NCBI GenBank assembly: GCA_013816855.1
Contig: JACDDT010000003.1
Span: 1-64,000 of the forward strand
DNA: 64,000 nucleotides
Direction of reading: 5' to 3'
Source: Gemmatimonadaceae bacterium
Lineage (GTDB): Bacteria; Gemmatimonadota; Gemmatimonadetes; Gemmatimonadales; Gemmatimonadaceae
Shown: positions 1 to 64,000 of the stretch, one piece after another
How positions within the stretch are numbered: position 1 is the first letter of the stretch
Layout of the letters: each line of letters starts with the position of its first letter
Position numbers and translations under genes: made by a program
The notes under the pieces: generated by a model
Told to the model about the DNA's origin: nothing
The model's input: only the letters and a program-made list of their open reading frames with translations
The model's database searches: none

Positions 1-1
1 T

Positions 2-298
2 GAACAGCATCCCCGGGAAGCGACGATCGAGCGTTCGGTGAAAGCGCGTGGGGGAGCAACGGTATACGTCGATTATCTGCAGAACATCAAAGGCAAGACG
101 ATCGCGAGCGCCTACTGCGTTCGCGCGAAAGCTGGCGCCACTGTTTCCACTCCGCTTCGCTGGGAGGAGCTCGATGCTGATCTCGACCTGCGCGATTTCA
201 CAATCGAGAGCGTGCCTGAGCGTCTCCGCAAAATCGGAGATATCTGGGGCCCGGCGATGAAAAAGAAGAATTCGCTCAAGCTTCTGCTCGAGCGATAG
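2..298 (+). CDS. DNA ligase D-type primase/polymerase domain protein, C-terminal end (5' truncated by window)
   Basis: ORF open to the left edge; VYVDYLQNIKGKTIASAYCVRAKAGATVSTPLRWEEL matches the C-terminal end of the LigD polymerase domain. Confidence 0.85.
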   Translation, partial: EQHPREATIERSVKARGGATVYVDYLQNIKGKTIASAYCVRAKAGATVSTPLRWEELDADLDLRDFTIESVPERLRKIGDIWGPAMKKKNSLKLLLER

Positions 299-301
299 CG
301 G

Positions 302-604
302 TCAGCGCGTTCCGACTTTCCGGAGCGGAAGCTCTATCTGGCCATCGGGACCGCGCGAAGAGTCGCTCGGGTCGCTGAAAATCTGGTCGGCGCTCTCGTC
401 GACCATATGTGTAAGCTTATAATAGAAGTGGAGTGCATGGATTGGCGCCATAAATCCGCGCGTTCCTGCGCGAGAGATGGCTACCGCCTCTTCCCGCACG
501 CGGCGTGGTAGATCGCGCGAAGCCGTAAGCGCGAGGAGACGCTGAATCTCAGCGCTGTCCCGCGCCAGCAACGCCGCGCACAAGCTGTCGAGATACGCCA
601 ACAT
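302..604 (-). CDS. hypothetical protein (100 aa)
   Basis: ORF fills the gap, convergent with the LigD-like gene; no family recognised. Confidence 0.5.
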   Translation of the reverse strand: MLAYLDSLCAALLARDSAEIQRLLALTASRDLPRRVREEAVAISRAGTRGFMAPIHALHFYYKLTHMVDESADQIFSDPSDSSRGPDGQIELPLRKVGTR

Positions 605-683
605 GCCTATAAAGCTCCCTTCCGAGTGAAGGCTGCCTTAGGAACACATTGCAACTAATACACGCCCGCCGCAATGCCTAAAG

Positions 684-1364
684 TCATACACCCGTACCGC
701 CTAATAGGTCAAAACGCACCCCACGCGCGGGCCGATTTTTTCGTTTCGGCGCGAATGTGTACAATTGGGCGGGCCGCCCCCGCCCTTCACTCCGCCATTC
801 ATCTGTTGCAGTGACCAGTGATGCGGCCTGCAGCGAGCGCCGGAAGCTCGCCTTGTGCAAGCGCTTACCGAGCAGGAGCTCATACATCTGTTGAAGCTCC
901 GTCAGGGTAAACCGGGGGGGCAGCAGCCTGAAGGCGATCGGCGCTCGATCTACCGCCATCCGCAGTCGTTCGATGGCGGCTTCGACCATCGAACGATGCC
1001 GCGGAGCGAGCGGAGGGAGGTCCCTCACCGGAAACCAGTGGAAGCCGCGCTCCGGCCCGGCCATCTCGTGCGGAACGGCGGCGACGAATGCCACCGAAAG
1101 CTGCACCAAAGACGGATGCGCGCGCCCGTCGCCGAAGGCGCCGAGCTGCTCGATCCACGCGGCTTTGGATCCGACCGCGCTCACCGCGAGCCTGCCCGAC
1201 ACGGCATTAAGGCTCTCGGATCGAACCGGAAGCCGCCACGGAAGAGTCCACCGGCCGCTGTTTCCCTTTCCCTTTTCGAGAAGCACTGCAAGCTCGCTTG
1301 TCAGCGCAGTGAGAACTACGAGATCGACTGTAAACGGCGCGCTGGCGTGGCGGGCGGTGCTCAT
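684..1364 (-). CDS. NrtR-like transcriptional regulator (degenerate Nudix domain plus winged HTH)
   Basis: C-terminal FTLTELQQMYELLLGKRLHKASFRRSLQ...GRGRPAQLYTF is typical of NrtR wHTH; canonical Nudix box absent. Confidence 0.75.
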   Translation of the reverse strand: MSTARHASAPFTVDLVVLTALTSELAVLLEKGKGNSGRWTLPWRLPVRSESLNAVSGRLAVSAVGSKAAWIEQLGAFGDGRAHPSLVQLSVAFVAAVPHEMAGPERGFHWFPVRDLPPLAPRHRSMVEAAIERLRMAVDRAPIAFRLLPPRFTLTELQQMYELLLGKRLHKASFRRSLQAASLVTATDEWRSEGRGRPAQLYTFAPKRKNRPARGVRFDLLGGTGV

Positions 1365-1372
1365 CCGTCGAA

Positions 1373-1393
1373 TTAGTCACTAACTGATACTAA
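1373..1393. promoter_or_regulatory. imperfect inverted repeat TTAGTcactaactgatACTAA, candidate autoregulatory operator
   Basis: 5-bp half-sites (TTAGT/ACTAA) just upstream of the NrtR-like start codon. Confidence 0.35.
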
Positions 1394-1399
1394 AGTCAA

Positions 1400-1434
1400 G
1401 AGCCGCCGCATCGATGGATGCGGCGGCTCTCTTT
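1400..1434 (+). terminator. stem-loop terminator-like hairpin (gagccgccgcatc/gatgcggcggctc, then tctttt)
   Basis: Perfect 13-bp stem, 4-nt loop, followed by T-rich tract; may act bidirectionally. Confidence 0.6.
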
Positions 1435-1512
1435 TCAGATGATATAGAGCGAAAATGTCAGCGCGTCAAATTGTGCACACGCGCACTCTCCGCAGTGTAC
1501 GCTAGCGTTGCG

Positions 1513-3321
1513 TCAACGCGCTCGAGCGGGACGCTGCATGCCAGCGCCACGAGCGACGAATGGCGGAATACTGATGGGTAGGTGGCCCGAAATCGCTGCG
1601 TCACCGGTTAAGGCTCTGGCCGCCGCTGCCTGGGATGCGGGTGATCCTCCCCACGCAGCGACGTACGTTCCCACTCGTGGCAACTGTTGCAGTAGATACG
1701 GATTCCCGAACGACACCATTACTGGCGCATGGCCGCGATCAACGAGCGAGTTCACGAGCGAGGTGAAAGCCGAGGAGACGCCGATGGTCGTGGCGTCCCA
1801 CACCTGGCCGACGTACGAGCTGATAATTGTAACGTCGGCTGAATCAGCGGCTGCCTTCATCCGTGCATAGTTCACCCCGGCATCCTGCGTAGTGATGTAC
1901 TCCGCCCGCAAAGCCGGATACCGCGCGCGCAGCTGCGCGTTGAACATGCTGCCCGCACCCAGATCGGTTTTGCTGGCGACAGTAATCGATAGAATCTTCA
2001 GGGTGGTGTCCGGCCGCAGCGGCACCATCGCCGCCGAATCGCGCACGAGAGTGATCGATTTCTCGGCGATCGTCCTGGCGAGCGCGGCCTTCGAGCTGTC
2101 GCCCACCACCGCTGGAATTCTTGTCAGGTCTGCGGTGCGGTTCAGGTTCAGTCCCATCCGCTCTTTGGCGCGAAGCACTCGAAGAACCGATTCATTCACT
2201 CTCTGTTCGGTAAATCGCCCGCTGGTCACACCCGCGACGATGGCGTTGATCGCTTGCCCGACATCCGAGGGTTGAAGAATGATGTCGAGGCCCGCCGCGA
2301 TTGCGCGCTGGACGGATTCCGTCAGCCCGAACTGGATCAGTCCGCCCTTCATGTCCATCGCATCGGAAATGATGAGACCGTTGAAGCCGAGCTCGCCGCG
2401 GAGAACTCCGGTCATGACGTTGCGCGAAAGTGTCGCTGGAACGCCCGCCGAATCGAAGGCTGGCATCACTCCGTGAAATGACATGATTGCGCCCAGCCCG
2501 CTCGCAATCGCCGCCTTGAACGGCACGAGCTCGACGCTTTCCAGCCGCTCGCGCGAAACGTTCACGACAGGTAGCGCGAGATGCGAATTCGTCTCCGTGT
2601 CGCCGTGTCCCGGAAAATGCTTTCCGGTGGCGATCATTCCGTTGTCCTGGAGGCCGCGCACCATTGCTGCCCCGAACCGCGCCACTTGCTGCGGATCTTC
2701 ACCGTACGACCGGGTGTTGATGACAGGATTGCCGGGGTTGTTGTTTACGTCCAGCACCGGCGTAAAATCGATCTGCACCCCGATTGCGCGCGCCTCGATG
2801 GCTGTCGCCCTTCCCTGCGCGTACGCGAGGGAGGTGTCGCCGGTCGCGCCCATGGCCATTTCCGGCGGGAACACTGTTGCCCCACCGAGGTCAATTGCGT
2901 TGGGGAGGAAGTATCCGGCGCGAGCTCTCATGCCGGCGCCGGTCTCGTAGTCCGCACCGATGATGAGCGGAATTTTGCTCAACGCCTGCATCCGGTTGAT
3001 TTTCGCCGCGATGTCGAGTGGAGATCCGACGGATACGATGAATCCGCCCACACCCTGATCCCTGATCCAGCTCGTTACCTGTCGCCACGCCGGCGAATCG
3101 TCCGGAACGTAGTCGCCGAGGGAAAACGCCCAGACCAGCTGCGCGGCTTTTTCGCGAAGCGTGAGCGTCGCAAGCACAGAGTCGGACCACGACCGTGCCC
3201 CGTTAAATGCGACGCTTCCTTGAGAGGCAGTGGCAGCGCCGGTTCCAGTAGTGGACGCGCAGGCCATCATGAGCACTGCCGCAACGGGCAGGGCCTTCGA
3301 CAACTTCTTCAGTGTTTTCAT
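1513..3321 (-). CDS. glycoside hydrolase family 3 (beta-N-acetylhexosaminidase-like) lipoprotein
   Basis: GKHFPGHGDTETNSHLALP motif typical of GH3/NagZ; start placed at MKTLKKLSKALPVAAVLMMACAS (lipobox-like). Confidence 0.9.
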   Translation of the reverse strand: MKTLKKLSKALPVAAVLMMACASTTGTGAATASQGSVAFNGARSWSDSVLATLTLREKAAQLVWAFSLGDYVPDDSPAWRQVTSWIRDQGVGGFIVSVGSPLDIAAKINRMQALSKIPLIIGADYETGAGMRARAGYFLPNAIDLGGATVFPPEMAMGATGDTSLAYAQGRATAIEARAIGVQIDFTPVLDVNNNPGNPVINTRSYGEDPQQVARFGAAMVRGLQDNGMIATGKHFPGHGDTETNSHLALPVVNVSRERLESVELVPFKAAIASGLGAIMSFHGVMPAFDSAGVPATLSRNVMTGVLRGELGFNGLIISDAMDMKGGLIQFGLTESVQRAIAAGLDIILQPSDVGQAINAIVAGVTSGRFTEQRVNESVLRVLRAKERMGLNLNRTADLTRIPAVVGDSSKAALARTIAEKSITLVRDSAAMVPLRPDTTLKILSITVASKTDLGAGSMFNAQLRARYPALRAEYITTQDAGVNYARMKAAADSADVTIISSYVGQVWDATTIGVSSAFTSLVNSLVDRGHAPVMVSFGNPYLLQQLPRVGTYVAAWGGSPASQAAAARALTGDAAISGHLPISIPPFVARGAGMQRPARAR

Positions 3322-3602
3322 CAGTGCTCGATTGTGCCTTTTTTGGTCGTATCGATGTCTGCTTCCGATCCTGTCTTGAACAGGAACGCCGACATGTTGC
3401 GCGTTAGAAAGGTGCGTGCTTGGGGGTCCATCACATTGAGTCCGTAGTGGTTGATCAGCATTGTCTGCTGCTTCAACCATTGTGCCCAACAATCTCGGCA
3501 GATCCCGTCAACGACACGCGCGCCAATTTCTCCTGGAAATGGCGCGCGCTCGAACCCTTCGCGGGTCTGGCCGCAGCGGACACAGGTAATTGTCGCGGGC
3601 AC
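3321..3602 (-). CDS. YggX-like Fe(II) trafficking / oxidative damage protection protein
   Basis: CVRCGQTREGFERAPFPGEIGARV...CWAQWLKQQTMLINHYGLNVMDPQAR. Confidence 0.88.
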   Translation of the reverse strand: MPATITCVRCGQTREGFERAPFPGEIGARVVDGICRDCWAQWLKQQTMLINHYGLNVMDPQARTFLTRNMSAFLFKTGSEADIDTTKKGTIEH

Positions 3603-3605
3603 AGC

Positions 3606-4355
3606 TTACGAACCGGAGTGTTCGATCCGAGCCAAGCCGAAGAATGCCAGCACCCGCAGATACACCCAACCGATGTCGAGCTCGTACCATTTTCTGCGGA
3701 AACTCGGCGAGCGCGGATCAGCGTGGTGATTGTTGTGAAGCTCCTCACCGCCAAGCCAGATGGCGATGGGGGAAATGTTTCTGCTCGCGTCCTTCACGTC
3801 GAAGTTCCTATAGCCGAATGCGTGCCCTACCCCGTTCACGATTCCGGCAGCCCAAAATGGAATCCAAATCATCTGGATCCCCCAGACGATTGGGCCGACG
3901 AAGAATCCGAAGAGATAGATGTCGACCGTGAGCATCACGAGAATGCCGAGCCAGTTGAGCGGCGAAAGGAGATGGCGCTCGAGCCAATCGTTCGGAGTTC
4001 CCTTCCCGTATTTCTCGAGAACGCCGGGCTGCCTCACTGTCTTGCGGTAATAAAAAGCGCCCTTCAGAACGATGTTACGCAGACCTTCGATGAGGGGACT
4101 GTGCGGATCACCTTCCCGATCCGCGAACGCATGGTGCTTGCGATGGCACGCCACCCATTCCTTCGTCACGATCGCAGTCGAAAGCCAAAGCCAAATGCGC
4201 ATCGGCAGCGCCGCGAGATAATGAAGCTTTACGCCGCGGTGCGTCTGCGCGCGGTGCAGGAACAACGTCACCGACACGTTCGTCAGGTGTCCCGCCACTA
4301 CTATGAATAGGACTGGCTTCCACCAGGCGCTTGCCCAGCTCCCGAAATCCGGCAT
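3606..4355 (-). CDS. acyl-CoA (fatty acid) desaturase
   Basis: Histidine boxes HRAQTHRG, HRKHH, HNNHH. Confidence 0.9.
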   Translation of the reverse strand: MPDFGSWASAWWKPVLFIVVAGHLTNVSVTLFLHRAQTHRGVKLHYLAALPMRIWLWLSTAIVTKEWVACHRKHHAFADREGDPHSPLIEGLRNIVLKGAFYYRKTVRQPGVLEKYGKGTPNDWLERHLLSPLNWLGILVMLTVDIYLFGFFVGPIVWGIQMIWIPFWAAGIVNGVGHAFGYRNFDVKDASRNISPIAIWLGGEELHNNHHADPRSPSFRRKWYELDIGWVYLRVLAFFGLARIEHSGS

Positions 4356-4427
4356 TTACTTTTTCCTCTCGGCGTTCATGTGGTCTCTGGTTTCAATTTA
4401 CCCGCGCGGTAGCACGAAGACCAACCC

Positions 4428-6431
4428 TTAACGGGTATGCGTGACAGGGTGTGGTGGGTCGCCCGGCGGCGGCGTCCCCCAAGTGTCGTTGGAGCCATTC
4501 CAATCAGGCACTGAGGGGTCCGGCCACAACCGAACGCCGACGACTTTTCCGCGCGTCGGGAGGTCGGCGTTGAAGTGGTCGGATAGCGCCCAAATTTCCA
4601 CGGGCAGCTTGAAATCCTGACTTTTCCCATCTGAGTACTTAACACGAAGCGACACAGGAAACACGACGCCCGTTTCTCTCCGCAGCGCGATCGTCACGAT
4701 CGACTCGCCGCCCACCTGCCGCTGTGAAACACTGTCGATTCCGATGTCGAGAACATCCGTGGAATAGAAGAAGCTTTTCCAGAACCACGACAAATCCCGC
4801 CCCGATGCATTCTCCATCGAACGGAAGAAATCGCCCGGCGTGGGATGCTTGAACGCCCAATCCGCGATGTAGCGGCGGAATCCCTCGTCAAACAGCGCAG
4901 GTCCGACAACGTGGTTCCTCAGCGTGAGCAGGACAACGGCGGGTTTCCGGTAGCCCGTCGAGCTCAGCCCTCTCGCATCGATTCGATCTGCAGGAGTCAT
5001 GAGCGGAGCCTGCGTATTGGTGCTGACGGCAGTTTGCCACACACCGAGGTAGGAGGGATACGTATTGCGCCCGGGGTAACGCGCCTCGAGCGCGAACGCA
5101 TCTATATATGTATTGAAACCTTCATCCATCCACGCGTATCGCCGCTCGTTCGAGCCGACCAACATCGGAAACCATTCGTGTCCGTGCTCGTGATTTAGAA
5201 CGGCGAAGATGGATGAAGGATCATCATCGCCGTATTCGACCATCACGAACATCGGGTATTCCATTCCGCTCACCGGACCAGCAACGCTCGTAGCCTGCGG
5301 GTACGGATATGGGAAAAAGTTCTCCGAGAAGTTTCTTATCGTCCATTGGGTTTGCTCGGCTGCGGCTTCCCAGGATTTCCCCGACTTCGGGAATTCATAG
5401 AACGACTGGCAAAGCACGCCGTTCCAGCTCGTCGCCTCCCAGCGGAAATCCGGAGCCGCTGCCCAGGCGACGTCACGCACCCGTTGCGCGTTGAAATGCC
5501 AAGTCTTGGTGCCGGGTGTCGCCGCCGCTTTCGCTTCGTTGGCGGTAATGATCTGCACTACTTCCGTCGACTTCTCCGCTTTCCGAAGTCGCGCACGTTG
5601 CTGCTCGGACAAAACGCTTTCCGCATTCTGAAGCAAGCCACTGCCTGCCACGGTAAAGCCGGCGGGGACGGTTATCGAGTAGTCGATATCTCCGTACTCG
5701 AGATAGAACTCTCCCTGTCCCAGGTATTGATCGGTGTTCCAACCACGAACATCGTCGTACACGGCCATTCGAGGGTACCACTGCGCGATTTCATAGAGAG
5801 ATCTGTCTCTGCCGAGCCGGTCGGAGCCGTGATCGGGAATTCGAAAACCGAATGACATTGAAATGGTCGCCGCACCTCGCGGCCTGAGCGGCACGGGCAA
5901 GTCGAGCCGCATCATCGTGTCATTGATTTTCGGAGAGACATCGGCTCCGTTCACCTTCACGTCATGGAGATCGTATCCTCCCTGAAACCCTCTTACACCC
6001 CAGCGCGAATCTGCCGAAAAGAGCACAGATCCTTCGCTTCCCGCCCGGTAAAGGTTCTGGTCGAGCTGGAGCCACAAATAGCGGAGCGTGTCGGGAGAGT
6101 TGTTCGTGTAAGTGATGACGACGCTGCCCGAGACGGTTCTTGCCGCGGTGTCGAGAGCGGCCACGATGTGATAATCGGCGCGCTGCTGCCAATAGTCAGG
6201 ACCCGGTGATCCATTGGATGAGCGGTACCGGTTCGGCCCCGGCCAATCAGCGCGCCCTGTCGATAAAAAGTCATCGGTGAACGCGCTTGCTGTGCTTTCT
6301 CGATTTGCTCCGGATTGTTCAACCGCTACAGTCGCCGCGGGAAGCACGCTCATCTGGACGGGCGGCAGGAGCACTGCCGCATTACGCGTGCAGGCAGTGA
6401 GCGCGATCGATACGGCAATGATGATTCTCAT
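4428..6431 (-). CDS. M1 family metallopeptidase
   Basis: Gluzincin HEHGHEWFPMLVGSNERRYAWMDEGFNTY motif; N-terminal M1-like beta domain. Confidence 0.9.
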   Translation of the reverse strand: MRIIIAVSIALTACTRNAAVLLPPVQMSVLPAATVAVEQSGANRESTASAFTDDFLSTGRADWPGPNRYRSSNGSPGPDYWQQRADYHIVAALDTAARTVSGSVVITYTNNSPDTLRYLWLQLDQNLYRAGSEGSVLFSADSRWGVRGFQGGYDLHDVKVNGADVSPKINDTMMRLDLPVPLRPRGAATISMSFGFRIPDHGSDRLGRDRSLYEIAQWYPRMAVYDDVRGWNTDQYLGQGEFYLEYGDIDYSITVPAGFTVAGSGLLQNAESVLSEQQRARLRKAEKSTEVVQIITANEAKAAATPGTKTWHFNAQRVRDVAWAAAPDFRWEATSWNGVLCQSFYEFPKSGKSWEAAAEQTQWTIRNFSENFFPYPYPQATSVAGPVSGMEYPMFVMVEYGDDDPSSIFAVLNHEHGHEWFPMLVGSNERRYAWMDEGFNTYIDAFALEARYPGRNTYPSYLGVWQTAVSTNTQAPLMTPADRIDARGLSSTGYRKPAVVLLTLRNHVVGPALFDEGFRRYIADWAFKHPTPGDFFRSMENASGRDLSWFWKSFFYSTDVLDIGIDSVSQRQVGGESIVTIALRRETGVVFPVSLRVKYSDGKSQDFKLPVEIWALSDHFNADLPTRGKVVGVRLWPDPSVPDWNGSNDTWGTPPPGDPPHPVTHTR

Positions 6432-6448
6432 TCGCTAAACTTGGTCAG

Positions 6449-7447
6449 ATGGAGAGAGTCGCGGAAACTGAAGAGAGACCGCAACGGAGGGGCCAGCGAT
6501 TCGCCAACCCGTGGCCGGGTTTCGATCGTCACGGTTTCGCGGATTTGCTGAAATGGACAATCGAGAGGCGCGCAAAGCGTGGCGCAGCAGATAGCACTTC
6601 TCTGCCGGGTCTCACAGAGCACGGCATCGTGGTGCCCAGGGCGGAGCCGCACGCTCTTGTTGCGACATGGATCGGCCACACCACGGCGCTGCTGCAAATC
6701 GGCGGGCTGAATGTTCTGACGGATCCAATCTGGAGTGACCGCGCTTCGCCCGTTTCGTTCGCCGGTCCAAAACGATTTACCGATCCGGGGGTGAGCTTCG
6801 ACGATCTCCCCGTAATCGACGGTGTCGTTCTTTCACACAATCACTACGACCATCTCGATACGCCGACAATCGAGCGTCTGATCCGGCGCTTCCCCGCGGC
6901 CGCGTGGCGTGTGCCGCTCGGCGTCGCAGACTTCATTCGGTCGCGCGGGGCGCGGGATGTCGAGGCGCTTGGATGGCACGGGACGACCGCTGTCGGGCCG
7001 CTCCGCCTGGCGTGTGTGCCGGCACAGCACTTTTCAGGACGCGGCCTTTTTGACCGGAATCGTACACTTTGGTGCGGCTGGGTTCTCTCCTGTGATTCGC
7101 ATTCGGTTTTTTTCGCCGGCGATACCGCGCTCCATCCCTCGTTCGCCACCATTGGGAAGGATTATGGGCCCTTCGATCTAGCATTGATGCCCATCGGCGC
7201 GTACGACCCGCGCTGGTTCATGCGCTCCGTCCACATGGATCCGGAGGAGTGCGTTTCCGCCGTGAAACTTCTCTCACCCTCCCCCGAAGAAACGCCTGTA
7301 TTGCTTGCAACCCACTGGGGAACCTTCAAGCTTACGGATGAGCCCATCGGCGAGCCGCCGGTGCGTATGCGGCGTGCGTGGGATGCGGCCGGATTACCGT
7401 CGGAAAGGCTGTGGATTGCACGGCTCGGAGAGTCTCGGGTGCTCTGA
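6449..7447 (+). CDS. MBL-fold metallo-hydrolase (UlaG/NAPE-PLD-like)
   Basis: TWIGHTTALLQIGGLNVLTDPIWSDRASP and SHNHYDHLD motifs. Confidence 0.9.
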   Translation: MERVAETEERPQRRGQRFANPWPGFDRHGFADLLKWTIERRAKRGAADSTSLPGLTEHGIVVPRAEPHALVATWIGHTTALLQIGGLNVLTDPIWSDRASPVSFAGPKRFTDPGVSFDDLPVIDGVVLSHNHYDHLDTPTIERLIRRFPAAAWRVPLGVADFIRSRGARDVEALGWHGTTAVGPLRLACVPAQHFSGRGLFDRNRTLWCGWVLSCDSHSVFFAGDTALHPSFATIGKDYGPFDLALMPIGAYDPRWFMRSVHMDPEECVSAVKLLSPSPEETPVLLATHWGTFKLTDEPIGEPPVRMRRAWDAAGLPSERLWIARLGESRVL

Positions 7448-7523
7448 GATTTGGCCGGATTCGCCGCTTGTGCGCGGATTTTGCTTTATGCGATGTTGAA
7501 CCTCCTACTTACGGAGTCTTTTC

Positions 7524-7949
7524 ATGGCAACATCGAGAAAGTCGGGCGGGCGTAAATCGGGGCGGAAATCCTCGAGCCGCAAATCATCTGCGAGGAAGTC
7601 TTCAAAGCGCGGATCGAAGCGCGCGTCGTCAGCCCGGAAATCCTCTGGCAGGAAGTCGTCCGCAAGGAAGTCTTCCGGCAGGAAATCGTCAGCAAGGAAA
7701 TCCTCGGGCAGGAAGTCGCCCGCAAGGAAGTCTTCCGGCAGAAAATCCTCAGCCCGCAAGTCTACCGCTCGTAAGCGCAGCGGTAGTCGCAAGCGCGGCG
7801 CAACTTCAACGGTTCAGCGTGTACGCCGCGCTACCGGTCCGGCAGCCCGGCGCGTGAAACGCGTAGCGGCTGGAGTCGTTCATCAGGCAGCTGGGTTGGG
7901 CGAGCGCGCGGTGGGTTCCGTTACGGAATTCGTGCAGGATCGCTTCTAG
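7524..7949 (+). CDS. Lys/Arg/Ser-rich low-complexity basic protein (histone H1/AlgP-like repeats)
   Basis: SD-like cggag upstream; SGRKSSARKS repeats and basic tail. Confidence 0.7.
   Translation: MATSRKSGGRKSGRKSSSRKSSARKSSKRGSKRASSARKSSGRKSSARKSSGRKSSARKSSGRKSPARKSSGRKSSARKSTARKRSGSRKRGATSTVQRVRRATGPAARRVKRVAAGVVHQAAGLGERAVGSVTEFVQDRF
7644..7763 (+). repeat. 30-bp in-frame tandem repeat, four units (SGRKSSARKS)
   Basis: Read in the translation of 7524..7949, residues 41-80, and in the nucleotide sequence. Confidence 0.85.
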
Positions 7950-8806
7950 CGCTTCCCGGGCAGCCGCGAAGCTTGCGGCTGCCCATCCCATTGTTTGATC
8001 CAATCGAGAGCTTCGGCGAACACTTCGTCTTTACCAAAATCGACGGTGATGACGTGACCCCCGGCTTTCATCCAAATAATTCTTTTCGCCTGCGCACCGC
8101 TTTTCTTGATTGCCAGGTGCGCAGTCGCTGACGCTACGCGCGGGTCTTGGGACGACTGAATGACGAGGGTCGCGGCTTCGATCCGCGGTAGCGCGCGACG
8201 TCCCTTCCGCGCGACTTTCGCCAGCTGCGCCATCGCACCGGCGTTTACGACTCCATAGGCGAGGCTTTTTTCACGTTCTCTCGGATCCTGGATTGATCGC
8301 GGGTGCCGAGCTTCCACTGTTCCGACAAACACCGACCATATGGCGCGGAGCGGCAGCGCCATTCGCAGCCACAATGGAACCCGCAGGTAAGGAGCTATAA
8401 GAACCACACTGCCAAGCTCGGCGTCATCCGCGGCTAATATCGCAGCGACTGCAGCGCCCATCGACAGTCCGACGATGGAAACAACCTCGACACGCTTTCG
8501 GAACTCGCACAACGAATCGGCAGCGAATGAAATCCATTCATCCGCCGTCGAAGAAAAAAATGCATCGGCAGTTATGCCGTGTCCGGGATAGAGCGGTGCG
8601 TAAACCGAATACCCCGCCCTATGTAAGTGCTCTGCTAAATACCGGAGCGTCTGGGGTGTGTCGCCGAATCCGTGGAGAAGCAGAACACCGCGGCCCGATT
8701 CGGCATCGAGCGCGATCGGCTCCGCCCCGCGGATCAGCGCGGGCCCAATTGGGAATGTGCGCTCGCGGCTACGCTCACAGATCCTGACCGCGGGCAACCG
8801 ACGCAA
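7946..8806 (-). CDS. alpha/beta hydrolase (carboxylesterase / monoacylglycerol lipase-like)
   Basis: VLLLHGFGDTPQTLRYLAEHLHRAGYSVYAPLYPGHG and GLSMGAA nucleophile elbow. Confidence 0.88.
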   Translation of the reverse strand: MRRLPAVRICERSRERTFPIGPALIRGAEPIALDAESGRGVLLLHGFGDTPQTLRYLAEHLHRAGYSVYAPLYPGHGITADAFFSSTADEWISFAADSLCEFRKRVEVVSIVGLSMGAAVAAILAADDAELGSVVLIAPYLRVPLWLRMALPLRAIWSVFVGTVEARHPRSIQDPREREKSLAYGVVNAGAMAQLAKVARKGRRALPRIEAATLVIQSSQDPRVASATAHLAIKKSGAQAKRIIWMKAGGHVITVDFGKDEVFAEALDWIKQWDGQPQASRLPGKR

Positions 8807-8809
8807 TTC

Positions 8810-9289
8810 TCATTTGCATTGCGCGGGAGCTCCTGCCGTTAGGCCGAAAGCGGTGGTCACTACGATTCTCCATCCTTCGGGCGTCTTTACGAAAACCCGC
8901 TCGGAGACGCCGCTTGTGGTGGTTCCGTTTTGCGTCACGGTATAGCAGTAGGTTCCGTAAACGACACCCGGCTTAATGGGCACGACCTTCAGGTTTCGCG
9001 CGATTAGCGTGTCCGGCCAGGTAGAGTCGCGCCGCGCACTCCACCCTTCGTAGCCGAGCTCGAGACCACTCGGGCCGTTACGCGCTAGCGTGGGGATATG
9101 CGCATATGTCGCGAGATACGCTTCGCGCCTCCGCTTATGAATTGCGTCGATGTTCGCTTCGAAAAGCGCGCGGGCCTCCGTGGTATCAGCGGCGATCGAC
9201 GCGGGCGCCGGAACGGTCGCCGGCGCCACACAAGCTGCGAGCGCGGCCGCCAAGCACAGCGCGAAGATCACGTTTAGGCGTTCTGACAT
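8810..9289 (-). CDS. putative lipoprotein with SnoaL/DUF4440-like fold
   Basis: Start at MSERLNVIFALCLAAALAACVAP (lipobox); domain call tentative. Confidence 0.6.
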   Translation of the reverse strand: MSERLNVIFALCLAAALAACVAPATVPAPASIAADTTEARALFEANIDAIHKRRREAYLATYAHIPTLARNGPSGLELGYEGWSARRDSTWPDTLIARNLKVVPIKPGVVYGTYCYTVTQNGTTTSGVSERVFVKTPEGWRIVVTTAFGLTAGAPAQCK

Positions 9290-9342
9290 TTCAGATGGGA
9301 GTCGAAGGAGAAACAATATCTTATCCCGCGGCCCCGAGAACG

Positions 9343-10557
9343 CTATCCCTCGATGGCGGACATTAGCCGATCGACCCCGCACTCAAGGTCAGCACGCCCC
9401 ATCACCAGCGGCGGAAGCAGGCGAACGGTATGATCGCCGGCAGTGAGTGTGAGCAGTTCGTTCGCCCACGCCCTCCGTACCACCTCCGCGGCCGGCTCGA
9501 CTACATCGATACCCCACATCATCCCCACGCCTCGCACCGCTCTGATGCGATTGGATTTTTCCGCCAACGTGCCCAGTTTTTCGCGGAGCCAAGCTCCGTT
9601 CTCTTTGACGGTGGCGAGAAACGAAGGATCTGCGATCCGCGACAGCACATATCTCGCGACCGACGCCACCAGCGGGCCGCCGCCGAATGTCGTACCGTGC
9701 TCACCGGCGTTCATTTCCGCCCCAATCGCTTCGGTCATGAGAACCGCACCCATCGGAAGCCCGCCCGCCAGTGGTTTCGCGAGCGTCACCATGTCGGGAA
9801 CGACTCCGATGCGCTCGTAGGCGAAAAGGTGCCCGGTGCGACCCAGCCCACACTGAATCTCATCGAAGATGAGAGCGATGTTTTTCTTCCGCGTCAGCTC
9901 GCGCAAACTTGCCAGGAACGACGCGTCGAGAACCCGTACTCCTCCCTCGCCCTGCACGGGCTCGACTATCACTGCCGCCACCGTTTCTGCATCCAGTGCA
10001 GCCGAGAGCTCCGTCAGGTCTCGCTCACAAATGGAAATTCCGCCTGCAAGCGGCCTGAACGGCGCACGGTACGAAGGACGATCCGTCGCGGCGAGGGAGG
10101 CGAAGAGCCGCCCGTGAAAACCTCCACGCAGCGCGACTATCTCGGTCTTCGCCGAATTCCCTGTGCTCTTCGCCCACTTCCGCGCGAACTTGAACGCGCC
10201 CTCGTTCGCCTCCGCTCCCGAATTGCAGAAGAAAACTTTCGACGCGAATGACAGGCGCGTGAGCTCCTTCGCCAGCTCCTCTCCGGGATCCGTGCGGTAG
10301 AGGTTGCTAGAATGAATCAGTCCCGAGGAAAGTGCTTCTGTGATTGCGCGCTCGAGGCCCGGGTCGCCGTAGCCAAGCGCATTTACACCAATGCCGCTGA
10401 CGAAATCTAGGTAACGTTTTCCCGTCTCGTCGATGAGCTCGACGCCCTCTCCGCGAACCAGCTTCATCGGGGCGCGTTTGTACACACCCAGTAAATCCGA
10501 TTGGATTGGGGCCGCGCCTGTCGGCATTGCTTCGAGTGGCAGAGTAAGAGACGTCAT
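9343..10557 (-). CDS. argD: acetylornithine aminotransferase
   Basis: PLP class III motifs, ALIFDEIQCGLGRTGHLFAYE; adjacent to argB. Confidence 0.92.
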   Translation of the reverse strand: MTSLTLPLEAMPTGAAPIQSDLLGVYKRAPMKLVRGEGVELIDETGKRYLDFVSGIGVNALGYGDPGLERAITEALSSGLIHSSNLYRTDPGEELAKELTRLSFASKVFFCNSGAEANEGAFKFARKWAKSTGNSAKTEIVALRGGFHGRLFASLAATDRPSYRAPFRPLAGGISICERDLTELSAALDAETVAAVIVEPVQGEGGVRVLDASFLASLRELTRKKNIALIFDEIQCGLGRTGHLFAYERIGVVPDMVTLAKPLAGGLPMGAVLMTEAIGAEMNAGEHGTTFGGGPLVASVARYVLSRIADPSFLATVKENGAWLREKLGTLAEKSNRIRAVRGVGMMWGIDVVEPAAEVVRRAWANELLTLTAGDHTVRLLPPLVMGRADLECGVDRLMSAIEG

Positions 10558-11327
10558 GTTTTCCCCGTTGCTGAATTCGTCACCGTAGTCCCGCGCTTCG
10601 TGTTTCTGATTCCTGGAATATCCGAGATGCGTACCGAGGCTACTCCGCCATTCAAGGCGTTCTTTGCCGCGTCGAGCTTCGCAGTCATTCCGCCTTGCAC
10701 CGTGCCTTCCGCAATGAGATGCGGCACTTCTTCGAGCGCCACGCTTCCCATTACTGCGTCGTCCCGGAGAACGCCGGGTACATCCGCTACGAAGATGAGC
10801 TCGCTCGAGTGAAGAGCAGCCGCGACAGCCGCGGCAGCGTCGTCACCATTCACGTTCAGCGCGCCGCCGGGGTCTGCTGCATCGCTTGCAACAGGCGAAA
10901 TGACCGGCATGTAACCATTGCTCACAAGATTGAGCAGCAGATCCGCATTCACATGCGCGGGCGCGCCGACCGCACCGAGCGCATACAGCTCGTCCCCCTC
11001 GACTCCGCGCTGCGCGCTGATGAGGCCCCCATCTTCACCGGAAATTCCGACAGCCCTAACACCAGCCTTGGCGAAAGCGCTCACGAGGCGCTTGTTGATG
11101 ACACCAGAGAGAACCATTCGCAAAAGCTGAATGTCGTCACCCGTAGTAACCCGCCGCCCGTTCACGAAGTTTGGTTTTTTCCCAAGTGCGACCTGAAGTG
11201 CGGTGATCTCGTCTCCGCCACCATGCACGACGCAGAGTTCGCCTTTGCAATCCTTCCACGCGGCCGCTATTTCCGCGGCGAGCGTTGGATCGTTTTGCGC
11301 CCGACCCCCGAGCTTGATGACACGCAT
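10554..11327 (-). CDS. argB: acetylglutamate kinase
   Basis: VIKLGGRAQ, VVHGGGDEI, amino acid kinase fold; ATGA-type overlaps with neighbours. Confidence 0.92.
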   Translation of the reverse strand: MRVIKLGGRAQNDPTLAAEIAAAWKDCKGELCVVHGGGDEITALQVALGKKPNFVNGRRVTTGDDIQLLRMVLSGVINKRLVSAFAKAGVRAVGISGEDGGLISAQRGVEGDELYALGAVGAPAHVNADLLLNLVSNGYMPVISPVASDAADPGGALNVNGDDAAAAVAAALHSSELIFVADVPGVLRDDAVMGSVALEEVPHLIAEGTVQGGMTAKLDAAKNALNGGVASVRISDIPGIRNTKRGTTVTNSATGKT

Positions 11328-12286
11328 TAGGCCGTAAGCCCCAGCGATTCTTCAATTCCAAGCATGATGTTCGCGTTTTGGATCGCCTGGCCCGCCGCGC
11401 CCTTTACCAGGTTGTCAATCGCGCAAAGAACGATCAATGTCGGCTGTCGCATTCCATGCGCGGTCGACACGTGAATCAATGCTGAGTTCGTGCGCACCAC
11501 GTCGCGCAGCGCCGGCGGCGAGTCCACTACTCTTATGAAATGCTCGCCGCGGAAATGGGATCTCCAAAGCGCCGCCGGCTGGCTAATCTCTTCGGTAACC
11601 GGAACCGTGATCGTAGCGAGTATCCCGCGCGCGACAGGAAGGAGGTGCGGTGTGAAAAGCACGTCCAAATCTCCTCCGAGCGACGTGACCACCGCCCGAA
11701 CCTCGGCAAGGTGTCTGTGCTCGTTTCCAACCGAGTACGCGCGGAAGTTTTCAGCGACTTCCGCATAGAGCAGCTCCGGCTTCGGCGAGTAGCCCGCGCC
11801 CGTGACGCCGCTAGCTGCGGCGACAGCGACCGAAGCACCAACTGGAATTTTTCCGGCGACGATCAGTGGGGCGAGGGCGAGCAATATCGCCGTCGGATAG
11901 CAGCCAGGGTTTGCCACGACGTTCGCGCCCGAGAGCTCCGTCCGACCAAGCTCAGGCAAACCATATGGTATGCCGGCTGGCCCCGTACCCGGCCTTAAAT
12001 CCTGTGAAAGATCGACAACCCGCGCTCCCGCATCTCGCGCTTTTGTCACCCACTCGGCGGATGCTCCATGCGGAAGAGCGCAGAATACCAGTTCCGCGGT
12101 TTCGAGTGGTGCGTCGGCCATTGCCTTGAACACAACCTCATCTCCACCAAATGTCGCGCGCTGCCCGCGCTGCTCGTTAGCGGTGGCGAAGGCAAGCGAC
12201 ATCTTCGGATGACGCGCAACGAGCTCACAAAGCTCCCTTCCCGCGTAGCCGCTCGCTCCCAGCACCCCTACCGGAATATTATGCAT
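11327..12286 (-). CDS. argC: N-acetyl-gamma-glutamyl-phosphate reductase
   Basis: GVLGASGYAGRELCELVARHP and VVANPGCYPTAILLALAPL. Confidence 0.95.
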   Translation of the reverse strand: MHNIPVGVLGASGYAGRELCELVARHPKMSLAFATANEQRGQRATFGGDEVVFKAMADAPLETAELVFCALPHGASAEWVTKARDAGARVVDLSQDLRPGTGPAGIPYGLPELGRTELSGANVVANPGCYPTAILLALAPLIVAGKIPVGASVAVAAASGVTGAGYSPKPELLYAEVAENFRAYSVGNEHRHLAEVRAVVTSLGGDLDVLFTPHLLPVARGILATITVPVTEEISQPAALWRSHFRGEHFIRVVDSPPALRDVVRTNSALIHVSTAHGMRQPTLIVLCAIDNLVKGAAGQAIQNANIMLGIEESLGLTA

Positions 12287-12299
12287 AATTAATGCATAA
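12279..12299. promoter_or_regulatory. ARG-box-like palindrome TTATGCATAATTAATGCATAA, candidate ArgR operator
   Basis: 21-nt near-perfect palindrome in the argC/argR divergent region, overlapping the argC start codon. Confidence 0.55.
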
Positions 12300-12413
12300 C
12301 ATTACATTCGGGCGGAGGTAAATGCCAGACCCCGCGCGCGTTTCTGGCGTTTCGCGGTGGCTGAGAGGCCCAAAAACTGGTAAAATCAGGAAACCCACAC
12401 TTTTGTTCTTCCG

Positions 12414-12881
12414 ATGGCAAACAAGCGCGAACGGCACGACACGATTCTCGAAATCGTTGCTAACAAGGTCGTCAGCAGCCAGGAGGATCTGCGGAAAATG
12501 CTCCTTCAGCGGGGCTGGGACGTAACGCAGGCAACCCTCTCCCGCGATCTGCGTGAGCTCCGGCTTGCGCGCGTGCCCACCGCAGAGGGTGCACGCTACG
12601 GCATCACCGACGGCAGCATCGAGGAAAGCCGAGCCGCCCTCGAGACTCTGCTTCCGCAGCTTTTCTTACGCGTAGACGGCGCCAGCGAGATGCTTGTCCT
12701 TCGAACGGTTCCCGGTGGCGCGCAGCCGATCGCAGCCGCTCTCGACGGTGAGGCTTGGTCCGACATCCTCGGCACTGTCGGCGGCGATGATACCATCCTC
12801 ATTATCTGCCGCTCCGTGGCAGCGCGTGATCGCGTGATGAGACGCATTAAATCTCTCGCCGGGGAGCCCGACAGCCATTGA
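12414..12881 (+). CDS. argR: arginine repressor
   Basis: NKVVSSQEDLRKMLLQRGWDVTQATLSRDLRELRLARV; C-terminal GDDTILIICRS. Confidence 0.93.
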   Translation: MANKRERHDTILEIVANKVVSSQEDLRKMLLQRGWDVTQATLSRDLRELRLARVPTAEGARYGITDGSIEESRAALETLLPQLFLRVDGASEMLVLRTVPGGAQPIAAALDGEAWSDILGTVGGDDTILIICRSVAARDRVMRRIKSLAGEPDSH

Positions 12882-12895
12882 CTTGTACCCGGGAC

Positions 12896-12930
12896 TGAGT
12901 AATTATTCGTTATTCCTGCATACTTATTGA
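12896..12930. promoter_or_regulatory. tandem ARG-box-like sites upstream of argG
   Basis: TGAGTaattATTCG (12896) and TGCATacttATTGA (12917), starts exactly 21 bp apart. Confidence 0.5.
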
Positions 12931-12936
12931 CCCCCA

Positions 12937-14199
12937 ATGATTAAGACGATTGCTCTCGCCTACTCAGGCGGCCTCGACACATCCATCATCGTTCCCTGGC
13001 TCAAGGAGCGCTACGACGCGCGTGTGATCTGTGTCGCCGCCGACATCGGTCAGGGTGACGAGCTCGAGGGAGTGCGCGCGAAGGCCATCGCCTCAGGCGC
13101 TGATGAGTGTTATGTCGAGGATCTCCGGCAGGAATTCGTCGAGAATTTCGTTTGGCCGACGCTTCGCGCCGGCGCGATCTACGGCCGCAAATACCTGCTC
13201 GGAACCTCGATGGGCCGTCCGCTCATCGCTCGTCGTCAGGTCGAGGTCGCGCGTAAAGTCGGCGCCGATGCGCTCGCACACGGCTGCACCGGAAAGGGCA
13301 ACGATCAAGTTCGCTTCGAGCTCACCTATGCCGCGTTCGCGCCCGAGCTTCCCATCATCGCGCCGTGGCGCGAGTGGGACATCCGCTCTCGCGAGGATGC
13401 CATCTCCTATGCCGAAGCTCACGGCATTCCGGTGGCCGCTACCCGTGAAAAGATTTATTCGCGGGACCGCAACATCTGGCATATCTCGCACGAAGGCGGA
13501 GTGCTCGAGCAGCCGTCGTCCGCCCCTCCGGATGATTTGTTCATGTTGACGACCGATCCGAAACACGCTCCCGACGAGCCGGAAGAAGTCACTATCGGAT
13601 TCGAAGCGGGCACGCCGGTTTCCGTGAACGGGAAGAAGATGGGCGCCGTCGCTTTGCTCACCGAGCTCAACAAGATCGGCGGCCGTCATGGAGTTGGCCG
13701 GATCGACATTGTCGAAGATCGCCTTGTCGGTATGAAGTCCAGAGGTGTTTACGAAACGCCTGGCGGAACCTTGCTCTACATCGCCCATAGTGAGCTCGAG
13801 CAAATGGTTCTCGACCGACGCACCCTCGCTGCCAAGGACGAGATTGCGCCCCACTACGCGGACATCGTTTACGAGGGACGCTGGTGGAGCATCGAGCGCG
13901 AAGCCTACGACGCGTTCGTGAACGTCACGCAGGAGCGCATCACCGGCGAGGTTGGCCTCAGCCTCTTCAAAGGCTCGGCGACGATAACCGGGAGAACGAG
14001 CCGCCATGCGCTCTACGATGAGCGTTTCGTCACGTTTGGCGAGGACGACGTCTATCAGCAGAGCGATGCGGCCGGTTTCATACGCCTCTATGGACTTCCA
14101 ACGCGCGTGCGCGCGCTGCGCGACCAGGAGCTCGCCGGCGCGAGCGCTGTCGCGGCTTCGCCGGGCACGGGCGAGCCGGCCACATTAGCGACTGTCTAA
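12937..14199 (+). CDS. argG: argininosuccinate synthase
   Basis: [15 protein letters not shown]; family conserved along its length. Confidence 0.96.
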
Positions 14200-14213
14200 C
14201 CGAAGCGCCCCGT

Positions 14214-15605
14214 ATGAGCTCTCCGGAATCACACAAGCTCTGGGGCGGTCGCTTCGCGTCGCCGACCGCGGCCGCGCTCGACGCGCTCAATCGTTCCATC
14301 GGCGTCGATTTTCGCCTCTGGCCGTTCGACGTCAAACTGTCGAAGGCGTGGGCGCTGGGTCTCCGTGAGGCAGGTGTCTTTTCCGCCCAAGAGTGTGAAA
14401 CAATTCGCAAAGGACTCGATTCGGTCGCTGCCCTGCTCGCGAGCGGAAAGATCGTCGACCCTTCCGACGAGGACGTTCACACTCTCATCGACCGGCTTTT
14501 GCACGATGCCGTCGGCGATGTGGCTTCGAAGCTGCACACGGGACGTAGCCGCAACGATCAGGTCGCAACCGACACACGCATGTGGTGTGCGGATGCGTGC
14601 GCGCAGGTTCGGAGCGCTGTGCGCGAGCTGCAGCACACGCTTGTCGTGCGCGCGGAAGAGCTATCGGATGCGGCGATGCCTGCATACACCCATCTACAGC
14701 GCGCCCAACCGGTTCTCGCCAGTCATTGGGTGCTTGCTCACTTCTGGTCTCTAGAGCGTGACATCACGCGACTCGAGTCTGCGCGATCGGCGGCGCTGGT
14801 TTTACCGCTTGGATCGGGCGCGATCGCCGGTTCGGCGTTCAGCGTGCCGCGTGATCTGCTCCGCGCGGAGCTTGGCTTCGAGCGAATCTCGCAAAACAGT
14901 ATCGATGCTGTTGGTGATAGGGATTTTGTTGCCGATCTGATATTCGCGGTGACAATGACCGCGACACACCTTTCCCGCCTCGCCGAGGATTTAATCATTT
15001 TCGGCTCCAGCGAGTTTGGCTTCGTTCGCTTCGGAGACACTTTCTCCACAGGCTCGAGCATGATGCCTCAGAAGCGCAATCCAGACGCCCTCGAGCTGGC
15101 GCGGGGATCTGCCGCACGTGCAAGCGGCGATCTTTTCACGCTTCTCGCGACTCTCAAGGGATTGCCGAGCGGATACAACAAGGATTTGCAGGACGACAAG
15201 CGCGCAGTTTTCGACGCTGTAGATATGATTTTGCTCGTGCTTCCCGCGGTTAGCGGCGCTGTTGGAGAGCTGCGCTTCGATAGCCTGAAAATGCGCGCTG
15301 CCCTTTCGAGTGGGTTGATGGCGACAGACCTCGCCGATTACCTCGTCACGAAAGGCATCTCTTTTCGTGACGCGCATGCCGCAGTCGGTGCGCTCGTGCG
15401 TGAGAGCGAGGAGAAGGGCTGCGAGCTGTCTGCACTTCCCTCTTCATCCTTCACTGCCGCACACGCGACGTTCGGCTCCGACGCATCGGAATGGCTCTCC
15501 GCAGAGAAATCGATCTCGCGCCGCGAAATTGCGGGCGGCACCGGGGGGAAATCGGTAGCGGAACAGCTCAGTGCGGCGCGCGCAACGATGGCGCGCTCAG
15601 CTTAG
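14214..15605 (+). CDS. argH: argininosuccinate lyase
   Basis: GSSMMPQKRNPDALELARG signature. Confidence 0.96.
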   Translation: MSSPESHKLWGGRFASPTAAALDALNRSIGVDFRLWPFDVKLSKAWALGLREAGVFSAQECETIRKGLDSVAALLASGKIVDPSDEDVHTLIDRLLHDAVGDVASKLHTGRSRNDQVATDTRMWCADACAQVRSAVRELQHTLVVRAEELSDAAMPAYTHLQRAQPVLASHWVLAHFWSLERDITRLESARSAALVLPLGSGAIAGSAFSVPRDLLRAELGFERISQNSIDAVGDRDFVADLIFAVTMTATHLSRLAEDLIIFGSSEFGFVRFGDTFSTGSSMMPQKRNPDALELARGSAARASGDLFTLLATLKGLPSGYNKDLQDDKRAVFDAVDMILLVLPAVSGAVGELRFDSLKMRAALSSGLMATDLADYLVTKGISFRDAHAAVGALVRESEEKGCELSALPSSSFTAAHATFGSDASEWLSAEKSISRREIAGGTGGKSVAEQLSAARATMARSA

Positions 15606-15607
15606 CG

Positions 15608-16135
15608 CTAAAACAGTATTCCCAGAACGACGGGCACATAACGCAGCGGTTTTGCATTGTGCTGCGAAACGCTGTTGACTCTGCTCTCCACGAAAAATGC
15701 TTTGCTCGCGAGCGGCAGCGTAAATCCGATTCCGAAATCAAAGCCGAAGCGAATCGTTGATTTTGTAGCCGTGCCGGACGTCATCTTGAAACCCCCAGCC
15801 CCGGCGATGAGGTACGGCTTGAGCGTGAAGCCGGACGTGCTGAAGACGATGTCCGCTGTTCCCCCAACGAATTTGAGATCCGCCTTCTTGACCCCGGCGA
15901 TTGTTTTACCGGGAAATCGGTCGTAACCGACATCAAGTCGCAGTCCGATCGGCGAATCGTCGGACCCGCGAATGAATCCGATGTTGAGGTCGAGACCCTG
16001 ATTCTGGGTATCGCGCAGGCGCCCGATTGGTAGTGAAGGCCCCGCGGCGACGGCAAGCGCGGTCCGGCTTTGTGCCCGGAGAGTAAGTGGGCACAAGAGG
16101 AAAAGGGCGAGCGTTGATTTGACGGCAATGTTCAT
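15608..16135 (-). CDS. outer-membrane beta-barrel protein
   Basis: Signal peptide, alternating beta strands, C-terminal aromatic-rich end. Confidence 0.65.
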   Translation of the reverse strand: MNIAVKSTLALFLLCPLTLRAQSRTALAVAAGPSLPIGRLRDTQNQGLDLNIGFIRGSDDSPIGLRLDVGYDRFPGKTIAGVKKADLKFVGGTADIVFSTSGFTLKPYLIAGAGGFKMTSGTATKSTIRFGFDFGIGFTLPLASKAFFVESRVNSVSQHNAKPLRYVPVVLGILF

Positions 16136-16298
16136 CGTGCGATTCTATCTAGTTGCATTCAATAGAGGTAGTGCCTTTGACGCATTACTACGAATGCGAA
16201 AAGCCTCCGCTTAGCGTGCATTTATTCGTTGACGTCGTTTTCGCTGACATTCCCCCACGAGCCTACCCATTGAATCAACTTGTGCGGCGGCCTATATT

Positions 16299-16326
16299 TA
16301 AATATCCTATTTTTTAAGGATATTTA
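16299..16326 (+). promoter_or_regulatory. AT-rich 10-bp perfect hairpin occluding the Shine-Dalgarno of the 16327 ORF
   Basis: taaatatcct-attttttA-aggatattta; AAGGA SD in the loop/right-arm boundary, paired TCCT in left arm, TTG start at 16327. Confidence 0.5.
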
Positions 16327-16716
16327 TTGGCACGGGGCTATACTGTTGCTACTATTGCACTTGCGCTCGACATCTCGGCGAAATGGGTCGACAACGTGCT
16401 CTCCCACCAAACCATCCCGGGGGTCACTCAGTCCCGTCAAGGTGTTCCGCGCCGAATCTCTTTTGAGGGAGCCTTCGTGTTGTGGGTTGTGAGCAGGCTG
16501 TCGGAATCGCTCAGAATCCCCGCCGATCTCGCGGTTTCGGGAGCCCAAGCTCTGGCTCAAACCGGCTCTTGGGAGGCCGGCGCGTGGCTGACGGTCAGCC
16601 TCGACCTGGCTACTGCGATGAACGAGCTGCAATCGCGACTCGCCTATGCCGTGGAGGCCGCCCCCATGCCGAAGCGGGGACGACCACCAGCAAAAGCAAA
16701 ACGGGGCGCCGATTAA
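16327..16716 (+). CDS. small putative HTH DNA-binding protein (129 aa)
   Basis: TTG start with AAGGA SD 6 nt upstream; YTVATIALALDISAKWVDNVLSHQTIPGV resembles a wHTH; basic tail. Confidence 0.6.
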   Translation: MARGYTVATIALALDISAKWVDNVLSHQTIPGVTQSRQGVPRRISFEGAFVLWVVSRLSESLRIPADLAVSGAQALAQTGSWEAGAWLTVSLDLATAMNELQSRLAYAVEAAPMPKRGRPPAKAKRGAD

Positions 16717-16726
16717 GGCGCCCCGT
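16697..16726 (-). terminator. intrinsic terminator for the cold shock gene
   Basis: Perfect stem acggggcgcc/ggcgccccgt followed on the minus strand by ttttgctttt. Confidence 0.7.
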
Positions 16727-16752
16727 CTAGTGCTGGTGAAAAACGAAGCCGA

Positions 16753-16962
16753 TTAGCTGGCCTTCGTCACGTTCTCCGCTGCAGGACCCTTCTGGCCCTC
16801 GACAATGTCGAACTCAACAGCGTCGCCTTCGGCGAGGGACTTGAATCCCGAGCCAGCGATCGCGCTGTAGTGAACGAAGCAATCCTTCTGCCCGTTGTCA
16901 GGGGTGATGAAACCAAAGCCCTTCGCATCGTTGAACCACTTCACCTTGCCGGTCGTACGCAT
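16753..16962 (-). CDS. cold shock protein (CspA family)
   Basis: [31 protein letters not shown]. Confidence 0.95.
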
Positions 16963-17146
16963 TCCCTACTCCTGGTAAAAATGTCTCGGGAGCGGAACTA
17001 CGCCCGACCCTCGACAATCTGTTACGCGAGACACAACGCCTCACGCTTGAATAGAACGAACCCGCCCCGAAGCTCTTCCATCGGATGACGCATTCGTTCG
17101 ACTAGCTCTAAAAGTAGTACCGACCCTCTAGGTGGACAATAGACAG

Positions 17147-17557
17147 TTATGGCTGTACTGCCCGCACGGCGGTGACGAAATACTCAGTTTCCCCGAAGCA
17201 GGACGTCGGAATACCCCTGTGCTGGTCATAACTCAGCGAAACTCGCTTGCCTACGTCCTTTTCGATTTCTCCTGCAATCGAATCGTTGCGAACCGTGAAT
17301 CGAAAAATCTCCGGCATCGTTCCCGGAAGGTTGGCCATCGCCAGCTCCCCTTCCCAAGTTTTACAAAGCCAGCCTTTCTTGGAAAGCTTCTGAACGAAGC
17401 CTCCCCGCTCGCCGCGCGAATACGAGTATCCCAGCGTCACCCACGTCCAGAGCGAAAAAATCACCAGTGGGACGAGCAGGACGATTACCGCGAGAGTCAA
17501 AATCTTGTGCCTGTTCCGCTCGCGCGGCGCAGCAACGGGAGTGTCTGTTTCGGTCAT
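17147..17557 (-). CDS. conserved membrane-anchored hypothetical protein
   Basis: Single N-terminal TM helix then soluble domain; divergent from ispG. Confidence 0.65.
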
Positions 17558-17638
17558 AGTCAGGGATTATGGTCGTCTCCGTGCTCTGCATCGTTCGCGC
17601 CGGGAATTAGCTTTCACCTGTCCCTCACCGCAAGCGCG

Positions 17639-18874
17639 ATGACTGTACCCCAGAGAAGAAAAACCCCAACGGTGATGGTCGGCGGCGTGGCCGTCGGCTC
17701 GGAGCATCCGGTTGTCGTTCAGTCGATGACTAACACGGATACTGCCGACGCGAAAGGCACTGCTGAACAAATCGCATTGCTCGCCGGGGCAGGGTCAGAA
17801 ATCGTTCGCATTACCGTCAACACCGACGAAGCTGCCGCGGCCGTTCCCGAAATCGCCGAGCGTCTCGCCGATCTTGGCGTCACCGTTCCCATTGTCGGTG
17901 ACTTTCACTACAACGGTCATCTGCTGCTGCATCGGCACCCGCTCGCGGCCGTCGCGCTTGCGAAGTATCGCATCAATCCCGGGAACGTCGGCACGAAGCG
18001 GCGCGACGAAAATTTCCGCACCATCGTTGCGATCGCGGCGGCAAATGGAAAAACGGTTCGCATCGGCGTGAATTGGGGTTCGCTAGATCAGGATCTCCTC
18101 ACCGAGCTTATGGACGAAAACGCGCGGAGCGGGGAAGGGCGCGACGCAAAATCCGTTTACATCGAGGCAATGCTTCAGAGCGCGCTGCGCTCGGCGGTTC
18201 TTGCCGAAGAAGCGGGGCTCGGCCACGACCGCATCATCATCTCCGCTAAAGTCTCGGGCGTACGCGATCTTGTTCAGGTGTATCGGGATCTCGCGAGCCG
18301 CTGCGATTACCCGCTGCACCTTGGATTGACAGAGGCGGGACTTGGCACGAAGGGAATCATTGCAAGCTCGGCGGCGCTCTCCGTTCTGCTCAGTGAGGGG
18401 ATCGGTGACACCATCCGCGTATCGCTAACGCCACGACCGAATGGCGATCGCTCTGAGGAGGTGCGAGTCGCCCAGCAAATTCTGCAATCGCTTGAGCTGC
18501 GTAACTTCGCGCCACAGGTCACCGCGTGTCCCGGCTGCGGCAGGACTACGTCGACATTCTTCCAGCACATGGCCGAGGACATACAAAATTACTTGAAGGA
18601 GCAGATGCCGCAGTGGCAGTCGCGCTATCCGGACGTCGTCAACATGAAGGTCGCGGTCATGGGATGCGTCGTGAACGGTCCGGGAGAATCAAAGCATGCC
18701 AACATCGGAATCTCCCTCCCCGGCACGTTCGAAGATCCGAAAGCCCCTGTTTACATTGACGGGGCGCTGTCGGTAACGCTGAAGGGCGATTCGATTGTGC
18801 CGGAGTTTTTGCGAATTCTCGACGATTATGTCGAGCGCAACTACAGGTCAGCAGCGGTATCTGCCACCGTCTAA
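17639..18874 (+). CDS. ispG: 4-hydroxy-3-methylbut-2-enyl diphosphate synthase
   Basis: [28 protein letters not shown] and [20 protein letters not shown]; start at [10 protein letters not shown]. Confidence 0.94.
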
Positions 18875-18878
18875 CGAA

Positions 18879-19478
18879 CTACTTCCGCGACTCGAGCTCT
18901 ATCGTCACCGCGGCGAGCTCATCCATGATTTCCCCGCGAAAGCCAACAGCAACGAGCCGGTCGTAGACGGCGCGATACCAGCCGACGCTGGCCTCCCTTC
19001 CGCCGCCGAATTTGTCCCAGACGCTTGCAGGATCCGCAGTGCGGTCGAGATCGGCGATTGTTGCGCTCGCGTTATGCAGTTTGTCAGCGGCACAAACCCA
19101 ACGCGCTCGCTCGCCGGCTGATTCGAGTCGCGCGAGGTAGTCGGTTCGCTTGTCAGCTCGCGAGAGTTCAATGCCGTCCTCGTCGTGCCGGCGATGAGTA
19201 ACTGCGAGGACAGTTTGCAGCACTTCTGCTCCGAATTTTTCGCCGATGCGCTGCTCTAGCATCTCTTGGGTGAATCCATCCCGCACGCAGTCCTCCACGA
19301 CATCATGGAGAATTCCCGCAACCACCGTCGCTTCGTCACGGACATACCGCGTAAGGATGACAGCGACATTGGCGGGATGGGTGAGGTAGGGAAGCTTGGT
19401 CCCTTTGCGCACTTGCTGGTCGTGGTGCTTCGCCGCAAATGCAAATGCGTGATTGATCGCGTCAGAGTATCCCTTCAC
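18879..19478 (-). CDS. HD-domain phosphohydrolase (RelA/SpoT hydrolase-like)
   Basis: FAAKHHDQQVRKGTKLPYLTHPANVAVIL...GILHDVVED. Confidence 0.82.
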   Translation of the reverse strand: MKGYSDAINHAFAFAAKHHDQQVRKGTKLPYLTHPANVAVILTRYVRDEATVVAGILHDVVEDCVRDGFTQEMLEQRIGEKFGAEVLQTVLAVTHRRHDEDGIELSRADKRTDYLARLESAGERARWVCAADKLHNASATIADLDRTADPASVWDKFGGGREASVGWYRAVYDRLVAVGFRGEIMDELAAVTIELESRK

Positions 19479-19966
19479 GTTCTGGCCGCCCGAAACCAGT
19501 GCACTATCGATTCAAGACCCGCTTTGTCGTCTTGCCCGAACGAGCCGACGGCTTCCGAGTCGATGTCCAGAACTGCGATCAGTTCGTTCGAGGAGTTGAT
19601 CACTGGAACGACGATCTCCGAGCGCGACCGGGCATCGCATGCAATGTGGCCGGGAAATTTCTCGACGTCTTCGACGATCACAGTCCTACGGTCCGCGGCT
19701 GCAGTCCCGCACACACCTCTCCCGAATTGAATGTCGATGCAGCCGAGACCTCCTTGATACGGACCTACTTGGAGGAGATGCGGTGCGACCACGCGATAGA
19801 AGCCGGTCCACAAGTATCCAAGCGAGTGGTGAATGAGCGCGGCAATCGTCGCCATCGCTGCAACTTCGTCCGTCACTCCTTCAAGAATTGCATCAGCATT
19901 GCGCTTGATTGTCGCGTATGCCTCCGCGCGCGGCAGTGATCTCAAGTCTTCAATCGACTCGCTCAT
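19475..19966 (-). CDS. GAF-domain free methionine-(R)-sulfoxide reductase
   Basis: GPYQGGLGCIDIQFGRGVCGTAA...HIACDARSRSEIVVPV with the three expected Cys; start at MSESIEDLRS. Confidence 0.85.
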   Translation of the reverse strand: MSESIEDLRSLPRAEAYATIKRNADAILEGVTDEVAAMATIAALIHHSLGYLWTGFYRVVAPHLLQVGPYQGGLGCIDIQFGRGVCGTAAADRRTVIVEDVEKFPGHIACDARSRSEIVVPVINSSNELIAVLDIDSEAVGSFGQDDKAGLESIVHWFRAART

Positions 19967-21684
19967 CGGGTCCCGTCCGACTCGCTCAGCCCGGCAGCGC
20001 CGCGCCGTGTGGCGTTGACGAGCTCCTCTTTTTTCTCGAGGTGCGGGAACGGCGCATCCCAAAGAATTATTCCCTGAATTTTCATGTTCGTGCCGCGCAG
20101 GCTTTCCGCGGCGCTCTTGAGCGTGCTGAGTCGCGTGTGACCGACGCGTGCGGTCAGCAATACTTCGGGGGAGGGAATTACACTCGTTTCTGTTCGCTGC
20201 ACGTAGCTCGTGGGCGCAGCGATGATGATGAAGTCATATCTCTTCTGCAGTCGCAGGAATTCGCTCTTCGCTGCTTCCGTGACGTGCGGCTCGAGGATTC
20301 CGGCGCGCCTCGACCCGCTGGTCAGTACGTCCAATGGCCTGTCGCGACCGATCGTGGTCGGCTTGATCGCTTCCGCCCACGTCGCGCGGCCCGAAAGAAT
20401 TCCGGATAAGCCAGGATCGGGGGCGACGCGAAGAACCGCGGCAATTCCGCAAGTGCTCGCATCGACATCCACCAGCAGAGCGCTGCGTGCTTCGTATGCT
20501 GCCGAAGCTGCGAGATTCGACGCAACTGTTCCGACAATCTCGTGTTCGTCGCCGGTTACCGTTACGACGGGAAGCCCTGCGCCAACGGATGCGATGTGAA
20601 GATACAGAGAGCGATACGCTTCGGAAACAACGTCGATGAGAGGTGGTGCGCTTGCATCGGCCTGGCGCCGTCCGCGCTCGACGACAGTCGTCACCGGACC
20701 GATCACGGTGAGAACGCGCTCTCCCGACACCTTTTCAGCCTCCCGCGCATCCGCGACGTGCGGCCGCCGTAGCTCAACGGCAAGCGAGCCGGCAAAACCT
20801 AGTGCCGCCGCAAGGACCAGCGCCGCGGCGAGCATAGCCCACGGTGGCGCTCCCAGGTTCGCGAGGTCGCGGGCGTGATCGTGCTGCGCGTCGACACGAA
20901 GGTTCTGCGCTCGAACTTTTCCTATCTCGGCGTCGGCCGTCTCCAGCTGCGTGAGGGCGACTGCGCGGTCGGTGAGATAGCGAAGTGTGTCGACGAATGA
21001 TGTCGGCGGGGGTTGAACCGTTGCGACCGGCCTGATTGAATTCAGCTCTGCGCGTAGGCGATCGCGCTTCAAGGCTGCCACTCCGGCAATAGCGCGCCCG
21101 ATACTCGATGCCCTCGAGCTGAGAGCGGCGTAGCCGGGATCGACCGCGCCTATCGAAGCATATGCAGAGCGGTCACGCTCCACCGCGGCAAGAGAATCGA
21201 GAAGCTGCGGTATTTGTGGCTCACCGGCCACGAGGACATTTGAAGCGAGGGCCCGATAAGCGGAGGCTAACGGGGTTTCTTCCGCGCGCCGAATGAGCGC
21301 TCCGAGCCTGGATATGGAGATCGACAAGGATTCGCGCCGCGCAATCATCGCCGGTGGAAACGTGTCGACGAGCAGAGCGGCCGGCTGTGCCCTGCGCCGG
21401 ACTGACGCGAGAAGGGAATCGGCAATCGCGATCTTGCGGCGGCTCACCTCGCGTGAATGCAACGGAGCGCTCGAATCTTCCTTCGCTTCTATCTTCGCGG
21501 CCACAGTCTGGGCGCTGCGCGATGCCCGCTTCGGAACCAACACAAAAGCAATGATCGCAAACACGAACACGCCCGCCGCGATTCCGCCAAGTACGGAGAT
21601 CCTCCGCAGCGCATTTTTCGCTCGTGCGGAGACCCATACGTAAGTCGCACCGCCTGACAGACGCGTCGCTACACGGAAAGCCAT
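19963..21684 (-). CDS. Wzc/BY-kinase-like chain-length determinant protein with degenerate P-loop
   Basis: Two TM segments flanking a coiled-coil, then a MinD/ParA-like domain (ARSALLVDVDAS) lacking GKS/T. Confidence 0.75.
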   Translation of the reverse strand: MAFRVATRLSGGATYVWVSARAKNALRRISVLGGIAAGVFVFAIIAFVLVPKRASRSAQTVAAKIEAKEDSSAPLHSREVSRRKIAIADSLLASVRRRAQPAALLVDTFPPAMIARRESLSISISRLGALIRRAEETPLASAYRALASNVLVAGEPQIPQLLDSLAAVERDRSAYASIGAVDPGYAALSSRASSIGRAIAGVAALKRDRLRAELNSIRPVATVQPPPTSFVDTLRYLTDRAVALTQLETADAEIGKVRAQNLRVDAQHDHARDLANLGAPPWAMLAAALVLAAALGFAGSLAVELRRPHVADAREAEKVSGERVLTVIGPVTTVVERGRRQADASAPPLIDVVSEAYRSLYLHIASVGAGLPVVTVTGDEHEIVGTVASNLAASAAYEARSALLVDVDASTCGIAAVLRVAPDPGLSGILSGRATWAEAIKPTTIGRDRPLDVLTSGSRRAGILEPHVTEAAKSEFLRLQKRYDFIIIAAPTSYVQRTETSVIPSPEVLLTARVGHTRLSTLKSAAESLRGTNMKIQGIILWDAPFPHLEKKEELVNATRRGAAGLSESDGTR

Positions 21685-21764
21685 TTCAGCTGTTTTGCGG
21701 GGTTGGTCGTTGTCCGCTCATGTAGTGCGAAAACTAAGCCCTTTCAAGAAAGGTGATGGAAAGC

Positions 21765-21796
21765 AAAACGGCGGAAGCAGAAGCTTCCGCCGTTTC
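21765..21796 (-). terminator. intrinsic terminator of the cupredoxin gene
   Basis: aaacggcggaagc/gcttccgccgttt stem, then ttttgcttt on the minus strand. Confidence 0.75.
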
Positions 21797-21814
21797 ACTG
21801 CTATCGGTATGTGA

Positions 21815-22342
21815 CTACTGGACTGTGATCTTAGCGGTCATTCCCATCATCTTGTGCGGCAAGCAGAAGACGCTGTAGGTGCCTGGCTTGACGTTGGCAA
21901 AAGAAACGGTCACGGCATCGCCTCCAGCTACTCCCGTAAGCTTGCTGCTGAGATCGCTGTTCGGATCCTTGTCGGCGCCGAAGTTCGCGTTGAGCTGCGA
22001 CTTGACGTCAGCCGGAACGGTTGCCGCATCGAACGAGACGTTGTGCGGGCCGCCGCCGACGTTCGCGAACTTGATACCATCGCCAGCTTTGATGGTGATC
22101 GCGGCGGGCTCGAAGCGGAAACCCTTCGCATCGCCAACCATTTTCACTTCGTGCGTGGTGCCGGTAATGGGCGCCATCGTTCCCGTTGCGGCCGTTGTGG
22201 TCGCAGCCGGCGTGGTCGCAGCAGCCATCGCCGCAGATGTATCGACCATAACAGCGGTCGTGTCAGCCGGGTTCTTGTCGCCACCGGCGCACGCGCCGAG
22301 GACAATCGCGCTAATCGAAATCAATGTTCCTTTGAACCGCAT
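21815..22342 (-). CDS. plastocyanin/azurin-like cupredoxin lipoprotein
   Basis: Lipobox LGACAGG; GGGPHNVSFDA and YSVFCLPHKMMGMTAKI copper ligands. Confidence 0.88.
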   Translation of the reverse strand: MRFKGTLISISAIVLGACAGGDKNPADTTAVMVDTSAAMAAATTPAATTTAATGTMAPITGTTHEVKMVGDAKGFRFEPAAITIKAGDGIKFANVGGGPHNVSFDAATVPADVKSQLNANFGADKDPNSDLSSKLTGVAGGDAVTVSFANVKPGTYSVFCLPHKMMGMTAKITVQ

Positions 22343-22494
22343 TCGGGCCTCCTAGTGCCTTGCAATTGCGTGGATTATTCAAAGCCCGCCCTTCTTTGGC
22401 CGAGCTTTGTGAATTTATTCACAAGCGTTTTGAGACGCAACGACGATCCATCGCCGTCTGCGCAAAACCATTGCATAAACCGGGCGATTCGGGG

Positions 22495-23760
22495 CTAAAA
22501 AAGGCCGAGCGTTGCGGGGTTCAGCTTCGAGGGATCGCCCACGTAAGCGAACCGAATGCCTTTCATGTAGGTCCGGACCACCCTCTGTACGTCCTCGGGT
22601 GTAACTCGCCTCAGATCGCCCACGAATCGTTCGGCCGCGTGAAAGTCGCCTTGATAGAGCTGAGCACGGGCCAAGAAATCAGCCTGTGCGGCATTCGTTT
22701 CGTTGCTCAGAAAATATTCGGTGATGAATTGCTGCTCGAGCTGTTGGAGGCCGCGGCGATCCAGCAGGCCTGTTTCGAGATCTGCGATTTGCGCCCGCAT
22801 CAAACGCAGCGTTGTGTCCGGAGACACGGTGGTCACATACAACCCTCCGGACGTGGCAGCACGATCGAGAAACGGTGCGTGCACGTCATAGGTAAGATTT
22901 CTCCGCGTCCTGATTTCGGCGAACATGCGGCCTGTCAGAACCGAGGTCGCAACACGCAGCGCCTGATAATCCGGGCTGTTGGCGAGCGGACCGCTGTAAT
23001 AGCCAAGCAGGTAGTTCGTCGGGAGCGACCTTTTCTCTATCGCCATCGCCGGCGGAAGCTCGGGAGTTCTCGGCGGAAGCGTCCAGCGATACGCGCCGCG
23101 TGGGAGAGTGCCCAGCGTTTCCCGAACGAGTTTTTCCACGTGCGCGCGATCGATGTCACCCACCACGACAAGCAGCATTCGCGATGTCACGACCTGTGAT
23201 GCCTGATACCTGCGCAGAGATGCCGAGTCGAAGGCCGTGATTGACGCCTCTGTGCCTCTGGGCGGAATGCCATATGGATGCCCCACAAATGCTATGCTGT
23301 CGGCAAGAAATTCAGCGGAAGCGTCGGGATCGTCGCGCCGTTGCCTCGCGGCGGAAAGAAACTGGCTTCGCACAATGTCTATTTCGCTCGATGCAAGCGT
23401 TGGATGGCTGAGGCGGTCGGTGAAAACCGACCACGTCGAATCGAAGCCCTCTCTGTTAGAGCGGATTCCGAACACGGTCCAGTCGTAGCTAGGCGACACA
23501 ACGAGTTCGGTACCCAGTCGCGCCATCGTGCGCCGCAGCGCATCCTTCGGATACTTCGAGGTGCCGCGCTCCGACACCTCGAGCAGAAATGGCTCGATGC
23601 CGGCCGTCGCCGCAGTCACCTGCCGTGTGCCGCCGAGGAGATATAAGTTCGCCGCGACGACATCGTTGCCGCTGATTTGGCGTAAAATGACCTTTACACC
23701 GGAGACATCGAAGCTTGATGTGATGGTCGATAATGCAAGCGCGACGGAAAGGAGCATCAC
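22495..23760 (-). CDS. M16 peptidase-family protein lacking HxxEH (non-catalytic partner)
   Basis: M16 fold similarity; active-site region reads GIEPFLLEVSERGT. Confidence 0.8.
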   Translation of the reverse strand: MMLLSVALALSTITSSFDVSGVKVILRQISGNDVVAANLYLLGGTRQVTAATAGIEPFLLEVSERGTSKYPKDALRRTMARLGTELVVSPSYDWTVFGIRSNREGFDSTWSVFTDRLSHPTLASSEIDIVRSQFLSAARQRRDDPDASAEFLADSIAFVGHPYGIPPRGTEASITAFDSASLRRYQASQVVTSRMLLVVVGDIDRAHVEKLVRETLGTLPRGAYRWTLPPRTPELPPAMAIEKRSLPTNYLLGYYSGPLANSPDYQALRVATSVLTGRMFAEIRTRRNLTYDVHAPFLDRAATSGGLYVTTVSPDTTLRLMRAQIADLETGLLDRRGLQQLEQQFITEYFLSNETNAAQADFLARAQLYQGDFHAAERFVGDLRRVTPEDVQRVVRTYMKGIRFAYVGDPSKLNPATLGLF

Positions 23761-25157
23761 TTCCCCCCGGTCGAAACGAGATCGGCTTCGCTCAACTTGA
23801 TTGCCTTCCTCGCTTCAGACGAAATCAAAACGCCCGTAATGTGTGGGCGTCCGACGATGTATTTGCGCGCGTAGCCGCGGAGATCGGAGATGGAGCGAGC
23901 CGCCATGTTGTCCACGTAACCCATATAGTATTCGAGGCTCGCTACGCTCCACCAAAACCCAAGAGTGTGGGCAAAGCCCGACGAGCGCTCCCGATCGAAT
24001 GCGGATGTCACAGAGCGGTGTGCCTTCTGTGCTGTCAGCTCTTCCTGCGTGAAATAGCCCGGTTGGTCGAACTTCGCGACCTCCTCCTCGAGAGCTTTTA
24101 GCGCCGTGCGAAGCTGCGGCGGCGATGTTTGTCCGCTGATGGTGATTGGGCCGGTATGGTTCAGCGTGTAGTAGTTCACACCTACCGCCTGCCATAAACC
24201 GCTGTCGACGAGACGCTGCTGAAATTTGGACTGCGGGTCATTCATAACATCTGAAAAAACGTCTGCCGAATAAGTCGCCGCAGGATCGGCGCCGACGCTC
24301 GGCCCTTGCCATTGTATTTGGACTGACACGGCATTCACGGGTCCTTCAACCACGACGCCCTCGTTGTGGACGAGTGAAGGGATCGTTGGTACCGGATCGG
24401 CGACAAACGGGTCCGAGGCGCGCGGCCACGTGCCGAGCTCGCGTTCAGCCAAGGTGAAAATGACGGCGGGGACCACGTCCCCGGTGACGATGAGCGCGGA
24501 GTTGTTCGGGACGTAATACCTGTGCTGTATCGTCCGCATTTTTTCCGGCGTGGTGGTGAGAACTATTTTCCTATCTCCGATCACGTCTTTCCGGCTGAAG
24601 TTTTCGGGATACAGCCGGAGGTCCATCGCGCGGGAAAAGGCGAAAAACGGATTTGATTCATTCCGGTCGTATTCGCCGATCACGACCTCACGCTCGCGCT
24701 CGAGCTCATCCTGACGAAACAGCGGCTGCTTGAGTGCCGCCGAAAGGAGACGAATGGCGGCGCCGGCGTTGTCCGCCGGAACAGTCATGAAGTAGTTGAC
24801 GCGCTCCTCGGAGGTGGTTCCGTTGAACACCGCGCCCAGATCCGAAGCCCGATCCCAGAATTCCGAGGGACCGGGATAGGTCGCGTCCGCGCGAAAGAAC
24901 ATGTGCTCGTACATGTGCGCGAGGCCTTCGTACTCCGGCGTTTGCGTAAAGGACCCGTTTTTTACATCGACCTCGACAGTGGCGAGCGGCACTCCGTGGT
25001 TTTCAACGACGATCACCTCGAGCCCGTTGGTAAGTACTTTCCTCTGAATGACTTTTTCGAGCTCAGCACGCTGTGCTCCCGCCGCATGCGGCACACCGCT
25101 CAGCCCGGCTGCAATTAGGACTGCGTGAAGGAGGCGAGTAATTTTCCGTTTCATCAT
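23757..25157 (-). CDS. M16 zinc peptidase (HxxEH intact)
   Basis: GLAHMYEHMFFRAD; signal peptide. Confidence 0.9.
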   Translation of the reverse strand: MMKRKITRLLHAVLIAAGLSGVPHAAGAQRAELEKVIQRKVLTNGLEVIVVENHGVPLATVEVDVKNGSFTQTPEYEGLAHMYEHMFFRADATYPGPSEFWDRASDLGAVFNGTTSEERVNYFMTVPADNAGAAIRLLSAALKQPLFRQDELEREREVVIGEYDRNESNPFFAFSRAMDLRLYPENFSRKDVIGDRKIVLTTTPEKMRTIQHRYYVPNNSALIVTGDVVPAVIFTLAERELGTWPRASDPFVADPVPTIPSLVHNEGVVVEGPVNAVSVQIQWQGPSVGADPAATYSADVFSDVMNDPQSKFQQRLVDSGLWQAVGVNYYTLNHTGPITISGQTSPPQLRTALKALEEEVAKFDQPGYFTQEELTAQKAHRSVTSAFDRERSSGFAHTLGFWWSVASLEYYMGYVDNMAARSISDLRGYARKYIVGRPHITGVLISSEARKAIKLSEADLVSTGGK

Positions 25158-26112
25158 GTCAAATTCAGATCGTAATCAAAGTGAGCTGCAAGGTGAGCTC
25201 GCGAAGCGTCTAGACGCCAAGCGCGTTAGGGCCAACGAGCTCCTTGGGCAATACACCACGTTCCGCATCGGTGGTCCCGCGGACTTCTTCTACGAATCCA
25301 CCAGTGCCGACGATCTCGCCGATGCGGTAACAGCGGCGCGTGAGCTACGAATCCCCTACTTCGTGCTCGGTCTCGGGGCGAATATACTCATTGGCGACAA
25401 GGGTTTTCGCGGACTCGTCATTCGGAACATTGGCTCCGCAACCGAGTTCGGCGATGACGGCCGGCTTCGCGTAGAAAGTGGCGCGGTAATGGCGAAGCTC
25501 ATTCCACAGGCGGTAGATCGCAACTGGTCGGGACTCGAGCATTACGTCGGCATTCCAAGCACTGTCGGTGGCGCTGTCTGGCAAAACTTGCACTTTCTCT
25601 CGCCTGCGCCCGAGCGCGAGCGCACAATGTTCGTCGCTGAAATCGTTGAGTCGTGCGAGCTGCTTGGCGCCGATGGAAAGCGACGGGTAGCATCGAAGGA
25701 CGAGATGGCGTTCGGCTACGACACGAGTCTTCTGCATGGAGGCTCCGATGTAGCGTTGGCCGTCAACTTTCGGCTTGAACGCGGTGACTCCGCGGTTATG
25801 CACCGGGTCATGCAGGAGAACTTGAGCTGGCGTGGAGGCAAGCATCCGTGGCTCGAATACCACCCGAGCGCCGGTTCGATATTCCAAAAAATTGAAGGCG
25901 TCGGTGCGGGACGCCTTGTCGAACAAGTTGGCCTCAAGGGTCACCGACTCGGCGGGGCGCAGTTCTCGCACATTCACGCAAACATCATGGTCAATCTGGG
26001 CGGAGCGACCGCAAGGAACGTTCGTGATTTGATTGCGCTCGCCCAATCCCGTGTTGAAGAGCAGCTTGGCTACAAGCTCAAGACGGAAATCGGTCTCATC
26101 GGCGAGTTTTGA
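25156..26112 (+). CDS. murB: UDP-N-acetylmuramate dehydrogenase
   Basis: NTTFRIGGPADFF-like TTFRIGGPADFFYE, GLEHYVGIPSTVGGAVWQN, PSAGSIFQK. Confidence 0.93.
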   Translation: MSNSDRNQSELQGELAKRLDAKRVRANELLGQYTTFRIGGPADFFYESTSADDLADAVTAARELRIPYFVLGLGANILIGDKGFRGLVIRNIGSATEFGDDGRLRVESGAVMAKLIPQAVDRNWSGLEHYVGIPSTVGGAVWQNLHFLSPAPERERTMFVAEIVESCELLGADGKRRVASKDEMAFGYDTSLLHGGSDVALAVNFRLERGDSAVMHRVMQENLSWRGGKHPWLEYHPSAGSIFQKIEGVGAGRLVEQVGLKGHRLGGAQFSHIHANIMVNLGGATARNVRDLIALAQSRVEEQLGYKLKTEIGLIGEF

Positions 26113-26122
26113 TTAGCGCTGA

Positions 26123-26467
26123 TCAGATGAGCCATGACTTCCATGTCTTCTCATCGACGCCGATCGTCAGCTCTTTTCCGTTTCTCGCCAGAGGCATTCT
26201 CAAGAGCATCGGCTCTTCACTCAGCTTCTGAAGCCATCGTTCCGGCGAAAGCACTGTGTACTGCAATCCCAGATCGGCGAATCGCCTGGAGCTTCGATCG
26301 AGCAGTGCTTCCACGCCGAACTTTTGGACGAACCGTTGAAGCTCACCAATAGAAGCGGCGCGCACATCGAGATCCACGTAGTGCGTTTTTATCCGGCGCT
26401 CGGCGAAAAAACGAAGAGCCTTTCGCGTGTCCGCACTCTTGTTCACGCCGAAGATTTGAACTTCCAC
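26123..26467 (-). CDS. ArsC/Spx-like (YffB-like) protein lacking the catalytic Cys
   Basis: VEVQIFGVNKSADTRKALRFFAERRI aligns with the ArsC-like N-terminus; GTG start inferred. Confidence 0.7.
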   Translation of the reverse strand: MEVQIFGVNKSADTRKALRFFAERRIKTHYVDLDVRAASIGELQRFVQKFGVEALLDRSSRRFADLGLQYTVLSPERWLQKLSEEPMLLRMPLARNGKELTIGVDEKTWKSWLI

Positions 26468-26491
26468 GCACGCGTCCCGGTCAAAATGTGA

Positions 26492-27001
26492 GCGGTAATT
26501 CTGAAATTTACTCCAGCCCCTGGTGGCTCCAACTCCGGATTCTCCAGGGTTTATCAACGCTTCTTTCTGACCAGCCTGAGGAGGAAGATTTCCGCGAAGG
26601 CCAAAAGATTCTCCGGACTTCCGACGCCCGTTGAGATATCCAAGCTGCAGACCATGGTGGCTTTCGACGACATCGTTACCGCTCCCCTTCACGGCTTCGC
26701 CGGCGCGGAAGATTACTACCGTCGCTCCAGCGCGCTCGGGTTTCTGGCTGGCGTACGCGTTCCAACTTTGCTCCTCAGCGCATACGATGACCCTTTCCTG
26801 CCCGCCGACGTGTTGACCGATGTTGCTGCGCAGGCAGATCTGAACGATGCGCTACATATTGAGTTTCATCAGCACGGCGGGCATGTGGGTTTTGTTCGCG
26901 GCCGGTTTCCTTGGCGCGCTGAATACTTTCTGGATAAGCGCGTTCTGGATTTCTTTGCCGATCACATGACGAGCCCTGCACAGCGAGAGGATAGGCGATG
27001 A
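26492..27001 (+). pseudogene. C-terminal remnant of a YheT-family alpha/beta hydrolase
   Basis: Frame opens after TGA at 26489; GFSRVYQRFFLTSLRRK...FDDIVTAPLHGFAGAEDYYRRSSA...PTLLLSAYDDPF; N-terminal half with nucleophile missing. Confidence 0.6.
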
Positions 27002-27870
27002 CGAAAAAAAGGTTGTTCCTTCCATTGATGCTTTTGACTGTCGCCTGTGTAAATCGGACGGCCGAAACCACGCCCGTTGGTGGAAGTGCCTCCTCGGTGG
27101 CAAGCGCAGACAAGCCGGCGCTTCCCGCTGACGCCGAGCAGGTCGCTGCGCGGCTTACATCCTCCCCGCGTCATGGAGAATGGGTAACGATACGTACGCC
27201 CCAAGGTGACAGTGTGAAATCGTGGGTCGTTTACCCGCAGCGACGCGATCGTGCTCCGGTGGTGATCGTGATTCATGAGATCTACGGCCTTAGCTCGTGG
27301 GCCCGCGGCGTCGCTGACCAGCTCGCCGCAGACGGTTTCATCGCCATCGCCCCTGATCTCCTTACGATGTCCTCAGCGCCGCGAATCGCGGACACCGTCG
27401 CGACACAGGATGCGACGGCAGCCATTCGCACGTTGAATGCGGATCAGATACAGCGCGAGATCGACGCCGTCGCTGCATACGGGATGGGTCTCCCCTCTGC
27501 GCAGAAACGGTATGGCATTGTCGGATTCTGCTGGGGCGGCGGAATTTCTTTTTTGCACGCATCGCATTCGCCGAGTCTCGGTGCTTCCGTTGTCTATTAC
27601 GGCGTTTCCCCTCGCGCGGACCAGCTGCGCGCGATTCGCGCTCCAGTGTTGGGTCTATATGCGGGCAGCGATGCGCGCGTGGACGCTACGATTCCACTCG
27701 CAGATTCGGTTTTGAGCCCCCTCGGGAGGACCTACGTCCACAACATTTATGATGGAGCTGGCCACGGTTTCCTGAGACAACAGACGGGAATGGCCGGGGC
27801 GAACATGAGCGCGACTCGTCAAGCTTGGCCGGCAACGATCGCATGGTTCCGTAAGTACCTGGGATCGTAA
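26998..27870 (+). CDS. dienelactone hydrolase family lipoprotein
   Basis: VIVIHEIYGLSSWARGVADQLAADGFIAIAPDLL; GFCWGGG. Confidence 0.9.
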   Translation: MTKKRLFLPLMLLTVACVNRTAETTPVGGSASSVASADKPALPADAEQVAARLTSSPRHGEWVTIRTPQGDSVKSWVVYPQRRDRAPVVIVIHEIYGLSSWARGVADQLAADGFIAIAPDLLTMSSAPRIADTVATQDATAAIRTLNADQIQREIDAVAAYGMGLPSAQKRYGIVGFCWGGGISFLHASHSPSLGASVVYYGVSPRADQLRAIRAPVLGLYAGSDARVDATIPLADSVLSPLGRTYVHNIYDGAGHGFLRQQTGMAGANMSATRQAWPATIAWFRKYLGS

Positions 27871-28391
27871 TGCACGCATTCTCGTTCTTGTTGGTTTTTG
27901 GAGCCGGCCTCGGAGCAGCCGTCTATACAATGCTCCAGGGAGTGACCGCGGCACCTGCCGCACGTATAACAACGCGCCTCGGAATGCTCACGGCTCCCTC
28001 GGTCTCAGCGTTCGCCATCGTTTTTGGCGCCGTAGGCTATTTGTGCGTGACGCGTTCCACGTTGAGCCCGACGGTGATTTTGTTGGTCGCTCTCGCTTCG
28101 GGAGCGGCCACGATCCCATTGAGTGCACCGTTGCTCGCACGCCTCGCCCGCGGAAGGGCGCCGGCAGGCGAAGACTTGGATATCGAAGGCCAGCTCGCGA
28201 CGGTGGTGGAGCCGCTAACAGATGTGTCGGCGGGAAATATTTCGTACCAGCGCAACGGACACGAATTCACTCAGCGGGCACTGAACCTTGTTTCCGGCGC
28301 ACTCGCGGCCGGCCGCGACGTGGTAATCGACCGGATTGAAGATGGGGTCGCGTACGTGGAAGACTGGGAAAGCGTCGAGAAGCGCCTCTAG
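27870..28391 (+). CDS. NfeD-like membrane protein
   Basis: Several TM helices then C-terminal OB-like domain. Confidence 0.55.
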   Translation: MHAFSFLLVFGAGLGAAVYTMLQGVTAAPAARITTRLGMLTAPSVSAFAIVFGAVGYLCVTRSTLSPTVILLVALASGAATIPLSAPLLARLARGRAPAGEDLDIEGQLATVVEPLTDVSAGNISYQRNGHEFTQRALNLVSGALAAGRDVVIDRIEDGVAYVEDWESVEKRL

Positions 28392-28687
28392 CGCTTACCG
28401 GAGCGAATGGCTCCTACAAAAACTTCCAGCCAGTCGGGCCAATTTCCGCTAAGCTCGAAGAAATCCTCGAAGTAAACGAGGCCTTTCGCTTCAAGTCTGT
28501 CGATTAGATGCGGAAGGTCGTCGTCGGACGGAGGTGGTCCGATCGCGATCAGCTCACCCTCGAGCCGAAACTCTGCGTCTGTGAGATTGAAAGCTTCATC
28601 AATTTCTCCACGCTGCAGGTTTGCGGCTTCAAACGCATCCCGTCGGATGAACACCGTCGAGTTCGTTCCGGGTACTTTTAAGGGCAT
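28388..28687 (-). CDS. conserved hypothetical protein (99 aa)
   Basis: ORF fills the gap and overlaps the upstream stop by 4 bp. Confidence 0.5.
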   Translation of the reverse strand: MPLKVPGTNSTVFIRRDAFEAANLQRGEIDEAFNLTDAEFRLEGELIAIGPPPSDDDLPHLIDRLEAKGLVYFEDFFELSGNWPDWLEVFVGAIRSGKR

Positions 28688-28728
28688 GTTTGAAGATACA
28701 GCGAAGAGAGAAGGGGGTGCGGTCGAGG

Positions 28729-30630
28729 ATGAATGAAGCGGACTTTGACGTAATTGTCGTAGGAGCGGGGCACGCGGGGACAGAGGCAGCCGTCGCTGCG
28801 GCGCGAGCCGGCGCTTCAGTCGCGATCATCACGAGCACGCTCGAGACTATCGGCCAAATGTCCTGCAACCCGGCGATTGGTGGAATCGCCAAAGGTTGCG
28901 TCGTTCGCGAGGTGGACGCTCTCGGCGGACTGATGGCGCGTGCGACCGATATGGCGATGATCCAGTTTCGTATGCTCAACCGCAGCAAGGGTCCGGCAGT
29001 CTGGGCACCGCGCGCACAGTGTGATCGCGGACTGTATCGGCGCGCAGTCCGCTCGCTCCTCGAAGAGCAACCGCGCCTCGCGACGATTCAGGGGACGGTA
29101 TCCGCGCTCCTTTTCGACGACGACCGTAAGAGTGTTCACGGTGTCACGACGTTGGAGGGCCGCACGTTCGGGGCGAAAGCTGTTGTCATCACCACCGGTA
29201 CCTTTCTTCGTGGAACCATCTTCATCGGCACATCCACAAACATGCCGGGCGGCAGGGCAGGCGAGAAATCAACGACACATCTCGCGAAGCAATTGGAAGA
29301 GGCGGGCCTTCAGGTCGATCGGTTCAAGACGGGTACACCTCCGCGAATCGATGGTCGTTCGGTTAGGCTCGACAAGCTCGCTGAGCAGAAAAGCGAGCTC
29401 GACGACTTTCGGTATGCATGGTCCCACTTCCAACCAGCCCACGTGCCCGCGCCCACGCCGTCACAGCTTTCCTGCTGGATCACTTTCCTCGAGGACCGCG
29501 GCAAGCGAATCATCTCGGAGAAAGTCGCGGAGTCGGCGATGTACGGCGGCGTCATTTCCGCAAAGGGCCCGCGCTATTGTCCTTCGGTAGAGGATAAGGT
29601 CGTCCGTTTTCCCCTCGCGGAACGGCATCAGATATTTCTCGAGCCGGAGGGTCACGACACGCACGAGATGTACGTAAACGGTATGTCCACGTCGCTCCCC
29701 GCGTCTGTGCAGCTAGAAGTGCTGCGCACCGTCCCCGGACTCGAGGATGTTCGAATGACTCGAGCCGGATACGCGATTGAATACGACTTTTATCCGCCGA
29801 CGCAGCTCGACGCCACCCTGCGTGTACGTGCGGTCGATCATCTTTATTTGGCGGGACAAGTCAATGGAACGACAGGTTACGAAGAAGCCGCGGGGCAAGG
29901 TGTCATTGCGGGTCTAAACGCGGCTCTAGCGTCGAAAGGGAAAGCTCCCGTCGTTCTCGGGCGCGAAACTTCGTACCTCGGCGTTCTTATAGATGACCTC
30001 GTGACCAAGGGGGTGGACGAGCCGTATCGACTATTCACCTCCCGGTCGGAGTTCCGCCTCACAGTCCGGCAGGATAACGCGCTCGCTCGCCTCGCTCCTA
30101 TCGCATCAGAAGTCGGGCTGTATTCGGCCGCCGAATCATCAGTCGTCGAGAAACGCGCTCGCGATCAGAGCGACGCTGTGCGTCTCGCGCGCGAAACGAG
30201 CATCAGCGTTTCAAGTGCGGCGCAAATCCTAAGCGACGCCGGCAGCAGTCAAATAACGCATTCCGTCAAAATCGCAGAGATCGTGAGACGACAGAACGTG
30301 GCGCTTCGAAGCTGCTTTGACGCCGCCGGAGTCGGCGGCGATTTGACTCCCGACTCGATTCTCACCGCGGACCTCGAGCTGAAATACGCGGGCTACTTCG
30401 AGCGGGAGCGCGCCCAGGCGGATCGTCTTAAAAAAATGGGTTCCTTCCCGCTAGACGCGAAGCTTCCTTATCCGTCGATGAAAAGCCTCTCCGTTGAAGC
30501 TCGGCAGAAGCTCGATGCTTTGAAGCCGGCGAATCTCGCGCAGGCGTCTCGCGTCCCCGGAGTGAGCCCGAGTGACCTACAAAATCTCATTCTCGAAGTA
30601 GAGCGAAGAAAGGCTCTAGCCGGGCGCTGA
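28729..30630 (+). CDS. mnmG: tRNA uridine-5-carboxymethylaminomethyl modification enzyme
   Basis: DVIVVGAGHAGTEAAVAAARAG, NPAIGGIAKG, GQVNGTTGYEEAAGQG. Confidence 0.96.
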   Translation: MNEADFDVIVVGAGHAGTEAAVAAARAGASVAIITSTLETIGQMSCNPAIGGIAKGCVVREVDALGGLMARATDMAMIQFRMLNRSKGPAVWAPRAQCDRGLYRRAVRSLLEEQPRLATIQGTVSALLFDDDRKSVHGVTTLEGRTFGAKAVVITTGTFLRGTIFIGTSTNMPGGRAGEKSTTHLAKQLEEAGLQVDRFKTGTPPRIDGRSVRLDKLAEQKSELDDFRYAWSHFQPAHVPAPTPSQLSCWITFLEDRGKRIISEKVAESAMYGGVISAKGPRYCPSVEDKVVRFPLAERHQIFLEPEGHDTHEMYVNGMSTSLPASVQLEVLRTVPGLEDVRMTRAGYAIEYDFYPPTQLDATLRVRAVDHLYLAGQVNGTTGYEEAAGQGVIAGLNAALASKGKAPVVLGRETSYLGVLIDDLVTKGVDEPYRLFTSRSEFRLTVRQDNALARLAPIASEVGLYSAAESSVVEKRARDQSDAVRLARETSISVSSAAQILSDAGSSQITHSVKIAEIVRRQNVALRSCFDAAGVGGDLTPDSILTADLELKYAGYFERERAQADRLKKMGSFPLDAKLPYPSMKSLSVEARQKLDALKPANLAQASRVPGVSPSDLQNLILEVERRKALAGR

Positions 30631-31569
30631 CGCATCCCGTTTGGTGCTCGAGCTCCACTCGATAAGGATCACCGCGAGAATGATGAGGATACCACCGACG
30701 AGCGTGGTAGAATGCAGCTGGTCTTTGAGAACCAGCGCCCCTAGGAGCGCGGTGAAAAACGGCTCGACAGTCGCAATGATCGCCGTTCGCACGGGTCCGA
30801 GAACGGCCAGGCCGGCGATCAGCGCGGGGAATGCAAGGCCGGTTGAAACAACGGCGAGAATCGCGATCTCCCAGCGTGCGTCAGGGCGAGCCGGGACAGT
30901 GAGGCCGCCTTTTAAGAGTGCGGCCACAACGAAGAAGATCGCAGCCCCGATCACGAGAAAAAACGTTGCTGTACGCGGCGGGACGTCACGCTGGATTTTG
31001 CGAAGAACCGGAAGGTAGGCCGCGTAGAGGAACGAAGCTCCCAGGGCGAGCGCAACGCCTCTCCCGTTTAACGTGCCGGACCCTGGGGCACCGACCATCA
31101 CTGTCACTCCTGCGAGCGCGAGGGCGAGAGCGGCAATTCTCCAGCGGGTCAATTTTTCTGCACCGGTTACCGCGGACAGGAGGGCGACCCAGGCCGGATA
31201 CGTATAGAAAAGGAAGGCGAGCGTAGCGACGGGAATGAATGCGAGCGCGCTCAGGCTGGTGAAAGTGAGCAGCGCCTGCCCTCCGCCTCCCAGAACGACG
31301 AGCTTCCAAATGGCCGACAATTTTGTGCTGCGAATCTCGCGAATCGAGCCGAAGGCTGCGACGACGACGATCGCAAGCAGATACCGCCACGCCATCGCGT
31401 CTACGAGTGTGACGCCGGCTTTGCTCGTGAGGAGCGTCAGGACGGAGATAGCGCCGAAGCTGACCGATGAGAGCAATATGTAGAAAGTCGCTCTCGCGAT
31501 TCCGGTTGTCTGCATGGCGGAATGTAGCGGACGCGGCATGCAACAGCCATTTTCGAAGAATGCTCTCAC
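30616..31569 (-). CDS. EamA/DMT-family transporter
   Basis: Ten TM helices in two EamA repeats. Confidence 0.85.
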   Translation of the reverse strand: MRAFFENGCCMPRPLHSAMQTTGIARATFYILLSSVSFGAISVLTLLTSKAGVTLVDAMAWRYLLAIVVVAAFGSIREIRSTKLSAIWKLVVLGGGGQALLTFTSLSALAFIPVATLAFLFYTYPAWVALLSAVTGAEKLTRWRIAALALALAGVTVMVGAPGSGTLNGRGVALALGASFLYAAYLPVLRKIQRDVPPRTATFFLVIGAAIFFVVAALLKGGLTVPARPDARWEIAILAVVSTGLAFPALIAGLAVLGPVRTAIIATVEPFFTALLGALVLKDQLHSTTLVGGILIILAVILIEWSSSTKRDASAPG

Positions 31570-31617
31570 CGAAATTCTTGTGACGCGAAAAACGGCCTTT
31601 CTTCACCCCCTCTTCGC

Positions 31618-32598
31618 ATGACAACGTCAACGTTTACGGAACACGCCGTCGTCAGGCCACAGGTCGACGAGGACATCAAGGACCTCGGCTTCGGTGCCGA
31701 GGTCGCGCGAAGCAGCCACCAACGCCTGCTCAACCGCGACGGGACGTTCAACGTAGTGCGGGAAGGGTTGGACCCAATCTCTGCACTCAGCCTATATCAC
31801 TGGTCGCTCATGATATCGTGGCCGCTTTTTCTAACTGCGATCACGGTTGCTTACATCGCCATAAATGCTCTTTTCGCCGTCGCCTTTCTTCTTTGTGGCC
31901 CGGGCGCGCTGCAGGCGACAACGGCAATTCCCGAAGGATCTACCTTCGCGCGCGCGTTCTTCTTCAGCGTGCAGTCTTTTGCCACTATCGGCTATGGCCA
32001 CATCGTTCCGGTGGGTCTTGCCGCGAATCTACTGGTGACGATCGAAGCACTCATCAACATCGTCGGCGTAGCTCTCGCTACCGGCCTTGTGTTCGCGCGG
32101 TTTTCCCGCCCGATGGCGAAGATCATATACAGCGACAACGCCATCGTCGCGCCGTACAGAAACGTCACCGCGTTAGAATTCAGAATTGCCAATCAGCGCA
32201 GCAGCCAGATTATCGAGATCGAAGCGAAAGTCATCCTGAGCAAGATCGAGAGCGTCGGCGGTGTGACAGCGCGAAAATTTTATGAGCTAAAGCTGGAGCG
32301 CAGCCGAGTGACTTTTTTCGCTTTAAGCTGGACCATCGTTCACCCAATCATCCCAACGAGCCCCCTCTACGGCCTGTCTGAAGAAGACCTTCTTACCGCA
32401 GATGCCGAAATCATGATCCTGTTGACGGGGACAGACGAGACGTCCTCTCAGATCGTGCATTCGCGCTCGTCGTATAAAGCGAACGAGGTTATATGGAATG
32501 CGAAGTTCAGTAACATCTTCATGCGAACCCGCGATGGCGGGGTAATCGGCATGGACGTGAGCCGCATCAACGACATTGAGCGCCAAACGAGGATGTAA
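31618..32598 (+). CDS. inward-rectifier (KirBac-like) potassium channel
   Basis: Pore FFFSVQSFATIGYGHIVP with two TM helices; long C-terminal Ig-like cytoplasmic domain. Confidence 0.9.
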   Translation: MTTSTFTEHAVVRPQVDEDIKDLGFGAEVARSSHQRLLNRDGTFNVVREGLDPISALSLYHWSLMISWPLFLTAITVAYIAINALFAVAFLLCGPGALQATTAIPEGSTFARAFFFSVQSFATIGYGHIVPVGLAANLLVTIEALINIVGVALATGLVFARFSRPMAKIIYSDNAIVAPYRNVTALEFRIANQRSSQIIEIEAKVILSKIESVGGVTARKFYELKLERSRVTFFALSWTIVHPIIPTSPLYGLSEEDLLTADAEIMILLTGTDETSSQIVHSRSSYKANEVIWNAKFSNIFMRTRDGGVIGMDVSRINDIERQTRM

Positions 32599-32628
32599 GA
32601 CATTGAAATTTCACTCGAGGATGGAAAA

Positions 32629-33351
32629 ATGAGTCGGATTGTAACGGTATTCGCCGGTTTTTGCCTTATTACACTGCCACTATCCGCACAGAATCACGTC
32701 ACCGAGCCGCCAATACCGCAGATTTCGGTAGGCGGTCACGGCGAAGTCAAGGTCAGGCCAGATCGAGCTACGATTCAGATCAGCGTACAGTCCCGCGCGA
32801 CCACGGCAGCTGCAGCGGCCGCGGAAAACGCGCAAAAACAATCGGGAGTAATTGCCGCCATCAAAGGCCTCGGTATTGATGACGATCAGATCTCGACTTC
32901 CAACTACTCGGTAAGTCCGGAGTTTAAGTACGAGGCTAATCAGTCACCGATAATTACCGGCTACGTAGTCACAAATACCGTCGTCGTCGAGGTACGGAAA
33001 ATCGCCCAGGTTGGCCCGGTGCTCGACGCGGCTCTTGCCCACGGCGCGAATCTTATCTCGGGGTTGAATTTCTTCGCCTCAAACACGGAGTCAGCCCGGC
33101 GATCTGCGATAGCGCTCGCGGTCGCCACAGCAAAGGCTGACGCCGAGGCCGCCGCCCGCGCGGCTGGGGGATCCCTGGGTCCGCTCCTCGAACTTGGAGT
33201 GAGTAGCTACTCGCCTCCGGGCCCAAGGCCGATGATGATGATGCGAGCTGCGGCAGATGCTTCCAGCCAAGCCGACACCCCGATCTCCCCGGGGCAAGAG
33301 ACGTTGTCCGTCGAAGTCTCCACTCGATGGAGATTTATCCCCGGGACCTGA
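32629..33351 (+). CDS. SIMPL (DUF541) domain periplasmic protein
   Basis: Signal peptide; ISVGGHGEVKVRPDRATIQISVQSRA. Confidence 0.88.
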   Translation: MSRIVTVFAGFCLITLPLSAQNHVTEPPIPQISVGGHGEVKVRPDRATIQISVQSRATTAAAAAAENAQKQSGVIAAIKGLGIDDDQISTSNYSVSPEFKYEANQSPIITGYVVTNTVVVEVRKIAQVGPVLDAALAHGANLISGLNFFASNTESARRSAIALAVATAKADAEAAARAAGGSLGPLLELGVSSYSPPGPRPMMMMRAAADASSQADTPISPGQETLSVEVSTRWRFIPGT

Positions 33352-33363
33352 TTCCAGCTCTGT

Positions 33364-33377
33364 GTTCCACGTGGAAC
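33364..33377. promoter_or_regulatory. parS-like site 1 (GTTCCACGTGGAAC)
   Basis: Perfect 14-bp palindrome matching the parS core (TGTTNCACGTGNAACA), next to parA. Confidence 0.85.
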
Positions 33378-33390
33378 GGGGCTGTCGCTA

Positions 33391-33404
33391 GTTCCACGTG
33401 GAAC
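33391..33404. promoter_or_regulatory. parS-like site 2 (GTTCCACGTGGAAC)
   Basis: Identical palindrome 27 bp downstream of site 1. Confidence 0.85.
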
Positions 33405-33442
33405 GTTAGGGATTACCTTCCTCTTCTCTTCCGGGGGTGTAA

Positions 33443-34234
33443 TTGGGGCGTGTGATCGCGGTTGCTAATCAAAAGGGCGGGGTTGGCAAGACGACGACCG
33501 CAGTAAATCTTGCCGCGAGCCTCGCCGCTGCTGAGAAACGCACGCTCCTGATTGACGGCGATCCACAGGGAAATGCCACGAGCGGCGTGGGCGTTGAGAT
33601 CAAACCCGGCGACGTGTCGCTGTACGAAGTGTTGATCGGCGGTGCCCAGATACAAGAGGCACTCCACCGGCGCGTGCAGTTCGAACTGCTCGATGTCGTC
33701 CCGGCTACTCCCGACCTCGCCGCTGCCGAAGTGGAATTGGTGGACCGCCAGGATCGGGAATACGGCGTCCGGCGGGCGCTCGCTGAAATCCGAAATGATT
33801 ACGATTTTATCCTCATCGATTGTCCACCATCGTTGGGGTTGATAACAGTTAACATGCTCGCCGCGGCGGACGCACTGATGATCCCGCTGCAGTGCGAGTA
33901 TTACGCGCTCGAGGGACTTTCCCAGCTGCTCAACACCGTCCACCGGATCCAGCACAGCGTGAACGAAGCACTCACTATAGACGGTGTGCTGCTGACCATG
34001 TATGACGCCCGGCTCAATCTCTCTCGGCAGGTCGCCGACGACGCGCGCGAGTATTTCGGAAACGGCGTCTTCGAGGCTGTGATTCCGCGGAATGTCCGCC
34101 TTGCCGAGGCACCGAGCTTTGGAAAGCCGATCATTCTTTATGATGTCAATTCAGCCGGCGCTCAAGCCTACCTCGCAGTAGCCGCTGAATTAATTCAGCG
34201 CACGTCCGGGTTAGGGAGAAAAGATGGCAAGTGA
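33443..34234 (+). CDS. parA: chromosome partitioning ATPase ParA/Soj
   Basis: VIAVANQKGGVGKTTTAVNLAASL. Confidence 0.95.
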   Translation: MGRVIAVANQKGGVGKTTTAVNLAASLAAAEKRTLLIDGDPQGNATSGVGVEIKPGDVSLYEVLIGGAQIQEALHRRVQFELLDVVPATPDLAAAEVELVDRQDREYGVRRALAEIRNDYDFILIDCPPSLGLITVNMLAAADALMIPLQCEYYALEGLSQLLNTVHRIQHSVNEALTIDGVLLTMYDARLNLSRQVADDAREYFGNGVFEAVIPRNVRLAEAPSFGKPIILYDVNSAGAQAYLAVAAELIQRTSGLGRKDGK

Positions 34235-35120
34235 GAAGCCGACGCGTCGTTTAGGGAGGGGGCTCGACGCGTTAATCCGCGGCGGGTCGGCGCGAGAGTC
34301 AGCCGCAACGGATCCAAACACAGGCCTGCAACAGCTGAACATCACAGCAATCCGGAACAACCCGTATCAGCCGCGGAAGAAATTCCGAGCTGAGGATTTG
34401 AAAGAGTTGCAGGACAGCATTAAAGCAAACGGGCTGCTTCAACCAATCACGGTTCGGAGAGCGGCCACGGGCGATGGCTACGAGCTCATCGCTGGCGAGC
34501 GCCGGCTGCGCGCTTCGACGAACCTCGGCTGGAAGCAGATACCAGCAATCGTGCGCGACGTGGATGACAAGGCTCTCCTCACTTACGCGCTTATTGAAAA
34601 TCTGCAGAGAGCAGATCTGGATCCGATCGAGGAAGCCGAAGGTTATCAGCAGCTCGTCAAGGAATTCGGACTGACGCAGCTGGAAGTCGCGGAAATGGTC
34701 GGAAAAGATCGAACGACCGTGGCAAACTCTCTCCGGGTGCTAAATCTTCCCGACACCGTCCGCGAAATGCTGCGTGATGGGAAGCTGACGATGGGTCACG
34801 CCAAGCCGCTGCTCGGTCTCGAGCAACCCGCAAAGATGATCGCTATGGCGAAAGAGATCGTAGCCCGCGGACTCACCGTGAGGGATGTCGAACGAAGACT
34901 GAAGTCCGAAACCCCTGCTAGGAACAAGCCCTCCCGCCCCCGGCCGAGCGGGGGTGCAGGCGCGGAAGTGAAAGCGACCGAAGCACTGCTTAGGAAAAGG
35001 CTCCAGACAGACGTCGAGCTTTCCCGGAAAGAGGGCGGCTCGGGTTCAATTTCTGTCCGTTTTTACTCGGACGACGACCTTGAAAGAATTCTGGAACTGA
35101 TGGGGATTACACGCGACTAA
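34224..35120 (+). CDS. parB: chromosome partitioning protein ParB/Spo0J
   Basis: RNNPYQPRKKF, LIAGERRLRAS, VAEMVGKDRTTVANSLRVLNLP. Confidence 0.95.
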   Translation: MASEKPTRRLGRGLDALIRGGSARESAATDPNTGLQQLNITAIRNNPYQPRKKFRAEDLKELQDSIKANGLLQPITVRRAATGDGYELIAGERRLRASTNLGWKQIPAIVRDVDDKALLTYALIENLQRADLDPIEEAEGYQQLVKEFGLTQLEVAEMVGKDRTTVANSLRVLNLPDTVREMLRDGKLTMGHAKPLLGLEQPAKMIAMAKEIVARGLTVRDVERRLKSETPARNKPSRPRPSGGAGAEVKATEALLRKRLQTDVELSRKEGGSGSISVRFYSDDDLERILELMGITRD

Positions 35121-35209
35121 ATTTGTCTACGCTAGTTGTAATTCGTTGACATATAGGCGTTTACATCGCGCCATCCCTGCGCCAAGGTTTTTCACAATTC
35201 GCCCAAACG

Positions 35210-35983
35210 ATGCCCACCGCAACTGAGATTTCGACGCACGCCAACTTCATTTTGCGATCGGCTGAAATCGCCGATTATCCCTCGGCTCTCAACGGGTTAC
35301 AGGTCGATACGCCGGCTTCCGTTACCAAGATCGCGGGAGCAGTGGATTTCTCCTCCAGAACACTGAACGCGGCAATCAAGGCGGGGGCGCAGCTCCTAGT
35401 TGTGCACCATGGTGCGTTTTGGCAGGGTGCATCTCCGCTCACGGGAAAATGGTATGGGACAGTTGCCGCACTTATCGAGAATTCGATAGGTGTCTACTCG
35501 TCACATCTCCCGCTCGATTGTCACCCCTCGCTCGGAAATAATGCGCTTCTCGCAAAAGCGCTTGAGCTGGAAGCCACTTCACGTTTTGCGAAGTTCAACG
35601 GAACAGATATCGGTGTAGCGGGGGCTTCCGAAGCTCCGCTCGAGGAATTGGTGACGCGCGCGGCGACATTCTCCGCATCGCACGGCGGTCATCTCCGCGT
35701 CACATCCTCTGAGAAGAATCGAGCAATCGGACGATGGGCGATCTGTACTGGATCGGGCGCGGATGCCGACACACTGAAGGAAGCCGTCGAGCTCGGCATC
35801 AGCACGCTTATCGTCGGCGAAGGTCCTCATTGGACGTCGGTGTTTGCAGAAGAAAACGACATCGTCATTCTGTATGCGGGCCACTACGCGACTGAGACTC
35901 TCGGCGTACAAGCACTCGCCGACGCGATTGCGAAAGAGTTCGGAATCGAGTGGGAGTTCATCCCCGCGCCTACAGGAAGCTGA
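35210..35983 (+). CDS. Nif3-like dinuclear metal centre protein
   Basis: LNGLQVDTP, LLVVHHGAFWQ, GEGPHW, YAGHYATETLGVQALA. Confidence 0.9.
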   Translation: MPTATEISTHANFILRSAEIADYPSALNGLQVDTPASVTKIAGAVDFSSRTLNAAIKAGAQLLVVHHGAFWQGASPLTGKWYGTVAALIENSIGVYSSHLPLDCHPSLGNNALLAKALELEATSRFAKFNGTDIGVAGASEAPLEELVTRAATFSASHGGHLRVTSSEKNRAIGRWAICTGSGADADTLKEAVELGISTLIVGEGPHWTSVFAEENDIVILYAGHYATETLGVQALADAIAKEFGIEWEFIPAPTGS

Positions 35984-36046
35984 CGACCGAACCTCTACGT
36001 CACGCTACGTATTCGACTGGCGCCGCTACCGGCGCATCTTCCTCTC

Positions 36047-37498
36047 ATGATTTTACCCGGAGCGGCCAACATGTCTGAGGCCTCCAAATCACCGTCGCGG
36101 CCGAAGTCGGAGCCGGTGCGACTCGCGCCCTTTCGCGAGCGCATGAGTTGGGCACTCTACGATTTCGCGAACACCGTCTTCTCGATGAATATCGCGACGC
36201 TCTACTTCGCTGCGTGGCTCGTCGCGGATCTCGGGCGCTCAAACACCACATACGCAATCGCAAACGGAATCGCATCTGCAATGGTTGTCGTGTCCATACC
36301 AATTTTCGGGGCGCTGTCCGACGCGACACGGCGGCGGAAGCCGTGGGTTGTTGGCTTCACACTCCTCGCATGCGCTGCCACAATCATCATGGCGGGAATC
36401 GGAGAGCGCTGGCTGCCACTCGTGGGGGAAGGCGTCATCGGAGGACCGGGCACCGCTACGAGTATGTCAGCAATCGCGCTGGTTGGGATGCTCTCCGCAT
36501 TCGTCATTGCAAACTACGCCTATCAAGGAGCGCAGCCGTTTTACAACGCGATGCTGTCGGATCTCGCCCCTGCCGAGCGACGCGGAAAATTATCCGGCCT
36601 CGGCGCTGCGTTCGGATACGCGGGCTCGATCACGGGTGTGCTTCTCAGCTACCCGTTCTTCAGCGGGTCCGTACCGATCATCGGCGCCGTGTCGCCGCAG
36701 GTTCTGTCCGCCTTGAGAAGTATCATCCCGTTCACTTCGCATGCGGGAAGAATCTCGACGTTCGTACCGACGGCGCTGCTCTTCCTGCTTTTCTCGATTC
36801 CGTTGATGCTTTTCTGCAAGGATCACCACGCCCTCCGCGACAAGACGAAGATACCGTGGAGAGAATCGTTCAGCGGTTTGCGCGAAACGCTTCGTGAGGC
36901 CAAACGATATCCGGGCGTCGCGAGGTTCATTCTTACCAGCTTTCTGTATCAAGACGCAATGGGAACCATCATCGCGAACATGGCGCTCTATGCGATCTTC
37001 GCGATGGGCTTTAAGAAGGGCGCAGAGGTGACGCTGTTCGTGATTCTCACGGTGCCGGCGGTACTCGGAAGTTATCTGATAGGAAAGCTCGTTGACCGCT
37101 TCGGGCCGAAGCGCACGTTGATGTGGGTTATCAGCGGTTGGGTAGTTCTACTGATCGCTATGATCGTCGCGCCATCGCGTTCCGCGTTCTGGATCGTCGG
37201 AGCGCTTATCGGTCTCATCTACGGCGGTGTGTCCACCGCAGAGCGCCCGCTCCTGCTCAGCCTCGTGCCGGATGCGGAAGCAGGGCGGTTTTTCAGCCTC
37301 ATGGTACTTTCCGCCCGAGCGGCAGCGATAGTCGGACCATTCGTGTGGGCAATTACGGTAGACAACTTAATCGCGCCTCTGGGAACGCCGGCCGCCTATC
37401 GTGCCGGTGTAGTGACAGTCGCGATCGGGATGGTTGGTGCGCTTTGGTTTCTGCGGCGGGTGCCGGACACTTTTGCAACCGGCGCACTCCAAAAATGA
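36047..37498 (+). CDS. MFS transporter (UMF1/Atg22-like)
   Basis: SWALYDFANTVFSMNIATLYF, many TM helices; start could be 36071. Confidence 0.87.
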   Translation: MILPGAANMSEASKSPSRPKSEPVRLAPFRERMSWALYDFANTVFSMNIATLYFAAWLVADLGRSNTTYAIANGIASAMVVVSIPIFGALSDATRRRKPWVVGFTLLACAATIIMAGIGERWLPLVGEGVIGGPGTATSMSAIALVGMLSAFVIANYAYQGAQPFYNAMLSDLAPAERRGKLSGLGAAFGYAGSITGVLLSYPFFSGSVPIIGAVSPQVLSALRSIIPFTSHAGRISTFVPTALLFLLFSIPLMLFCKDHHALRDKTKIPWRESFSGLRETLREAKRYPGVARFILTSFLYQDAMGTIIANMALYAIFAMGFKKGAEVTLFVILTVPAVLGSYLIGKLVDRFGPKRTLMWVISGWVVLLIAMIVAPSRSAFWIVGALIGLIYGGVSTAERPLLLSLVPDAEAGRFFSLMVLSARAAAIVGPFVWAITVDNLIAPLGTPAAYRAGVVTVAIGMVGALWFLRRVPDTFATGALQK

Positions 37499-38445
37499 TC
37501 TACCGCTTTTTCCGTTGGATAGCGGGCATCATGCTGCACTGGTTCTACTCGGAAATTCGAATCGACGGAGGCGAGCGAATTCCGAAAACGGGGCCGCTGC
37601 TTGTTGCTGTCAATCATCCGAACGCGATGGTGGATTCCCTGGTGGCCGGATGGGTCGTTCCGCGCCCGCTGCGCATTACCGCAAAGGCGACGCTGTTTCA
37701 ACATCCCTTCGTATCCTTGATGTTTAAACTGCTGGGCGTCGTACCACTGCGGCGCGTATCGGACACGACTGGCAATTTGCGGGAAGACTATGAGCGCAAC
37801 AGCGCAGCCTTCCAGGAAATAATCGGCGTGCTGCGAGAGGGCGGGGCGGTACTCATTTTCCCGGAAGGGCGAAGCAATTCGGATGAGCTGCTGCCGCTAA
37901 AGACCGGGCTCGCGCGCATCGCGCTCGCGGCGCGTCAGAGCGGTGTTCGTGGAGTCGGAATTCTTACGGTCGGATTGACGTTCGAAAACAAGAGCAACCC
38001 GGGCACTCGCGTGGTGGCGATAATCGAAGATCCATTGGATGTCGATTCGTGGCAGGGCGAATCGACGCGAGCTCTGACCGATTCGATCACAGAAAGATTG
38101 CTTCGTGCATCAAGCGGAACGCTGTTTCCTACCGGTGCGCCTACCGAGCGCGCGCAGAAGCAAATGATTCTCGTGAGGGCGGCAAGCTGGTGGGGAAGGA
38201 CAACACACGAGATTCCTATTCGCTACGCTAGATCGCTTGCCCTTTCGCGCAGCCAGAGCGCCGATGAGCCGGCCATGCTGACGATGTTATTTGGCATCGG
38301 GCTGATCCTTGCCTCCTATGCGATCCACGTGGCACTAGTTGGGCTGCTAACTAGATCGGCGCTCGTAACGGGTCTCTACTTGGCGACACTCATTACGGGC
38401 GCTTACTGGACAGCCTTCGAAGGACACAGCCGCGCGGTACGCTAG
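37495..38445 (+). CDS. 1-acyl-sn-glycerol-3-phosphate acyltransferase-like protein
   Basis: VAVNHPNAMVDSLVAG (HX4D-like) and IFPEGRSNSD; ATGA overlap with the upstream gene. Confidence 0.85.
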   Translation: MIYRFFRWIAGIMLHWFYSEIRIDGGERIPKTGPLLVAVNHPNAMVDSLVAGWVVPRPLRITAKATLFQHPFVSLMFKLLGVVPLRRVSDTTGNLREDYERNSAAFQEIIGVLREGGAVLIFPEGRSNSDELLPLKTGLARIALAARQSGVRGVGILTVGLTFENKSNPGTRVVAIIEDPLDVDSWQGESTRALTDSITERLLRASSGTLFPTGAPTERAQKQMILVRAASWWGRTTHEIPIRYARSLALSRSQSADEPAMLTMLFGIGLILASYAIHVALVGLLTRSALVTGLYLATLITGAYWTAFEGHSRAVR

Positions 38446-41384
38446 AGCTTCGTCTCGAGCCAGTTCTTTCCGAGGCCGATGTCGACGATAAGTGGGACCG
38501 AAAGCGAAGCCGCTCCTTCCATTTCCCGCTTCACGACTGTTGTGATTTCTTCCAGCTCGTCGGTCGTGACCTCGAACACCAGCTCATCGTGCACTTGAAG
38601 CAGCATCATGCTCGCGTACTTGGACTCGCGAAAAGTGTGGTCGATGTGAATCATCGCGATCTTAATGAGATCCGCGGCCGAGCCCTGAATCGGTGAATTC
38701 GCGGCAGTGCGTTCGCCGAAGGCCCGAATGCTGAAGTTCCGCTCACGCAGCTCGGGGATGTAGCGCCGGCGACCGAACAATGTTTGGACGTACCCGTGTT
38801 CGCGCGCGAATTCAACCTGCGAATCCAGAAATCTCCGTATCTCGGCAAAGCGCTCGAAATAGCGAGAGATGAATTCTTTCGCTTCAGCGTGATCGACTCC
38901 CAGCTGCCGAGAAAGCGCGTGTGCACCCTGACCATATATGGTGGCGAAGTTGATGGTTTTCGCACGGCCCCTCATCTCACTTGTAACCTCTTCAAGGGGA
39001 ACATCGAAAATCAGCGCTGCTGTCTGCCGGTGAATGTCGCCACCGGAGCGGAAGGCCTGCACGAATGCGGGATCTGCGGAGAGGTGCGCCAATAGGCGCA
39101 GCTCGATCTGCGAATAATCCGCCGCGAGGAGCGTCCATCCGTCCCTCGGCACGAAACCGCGGCGAATGTCCTTTCCGAGCTCTCTGCGAATTGGAATGTT
39201 CTGCAGGTTGGGGTCGCTGGACGACAATCGGCCGGTGCTGGCGACAGTCTGATTGAACGAGGTGTGAATGCGTTCAGTATTTGGGTTCACCAGAAGGGGA
39301 AGCGTATCGAGGTATGTGTTCTCGAGCTTCGACAGCTCCCGGTACTCCATTAGCAGCGAGGGAAGGGCGTGCCCCTCTTCGGCAAGATCCTTGAGCACGC
39401 TCGCATCCGTCGATGGCCCGGTGCTCGTTTTTTTCAAGACCGGAAGATTCAGCTTGCCGAATAGAATCTCACGCAGCTGAAGGTTCGAGTTGATGTTGAA
39501 CTCTGTTCCCGCTTCGTGATAGATCTGCTTTTCGACGCTCTGCCGCTCCGCTTGAAAACGTTTCTTGAGGGAAGCGAACCAGGGAAGGTCGATCGAGACC
39601 CCCTTCCATTCCATCTCGGCAAGCACCCCGACCAGCGGCATTTCGACATCGTCGAACAACTGCTTGAGATGCTGCGACTCGAGCTGCGGCTCGAACACGC
39701 CGCGCAGTCGCAGGGTCATGTCCGCATCCTCACACGAATAATCCCGCGCACATTCCACGGGGCATTCGTCGAAAGGAAGGGAATCCTTTCCTTTGCCGCA
39801 GAGATCGGTGTACGACGTCATCGTGTGATCGAGAAACTCGAGCGCGAGAACATCGAGGCCGTGAGAGCGCCGCCCCGGATCGAGCACATAGCTCGCGATC
39901 ATCGTGTCGAAATCCAACCCGCCAAGATTGATTCCGCAGCGGCGAAGGATGAGGACATCGTACTTCGCGTTCTGCGCGGTTTTCTTCACCGAGGGATCTT
40001 CAAGCAGCCTTCGCAGCGGCTCCATCTCAGCCGAGTCGAGCGGCGGAAGATTTCTTACATCGCTGATTTTCCTGCTCGCGATTGCCCGCGCGGCGATGCT
40101 GAGCGAAGCCGGCACTCTCTTCTTTTTTGATGGCGCCGCCTCCGGCTCATCGCCGCCCCGAATGAGCCCGCGTTCCTCCGGAGCGTCGGTGGCCGACCGG
40201 TCGCCGGCCGCGTCGATGAGAAGCTCGCCCTGTGCTGCCCGCGGACCGCGATGCCGCAACGGAAAGTAGTACGCCTCGCCTGCGCCGGTGGCGATGGATA
40301 TGGAGACGAGCGTCGAGCGAAGCGGGTCGATCATCTGCGGACTTCCGCTCTCGATAAGCGTCTCGGTGTCCACAGAGATGGTGCCCGCAGCACGCGCCTT
40401 GGCCACGAACGCGGGAATTTCCGCAGGATCGTCGATGGTGATGTATCTCGTCGCCGCTTTCTGGGTTTTGCCGGCGTCGGGCAAACCGACCGATACTTGT
40501 TTCGCGAGTGAGTGGAACTCTAGCTCGCCATACAGCGCACGCAGGCGGCCGAAGTCCGGTTGTTTGATCGCAAACGACTGAAGATCCAATGAAACGGCTA
40601 AATCGTCTCGAATTGTTACTAATTCTTTGGAGAGCCGTGCGTTTTCCGCGTGCTCGAGAAGAGCCTCGCGCGGACGCTTCTTGGTGATGTCCTGCACGTG
40701 TGCGAGAATTGACTCCAGGTCACCGTACTCTTCAACGAGCTGGACGGCCGTTTTATCGCCGATGCCTTTGACGCCCGGAACATTGTCGGAAGAATCGCCA
40801 ACCAAGGCGAGGTAGTCGGTGACCCGGTCCGGAGAGACACCGAGCCGCTCGGTGGCGTTGTGCACACCAACCCAATGTTCTTCGACCCCGGCGGGTCCGC
40901 CGCGCCCGGGGTTGAGAAGCCACACCCCGGGGCGGACCAGCTGCTGGAAATCCTTGTCGCCGGACACCACGACGACGTTTAGCGCCTTGTCGACACTCTG
41001 CTTCACCAACGTTCCAATCACATCGTCCGCCTCGAAACCCGGCAGAGAGATGATTGGAATGTGATGGGCGTCGAGGATCTGGCAAATCCTGTCCATTCCC
41101 CGGTCGAAATCCGCCTGGAGCTCCTCGGTCAGCTTCTCTCTAGTTGCCTTGTAAGCGGGGTAGCGCTCGTGCCGGAAGGACAGGCCGGAATCGTGAACCC
41201 ACCCCAGGTAATCCGGCTTGTGTCTCTCGACCAAGCGCTGCAAGAAATTTGCGATGCCCCAGGCGGCGGATGTGTTCTCGCCTTTGCTCGTAGTGAGCGG
41301 CCGTGTGATGAGCGCGAAAAACGCCCGATAGATCAGCGCATAGCCATCAACCAGGAAAAGGCGGGGCGATTCCGGCAAGCTCAT
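38442..41384 (-). CDS. polA: DNA polymerase I
   Basis: 5' nuclease, 3'-5' exonuclease (DTET) and polymerase motifs (DYSQIELRLLAHLS, QVHDELVFEV). Confidence 0.97.
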   Translation of the reverse strand: MSLPESPRLFLVDGYALIYRAFFALITRPLTTSKGENTSAAWGIANFLQRLVERHKPDYLGWVHDSGLSFRHERYPAYKATREKLTEELQADFDRGMDRICQILDAHHIPIISLPGFEADDVIGTLVKQSVDKALNVVVVSGDKDFQQLVRPGVWLLNPGRGGPAGVEEHWVGVHNATERLGVSPDRVTDYLALVGDSSDNVPGVKGIGDKTAVQLVEEYGDLESILAHVQDITKKRPREALLEHAENARLSKELVTIRDDLAVSLDLQSFAIKQPDFGRLRALYGELEFHSLAKQVSVGLPDAGKTQKAATRYITIDDPAEIPAFVAKARAAGTISVDTETLIESGSPQMIDPLRSTLVSISIATGAGEAYYFPLRHRGPRAAQGELLIDAAGDRSATDAPEERGLIRGGDEPEAAPSKKKRVPASLSIAARAIASRKISDVRNLPPLDSAEMEPLRRLLEDPSVKKTAQNAKYDVLILRRCGINLGGLDFDTMIASYVLDPGRRSHGLDVLALEFLDHTMTSYTDLCGKGKDSLPFDECPVECARDYSCEDADMTLRLRGVFEPQLESQHLKQLFDDVEMPLVGVLAEMEWKGVSIDLPWFASLKKRFQAERQSVEKQIYHEAGTEFNINSNLQLREILFGKLNLPVLKKTSTGPSTDASVLKDLAEEGHALPSLLMEYRELSKLENTYLDTLPLLVNPNTERIHTSFNQTVASTGRLSSSDPNLQNIPIRRELGKDIRRGFVPRDGWTLLAADYSQIELRLLAHLSADPAFVQAFRSGGDIHRQTAALIFDVPLEEVTSEMRGRAKTINFATIYGQGAHALSRQLGVDHAEAKEFISRYFERFAEIRRFLDSQVEFAREHGYVQTLFGRRRYIPELRERNFSIRAFGERTAANSPIQGSAADLIKIAMIHIDHTFRESKYASMMLLQVHDELVFEVTTDELEEITTVVKREMEGAASLSVPLIVDIGLGKNWLETKL

Positions 41385-41451
41385 CGAAGCAATATAAAGC
41401 GCTGCTGCGCTGGGACAGCGGCGCGGGAACTACGACACGGGATCCCCGCGG

Positions 41452-42822
41452 TTACCGCGAAAGCCGGCGCGAGTTGATAGCCCAGAACTCGTTTTCACTC
41501 GCGCGTGTCAGTCGCCAATGCCCGACATCTTCGTAGAAGAAGAGCTGGGTGTGGTATTGCTGGTAGGTCCAGACCTGGACGCGAGTGCTGCCGCCTGCCT
41601 GCATTCCGGTCCCCTGATTTACATTGCGATCCATAATCAGCGTGGGTTCGCCGAGCGCGACGAAGACCACTCCCCGGTCTGAAAGCCAGCCGGGATTTCT
41701 GTCGTTGAGAAATTGAACATTCGCCTGCCGGATTCGCGCGAAGTAGCTCTCCAGCGCTTCATTGACCGGAGTCTCCGGAATAGGGTCGGTGTCCCGAAAG
41801 AACGCCGCCCACACTGAGGCGCGCTGCGCCGGTGTCGCGCCGCGCAGCGTCTTCAGCCGCCACTCTGGAGCGAAGAACCTCAAATACTCGATCATGTTCG
41901 CGAACGACATGATCGGAACATCCTCGCCGAAGCTTACGAAAATCGGAATGCTCGCCGTATCGGCGGTACCCCTCCTCACGAAGCTGAGCTTGGTGATGCC
42001 GAGTCCTACCGATGAGATGGGAATTTGAACGGTGCCTGAAAAGAGCGATCCCGTGCGCGGAAGGGTCGCGGAATCGGCGAACATCCGCTCCTGCGCTTCA
42101 TTCGTCACCACGTAATTGATCGGGGCGCCGGTGCCGCCATACGCCTCGAGAAAAACGGAAACAAGACTGTCTCGTCCGAAGACCGCAGTCGATCTCGGGC
42201 TCGCGAGCAGTCGCGGCGCGGAGTCGAGAACCGCTCGAGGCGTGACTTCGTAGGTGAGAAGCGGAGTGGATAGTCCTGTCGGAGATATTCGCGGAACCAG
42301 CAGTCGCGCATCCTGCGACGTCATGCGCGCGCCGCCTACATCACGCATCACGACACTGAGCCCATACCTGCCCGGAGGCAATCTGAAGAAATGCTGAAAA
42401 ATCACACTTTCGTCGGACCGGTTCACTTCCTTGAACGTTCCGACCCGAACCACCTCGAGCGCGTTCAGTGAAGCTGCCTCCACGTCGCCGCGAGTGATCC
42501 GTATATGAACTTCGTACGGCGCGCTGTAGCGGTCGCCCTCGCGGGAAAAGGTGAGCGCGCGATTGGGCAGTGAAATGCTCGTGAGAACGAGTGTCGTATC
42601 AGGAAAGCGCGTCGCGTAAAACGCGGTCTTCCCCACGAGTGAGACTGGAGGCGGCGCCGCGAGGAGCCCCATCTGCTTGTAGAACTCGTTCGCGATGGTA
42701 GGAGTTACAGCAACGGGAAGTCCGCGATCTCGCGGGGCCGACACTGACGGAGGCGCTCCGCACCCGATGATCGCGAGGACGAGACTGAGAAAAAAGAAAT
42801 ACACCTTCGAGCTTTTCGGCAT
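41452..42822 (-). CDS. GWxTD domain-containing lipoprotein
   Basis: C-terminal DRNPGWLSDRGVVFVALGEPT...VQVWTYQQYHTQLFFYED. Confidence 0.75.
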   Translation of the reverse strand: MPKSSKVYFFFLSLVLAIIGCGAPPSVSAPRDRGLPVAVTPTIANEFYKQMGLLAAPPPVSLVGKTAFYATRFPDTTLVLTSISLPNRALTFSREGDRYSAPYEVHIRITRGDVEAASLNALEVVRVGTFKEVNRSDESVIFQHFFRLPPGRYGLSVVMRDVGGARMTSQDARLLVPRISPTGLSTPLLTYEVTPRAVLDSAPRLLASPRSTAVFGRDSLVSVFLEAYGGTGAPINYVVTNEAQERMFADSATLPRTGSLFSGTVQIPISSVGLGITKLSFVRRGTADTASIPIFVSFGEDVPIMSFANMIEYLRFFAPEWRLKTLRGATPAQRASVWAAFFRDTDPIPETPVNEALESYFARIRQANVQFLNDRNPGWLSDRGVVFVALGEPTLIMDRNVNQGTGMQAGGSTRVQVWTYQQYHTQLFFYEDVGHWRLTRASENEFWAINSRRLSR

Positions 42823-42871
42823 TGAGAAGTCTACCCTATCCCGTTCAGGTTGTTTCTATTAGCTTCGCCGC

Positions 42872-43777
42872 GTGTCCCGCGATAATCTTGTCTCCAGCAC
42901 ACTTTCCGGCTACACGCTCAAAAAGGAAGTCGGAGAAGGTGGTACCTCGGCTGTGTATCTCGCCGACCATGCGAATCATGGCACCGTAGCACTCAAAGTG
43001 CTACGAGAAAAGCTTCGCCAGGATAAAACCGCGGTCGCGCGGTTTCTGCGGGAAGCGAAGTACGGATCGCGCGTACAGCACCCCAACGTCGTGCGAACTA
43101 TTGAGATCGGTCAAGCCGAGAACGGGCTTCATTTTCTGGCTATCGAGTGGGCGCCGGGCGAGATCCTCGAGCGGCATGCAAAACAGAACGCTCCTTTGCC
43201 TAAAGACGTCGTCGCCAACATCGTCGGTCAAATCGCCGCAGGGGTACAAGCGGCCCACGATGCGAACATCGTTCATCGTGACCTCAAGCCCGAAAACGTG
43301 ATGTACAATCCCGAGACGGGCGAAGTAAAGCTTCTCGATTTCGGAATTGCGACGGACACGGAAGCATCTGCCGACGAGCGCCTGACTCGCGCGGGATTTT
43401 TTGTAGGAACGCTGATGTACATCGCGCCGGAAGCGCTCTCGGGCGAGCTCGTCACCGCGGCCGCCGACCAGTATAGTCTCGCTACGATCGCTTATTTCCT
43501 TCTCACGCGCTGCCTGCCCTACACTGCGCGCGCGCCTCGAGAAATGTTCACTCAGCTTCTGACCACTCCGCCCATCGCGCTTCGTCAAGCAAAGGAAGAT
43601 CTCGAGTTCAATCCGACGCTGGAAGCGGTGGTAATGAAAGCGTTGTCGAGAAACCCCGAACATCGCTATCCGAGCGTAAAGGCGTTCGCTGAAGCATTTA
43701 CCGAGGCCGCGACACTACCTGTCGAGCAGGCTGGCGTCATGAGCAAGTTCAAGGGACTGCTTCGGCGCAACAAGTAG
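42872..43777 (+). CDS. Hanks-type serine/threonine protein kinase
   Basis: VHRDLKPENVMYN, DFGIATDTE, APEAL; no TM or sensor domain evident. Confidence 0.92.
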   Translation: MSRDNLVSSTLSGYTLKKEVGEGGTSAVYLADHANHGTVALKVLREKLRQDKTAVARFLREAKYGSRVQHPNVVRTIEIGQAENGLHFLAIEWAPGEILERHAKQNAPLPKDVVANIVGQIAAGVQAAHDANIVHRDLKPENVMYNPETGEVKLLDFGIATDTEASADERLTRAGFFVGTLMYIAPEALSGELVTAAADQYSLATIAYFLLTRCLPYTARAPREMFTQLLTTPPIALRQAKEDLEFNPTLEAVVMKALSRNPEHRYPSVKAFAEAFTEAATLPVEQAGVMSKFKGLLRRNK

Positions 43778-44692
43778 CTCGGTTTCTGCGGGAAGGCGAA
43801 GCGAAAAAGTTGAACCTGCGCCGGGCGCGCTTTCCACCGCGATCTCTCCTCCGAGCGCTTGCGCGAGACGCCGCGATATAGCCAGGCCGAGGCCCGTACC
43901 CCTCAACGCTGAATCTCCGCGCGGTCCGGCCCCAACCTGCTCGAACTCCTCGAAGATTCGCTCGTGGTCGGATGCATGAATTCCAATGCCGGTGTCGCGA
44001 ATCTCGATAACAGCCCAGCTGCCGGCCGAGTTTTCGCGAACAGCGCTCGCGTATTCTTCCTCGAGAAACGCGCTTACGATGACACCTCCTTCGTGCGTGT
44101 ACTTGATCGCATTGCCAAGGAGGTTCATGAGGATTTGTCGAAGATGAAGGGGGTCACTGCGAATCCTTGCCGCTGTTGAGCCGACATTCACCGAGAGCGA
44201 AAGACCCTTTTCGTGGGCAAGTGATTCGACTTCGCTCGCAACATCGAGCAGAAAGGAGCGGAGCTCGAGCGACTCCCGGTGAACCTCCAGTCGCCCGGCG
44301 GCCATCTTTGCCAAATCGAGAATCTGATCGACGAGGTGTCTAAGGTGGTTGGCGGACGCTTCGATTCGCTCGACCGGCTTGACTTGTTTCGGCCCGAGAT
44401 CCCCGTATACACCTTCGCGAAGAAGATCCACGAATCCGACGATAGCATTGAGTGGCGTCCGAAGCTCGTGAGACACGTTCGCGAGGAATTCACTCTTCAT
44501 CCGATTGACGCGAAGCAGCTCTGCGGAGAGCCTTTCGAGCTCGCGCGACCGGTCTCGCAGGCGGCGCGCGTTGCGACGCTCCCGGCGAAGGATGAGAGCG
44601 AGCACGACTATCGCGATCGCAGGCGCAGCCCACTGCATCCACGGCTTCCAATCCGACATCCGAATAGCTGAGGCGGCGTCCATTGACGTCAA
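43715..44692 (-). CDS. sensor histidine kinase
   Basis: FLANVSHELRTPLNAIVGF; N/G boxes NLLGNAIKYTHEGG, DTGIGI, GLGLAISR. Confidence 0.93.
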   Translation of the reverse strand: MTSMDAASAIRMSDWKPWMQWAAPAIAIVVLALILRRERRNARRLRDRSRELERLSAELLRVNRMKSEFLANVSHELRTPLNAIVGFVDLLREGVYGDLGPKQVKPVERIEASANHLRHLVDQILDLAKMAAGRLEVHRESLELRSFLLDVASEVESLAHEKGLSLSVNVGSTAARIRSDPLHLRQILMNLLGNAIKYTHEGGVIVSAFLEEEYASAVRENSAGSWAVIEIRDTGIGIHASDHERIFEEFEQVGAGPRGDSALRGTGLGLAISRRLAQALGGEIAVESAPGAGSTFSLRLPAETELLVAPKQSLELAHDASLLDR

Positions 44693-44719
44693 TCTTAAGA
44701 ACGCATAACCTCCCGCACC

Positions 44720-45268
44720 ATGACCGAACGCGCCCAGCTCGTAGAGCTGCTGAAAAAGAAGTCGGTTCGGTTTGGGGCCTTTACTCTCGCGTCCGGAGCG
44801 ACCTCGGATCTCTACATTGATGCGAGGCTCACAACTATGAGCCCGGAGGGATTGGCCCTTATCGGACCATTAGCACTTTCGACCATCCGTCGCATGCGCT
44901 GGAATGCTGATTCAATCGGGGGTCTCACCCTAGGCGCAGACCCGATTGCTTACGCGGCGAGCTTCGCGAGCACGATGAGCCCTCCGCTGCTGCGAGCTTT
45001 CACGGTGAGGAAAGAGCCGAAAGAGCACGGAACGCGGAAGCTCATCGAAGGCCCGTTCAAGCCGGGAGATCGGGTCGTTGTCGTCGAGGACGTCGTGACG
45101 TCCGGCGCTTCAGCGCTCCGGGCGATTGATGCCGTGCGGGAAGCCGGCGGCGAGGTCGTCGGTGTTGTCGCACTCGTGGATCGTCACGAGGGCGGCACCG
45201 AAAAGATTAAAACCGCCGGCTATAGTCTCATCACCCTGGTTGAAGGAGAAGAGTTACGCGCGCGGTGA
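44720..45268 (+). CDS. pyrE: orotate phosphoribosyltransferase
   Basis: FGAFTLASGATSDLYIDAR and RVVVVEDVVTSGASALRAI. Confidence 0.9.
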   Translation: MTERAQLVELLKKKSVRFGAFTLASGATSDLYIDARLTTMSPEGLALIGPLALSTIRRMRWNADSIGGLTLGADPIAYAASFASTMSPPLLRAFTVRKEPKEHGTRKLIEGPFKPGDRVVVVEDVVTSGASALRAIDAVREAGGEVVGVVALVDRHEGGTEKIKTAGYSLITLVEGEELRAR

Positions 45269-45269
45269 T

Positions 45270-46166
45270 TCAACAAACAACGCTCGCCTCGCTTTTCGCT
45301 CCGACCCAGCCCGGAGCCGCCTCGATCGGGTGAAAGGTTCGCAAGGTTGATACGTAGGGCAGGATGAGCTGCGTGCGAAAATGCTGAACCATGCCCTGGC
45401 CGTCGAAGCGGTTCCGGAATGTGACGGGGGACATCTTCATCATCGTGCGGACGTGCCTTCCGAAACTCTGCGGAGAGGAATAGTCCAGATGGTTCGCCAC
45501 ACTGGCCACCGAAAGCCCCGGGTTCTCGAACAAGCGCGCCGCACGAATCAACCTCGAGAGAGCCAAATACTTTTTCGGCGCCGGCAGGCTCGCTCGGAAG
45601 AACCGGCTCATCAGCGTACTCGGCAGCACGTCGAGCCTTCTCGCTAGCTGACGCACCGTCGCGATTTTCGGTGACGGGTCGAACATCAGCTCGAAGAAGC
45701 GCCAACAGTCCGCGGAGATGCCGGGCACATCGAGATTGATCTGTGCAAGCGCAGAACGCTGGAGATCCTGCGCTCCGTCGGATGCGAGCAAACTCCGCAG
45801 CGTTTGCCACCCAGTGGGCGTTCGCGCATCCACCATCTTCTTTATTCCAAGCTGTCCGAGAAGAAGTGTCGAGTACGGCGTGGAGGCTTCGGTCTCGGTG
45901 AGGAGGGCGATGGCGGGAACGCGCGGAAATTCGCGCACGACTGCGGCCATGCGGGAATAGCCCTGACCCGCATACCGGGTGACGGAAATGAGCACCATCC
46001 CCGCTCTCTGATTTCTTAGATCGAGGAGAACTTCATCCAATGATTCGCGATGAATAGGCTCGCACAGTCCCTGCGCGACGGCATCGACTCGAGCGCGCTC
46101 GACCGGGGTGAGGACTGTTGAAACGGGGAAGCGCGGCTGGCTGTGTCTCGGTGCGGCTGATTTCAT
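45270..46166 (-). CDS. AraC-family HTH regulator with atypical N-terminal domain
   Basis: C-terminal VASVANHLDYSSPQSFGRHVRTMMKMSPVTFRNRF. Confidence 0.75.
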   Translation of the reverse strand: MKSAAPRHSQPRFPVSTVLTPVERARVDAVAQGLCEPIHRESLDEVLLDLRNQRAGMVLISVTRYAGQGYSRMAAVVREFPRVPAIALLTETEASTPYSTLLLGQLGIKKMVDARTPTGWQTLRSLLASDGAQDLQRSALAQINLDVPGISADCWRFFELMFDPSPKIATVRQLARRLDVLPSTLMSRFFRASLPAPKKYLALSRLIRAARLFENPGLSVASVANHLDYSSPQSFGRHVRTMMKMSPVTFRNRFDGQGMVQHFRTQLILPYVSTLRTFHPIEAAPGWVGAKSEASVVC

Positions 46167-46258
46167 ACGAACGCCCTCGCAGGTTGGGGATGTTCCGCGA
46201 GAAAACGTTACCGGAGCTGCGTCAGCGCCCCGTCAACCCTGCGGGCGCGGGGCCCGGC

Positions 46259-46289
46259 GTGACAAGTCCTACCGTCAGCCCGTTATATT
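46259..46289 (+). promoter_or_regulatory. candidate sigma70 promoter of rnpB (GTGACA ... TATATT)
   Basis: -35-like GTGACA 46259, -10 TATATT 46284, just upstream of the predicted rnpB 5' end; 19-nt spacer is long. Confidence 0.5.
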
Positions 46290-46296
46290 GAGTGGA

Positions 46297-46675
46297 GAGT
46301 AGTCAGTCGGACGGTCGCGGTATTGGAACACGTTCCAATGCCGAGGAAAGTCCGGGCTCCTTGGACAAGCTGCCAGGTAACGCCTGGGCGCAAAGTGAGC
46401 GATCGCTTTGTGACGGAGAGTGCCACAGAAAACAAACCGCCTTAACAGGCAAGGGTGAAAAGGTGGGGTAAGAGCCCACCGCGTTTCCGGCGACGGGAAC
46501 GGCATGGTAAACCCCAGTTGGAGCAAGGCCAAATATGCGGCGAAAGGTCGTCCACCTTGAGAAAGACGCCGCGGGTAGGCTGCTAGAGGGTGCGGGTGAC
46601 CGTACTCGGAGAGAGATGACCGTCCAGTCGCCTCGCGCGATGGACAGAACCCGGCTTATAGACTGACTGCTCGCC
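46297..46675 (+). ncRNA. rnpB: RNase P RNA (bacterial type A)
   Basis: Conserved GAGGAAAGTCCGGGCTCC, ACAGAAAACAAACCG, GGTAAACCCC, GAGAGATGACCGTCC, ACAGAACCCGGCTTATAG. Confidence 0.95.
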
Positions 46676-46683
46676 TCTTTTTT

Positions 46684-46727
46684 CACAACGGCCTCCGATC
46701 AAATTCGGGGGCCGTTGTGCTTTTCTT
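46684..46727 (+). terminator. stem-loop terminator downstream of rnpB
   Basis: cacaacggcc ... ggccgttgtg followed by cttttctt. Confidence 0.75.
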
Positions 46728-46730
46728 CCG

Positions 46731-47843
46731 CTAGTCCACGAGCCTCAGCGGCATGACGAGACATAGATACTCAGCAGGATCCTTCCAGCCCTCGGGCTCG
46801 ATTGTCGCGGCGCGTTCCGGTGCCTTGAACGTCAGCTTCACATCATCGGTCGGCATGTAGCGGAGTATCTCGAGCAGATAGCTGGCGTTGAATCCTATGT
46901 CCAGTTGATCGCCGGTGAAACGAATAGGGAGCTCGTCCTGCGCTTCGCCCAAGTCGGGCGTCTGCACGCTGAACCGCAACAACCCGGAGTTGAAAGACAT
47001 CTTGATGCGGTGCGTTTGATCGGAAGCAACGACTGACATTCTCTTGAGCGCGCTCGTGAGAGCGGCCTTGTCCGCGATCGCTACGCGATCGTTGTCCTTC
47101 GGAATGACCTGGTCGTAGTTGGGATACGGCCCTTCGATCAGCCGGGTGTAAACAGCGGTGAAAGGAGAGCGAAAGCCGATGTGATTGTCGCCTTTGCCGA
47201 CCTCGAGATCTTCTTCAGCAGGGAAAAGCCGGCGCACGTGCTCGAGCGCCTTAGGAGGAATGATGAGGTCGGCGGACGGGGCGCCGGTCTTCTCGATGGG
47301 CACGGACATCTTCGCCAAGCGGTGGCCGTTCGTTGCCACCATCCGCATAGACTCGGGCCGCAGCTCCCAGAGAACTCCATTAAGAATCGGACGGCTCTCT
47401 TCCGACGACACCGCGAACGAAGTGTGGGAAATCAGCTGCTGGAGCGTACCCGATTTAATTCTCCAACTATCAGCAAATTTTATCGACGGAAAACTAGGAA
47501 ACTCATCGCGTGGAAGCCCGAGCAGCTTGAACCGTGAACGGCCGCACTCCAGCGTGATTCTTTGCTCGCCGACTGCCGCGATCTTGACTGGTGACGGGGG
47601 GAGCTCCCGGGCTATTTCGCTCAGCTTCTTTGCGGGGATCGTAACCGCGCCCTGGGCTTCGACGTCGGCAGAAACTTCTGTCGTAACCGCAATATCGAGA
47701 TCCGTCCCGGAAAGTCGAATCCCCTTTTCGGTTGTCTCAACGAGAATATTTGCCAAGACCGGAAGTGTGGTCTTGGTCGGAATGCTCGCGGCAACCGCAG
47801 CCAATCCTTCTTGAAGCTTTTCTCGGGAAATCGTGAAGCGCAT
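46731..47843 (-). CDS. dnaN: DNA polymerase III beta subunit (sliding clamp)
   Basis: MRFTISREKLQEGLAAVAASIPTKTTLPVLANILVE...C-terminal YLCLVMPLRL. Confidence 0.96.
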   Translation of the reverse strand: MRFTISREKLQEGLAAVAASIPTKTTLPVLANILVETTEKGIRLSGTDLDIAVTTEVSADVEAQGAVTIPAKKLSEIARELPPSPVKIAAVGEQRITLECGRSRFKLLGLPRDEFPSFPSIKFADSWRIKSGTLQQLISHTSFAVSSEESRPILNGVLWELRPESMRMVATNGHRLAKMSVPIEKTGAPSADLIIPPKALEHVRRLFPAEEDLEVGKGDNHIGFRSPFTAVYTRLIEGPYPNYDQVIPKDNDRVAIADKAALTSALKRMSVVASDQTHRIKMSFNSGLLRFSVQTPDLGEAQDELPIRFTGDQLDIGFNASYLLEILRYMPTDDVKLTFKAPERAATIEPEGWKDPAEYLCLVMPLRLVD

Positions 47844-48057
47844 TCGGGAATCGGTTCCTGTGTCTGACGTTGGTAACTCGGTGTTACGTCTTCTTATCTA
47901 TTAAAGAATTAAGAATAGTAGTAGCAGTAGAGAATCGAGCGAGTGTTGGTAAGTGCCTAAGTTATGGATTCCGTGTCGCTTGTGCCACGCTCTCTTATGT
48001 GGGCTGGAAGGATTCGATTCACACCTTTCCAGAATGATTCCACAGAGGCTTTGGCTT

Positions 48058-49461
48058 TCATCCCTCAACTGTTGATGGAATACGCGCCTTGAGAACTTTT
48101 TGAAGGGTTGCGATCCGCTGCTTTAGCGACGAATCCTCGTAAATGTTGGACTGAACTTTCTCAAGGCTGTGGATAACCGTTGAATGATCTCGGCCGCCGA
48201 AAGCATTACCGATTTCAACGAGCTGTGTGCCGAGAAGCTCGCGGGTGAGATACATCGCGATCTGGCGCGGTACGGTCAGCGTCTTGGTGCGCGTTTTCGA
48301 CCGCAGGCCTTCGACCGTCACCCCCCACTCTTTTGCAACAGCGTGTTGGATCCCAGTAAGAGTCAGCTCGGCGGTATCAGAAGGCGCGTTGAGCTCACTG
48401 ATGCGCAGCTTGTCGCGAAGAGCCTCGCGCGCGACCTCGGTCGTAATCTCCTCGTGGCGAAGCGACGCGTACGCGAGAAGCTTGATGATGGACCCCTCAA
48501 GCTCGCGCACGTTGGAGCGAATGTTTTCCGCAATGAAACGAATAACCTCTTCCGGGATAGTCATCTCAAGGTGGTCCTGCTGAGCCTTCTGCTTGAGGAT
48601 GGCGACGCGATGCTCGAAATCGGGCAGATCGATATCGGCGACCATACCCCACTGAAAGCGACTTAGCAGCCGAGCCTCGAGGCCAACGATTTCGGAAGGA
48701 GGCCGGTCACTGGTCAGCACGATTTGCCGGCCGGCTTCATAGAGCGCATTGAAGGTGTGAAAAAACTCTTCCTGCGTCGCCTCTTTTCCTTTTAGAAAAT
48801 GAACATCGTCGATGAGAAGCAGGTCGGTCTCGCGGTAGCGTTGCCGAAAAGCATGACCGGTCCGATCGCGCATCGACCCGATGAGCTCATTCATGAATTG
48901 CTCGGTACCTACGTAGGTGACGCGGGTGCTGGGATTTCTCTGCAGTGTTTCGTGGGCGACGGCCTGCATGAGGTGGGTCTTTCCGACGCCAGTCGAGCCG
49001 TATAAAAAGAGCGGGTTGTAAACGCGGCCAGGGGATTGTGCGACAGCGTGCGCGGCCGCCGCTGCGAGCTCGTTCGACTTGCCAATGACGAAATAGTCAA
49101 AAGTATAGCGATCGCTGAGAGGCGTTGAACTGCCGCCATGCTGTCCATCGGCTGGCTTTAAATTTGGCGGTTCCACGAAGAGGTCGCGCTGCGATCTCCT
49201 AACACGTTCATCGGCTACCCTAAACGCTACTTTAAGCGGCTGGCCAAGGACGATCGGGCCGAGCGAGGAGAGCAGCTCTCCGTATTTGGAGTCGGTCCAA
49301 TCAGCGGTGAATTGGTCCGGGGTGACAAGCGTGAGCGTCTTTCCGTCGAAGGTTGCTGCTTGGGCGGGTTCGAGCCAGGCGCTTACGATCTGTTCGGGGA
49401 GCTCCGACCGCGCTCTTTCGAGGAGTCGGGCCCAGACTTCGGAGGGCGTTAGAGACATCAC
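48058..49461 (-). CDS. dnaA: chromosomal replication initiator protein
   Basis: NPLFLYGSTGVGKTHLMQAV, LLIDDVHFLKGKE, FGGRDHSTVIHS. Confidence 0.97.
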   Translation of the reverse strand: MMSLTPSEVWARLLERARSELPEQIVSAWLEPAQAATFDGKTLTLVTPDQFTADWTDSKYGELLSSLGPIVLGQPLKVAFRVADERVRRSQRDLFVEPPNLKPADGQHGGSSTPLSDRYTFDYFVIGKSNELAAAAAHAVAQSPGRVYNPLFLYGSTGVGKTHLMQAVAHETLQRNPSTRVTYVGTEQFMNELIGSMRDRTGHAFRQRYRETDLLLIDDVHFLKGKEATQEEFFHTFNALYEAGRQIVLTSDRPPSEIVGLEARLLSRFQWGMVADIDLPDFEHRVAILKQKAQQDHLEMTIPEEVIRFIAENIRSNVRELEGSIIKLLAYASLRHEEITTEVAREALRDKLRISELNAPSDTAELTLTGIQHAVAKEWGVTVEGLRSKTRTKTLTVPRQIAMYLTRELLGTQLVEIGNAFGGRDHSTVIHSLEKVQSNIYEDSSLKQRIATLQKVLKARIPSTVEG

Positions 49462-49481
49462 CGGCTAGGCTACTTCCTCTA

Positions 49482-49490
49482 TGTGGAAAA
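49482..49490 (-). promoter_or_regulatory. single DnaA-box-like 9-mer TTTTCCACA upstream of dnaA
   Basis: tgtggaaaa on plus strand in the dnaA/rpmH divergent region. Confidence 0.35.
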
Positions 49491-49607
49491 GTCAATTAGG
49501 GTGAAGCGGCACAGCGGTTTACCTGCCTTGACCTATCTTCAACAACGGGCTAGCTTTACGCCTCACAAACCTCAAAGTGGATCCGTCGGATTCGGAGCAG
49601 TAATTGA

Positions 49608-49772
49608 ATGGGTAAGCCTACATATCGTCCCCGCAACAAGCGTCGCGTCCGGACACACGGATTCCGCACCCGCATGGCAACGAAGTGGGGCCGCGAAGTT
49701 TTGAGCCGCCGCAGAAAGAAGGGCCGTAAGCGCCTGACCGTCCAGATCCCGACGAAGTACGCAGGAGCGTAA
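49608..49772 (+). CDS. rpmH: 50S ribosomal protein L34
   Basis: Translated directly: [54 protein letters not shown] (54 aa; below the ORF-track length cutoff). Confidence 0.95.
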
Positions 49773-49848
49773 AAGCCTCCGTTTTCCGCGTGCGAAACGA
49801 CTCGCGCGGAAAACGGACATCGAAAGCGTTCGGCGGCGGGGAAGAAAA

Positions 49849-50118
49849 ATGCAGACGCCCACTCTCGACGTCCGGTTCGCTTCGACACAGGGAACCCCGC
49901 GCATCGGCTTGATTGTACCCAAGCACAAACACTCCGTTGTCGACCGCAACCGGCTGCGACGGCGCCTGCGCGAGATCATTCGTCTGGAGCTTCTGCCCTC
50001 GGTCGAGGGTGGAGATGCGTTGATACGCGCGAAATCCGAAGCGTATGAACTTTCTTTCGCAGGGCTGCGTACGGAGATCGGGTCAATAAAGACCTGGCTC
50101 ACTACCGTCGAACTCTGA
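49849..50118 (+). CDS. rnpA: RNase P protein component (N-terminus likely extends upstream of this ATG)
   Basis: [28 protein letters not shown] motif; position after rpmH. Confidence 0.9.
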
Positions 50119-50330
50119 TGATGCAGCGAAGCCTTCTCTGGCTGGTCCAATTGTATCGCGTGGGAATCTCGCCGCTTTTTCCGGCGACGTGTCGTTACTA
50201 TCCAACCTGCTCCGGATACGCGCTCGAGTCGATCGAACGTTACGGAGCATGGCGGGGAAGCAGACTTGCTGCTGCCCGCATTCTACGATGTCACCCGCTG
50301 CACGCGGGTGGCTATGATCCCGTGCCATAA
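50118..50330 (+). CDS. yidD: membrane protein insertion efficiency factor YidD
   Basis: [60 protein letters not shown]. Confidence 0.95.
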
Positions 50331-51970
50331 TGGATAAGCGCTTCTTTCTCGCGCTGTTGCTCTCGCTGATCGTCGTTGCCATCAGCCAGGTACTGTTTCC
50401 TTCGTCCGCAAAAAAAGCTGCGCCAGCTGTAACGCAGGTAGCTGCTCCGCTCGCGGACAGCGTTGGTCAGGTTGGCGCTGTCGGACAAACGGTTAGCGCA
50501 CACCGCGCCGACTCGACGCGTGACTCGGCACATGTCGTGGCAGCTGAAGCGCGAGCGACGATAGCGACGGACAAGGCGATCTACACTTTCAGCAATATTG
50601 GCGCAGGGCCCGTGTCACTCGTGATGAAAGATTTCGCGAACCGGTCGCCGTCAGGCGGGAAAGTAGATCTCGCGGTACCCGGCGCAAAGCTTCTCGCCTA
50701 CAAGCTCGTTGTCGGCGCGGATACGCTGCCGCTCGAGAAGACAGCATTCGACGAAAGCCGCGAAGCGGCGGCCGCCGGCGTGCCAAGCCTCGTTTATTCC
50801 GCGACGGTGAGCGGAACTCCCGTACGCATCACATACAGCTTCGGAAAAGCGCAGTACGTATTTCACGTGTCCGCGACCGTCGGGGGAACAACGGGGGCGT
50901 ATCTCCTCACGTCGTTGCCGACCACCCTGCGGTCTGCCGAATCTGATACTACAGCCGACCAGCAAAGCTTGGCCTACGTCTTTAAGCCCGTCCGTGACCA
51001 TCCAGGGAGCGTTCTCTTTGGAAAGATGGATCCGGGTGAATCACGCCTCGAAACGGGCCCACTCAAGTGGGTGGCGGTCAAGAACAAATACTTCGTGCTT
51101 GGAATAGTCGCAGACCACGCAGCGTTCACCGAAGCGGCGTTTACCGGCGGAGCACGCACGACGAAAGTCGCGACACATGCGACTGCGACGGCTGTCCAGC
51201 CCGGCACCAAGGGAGCGTTCAGTTTCGACGTTTATGCGGGGCCTCAAGAATGGAAGCGCCTCGTCGCAATGGGATACGACTTCGATCACGTAAATCCGTA
51301 CGGATGGAAATTCCTACAGGCGGTGGTGCACCCGGTGGCGTCGCTCGTAATCCAGCTTCTGCTTTGGATGCACAACGTTCTCCGGCTGAGCTATGGATGG
51401 GTGCTTGTAATCCTCGGGCTGGCGGTTCGTCTCGTTCTCTGGCCGCTCAACCAAAGCACCATGAGGTCGAGTCTGCGAATGCAGTCGGTGCAGCCGAAAC
51501 TGGCGGCGGTGCAGAAGAAATACAAAGACGATCCGCGGAAGCAGCAGGAAGCGATAATGAAAGTGTATCAAGAGGAGGGGATAAGTCCGCTCGCTCCGCT
51601 TCTCGGGTGTTTACCGGCGCTGCTTCCGATGCCGATATTTTTTGCGCTGTTCTTCGTGTTCCAGAATACGATCGAGTTTCGCGGCGTGCCCTTCCTGTGG
51701 CTGCACGACCTGTCGGCGAAAGACCCGCTCTACATCATTCCCCTGCTGATGGGTGTGTCGATGTACGTGCTGTCGTGGATCGGTATGCGAAATGCCCCGC
51801 CGAACCCGCAGACGAAGATGATGAGCTACATGTTCCCGGTGATGATGACCGTGTTCCTTCTGAACATGGCGTCAGGGCTTAACCTCTATTACACGGCGCA
51901 GAATCTGGCGGCGTTACCCCAGCAATGGCTAATCGCACGTGAGCGGCTCAGAGCCCAGCCATCGAGCTGA
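50330..51970 (+). CDS. yidC: membrane protein insertase YidC
   Basis: N-terminal periplasmic domain; LLGCLPALLPMPIFFALFFVFQNTIEFRGVPFLWLHDLSAKDP. Confidence 0.95.
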   Translation: MDKRFFLALLLSLIVVAISQVLFPSSAKKAAPAVTQVAAPLADSVGQVGAVGQTVSAHRADSTRDSAHVVAAEARATIATDKAIYTFSNIGAGPVSLVMKDFANRSPSGGKVDLAVPGAKLLAYKLVVGADTLPLEKTAFDESREAAAAGVPSLVYSATVSGTPVRITYSFGKAQYVFHVSATVGGTTGAYLLTSLPTTLRSAESDTTADQQSLAYVFKPVRDHPGSVLFGKMDPGESRLETGPLKWVAVKNKYFVLGIVADHAAFTEAAFTGGARTTKVATHATATAVQPGTKGAFSFDVYAGPQEWKRLVAMGYDFDHVNPYGWKFLQAVVHPVASLVIQLLLWMHNVLRLSYGWVLVILGLAVRLVLWPLNQSTMRSSLRMQSVQPKLAAVQKKYKDDPRKQQEAIMKVYQEEGISPLAPLLGCLPALLPMPIFFALFFVFQNTIEFRGVPFLWLHDLSAKDPLYIIPLLMGVSMYVLSWIGMRNAPPNPQTKMMSYMFPVMMTVFLLNMASGLNLYYTAQNLAALPQQWLIARERLRAQPSS

Positions 51971-52760
51971 CCGGGCGGCGCTTTCCGCCACCTACATTGG
52001 TCACGCAACGCTACTAATTCGGCTCGGTGGGACAACTGTTCTCACCGATCCGAATTTCGACGAAGCACTTGGCAGATTTCTTCCACGGGTTAGCGCGCCC
52101 GGAGTGCCGCTGGACAAGCTGCCAAGTCTCGACTGCCTGCTGCTGACACATGCTCACGCGGATCACTTGTCCTTCAAGAGCCTCGATTCCTTGCCGCGGG
52201 ACATCCCTCTCTATGCACCGCCGGTCATCTCGCGCTGGCTAAGGCGCCGGGGCTATTCGCACAGCGAGCCGATCGCTCCGGGGGAGTCGGTGCCGGTCGG
52301 GGGGTTCCGCCTGCACGCTGCAGCCGCCACACATCGCGGGAATCGCTATGGCCTGGATCGCTGGCGGCACGAAAGTAATATGTATCTTTTAGAGACTAAT
52401 GACGTCTCGTGCTTTTTTGCCGGCGACACAGCGCTCACTCCCGAGAGCACGCACCTCGTAGACAAGCACATCATCGCGAAGGGGCGCCGCCTCGACGTAG
52501 CGTTCCTTCCCATCGGACACGCGCCGTGGTGGAAGCCGGGGTTTCGTAAGGGCCATCTCACCAGCGATGACGCTCTTTCCCTGTTCGACCGGCTGGGCGC
52601 GCGGTTTCTGATCCCCTACCATTGGGGAACATTCAACCACGTGACGTCTACCGCGTTTGATGCTATCAAGCGGCTCCGTGCCGCACTTCCCGATCATCCG
52701 AACAGCGACTCCATCAAGATTCTGGAGCCTGGCGAGACCTTTCGACTTCCGGCGCCGTGA
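51939..52760 (+). CDS. MBL-fold metallo-hydrolase (UlaG/NAPE-PLD-like), second copy
   Basis: ATYIGHATLLIRLGGTTVLTDPNF and LLTHAHADHLS; overlaps the yidC end. Confidence 0.88.
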   Translation: MSGSEPSHRADRAALSATYIGHATLLIRLGGTTVLTDPNFDEALGRFLPRVSAPGVPLDKLPSLDCLLLTHAHADHLSFKSLDSLPRDIPLYAPPVISRWLRRRGYSHSEPIAPGESVPVGGFRLHAAAATHRGNRYGLDRWRHESNMYLLETNDVSCFFAGDTALTPESTHLVDKHIIAKGRRLDVAFLPIGHAPWWKPGFRKGHLTSDDALSLFDRLGARFLIPYHWGTFNHVTSTAFDAIKRLRAALPDHPNSDSIKILEPGETFRLPAP

Positions 52761-52770
52761 TCCCGGGCGC

Positions 52771-54120
52771 GTGAGCGGACTCCGGCTGGAGGAAACGATT
52801 GTCGCTCTCGCTACAGCGCCCGGACGCGGGGCAATTGCGCTCGTGCGAATGTCAGGGTCGCGGGCTTTCGCAATCGCGCAGCGGCACATAAAGCCTTGGC
52901 CGGTCTCAGCGCGAACGGCCACGCATTGCTCGGTGTTCGATGAGGCAGAGACCCTGGATGACGCGGTTGTCACGACCTATCCTGCGCCACACTCGTTCAC
53001 CGGCGATGACGTCGTAGAGATTTCAACGCACGGCGGGTATGCGGTACCCGCGTCTGTAGTCGCCGCCCTGGTACGCTCCGGTGCGGCACCGGCCCTGGCG
53101 GGCGAGTTCACACGAAGGGCTGTTCTTAACGGCAGGATCGATCTCATTCAAGCCGAAGGAATCGGCGAGCTCGTGAACGCTCGGTCGACGGGAATGCAGC
53201 GCGCGGCGCTCGCGCAGCTACGCGGAGGTCTTACCGCCAAACTCAACGCGCTGCGCTCGGAAATAATCGGCCTGGAAGCGCTAATTGCATACGATATCGA
53301 CTTTCCGGGCGAGGACGACGGGCCGATAGCGGACGCGGACGTGAGCGAAGCGACGCGAAGCGTCGAAAAGACGCTCGTGGATCTTCTCTCCACCGCTTCG
53401 TTCGGCCGCGTCATTCGTGAGGGCGCCTCGGTCGTAATCGCGGGACCGCCGAACGCGGGCAAATCCTCCCTGTTCAACGCAATGCTCGGAGCGGCGCGCG
53501 CCATAGTGACGGACATTCCCGGAACGACCCGCGATGCGCTCGAGGCGACGATAGATACGGGACAGTGGATGCTTCGCCTTGTCGACACTGCCGGACTTCG
53601 ACCGACCGCCGACACGATCGAAAGACTGGGCATCGAGGTGAGCGAGCAATATCTGCGGGGCGCCGACATCGCGCTCGCCTGTGCCGATGACATCCGCGCT
53701 CTCGAAGATGTTTCCACGAAACTGGGCACGCTTACCGACGCTCCGATCCTGAGAGTCTGGACAAAAGCCGATCTAAGACCGGGCGAGGACGTACCGGCAG
53801 GCATCATTGCCGTCAGTGCTGAAACCCGCCTGGGGCTCGATGCCTTGTTTTTACAAATCGGGAGCACGCTCTCGAGTTGCTACGGCGCGCACCAGAGTGA
53901 AGATCCGGTGATTACAACCGCTCGCCAACAGTCAGCGCTTACGTCGGCCTTGGACGAAGTGAGACAATTCACCCTGACTCGGTCGTCTGGGCGCGCTCCG
54001 ACGACAATTGCCGCCGTTCATCTCCGCGAAGCGACAACGGCGCTCGAAGACTTGATCGGCGCCGTTGATGTGGAAGACGTGCTGACAAGACTGTTCAGCA
54101 CTTTTTGTATCGGGAAATAG
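52771..54120 (+). CDS. mnmE: tRNA modification GTPase MnmE
   Basis: ETIVALATAPGRGAIALVRMSG, GPPNAGKSSLFN, C-terminal FCIGK; GTG start. Confidence 0.95.
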   Translation: MSGLRLEETIVALATAPGRGAIALVRMSGSRAFAIAQRHIKPWPVSARTATHCSVFDEAETLDDAVVTTYPAPHSFTGDDVVEISTHGGYAVPASVVAALVRSGAAPALAGEFTRRAVLNGRIDLIQAEGIGELVNARSTGMQRAALAQLRGGLTAKLNALRSEIIGLEALIAYDIDFPGEDDGPIADADVSEATRSVEKTLVDLLSTASFGRVIREGASVVIAGPPNAGKSSLFNAMLGAARAIVTDIPGTTRDALEATIDTGQWMLRLVDTAGLRPTADTIERLGIEVSEQYLRGADIALACADDIRALEDVSTKLGTLTDAPILRVWTKADLRPGEDVPAGIIAVSAETRLGLDALFLQIGSTLSSCYGAHQSEDPVITTARQQSALTSALDEVRQFTLTRSSGRAPTTIAAVHLREATTALEDLIGAVDVEDVLTRLFSTFCIGK

Positions 54121-54121
54121 C

Positions 54122-55060
54122 TTAGGCCGAAGCGCTCGCCGAATCGGCCAGGGTAACGATCTCATGCGCGCTGGCGCGCACCGTCCACGACAACCCCCTG
54201 GAGCGAACGGCATTCTCAACCATCTTCGCGCCAACGAAATAGCCGCTGCGCTCCGGAATGGTGTGCCGGTCAACGGTTCGCGCCTCGTCCGTCATCCCGC
54301 CCGAGAGATACCGCAGCCGTAGTCCGAGCCCCGAGCGGTCGAGATCCGAAGCCATCACCTTGGCCAGGAGCGGCTCGACCTCTCGGACACGCGTATAGTC
54401 CTTCCGGTCGTATCCGAAGTATTCCCACGCAGCATGGCCGGGACTAATCGCACGCGACGCGTGAACGGAGATGCCTTCATTCACCATCAGCTCCCGGAGA
54501 GAAGCGCGCCGCCCCGTTTCCCAATACGAGTAATAGCCGCCGGTCTCATCGACGAGCTTTTTCATCTCGCTGCGGCTTGTCGGGGAAGTGTATCGGACGG
54601 TATGCGCGATCTCGTGCGCCAGCCACATCGGAATAAGCTCGGGCTCCAACCCCAGACCCTGCGTTTCCGCATTGGTCACGCTGGTGAAGTGCTCGAGACA
54701 TACAAAAGCGACCCCCTTCCCGTCCACGACCAGCTCGCCTGCGTTGGCTGCGCCAACGCCGACCATAAGAACCACGTCGATGTCCGTATCGACCTCGAGA
54801 AGGGCCCGACACTGCTCCTCGGCGTTTCTTGCCAGAGTTACGACATCAATTCGCTCTAGCATCGTGCGGAGATCTACGCGACTGGCAAGCGCGGTCGCGC
54901 GGACGACTTCCTGAAAGTGCGGTCCTGCCGGATCGAGGACGTAATTATGCCAGTACGCCTCTAGAAGCGGACGATGACTCTCGAAGTAGCGGTGGTATGC
55001 GGCGACCCGGTCGGAGCTGTTGTGAACTGCGAAAAAATCTGGAAGGAGATTGATCAGCAT
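54122..55060 (-). CDS. predicted Zn-dependent protease (DUF2268-like)
   Basis: WLAHEIAHTVRY HExxH motif. Confidence 0.65.
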   Translation of the reverse strand: MLINLLPDFFAVHNSSDRVAAYHRYFESHRPLLEAYWHNYVLDPAGPHFQEVVRATALASRVDLRTMLERIDVVTLARNAEEQCRALLEVDTDIDVVLMVGVGAANAGELVVDGKGVAFVCLEHFTSVTNAETQGLGLEPELIPMWLAHEIAHTVRYTSPTSRSEMKKLVDETGGYYSYWETGRRASLRELMVNEGISVHASRAISPGHAAWEYFGYDRKDYTRVREVEPLLAKVMASDLDRSGLGLRLRYLSGGMTDEARTVDRHTIPERSGYFVGAKMVENAVRSRGLSWTVRASAHEIVTLADSASASA

Positions 55061-55229
55061 CGACTTGGTCGCGGGTGAGTCGCAGCTGCTCAGCGCGTGC
55101 GATGCGAGAAAATATCATTGAGAAGAAATCGCAACAAGACTTCGTTTTATCGTTGAGAAATCACTTCAACAAAAAAATCACTTGACAAAAACGGAAGACG
55201 ATGCGGCGCGGTGTTAACTGCGCGAAAAA

Positions 55230-55880
55230 CTATCGGGTTCCGAAAAGTCTGTCGCCGGCGTCACCGAGTCCGGGGAGAATGTAACCTGACGAATTCAGCT
55301 GCCGATCGAGTGCGGCGGCGTAGATCTGAACGTCCGGATGCGCTTCGCTGAGCCGCCTCACTCCTTCGGGAGCGGCCACCAGACAGAGAAAGCGGATTCT
55401 CTCTGCACCTGCTTTCTTGAGAGCGGAAACGGCGGCAACGGCACTCCCTCCGGTCGCGAGCATCGGGTCGAGGATGAAGAAATCGCGCTCCGCCGTTTCA
55501 CCCGGCACCTTGAAGTAGTAGTCCACGGGCTGGAGCGTGCCGTGATCTCGATAGAGTCCGATGTGCCCTACGCGGGCGGACGGCACGAGGCGGAGGATGC
55601 CCTCGACCATTCCGAGCCCGGCTCTCAAAATGGGCACCAAGGTGAGCTTCTTCCCGCTGATGTGCCAACCGCGGGTCTTTTCGAGCGGGGTGTCTACTTC
55701 ACGCTCCTCAATCGATAGCTCGCTGGTAGCCTCGTACGCCATCAATGTGGCGATTTCATCGACCAGCTCTTTGAAATGTTTTGTCTGGGTGCGCTGATCG
55801 CGAAGGATCGTCAGCTTGTGCTGAACGAGCGGATGCCGGATAATAATGAGAGATGGAAACTCCTTGACGCGCTCTATCAT
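55230..55880 (-). CDS. upp: uracil phosphoribosyltransferase
   Basis: [45 protein letters not shown]. Confidence 0.95.
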
Positions 55881-55939
55881 TTTTCAGTTTCCATCCAGAA
55901 GGGTGAAGGCGTGCTCACAGCGATAATCTCGATTTTCCC

Positions 55940-56116
55940 ATGAAAGAATACCAGGCCGTCGTGGTCAAGCTCACCCGCCATACTCGGGAAGACGAGGACA
56001 CTCTCACCGATTTGCTCAACGAGCGGAGCCGGGGAGGCTGGCACCCGGCGCTCATGTCACAGGACGAACACAGGGTGACGATTTTATTTCAGCGTGACGC
56101 CTTAGCGGAGAGCTGA
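55940..56116 (+). CDS. small DUF4177-like protein (58 aa)
   Basis: Translated directly: MKEYQAVVVKLTRHTREDEDTLTDLLNERSRGGWHPALMSQDEHRVTILFQRDALAES. Confidence 0.65.
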   Translation: MKEYQAVVVKLTRHTREDEDTLTDLLNERSRGGWHPALMSQDEHRVTILFQRDALAES

Positions 56117-56117
56117 A

Positions 56118-57500
56118 GTGGAGCTCACCTTCGTGGGGGCGGCAAGAGAAGTGACCGGCTCGTGCCATCTGCTGCGGGTTAACGGCCACACTGTCGCGCT
56201 CGACTGCGGGATGTTTCAGGGCAGGCGGCAAGAATCTGCCGAGAAAAACCGGCGCCTCCCCGTTCCGCTTGCCGAGCTCGACGCAGTCGTTCTCTCGCAC
56301 GCGCATATCGATCATTCAGGCAGACTGCCCTTTCTAGTCGCCGAAGGCTACGGAAAAACGATCTGGGCGACCAACGCAACACGAGACCTGTCGGCGATTA
56401 TGCTCGCCGACTCGGCGCACATTCAGGAAAAAGACGCGGAGTTTCTCGCCAAGCACAACAAGGAGGTTCTGCCTCCGCTTTACGGAATGCGCCACGCAAT
56501 CCGCACCCTGGAGCTGATGGTTGGCGTGCCCTACGGAAAAACGTTCGACGTGGTGCCGGGGGTGCAGGCCACCTACATCGATGCAGGACACATACTTGGC
56601 TCTGCATCCGTCATTCTCGACTGCGTCGAGGGCCCTGTAAAAAAACGGTTGGTCTTTTCCGGTGACATCGGAAGAAAGGGCCTGGCGCTCATTCGCGATC
56701 CCGAAATTCCGTCAGGCGCGGACGCATTGATCATGGAGTCGACGTACGGGAACCGAGATCATGAATCCGTCGAAGGATCGCGGGCACGGCTGGCCGAAGT
56801 AATCCGTACGACGGCAGCACGCGGCGGCCGAGTGCTAATCCCCGCATTCGCCGTTGGCCGCACACAGGAGATGATTTACGCCATCCACTCGCTGGTTCGA
56901 GAGAAGGCAATTCCCGCGATTCCCGTTTACGTGGACAGCCCTCTCGCCATCGATGCAACGAGCGTTTTTGAGATGCACCCCGAGATCCTCGACCGGTCCG
57001 AAGCGATGGTGGCAGAGGTCAAAGAGCTCTTCAAGTTCGACCTCATCCACTACACACGGGACGTCGAAGAATCGAAAGCGATAAGCCGGGCGAACGGCCC
57101 GATGATCGTGATAGCCGCGTCGGGAATGGTAGAGAACGGAAGAATCCTTCACCACCTCACACACGGCGCCAGCGACAGGCGGAATACGATTTTGATCGTG
57201 GGTTTTCAAGCGGAGCACACCCTGGGACGCAGGATTGTCGAACGGCAGCCGATGTTAAAAATCTTCGGCGAGGAAGTTCCGCTTCACGCGCAAGTCGAGA
57301 TCATCAACGGCTACAGCGCCCACGCCGATCGCGGCGAGCTCGCATCCTGGCTGGGAGCAGTGAAAGACACGTCGCCGAATCTCGGGCCCACCTGGCTGGT
57401 TCACGGCGAGAGAAATGTTCAGGACGAGTTTCAAACGGCCCTCGCGGCAAAGGGCTACAACGTCGCGTGTCCGGAACCCGGAACGACGCACACGTTTTAG
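56118..57500 (+). CDS. MBL-fold beta-CASP RNA-processing exonuclease
   Basis: LSHAHIDHSGRLP; beta-CASP AFAVGRTQEMIY, SGMVENGRILHHL, YSAHADRGEL. Confidence 0.93.
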   Translation: MELTFVGAAREVTGSCHLLRVNGHTVALDCGMFQGRRQESAEKNRRLPVPLAELDAVVLSHAHIDHSGRLPFLVAEGYGKTIWATNATRDLSAIMLADSAHIQEKDAEFLAKHNKEVLPPLYGMRHAIRTLELMVGVPYGKTFDVVPGVQATYIDAGHILGSASVILDCVEGPVKKRLVFSGDIGRKGLALIRDPEIPSGADALIMESTYGNRDHESVEGSRARLAEVIRTTAARGGRVLIPAFAVGRTQEMIYAIHSLVREKAIPAIPVYVDSPLAIDATSVFEMHPEILDRSEAMVAEVKELFKFDLIHYTRDVEESKAISRANGPMIVIAASGMVENGRILHHLTHGASDRRNTILIVGFQAEHTLGRRIVERQPMLKIFGEEVPLHAQVEIINGYSAHADRGELASWLGAVKDTSPNLGPTWLVHGERNVQDEFQTALAAKGYNVACPEPGTTHTF

Positions 57501-58123
57501 TGGGAGCCAGTCGCCGTGGTGTAGTTGAAGTTTTTCGGCGGTCGGTGCTTGCCATGCTCATAGCCACCTTCGCCACCTGGGCGATCTCGGCGGTTGCCGT
57601 TCTCGTGTGGAGCGCGAGGGACGAAGCTCGTCCGGCCGACGCCATCGTAGTCCTCGGCGCGGCACAATACGCAGGGCATCCCTCGCCAGTCCTTAAAGCG
57701 CGGCTTGATCATGCCCTCGACCTCTGGCGGAGAAATCCGGCCGGGCTACTCATTTTCACAGGTGGATCGGGTCCGGGAGATACTACAAGTGAAGCCGAGG
57801 TGGGAAGGTCGTATGCGCGAAAGCGAGGCGTCCCGGATTCCGCCATCGTGGTGGAGAACGAGGGCCGCACCACGAGTGAGTCGATGCGATCAGTCGCGGA
57901 GATTCTGCAGCGGAGACACGCAACCACGGCAATCCTCGTGAGCGACCCCTTTCACATGCTCCGCCTATGGGTGATCGCAAAACGTCTCGGGCTCAACGCA
58001 TACACGTCGCCGACGCGAACGAGCCCTATCTCGCCGAACCCGGAAGAGCGGTGGAAGTACATCTTCAGCGAATCCATAAAAGCCCCGCTGGCATTCATAA
58101 TCGAATCGCCAGCGAGAAAATAG
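57467..58123 (+). CDS. YdcF/SanA-like (DUF218) membrane protein
   Basis: ADAIVVLGAAQYAGHPSPVLKARLDHALDLW; start uncertain (57467-57554). Confidence 0.85.
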   Translation: MSGTRNDAHVLVGASRRGVVEVFRRSVLAMLIATFATWAISAVAVLVWSARDEARPADAIVVLGAAQYAGHPSPVLKARLDHALDLWRRNPAGLLIFTGGSGPGDTTSEAEVGRSYARKRGVPDSAIVVENEGRTTSESMRSVAEILQRRHATTAILVSDPFHMLRLWVIAKRLGLNAYTSPTRTSPISPNPEERWKYIFSESIKAPLAFIIESPARK

Positions 58124-58140
58124 TTTCAGGTTGTTACTAA

Positions 58141-58941
58141 TTAGCCGAGCGCGTCGTTGAGCCACCGCCAATAGCTGTCACCGCCCAAGTCCGGCAAGTC
58201 GTTATGTCCTGCCGCCGGAACGACGAGCAGCACGCCCTTCAGCTTCGCTGCAGCGTAGACCTCCTTCCCCATGCGAAGCGGCACGATGCGATCGCGTTCG
58301 CCGTGCACGACCGACACCGCGGCGTCCAGCGCCGTGACAGCCCGGACGTTGTCGAAGTGCACGCGCGAAAGCCGGTTCCAGAGCAGAAGCAAGGGACGCC
58401 CGATGATGAGTCGTCCCATCCCGCGCGCGGATGAAAAGGGCGCCTGAAGGAGTAAGCGGCGCGGAGCGGAGCGCAGTGCAAGCTCCGCCGCAACTGCGCT
58501 TCCGAGAGAGTGGCCAAAGAATGAAATATTCGCTGCGTCCGCTCGCGCCTCTTCCATGGCCGCGCGGTAGGCGGCGTCGGCGTCGAGCCGGGAGCGCGCG
58601 TAAGTGGGGCGGCCCCCGAGGCCGTAATATCCGCGATACTCGGCGAGAAAAACCGAGTGCCCCGAGATCGCGGCAGCCTCCCTTCCCCAATCGAGCTGCC
58701 ACGCAGCCAGGTCGGCGTTTCCGTGAAAGCACAGCAGCACGTGACGGCTGGGCGAAGGGGGATGAATCACGAACCCGACGAGCGGCTGCCCATCGGCTGC
58801 CTGGTACTCAATTCGCTTTGCGAAACCGGTGTCGGCGCGGGTGAAATTCTTCGGGGGCTGAAAAACGATTCTTTCCTGAGCCAGCGAAAGAATAAGGAGA
58901 AGCGACGCGAAGACGAGCAATGCGAAGATTGCAACTGACAT
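58141..58941 (-). CDS. alpha/beta hydrolase
   Basis: LLCFHGNADLAAWQ; FFGHSLGSAVA nucleophile elbow; catalytic GHND. Confidence 0.88.
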   Translation of the reverse strand: MSVAIFALLVFASLLLILSLAQERIVFQPPKNFTRADTGFAKRIEYQAADGQPLVGFVIHPPSPSRHVLLCFHGNADLAAWQLDWGREAAAISGHSVFLAEYRGYYGLGGRPTYARSRLDADAAYRAAMEEARADAANISFFGHSLGSAVAAELALRSAPRRLLLQAPFSSARGMGRLIIGRPLLLLWNRLSRVHFDNVRAVTALDAAVSVVHGERDRIVPLRMGKEVYAAAKLKGVLLVVPAAGHNDLPDLGGDSYWRWLNDALG

Positions 58942-58964
58942 CAGCAGGCGGGCAATTTAGGGAT

Positions 58965-60251
58965 ATGCGAATTCCGATTGAAAGCTACACACTGAAGAAT
59001 GGTCTCTTCGTCACGCTGTCCGAGGACCACACAGTTCCTCTGGTCGCAGTAAACCTGTGGTACCATGTCGGATCGGCGAATGAAAAGGAAGGAAGAACGG
59101 GGTTCGCGCACCTTTTCGAGCACATGTTGTTTCAGGGATCCGCGCATGTCGGGGCAAACGAGCATTTCGAGCTTATTCAGCGCGCGGGCGGAACGCTCAA
59201 CGGATCGACATGGCTCGAGCGAACCAACTATTTCGAGACAGTTCCCTCCAACCAGCTTGCGCTCGCTCTTTGGCTCGAAGCAGACAGGATGGGCGCACTG
59301 CTGCCGGCGATGACCCAGCAGAAGCTCGATACGCAGCGAGACGTCGTGAAAAACGAGCGCCGCTGGAGCGTGGATAACCAGCCATACGGCACGACCCTCG
59401 AGAAGCTGCAGGAGCTTGTTTTTCCCCGGACACACCCGTTCCATCATTCGCTCATCGGGTCGATGGAGGACCTGTCGCAAGCTTCGCTCGACGACGTAGC
59501 AGAGTTCTTCGCGACCTATTACGCACCGGACAACGCGGTACTCACGATTTGCGGGGACTTCGAAGAGGGGGAGGCCCGGGCACTAGTGAACGAATATTTC
59601 GGGGACATTCCCCGCGGAAAGAAGCGGATCACACGCCCCGACATGTCAGTGCCGCCACATTTCACTTCACCCGAGCTCATTCGTATTCCCGACAACGTCG
59701 GGCTGCGGCGAGTTTTCGTGGCGACAAGAACGCCACCCTTCGGCAGCGGCGATTTTTACGCAGCCAGCATATGCGCAGCAATTCTTGGCTCAGGAAAATC
59801 GAGCCGGCTCTTCAAAAAGCTCGTGCGCGAGCAGCAGATCGCGGCGGACGTTTCAGCGTTCACACTGGATCTGGCGAAAGGCAGCGACGTGTTTGTGGCA
59901 GACGTAACAGCCAAGCCGGAAGTGAGCGAGAACGCTCTCGTCGAGGCAGTGGACAACGAAATCGATTCCCTAGTCACGGACGGGGTGACAGACGCGGAAG
60001 TGAACCGTGCGGCAGCACTCGTAACAACTGAGCTCATTAAGGCCCTCGAAACAGCTTCGGAGCGCGCCGACCGGATCTCGATGTTCGCGACGTACTTTGG
60101 CGACCCCGCGCTGGTAAATGAACAAGCATCGAAGTACGGAGAGGTAACGGCGAAAACAGTATCGGCGTTTGCGAGAAAGTATTTGGCGCGGGAGAGGCGC
60201 TCGCGCCTCCTGTACGTTCCCAAAGATGAAGTCGTGGAAATGCAACCGTGA
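58965..60251 (+). CDS. M16 zinc peptidase (HxxEH intact)
   Basis: GFAHLFEHMLFQGSAHVGANEHF. Confidence 0.93.
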   Translation: MRIPIESYTLKNGLFVTLSEDHTVPLVAVNLWYHVGSANEKEGRTGFAHLFEHMLFQGSAHVGANEHFELIQRAGGTLNGSTWLERTNYFETVPSNQLALALWLEADRMGALLPAMTQQKLDTQRDVVKNERRWSVDNQPYGTTLEKLQELVFPRTHPFHHSLIGSMEDLSQASLDDVAEFFATYYAPDNAVLTICGDFEEGEARALVNEYFGDIPRGKKRITRPDMSVPPHFTSPELIRIPDNVGLRRVFVATRTPPFGSGDFYAASICAAILGSGKSSRLFKKLVREQQIAADVSAFTLDLAKGSDVFVADVTAKPEVSENALVEAVDNEIDSLVTDGVTDAEVNRAAALVTTELIKALETASERADRISMFATYFGDPALVNEQASKYGEVTAKTVSAFARKYLARERRSRLLYVPKDEVVEMQP

Positions 60252-60255
60252 TACT

Positions 60256-61602
60256 ATGCTGACTGAAAAGCGCCCACCGGCGTCAGCGCCGCGGCCCTAC
60301 CGCTTCCCCGCTTTTGAAAGGGGCACCCTTCCAAATGGCTCGCGCCTCATCGTCTGCCCGATTCCAAAGCTTCCGTTAGCGACGCTCATGGCGGTGACGA
60401 ATGCAGGCGCCGGTAAAGATCCGAACGGCCGAGAGGGAACGGCCCGACTTACTGCCAAGCTCCTCGTCGAAGGAACGCGCAGATGGAGCGGGGCCCAACT
60501 AGCGGAACAGTTCGAGGGCATTGGCACGTCGTTAGATAGCGGTGCCGATTGGGACAGTGCGACGGCTCGCGTCACTTTCCTGACGGAACACTTCGACCGT
60601 GTTTCGGAACTGTTGGGCGAAGTATTGCTAGGGCCCACCTTCCCCGAACGAGAGTTACAGAGACTCAAATCCGAGCGCGTCGCCGACTTGCTGCAGATAG
60701 AGTCGGAACCACGCGGACTCGCCGATGAAGCGTTTGAATCATTCCTGTACACGGCCGACTCACGCTTCTCCATTCCGAGCGGCGGATCGAAGTCGAGCGT
60801 GCCGGCGATCTCGCTCGGCGACGTTACGGCATTTCACGCGCAGACATACACGCCGGAAAACACGACGTTTATTGTCGCCGGTGATTTACAATACGGCCGC
60901 GTCTATAAAAAATTCTGCAGTGCGCTAGCTGATTGGACGCGGCGCTCGAGTGCTGCTGACACCCGCCCGAACGCCGTTGCCGGATCCAGACGCAGGGGAA
61001 AATTGATTGAGAAGGCGGACGCACCGCAGTCCGAGCTGCGTATCGGGCACGCAGGCCTCCCGCGAAAAAATCCGGATTATTTTCCTGTCGTCGTCATGAA
61101 CGCGATACTCGGCGGGCTGTTCGGATCGCGGATCAATCTCAATCTTCGTGAAGCTCACGGCTACACTTACGGCGCGTCGTCCTACTTCGACTGGCGGAAG
61201 GACGTCGGACCGTTCGTAATCTCCACAGCGGTTGCTACCGAGGTTACCGGTGCGGCACTGAAAGAAGTTTTTCTGGAGATCGACAAAATTCGCGAAGAAC
61301 GAGTATCGGCTGCCGAGCTATCGTTGGCGAGAGATTACCTCGACGGTGTCTTTCCGATCAGGTACGAGACCACCGCCGCCGTGGCCTCCGCACTTTCAAA
61401 TCTCGTGGTGCAAGAGCTGGACGTCGACTACTTCGACTCGTATCGCGAGCGAATCCGCGCGGTCTCAGCGGAGGACGTACTAAACGCGGCGCGGGACCAC
61501 CTGCATCCAAACAAGCTTCAGACGCTTGTCGTCGGCAATGTTTCGGCGGTACGCGAGCAGCTCGCTGAGCTGGAAGTCGGCGAGCTGGCTGACGCCACGT
61601 AA
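60256..61602 (+). CDS. M16 peptidase-family protein lacking HxxEH (non-catalytic partner)
   Basis: M16 fold with GTARLTAKLLVEGTRRW in place of HxxEH. Confidence 0.85.
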   Translation: MLTEKRPPASAPRPYRFPAFERGTLPNGSRLIVCPIPKLPLATLMAVTNAGAGKDPNGREGTARLTAKLLVEGTRRWSGAQLAEQFEGIGTSLDSGADWDSATARVTFLTEHFDRVSELLGEVLLGPTFPERELQRLKSERVADLLQIESEPRGLADEAFESFLYTADSRFSIPSGGSKSSVPAISLGDVTAFHAQTYTPENTTFIVAGDLQYGRVYKKFCSALADWTRRSSAADTRPNAVAGSRRRGKLIEKADAPQSELRIGHAGLPRKNPDYFPVVVMNAILGGLFGSRINLNLREAHGYTYGASSYFDWRKDVGPFVISTAVATEVTGAALKEVFLEIDKIREERVSAAELSLARDYLDGVFPIRYETTAAVASALSNLVVQELDVDYFDSYRERIRAVSAEDVLNAARDHLHPNKLQTLVVGNVSAVREQLAELEVGELADAT

Positions 61603-61604
61603 GG

Positions 61605-62168
61605 ATGGGCTCAAAGGACAGTGTGCCGCCAAGGTTAAGCTCGCGACGCGCGTATTCCGGCAGAGTGATCTCTCTCGACGTGGATACGGTTCGGTTTCCC
61701 GACGGATCAGTCGGTGAACTGGAGATGGTGAGACATCCGGGTGCGAGCGCAGTCGTCCCGTTTCTGGATGATCCGGCATCGAGCGACCCGAGGATTCTTC
61801 TCATTCACCAGTACCGATACGCGGCCGACGCGTATCTTCTCGAAATTCCCGCGGGGAGGCTCGAGGACGGTGAGTCGCCCGAATTTTGTGCTGCGCGCGA
61901 GCTTGAAGAAGAAACGGGACGAAAGGCTCGCAAGCTCGAGAAGCTCGTCGCTTTTTATACCACCCCGGGATTCACCGACGAGCGAATCCACCTCTTCATG
62001 GCGTGGGAGCTCGAGTCGGGTAGAGTGGCGCGTGAGCGGGACGAGTTCATCGAGGAACGGTCAATTCACCTCTCGGAAGCCATTCGACTAATTGATTCCG
62101 GCGAGATATCGGATGCGAAGACAGCTGTCGGAATCATGATCGCCTCCCGTCGCCGCCTCCGGAGTTGA
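61605..62168 (+). CDS. Nudix hydrolase (ADP-ribose pyrophosphatase-like)
   Basis: GRLEDGESPEFCAARELEEETGRKA Nudix box. Confidence 0.92.
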   Translation: MGSKDSVPPRLSSRRAYSGRVISLDVDTVRFPDGSVGELEMVRHPGASAVVPFLDDPASSDPRILLIHQYRYAADAYLLEIPAGRLEDGESPEFCAARELEEETGRKARKLEKLVAFYTTPGFTDERIHLFMAWELESGRVARERDEFIEERSIHLSEAIRLIDSGEISDAKTAVGIMIASRRRLRS

Positions 62169-62367
62169 CGAAACTACCCGGGTCGGTGTCTCATACCATA
62201 TAAGCGGCTCAGGGCGTCATACGCAGGTGACACCTTATGGGCACAATTGGACACAATCTCTTTGCATCCCTTACCATAAGTGCTTTAATCACAGACACTT
62301 ACGTTTTTGAAGCACCGGGCACGCAGTGTGCAATAGTTAACGCGTCAAGAAGTTTCTAAAAGAGCAT

Positions 62368-63051
62368 TTGCAACGATTGGGCGTGGTAAGTCCTCACTCT
62401 TTTTGGGAAGGGCATATGGGACAAACAGCTCGTAAGCAATTGGTGATGGGCGGCATCTCGACGAAAGAGCGCCTGCACGCGATGGATGATTCGGCGGTGG
62501 TGAGTGCATTTCTCGGAGGCGACGAGCGCGCATTCACGGAGCTGGTCGAACGCTACCAGACGCGACTTCTGAACTTCATCTATCGGACGATCGGAGATCG
62601 GGAAAAAGCGGAGGACCTCGTACAGGAGGTGTTTATCCGCGTTTACCGGCACCTTCACCGATTCGATCGCTCCAAAAAATTCTCCACCTGGGCATACACG
62701 ATCGCGTCGAATCTCGCGAAGAACGAGCTTCGGAACCGCTCGAGAAATCCGCTGGTGCTTTTTCAGACAGTGCAGAAGAGCTACCAGGACGACGACCGGC
62801 CTGTTGAATTCGAGGACCCGACGTCGCGCCCTGACGACATGTATCATCAGCGTCATCTTCAACAGATCGTCGAGGAGACGGTTTCCAAGCTGCCCGAACA
62901 CCATCGGAGAGTCTTTGTTCTTCGGGAATTGGAAGGGAAGTCGTACGAAGAGATTGCAGAGATCACGGACTGCAACCTCGGTACGGTAAAGTCGAGGCTG
63001 AACCGCGCGCGCAACTCATTCGCCGAGATCATCGCACCGTTCGTAGATTAG
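62368..63051 (+). CDS. RNA polymerase ECF sigma factor (sigma-E type)
   Basis: DLVQEVFIRVYRHLHRFD; ELEGKSYEEIAEITDCNLGTVKSRLNRAR; start may be 62416. Confidence 0.92.
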   Translation: MQRLGVVSPHSFWEGHMGQTARKQLVMGGISTKERLHAMDDSAVVSAFLGGDERAFTELVERYQTRLLNFIYRTIGDREKAEDLVQEVFIRVYRHLHRFDRSKKFSTWAYTIASNLAKNELRNRSRNPLVLFQTVQKSYQDDDRPVEFEDPTSRPDDMYHQRHLQQIVEETVSKLPEHHRRVFVLRELEGKSYEEIAEITDCNLGTVKSRLNRARNSFAEIIAPFVD

Positions 63052-63069
63052 AGCTGTAGGGCGGGAACA

Positions 63070-63092
63070 AGGGTACCCGTTTCGGGTACCCT
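63070..63092 (+). promoter_or_regulatory. perfect 10-bp hairpin in the sigma/anti-sigma intergenic region
   Basis: agggtacccg-ttt-cgggtaccct; no T-tract follows. Confidence 0.5.
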
Positions 63093-63114
63093 ACCCGAGC
63101 CCCAACCCCCGGTC

Positions 63115-63642
63115 ATGAACTGTAGAGAATTCAGAGAAAAACACGTTGGTTTTGTGGACGACACGCTCGCCGGAGTCGAGCTTGTCGAGATGCGCCGGCA
63201 TTTAGACGAATGCCATTCGTGCGCGGAGCTCCACACGAAGGTCAAGCGGGCGCTGCTCCTTGTTCGGAACCTTCCTACCATAGAAATCTCGGCGGGCTTT
63301 ACCGAGCGCCTGAACGCGCGGCTCGCGGAATGCCGGAACACAGAAGTCCCAGCCCGGTTGATGCGTAAGAGAATTGCCGCAGCGGTTACGTTGGCGGCAG
63401 CAGCGATGATCGGATATATCGCGATCACGCTCGACAGGGTGGAACGCTCGAGCGATCTAGTCATGCCACCAGTAGTCGCTACGAGACCCGAATCGGATAT
63501 GGCGCCTCTCGCGTCTCCGCCGGCTGCGCTCGTGGCGTCAGTTCCCGCCGGATTGGCAATCTGGCCCGCGGCGCTCTTTGCCGAGGAAGCACCCGTTCGT
63601 TTCGCCCATGCGCGATTCGCGAGCGCAGCTGCCACGCGCTAG
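63115..63642 (+). CDS. zinc-finger anti-sigma factor
   Basis: MNCREFREKHVGFVDDTLAGVELVEMRRHLDECHSCAELH (HCC motif) then a TM helix. Confidence 0.85.
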   Translation: MNCREFREKHVGFVDDTLAGVELVEMRRHLDECHSCAELHTKVKRALLLVRNLPTIEISAGFTERLNARLAECRNTEVPARLMRKRIAAAVTLAAAAMIGYIAITLDRVERSSDLVMPPVVATRPESDMAPLASPPAALVASVPAGLAIWPAALFAEEAPVRFAHARFASAAATR

Positions 63643-63676
63643 TTAGCGTCGCACACCGGACGCCTATATTTCGAGG

Positions 63677-64000
63677 GTGTCCAGAGCCGCACTGCAAACT
63701 GTCAGAGAAGCTATCAAGCGCGGGGTATTCGAGCCCGTGTATTACGTCATTGGCGATGACGATTACCAAAAAGAAGACGCAGTAAAGCAGCTCCAGTTGG
63801 CGGCGTTGGATCCCGCCACTCGAGATTTTAATCTCGAAGCCCGGCGTGGGGCCGAGCTGGGAGGGGAAGAGCTCTCCACACTCCTGTCCACGCCACCAAT
63901 GATGGCAGAAAGACGGGTGATCGTCATTCGTGACGCGCAGGGACTCAAGAAAGACGCACGCAGGGCGCTCGATACATATCTGAAGAGGCCGGCCGCAGAC
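63677..64000 (+). CDS. holA: DNA polymerase III delta subunit, N-terminal part (truncated by window)
   Basis: GTG start; VFEPVYYVIGDDDYQKEDAVKQL...STPPMMAERRVIVIRDAQGLKK. Confidence 0.85.
   Translation, partial: MSRAALQTVREAIKRGVFEPVYYVIGDDDYQKEDAVKQLQLAALDPATRDFNLEARRGAELGGEELSTLLSTPPMMAERRVIVIRDAQGLKKDARRALDTYLKRPAAD

Follow-up and report, generated by a model that had tools for sequence, protein, structure and literature searches.

What is the function of a perfect, AT-rich inverted repeat (IR) that runs up to the start codon of a small gene? The repeat lies in a window of 64,000 nt (the whole stretch of Gemmatimonadaceae DNA analysed), and an earlier note had described it as a hairpin that sequesters the Shine-Dalgarno (SD) sequence of a helix-turn-helix (HTH) protein gene, possibly as a thermosensor; a DNA operator for the encoded protein was its alternative reading. 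Comparison with homologous loci across this soil-dwelling family supports that alternative. We conclude that the IR is very probably an autoregulatory operator, to which the encoded MerR-like protein would bind as a dimer to repress its own gene. The element, its predicted promoter and the gene are:

16270–16275, + strand: predicted −35 box TTGAAT, from a consensus scan
16293–16298, + strand: predicted −10 box TATATT, from a consensus scan, 17 bp after the −35 box and directly before the IR
16299–16308, no strand assigned: IR left arm, TAAATATCCT, left half-site of the proposed operator; perfect IR, with the core (A/T)ATCCT conserved in homologous loci
16309–16316, no strand assigned: IR spacer, ATTTTTTA, 8 bp, AT-rich; in relatives its length is fixed and its sequence free
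16317–16326, no strand assigned: IR right arm, AGGATATTTA, right half-site, with AGGA at the expected SD place
16327–16716, + strand: gene of a 129-aa protein, the proposed repressor of its own gene; open reading frame from TTG, homologue alignment

The 10-bp arms of the IR (16299–16326) are 100% complementary with 8 nt between them, and the repeat ends one base before TTG 16327, exactly as first described. The left-arm TCCT (16305–16308) does pair with AGGA as had been claimed; AGGA (16317–16320) lies entirely within the right arm, its first A having been put one base earlier, as AAGGA, in the earlier note. This is the only perfect IR in the 64-kb window with arms of at least 10 bp, a loop of 3–12 nt and at least 8 A/T of 10, and none turned up in ten first-order Markov sequences as long as the window. 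The RNA fold of 16280–16350 has an energy of −20.2 kcal/mol (z = −2.4 against shuffles). It is its conservation in relatives, and not these single-sequence statistics, that marks the IR as functional. Shortness is the one property that would suit a chance or compositional repeat without function; such a repeat is not expected by chance in the window, and conservation with a fixed spacer in at least ten genera makes its probability negligible.

The TTG at 16327 falls in the alignment column that holds the ATG of the homologues, which supports it as the true start. AlphaFold2, run on seven sequences, gave a model of mean pLDDT 82.7. Its predicted helix-turn-helix has a wing of short strands and is followed by two helices, a beta hairpin and a long helix; the RGRPP tail is C-terminal. 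The leading fold matches in the PDB are MerR-type regulators, headed by CvkR (7xn2; E 0.0096, probability 1.00); the matches are weak by E-value, and the N-terminal winged HTH is MerR-like by prediction. R117, G118, R119 and P120 are invariant in 21 aligned homologues, and this RGRP core within a basic, proline-rich stretch resembles an AT-hook, although the Pfam AT_hook model gave only E 0.086, in two members. No family scored above cut-off for the protein in Pfam, NCBIfam (MerR models of both included) or PADLOC. A match to 'Pertussis toxin S5' (E 0.07) fell below cut-off and was dismissed as noise. A PDB sequence search returned no more than low-complexity-like hits to designed repeat proteins. 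Literature searches turned up no relevant work on AT-hook regulators of Gemmatimonadota or on MerR antitoxins with an AT-hook. In two homologous loci, L008 (ATC GCT AGG) and L010 (ATC CCA CGG), the aligned start is ATC, with no ATG, GTG or TTG; this is either a rare start codon or a sequence error.

The protein profile matched in 98 of 179 Gemmatimonadaceae genomes, usually with one full-length copy per genome; second, weaker matches mostly belong to a related antitoxin-like group of 160–220 aa, described below. An alignment of 21 rows proved too diverse and a narrower one led to six named loci; among named records, metagenome-assembled genomes of Gemmatimonadaceae come closest. We compared 75 upstream regions of homologues, in which the profile set the position of the gene start. 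Exact TCCT-N-AGGA occurred 51 times at spacer 8, against 0–1 times at each other spacer from 3 to 13. The exact-match table is used here in place of a variable-spacer score over the whole sequence, for which the threshold was loose. Inverted symmetry in the last 60 nt was likewise seen only around an even-numbered centre, odd spacings being at shuffle level. While the length of 8 is constant, the spacer sequence varies between loci, with 76% A+T compared with 40% in the flanking DNA. The exact TCCT-N8-AGGA sites stand in loci of at least ten genera.

Of these loci, 53 scored for a site next to the start codon and 22 for an upstream copy, with 19 having both. Start-proximal sites are present in genera g1, g2, g6, g9, g13, g14, g19, g23, g25, g28, g30 and g58; no recognisable one was found in g18, in any of the seven g12 loci or in five g13 loci. 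They always end within ∼ 7 bp of the start codon, with AGGA at SD distance. The upstream copy lies 28–49 bp from the start-proximal site in 19/53 loci, at centre-to-centre distances of 28 (four loci), 36 (three), 45 (two), 47 (five), 48 (two) and 49 (three). These copies retain the same letters, AGGA and the AT-rich spacer included, without any start codon after them, and in L025, L081 and L088 it is the upstream copy that persists, the site at the start codon having disappeared or become very weak. In two loci both half-sites have changed symmetrically (TCCG/CGGA in L113, TCG/CGA in L110).

To a strict form of the motif, WWWATCCT-N8-AGGATWWW, there were 36 matches in 33 of the 178 family genomes scanned, and all 36 lie directly upstream of the HTH gene; the control, with the motif read backwards, produced six matches in these genomes. 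The source genome holds one strict site. Allowing two mismatches gave 32 sites in that genome, against five for the reversed pattern. These were not read as a regulon, since all but two of them carry two mismatches and the reversed pattern makes no fair control.

TTGAAT-17-TATATT has one of the two best promoter scores among the 53 loci. Counted from the left edge of the 24-bp site, TTG peaks at −31 (8/53 loci, level with −8; mean 1.1 per position) and TANNNT at −8 (9/53 loci; mean 1.4), an arrangement that matches a 17-bp promoter spacer. With the −10 box placed at −12 to −6, promoter scores above the shuffle threshold were obtained for four loci against 0.4 expected, among loci that are related. 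Since transcription is expected to start 6–8 nt past the −10 box, which ends at 16298, the start should lie at about 16304–16306, inside the left arm, as predicted from the consensus promoter. The predicted spacer of 17 bp is not elongated (≥ 19 bp) as at MerR promoters, and the site follows the −10 box; some MerR-like repressors likewise depart from the elongated-spacer rule (PMC9938897).

These observations suggest how the operator might work. A dimer of the MerR-like protein would read the two TCCT/AGGA half-sites across the fixed 8-bp AT-rich spacer, with the C-terminal AT-hook perhaps contacting the minor groove of the A/T tracts. Because the site starts right after the −10 box and covers both the predicted transcription start and the SD, bound protein would block RNA polymerase and lower transcription of its own gene. 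In several related genera two tandem sites may do the same job. It is the fixed spacer, the copies distant from an SD, the restriction of the motif to one gene, the adjoining promoter and the MerR-like protein taken together that lead us to this reading. What we take directly from sequence is the dyad with its fixed spacer, the tandem copies, the confinement of the strict motif to this gene and the predicted fold; the position of the promoter is inferred from the consensus boxes. Against the operator, start-proximal AGGA stands at SD distance, so translation may explain part of the conservation; in genera with two sites, or with read-through from argH, the start-proximal IR would be transcribed whole; the promoter is predicted from consensus only, the loci are related, and the g12 and five g13 loci have no recognisable start-proximal site.

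RNA thermometers of the ROSE and FourU types cover the SD with a hairpin, and the IR is like them in this respect. An RNA thermosensor or SD-sequestering hairpin acting alone, in which the left arm pairs with AGGA and opens by temperature or another signal, would account for the exact pairing of TCCT with AGGA and for an SD that is 99% paired at 37°C in the modelled full-length leader. The same model leaves the SD 95–96% paired at 65°C and hence provides no switch. The modelled hairpin stays closed from 5 to 65°C, so that the thermosensor claim was not upheld; if transcribed, the hairpin could hide the SD, according to this model, yet would not act as a thermometer. Unlike known RNA thermometers, the IR has a long, perfectly paired stem that stays unmelted at the modelled temperatures and a fixed loop of 8 nt, has copies away from an SD and matches no Rfam family (no match in the Rfam search was near the gathering score). 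Left–right covariation was seen at arm position 1 of the start-proximal sites (p = 0.002, uncorrected for relatedness), and left–right matches at arm positions 2 and 3 of the upstream copies were above independence. Covariation had been proposed as a check on the hairpin; it is present, but it does not decide between RNA and DNA because the symmetric half-sites of a dimer would covary too. In the arms of the start-proximal sites, non-G-U mismatches outnumber G-U pairs by 61 to 8, which counts against an RNA stem. The fixed spacer length with free spacer sequence, the SD-less upstream copies and a sigma-70-like promoter that places the predicted start within the left arm argue together against SD sequestration as the main reading, and we consider a hairpin acting alone highly improbable.

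The IR could also be both things at once, a DNA operator and, in longer transcripts arising by read-through or at two-site loci, a hairpin that lowers translation. This fits the site ending so close to the start codon with AGGA at SD distance, as well as the argH end lying 45–116 bp upstream in some loci; in the model, transcripts starting at 16304 or 16305 still have 98% or 94% of the SD paired at 37°C (68% from 16306). However, the position and the AGGA follow equally from a short leader behind a promoter covered by its operator, and upstream copies carry the same AGGA; we regard a dual element, with its putative translational control, as rather unlikely. An operator for a different, unlinked regulator would be compatible with a link between protein and site that is drawn from sequence. 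On the other side, the strict motif stands only before the HTH gene and nowhere else in the searched genomes, and the dimer-type fold agrees with self-control, as do the palindromes that homologues have at their start codons; such a regulator is improbable. The autoregulatory operator remains our preferred explanation. It offers a testable operator and regulator for a conserved Gemmatimonadaceae protein family without a Pfam or NCBIfam model, and a worked example of how an operator in DNA can be distinguished from a hairpin in RNA next to a start codon, by a constant spacer length and by copies lying apart from the ribosome-binding site.

Two further features lie downstream of the gene:

16699–16728, no strand assigned: G+C-rich hairpin between convergent genes, from a terminator scan and IR search; overlaps the 3′ end of the HTH gene
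16753–16962, − strand: convergent cold-shock protein gene (Pfam CSD, 9e-32), outside the proposed regulatory unit

The Pfam match agrees with the assignment of the convergent neighbour to the cold-shock family in the earlier note. The gene lies 36 bp past the end of the 129-aa open reading frame, and the hairpin at 16699–16728 resembles, on the minus strand, a terminator of the cold-shock gene. A link between cold shock and the IR was rejected, as the neighbour is convergent and the motif occurs only before the HTH gene. Nearly all homologous loci with enough sequence have argH upstream and the convergent cold-shock gene downstream, and many also keep an outer-membrane-like gene between argH and the HTH gene, plus ispG beyond. 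In the window (12937–18874) the order is argH, outer-membrane-like gene, HTH/AT-hook gene, convergent cold-shock gene, membrane protein and ispG, an arrangement shared by most loci of the genus and, for the greater part, by the family. There is no toxin gene in the same operon: both in the window and in nearly all homologous loci with sequence, the gene that comes next is the convergent cold-shock gene.

The second group of proteins, of 160–220 aa, has the HTH, the middle part and the AT-hook-like tail in common with the 129-aa protein (hhalign probability 98.5, E 2.3e-15) and mostly carries an extra C-terminal stretch. Its loci are L155–L160 and L162–L171 in other genomes and L161 in the source genome. 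Among six loci read (L155–L160), a nucleotidyltransferase-like frame was recognised directly downstream in L155, L159 and L160, that of L159 matching Pfam AbiEii at 5e-5. The antitoxin-like frame of L158 (G129:C5:46462-47988) continues into sequence similar to a portion of its relatives' nucleotidyltransferase, which looks like the remnant of a decayed partner gene now fused to it. Eight of the 16 distinct group loci have a long AT-rich palindrome, often around TCTA-N-TAGA, 0–5 bp before the start codon, and three more have CCTAC-AAA-GTAGG somewhat further upstream, the remainder being without a clear palindrome. L161 (G000:C12:2601-3014), a group member at a contig end, has such a palindrome. 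The 129-aa family is thereby linked to antitoxin-like proteins with start-codon palindromes of their own, which counts in favour of the operator; protein and operator look as if they had co-evolved.

AbiEi and Rv2827c are antitoxins of DUF1814-nucleotidyltransferase toxin–antitoxin systems. They have been proposed or shown to repress their own operons by way of inverted repeats overlapping the transcription start and extending to the start codon; Rv2827c has two pairs of such repeats (PMC7319586). The plan proposed here is the same, including more than one repeat set in some cases, and homologues of the 129-aa protein adjoin AbiEii-like nucleotidyltransferases. Unlike AbiEi, the 129-aa gene has no adjacent toxin partner and the protein lacks the C-terminal extension of its relatives; TCCT-N8-AGGA also differs from the 23-bp AbiEi repeats, and the fold here is MerR-like by prediction. 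By fold, the closest solved structure is CvkR (Alr3614; PDB 7xn2), a MerR-type repressor of type V-K CRISPR-associated transposons, which binds a palindrome as a homodimer and loses binding when the spacer length is changed (PMC9938897). The 129-aa protein would resemble CvkR in its predicted MerR-type winged HTH and in binding, as a dimer, a palindrome whose spacer length matters. CvkR binds AnnACATnATGTnnT in the cas12k and tnsB promoters, its own promoter not being bound (PMC9938897), and, unlike the 129-aa protein with its AT-hook-like tail, has no AT-hook according to a text search of that paper. For the MerR-like HnoC and McdR, the palindromes overlap the transcription start and the −10 box (cited in PMC9938897). 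We tentatively describe the 129-aa protein as a possible orphan relative of antitoxin-type regulators, retained in Gemmatimonadaceae at a constant position between argGH and the cold-shock gene, whose MerR-like HTH and AT-hook would form a switch with itself as the sole strong genomic target.

Two sets of loci show other conserved upstream sequences. The g12 loci (L029, L079, L082, L083, L086, L089 and L090) have no TCCT-N8-AGGA. Common to them are a TTGACA box resembling a −35 and, ahead of the start, a conserved stretch like GAGTTTT.(G/T)TTATAATC; operator and HTH may have changed together, KKDLDN replacing KWLDN in L029. A GGC(A/C)(C)AATATAA element, conserved in part of the genus and absent from the window, lies ∼ 70–85 bp upstream of the start in L002–L004, L006, L008–L011, L013 and L016 and would be another promoter or the site of another factor.
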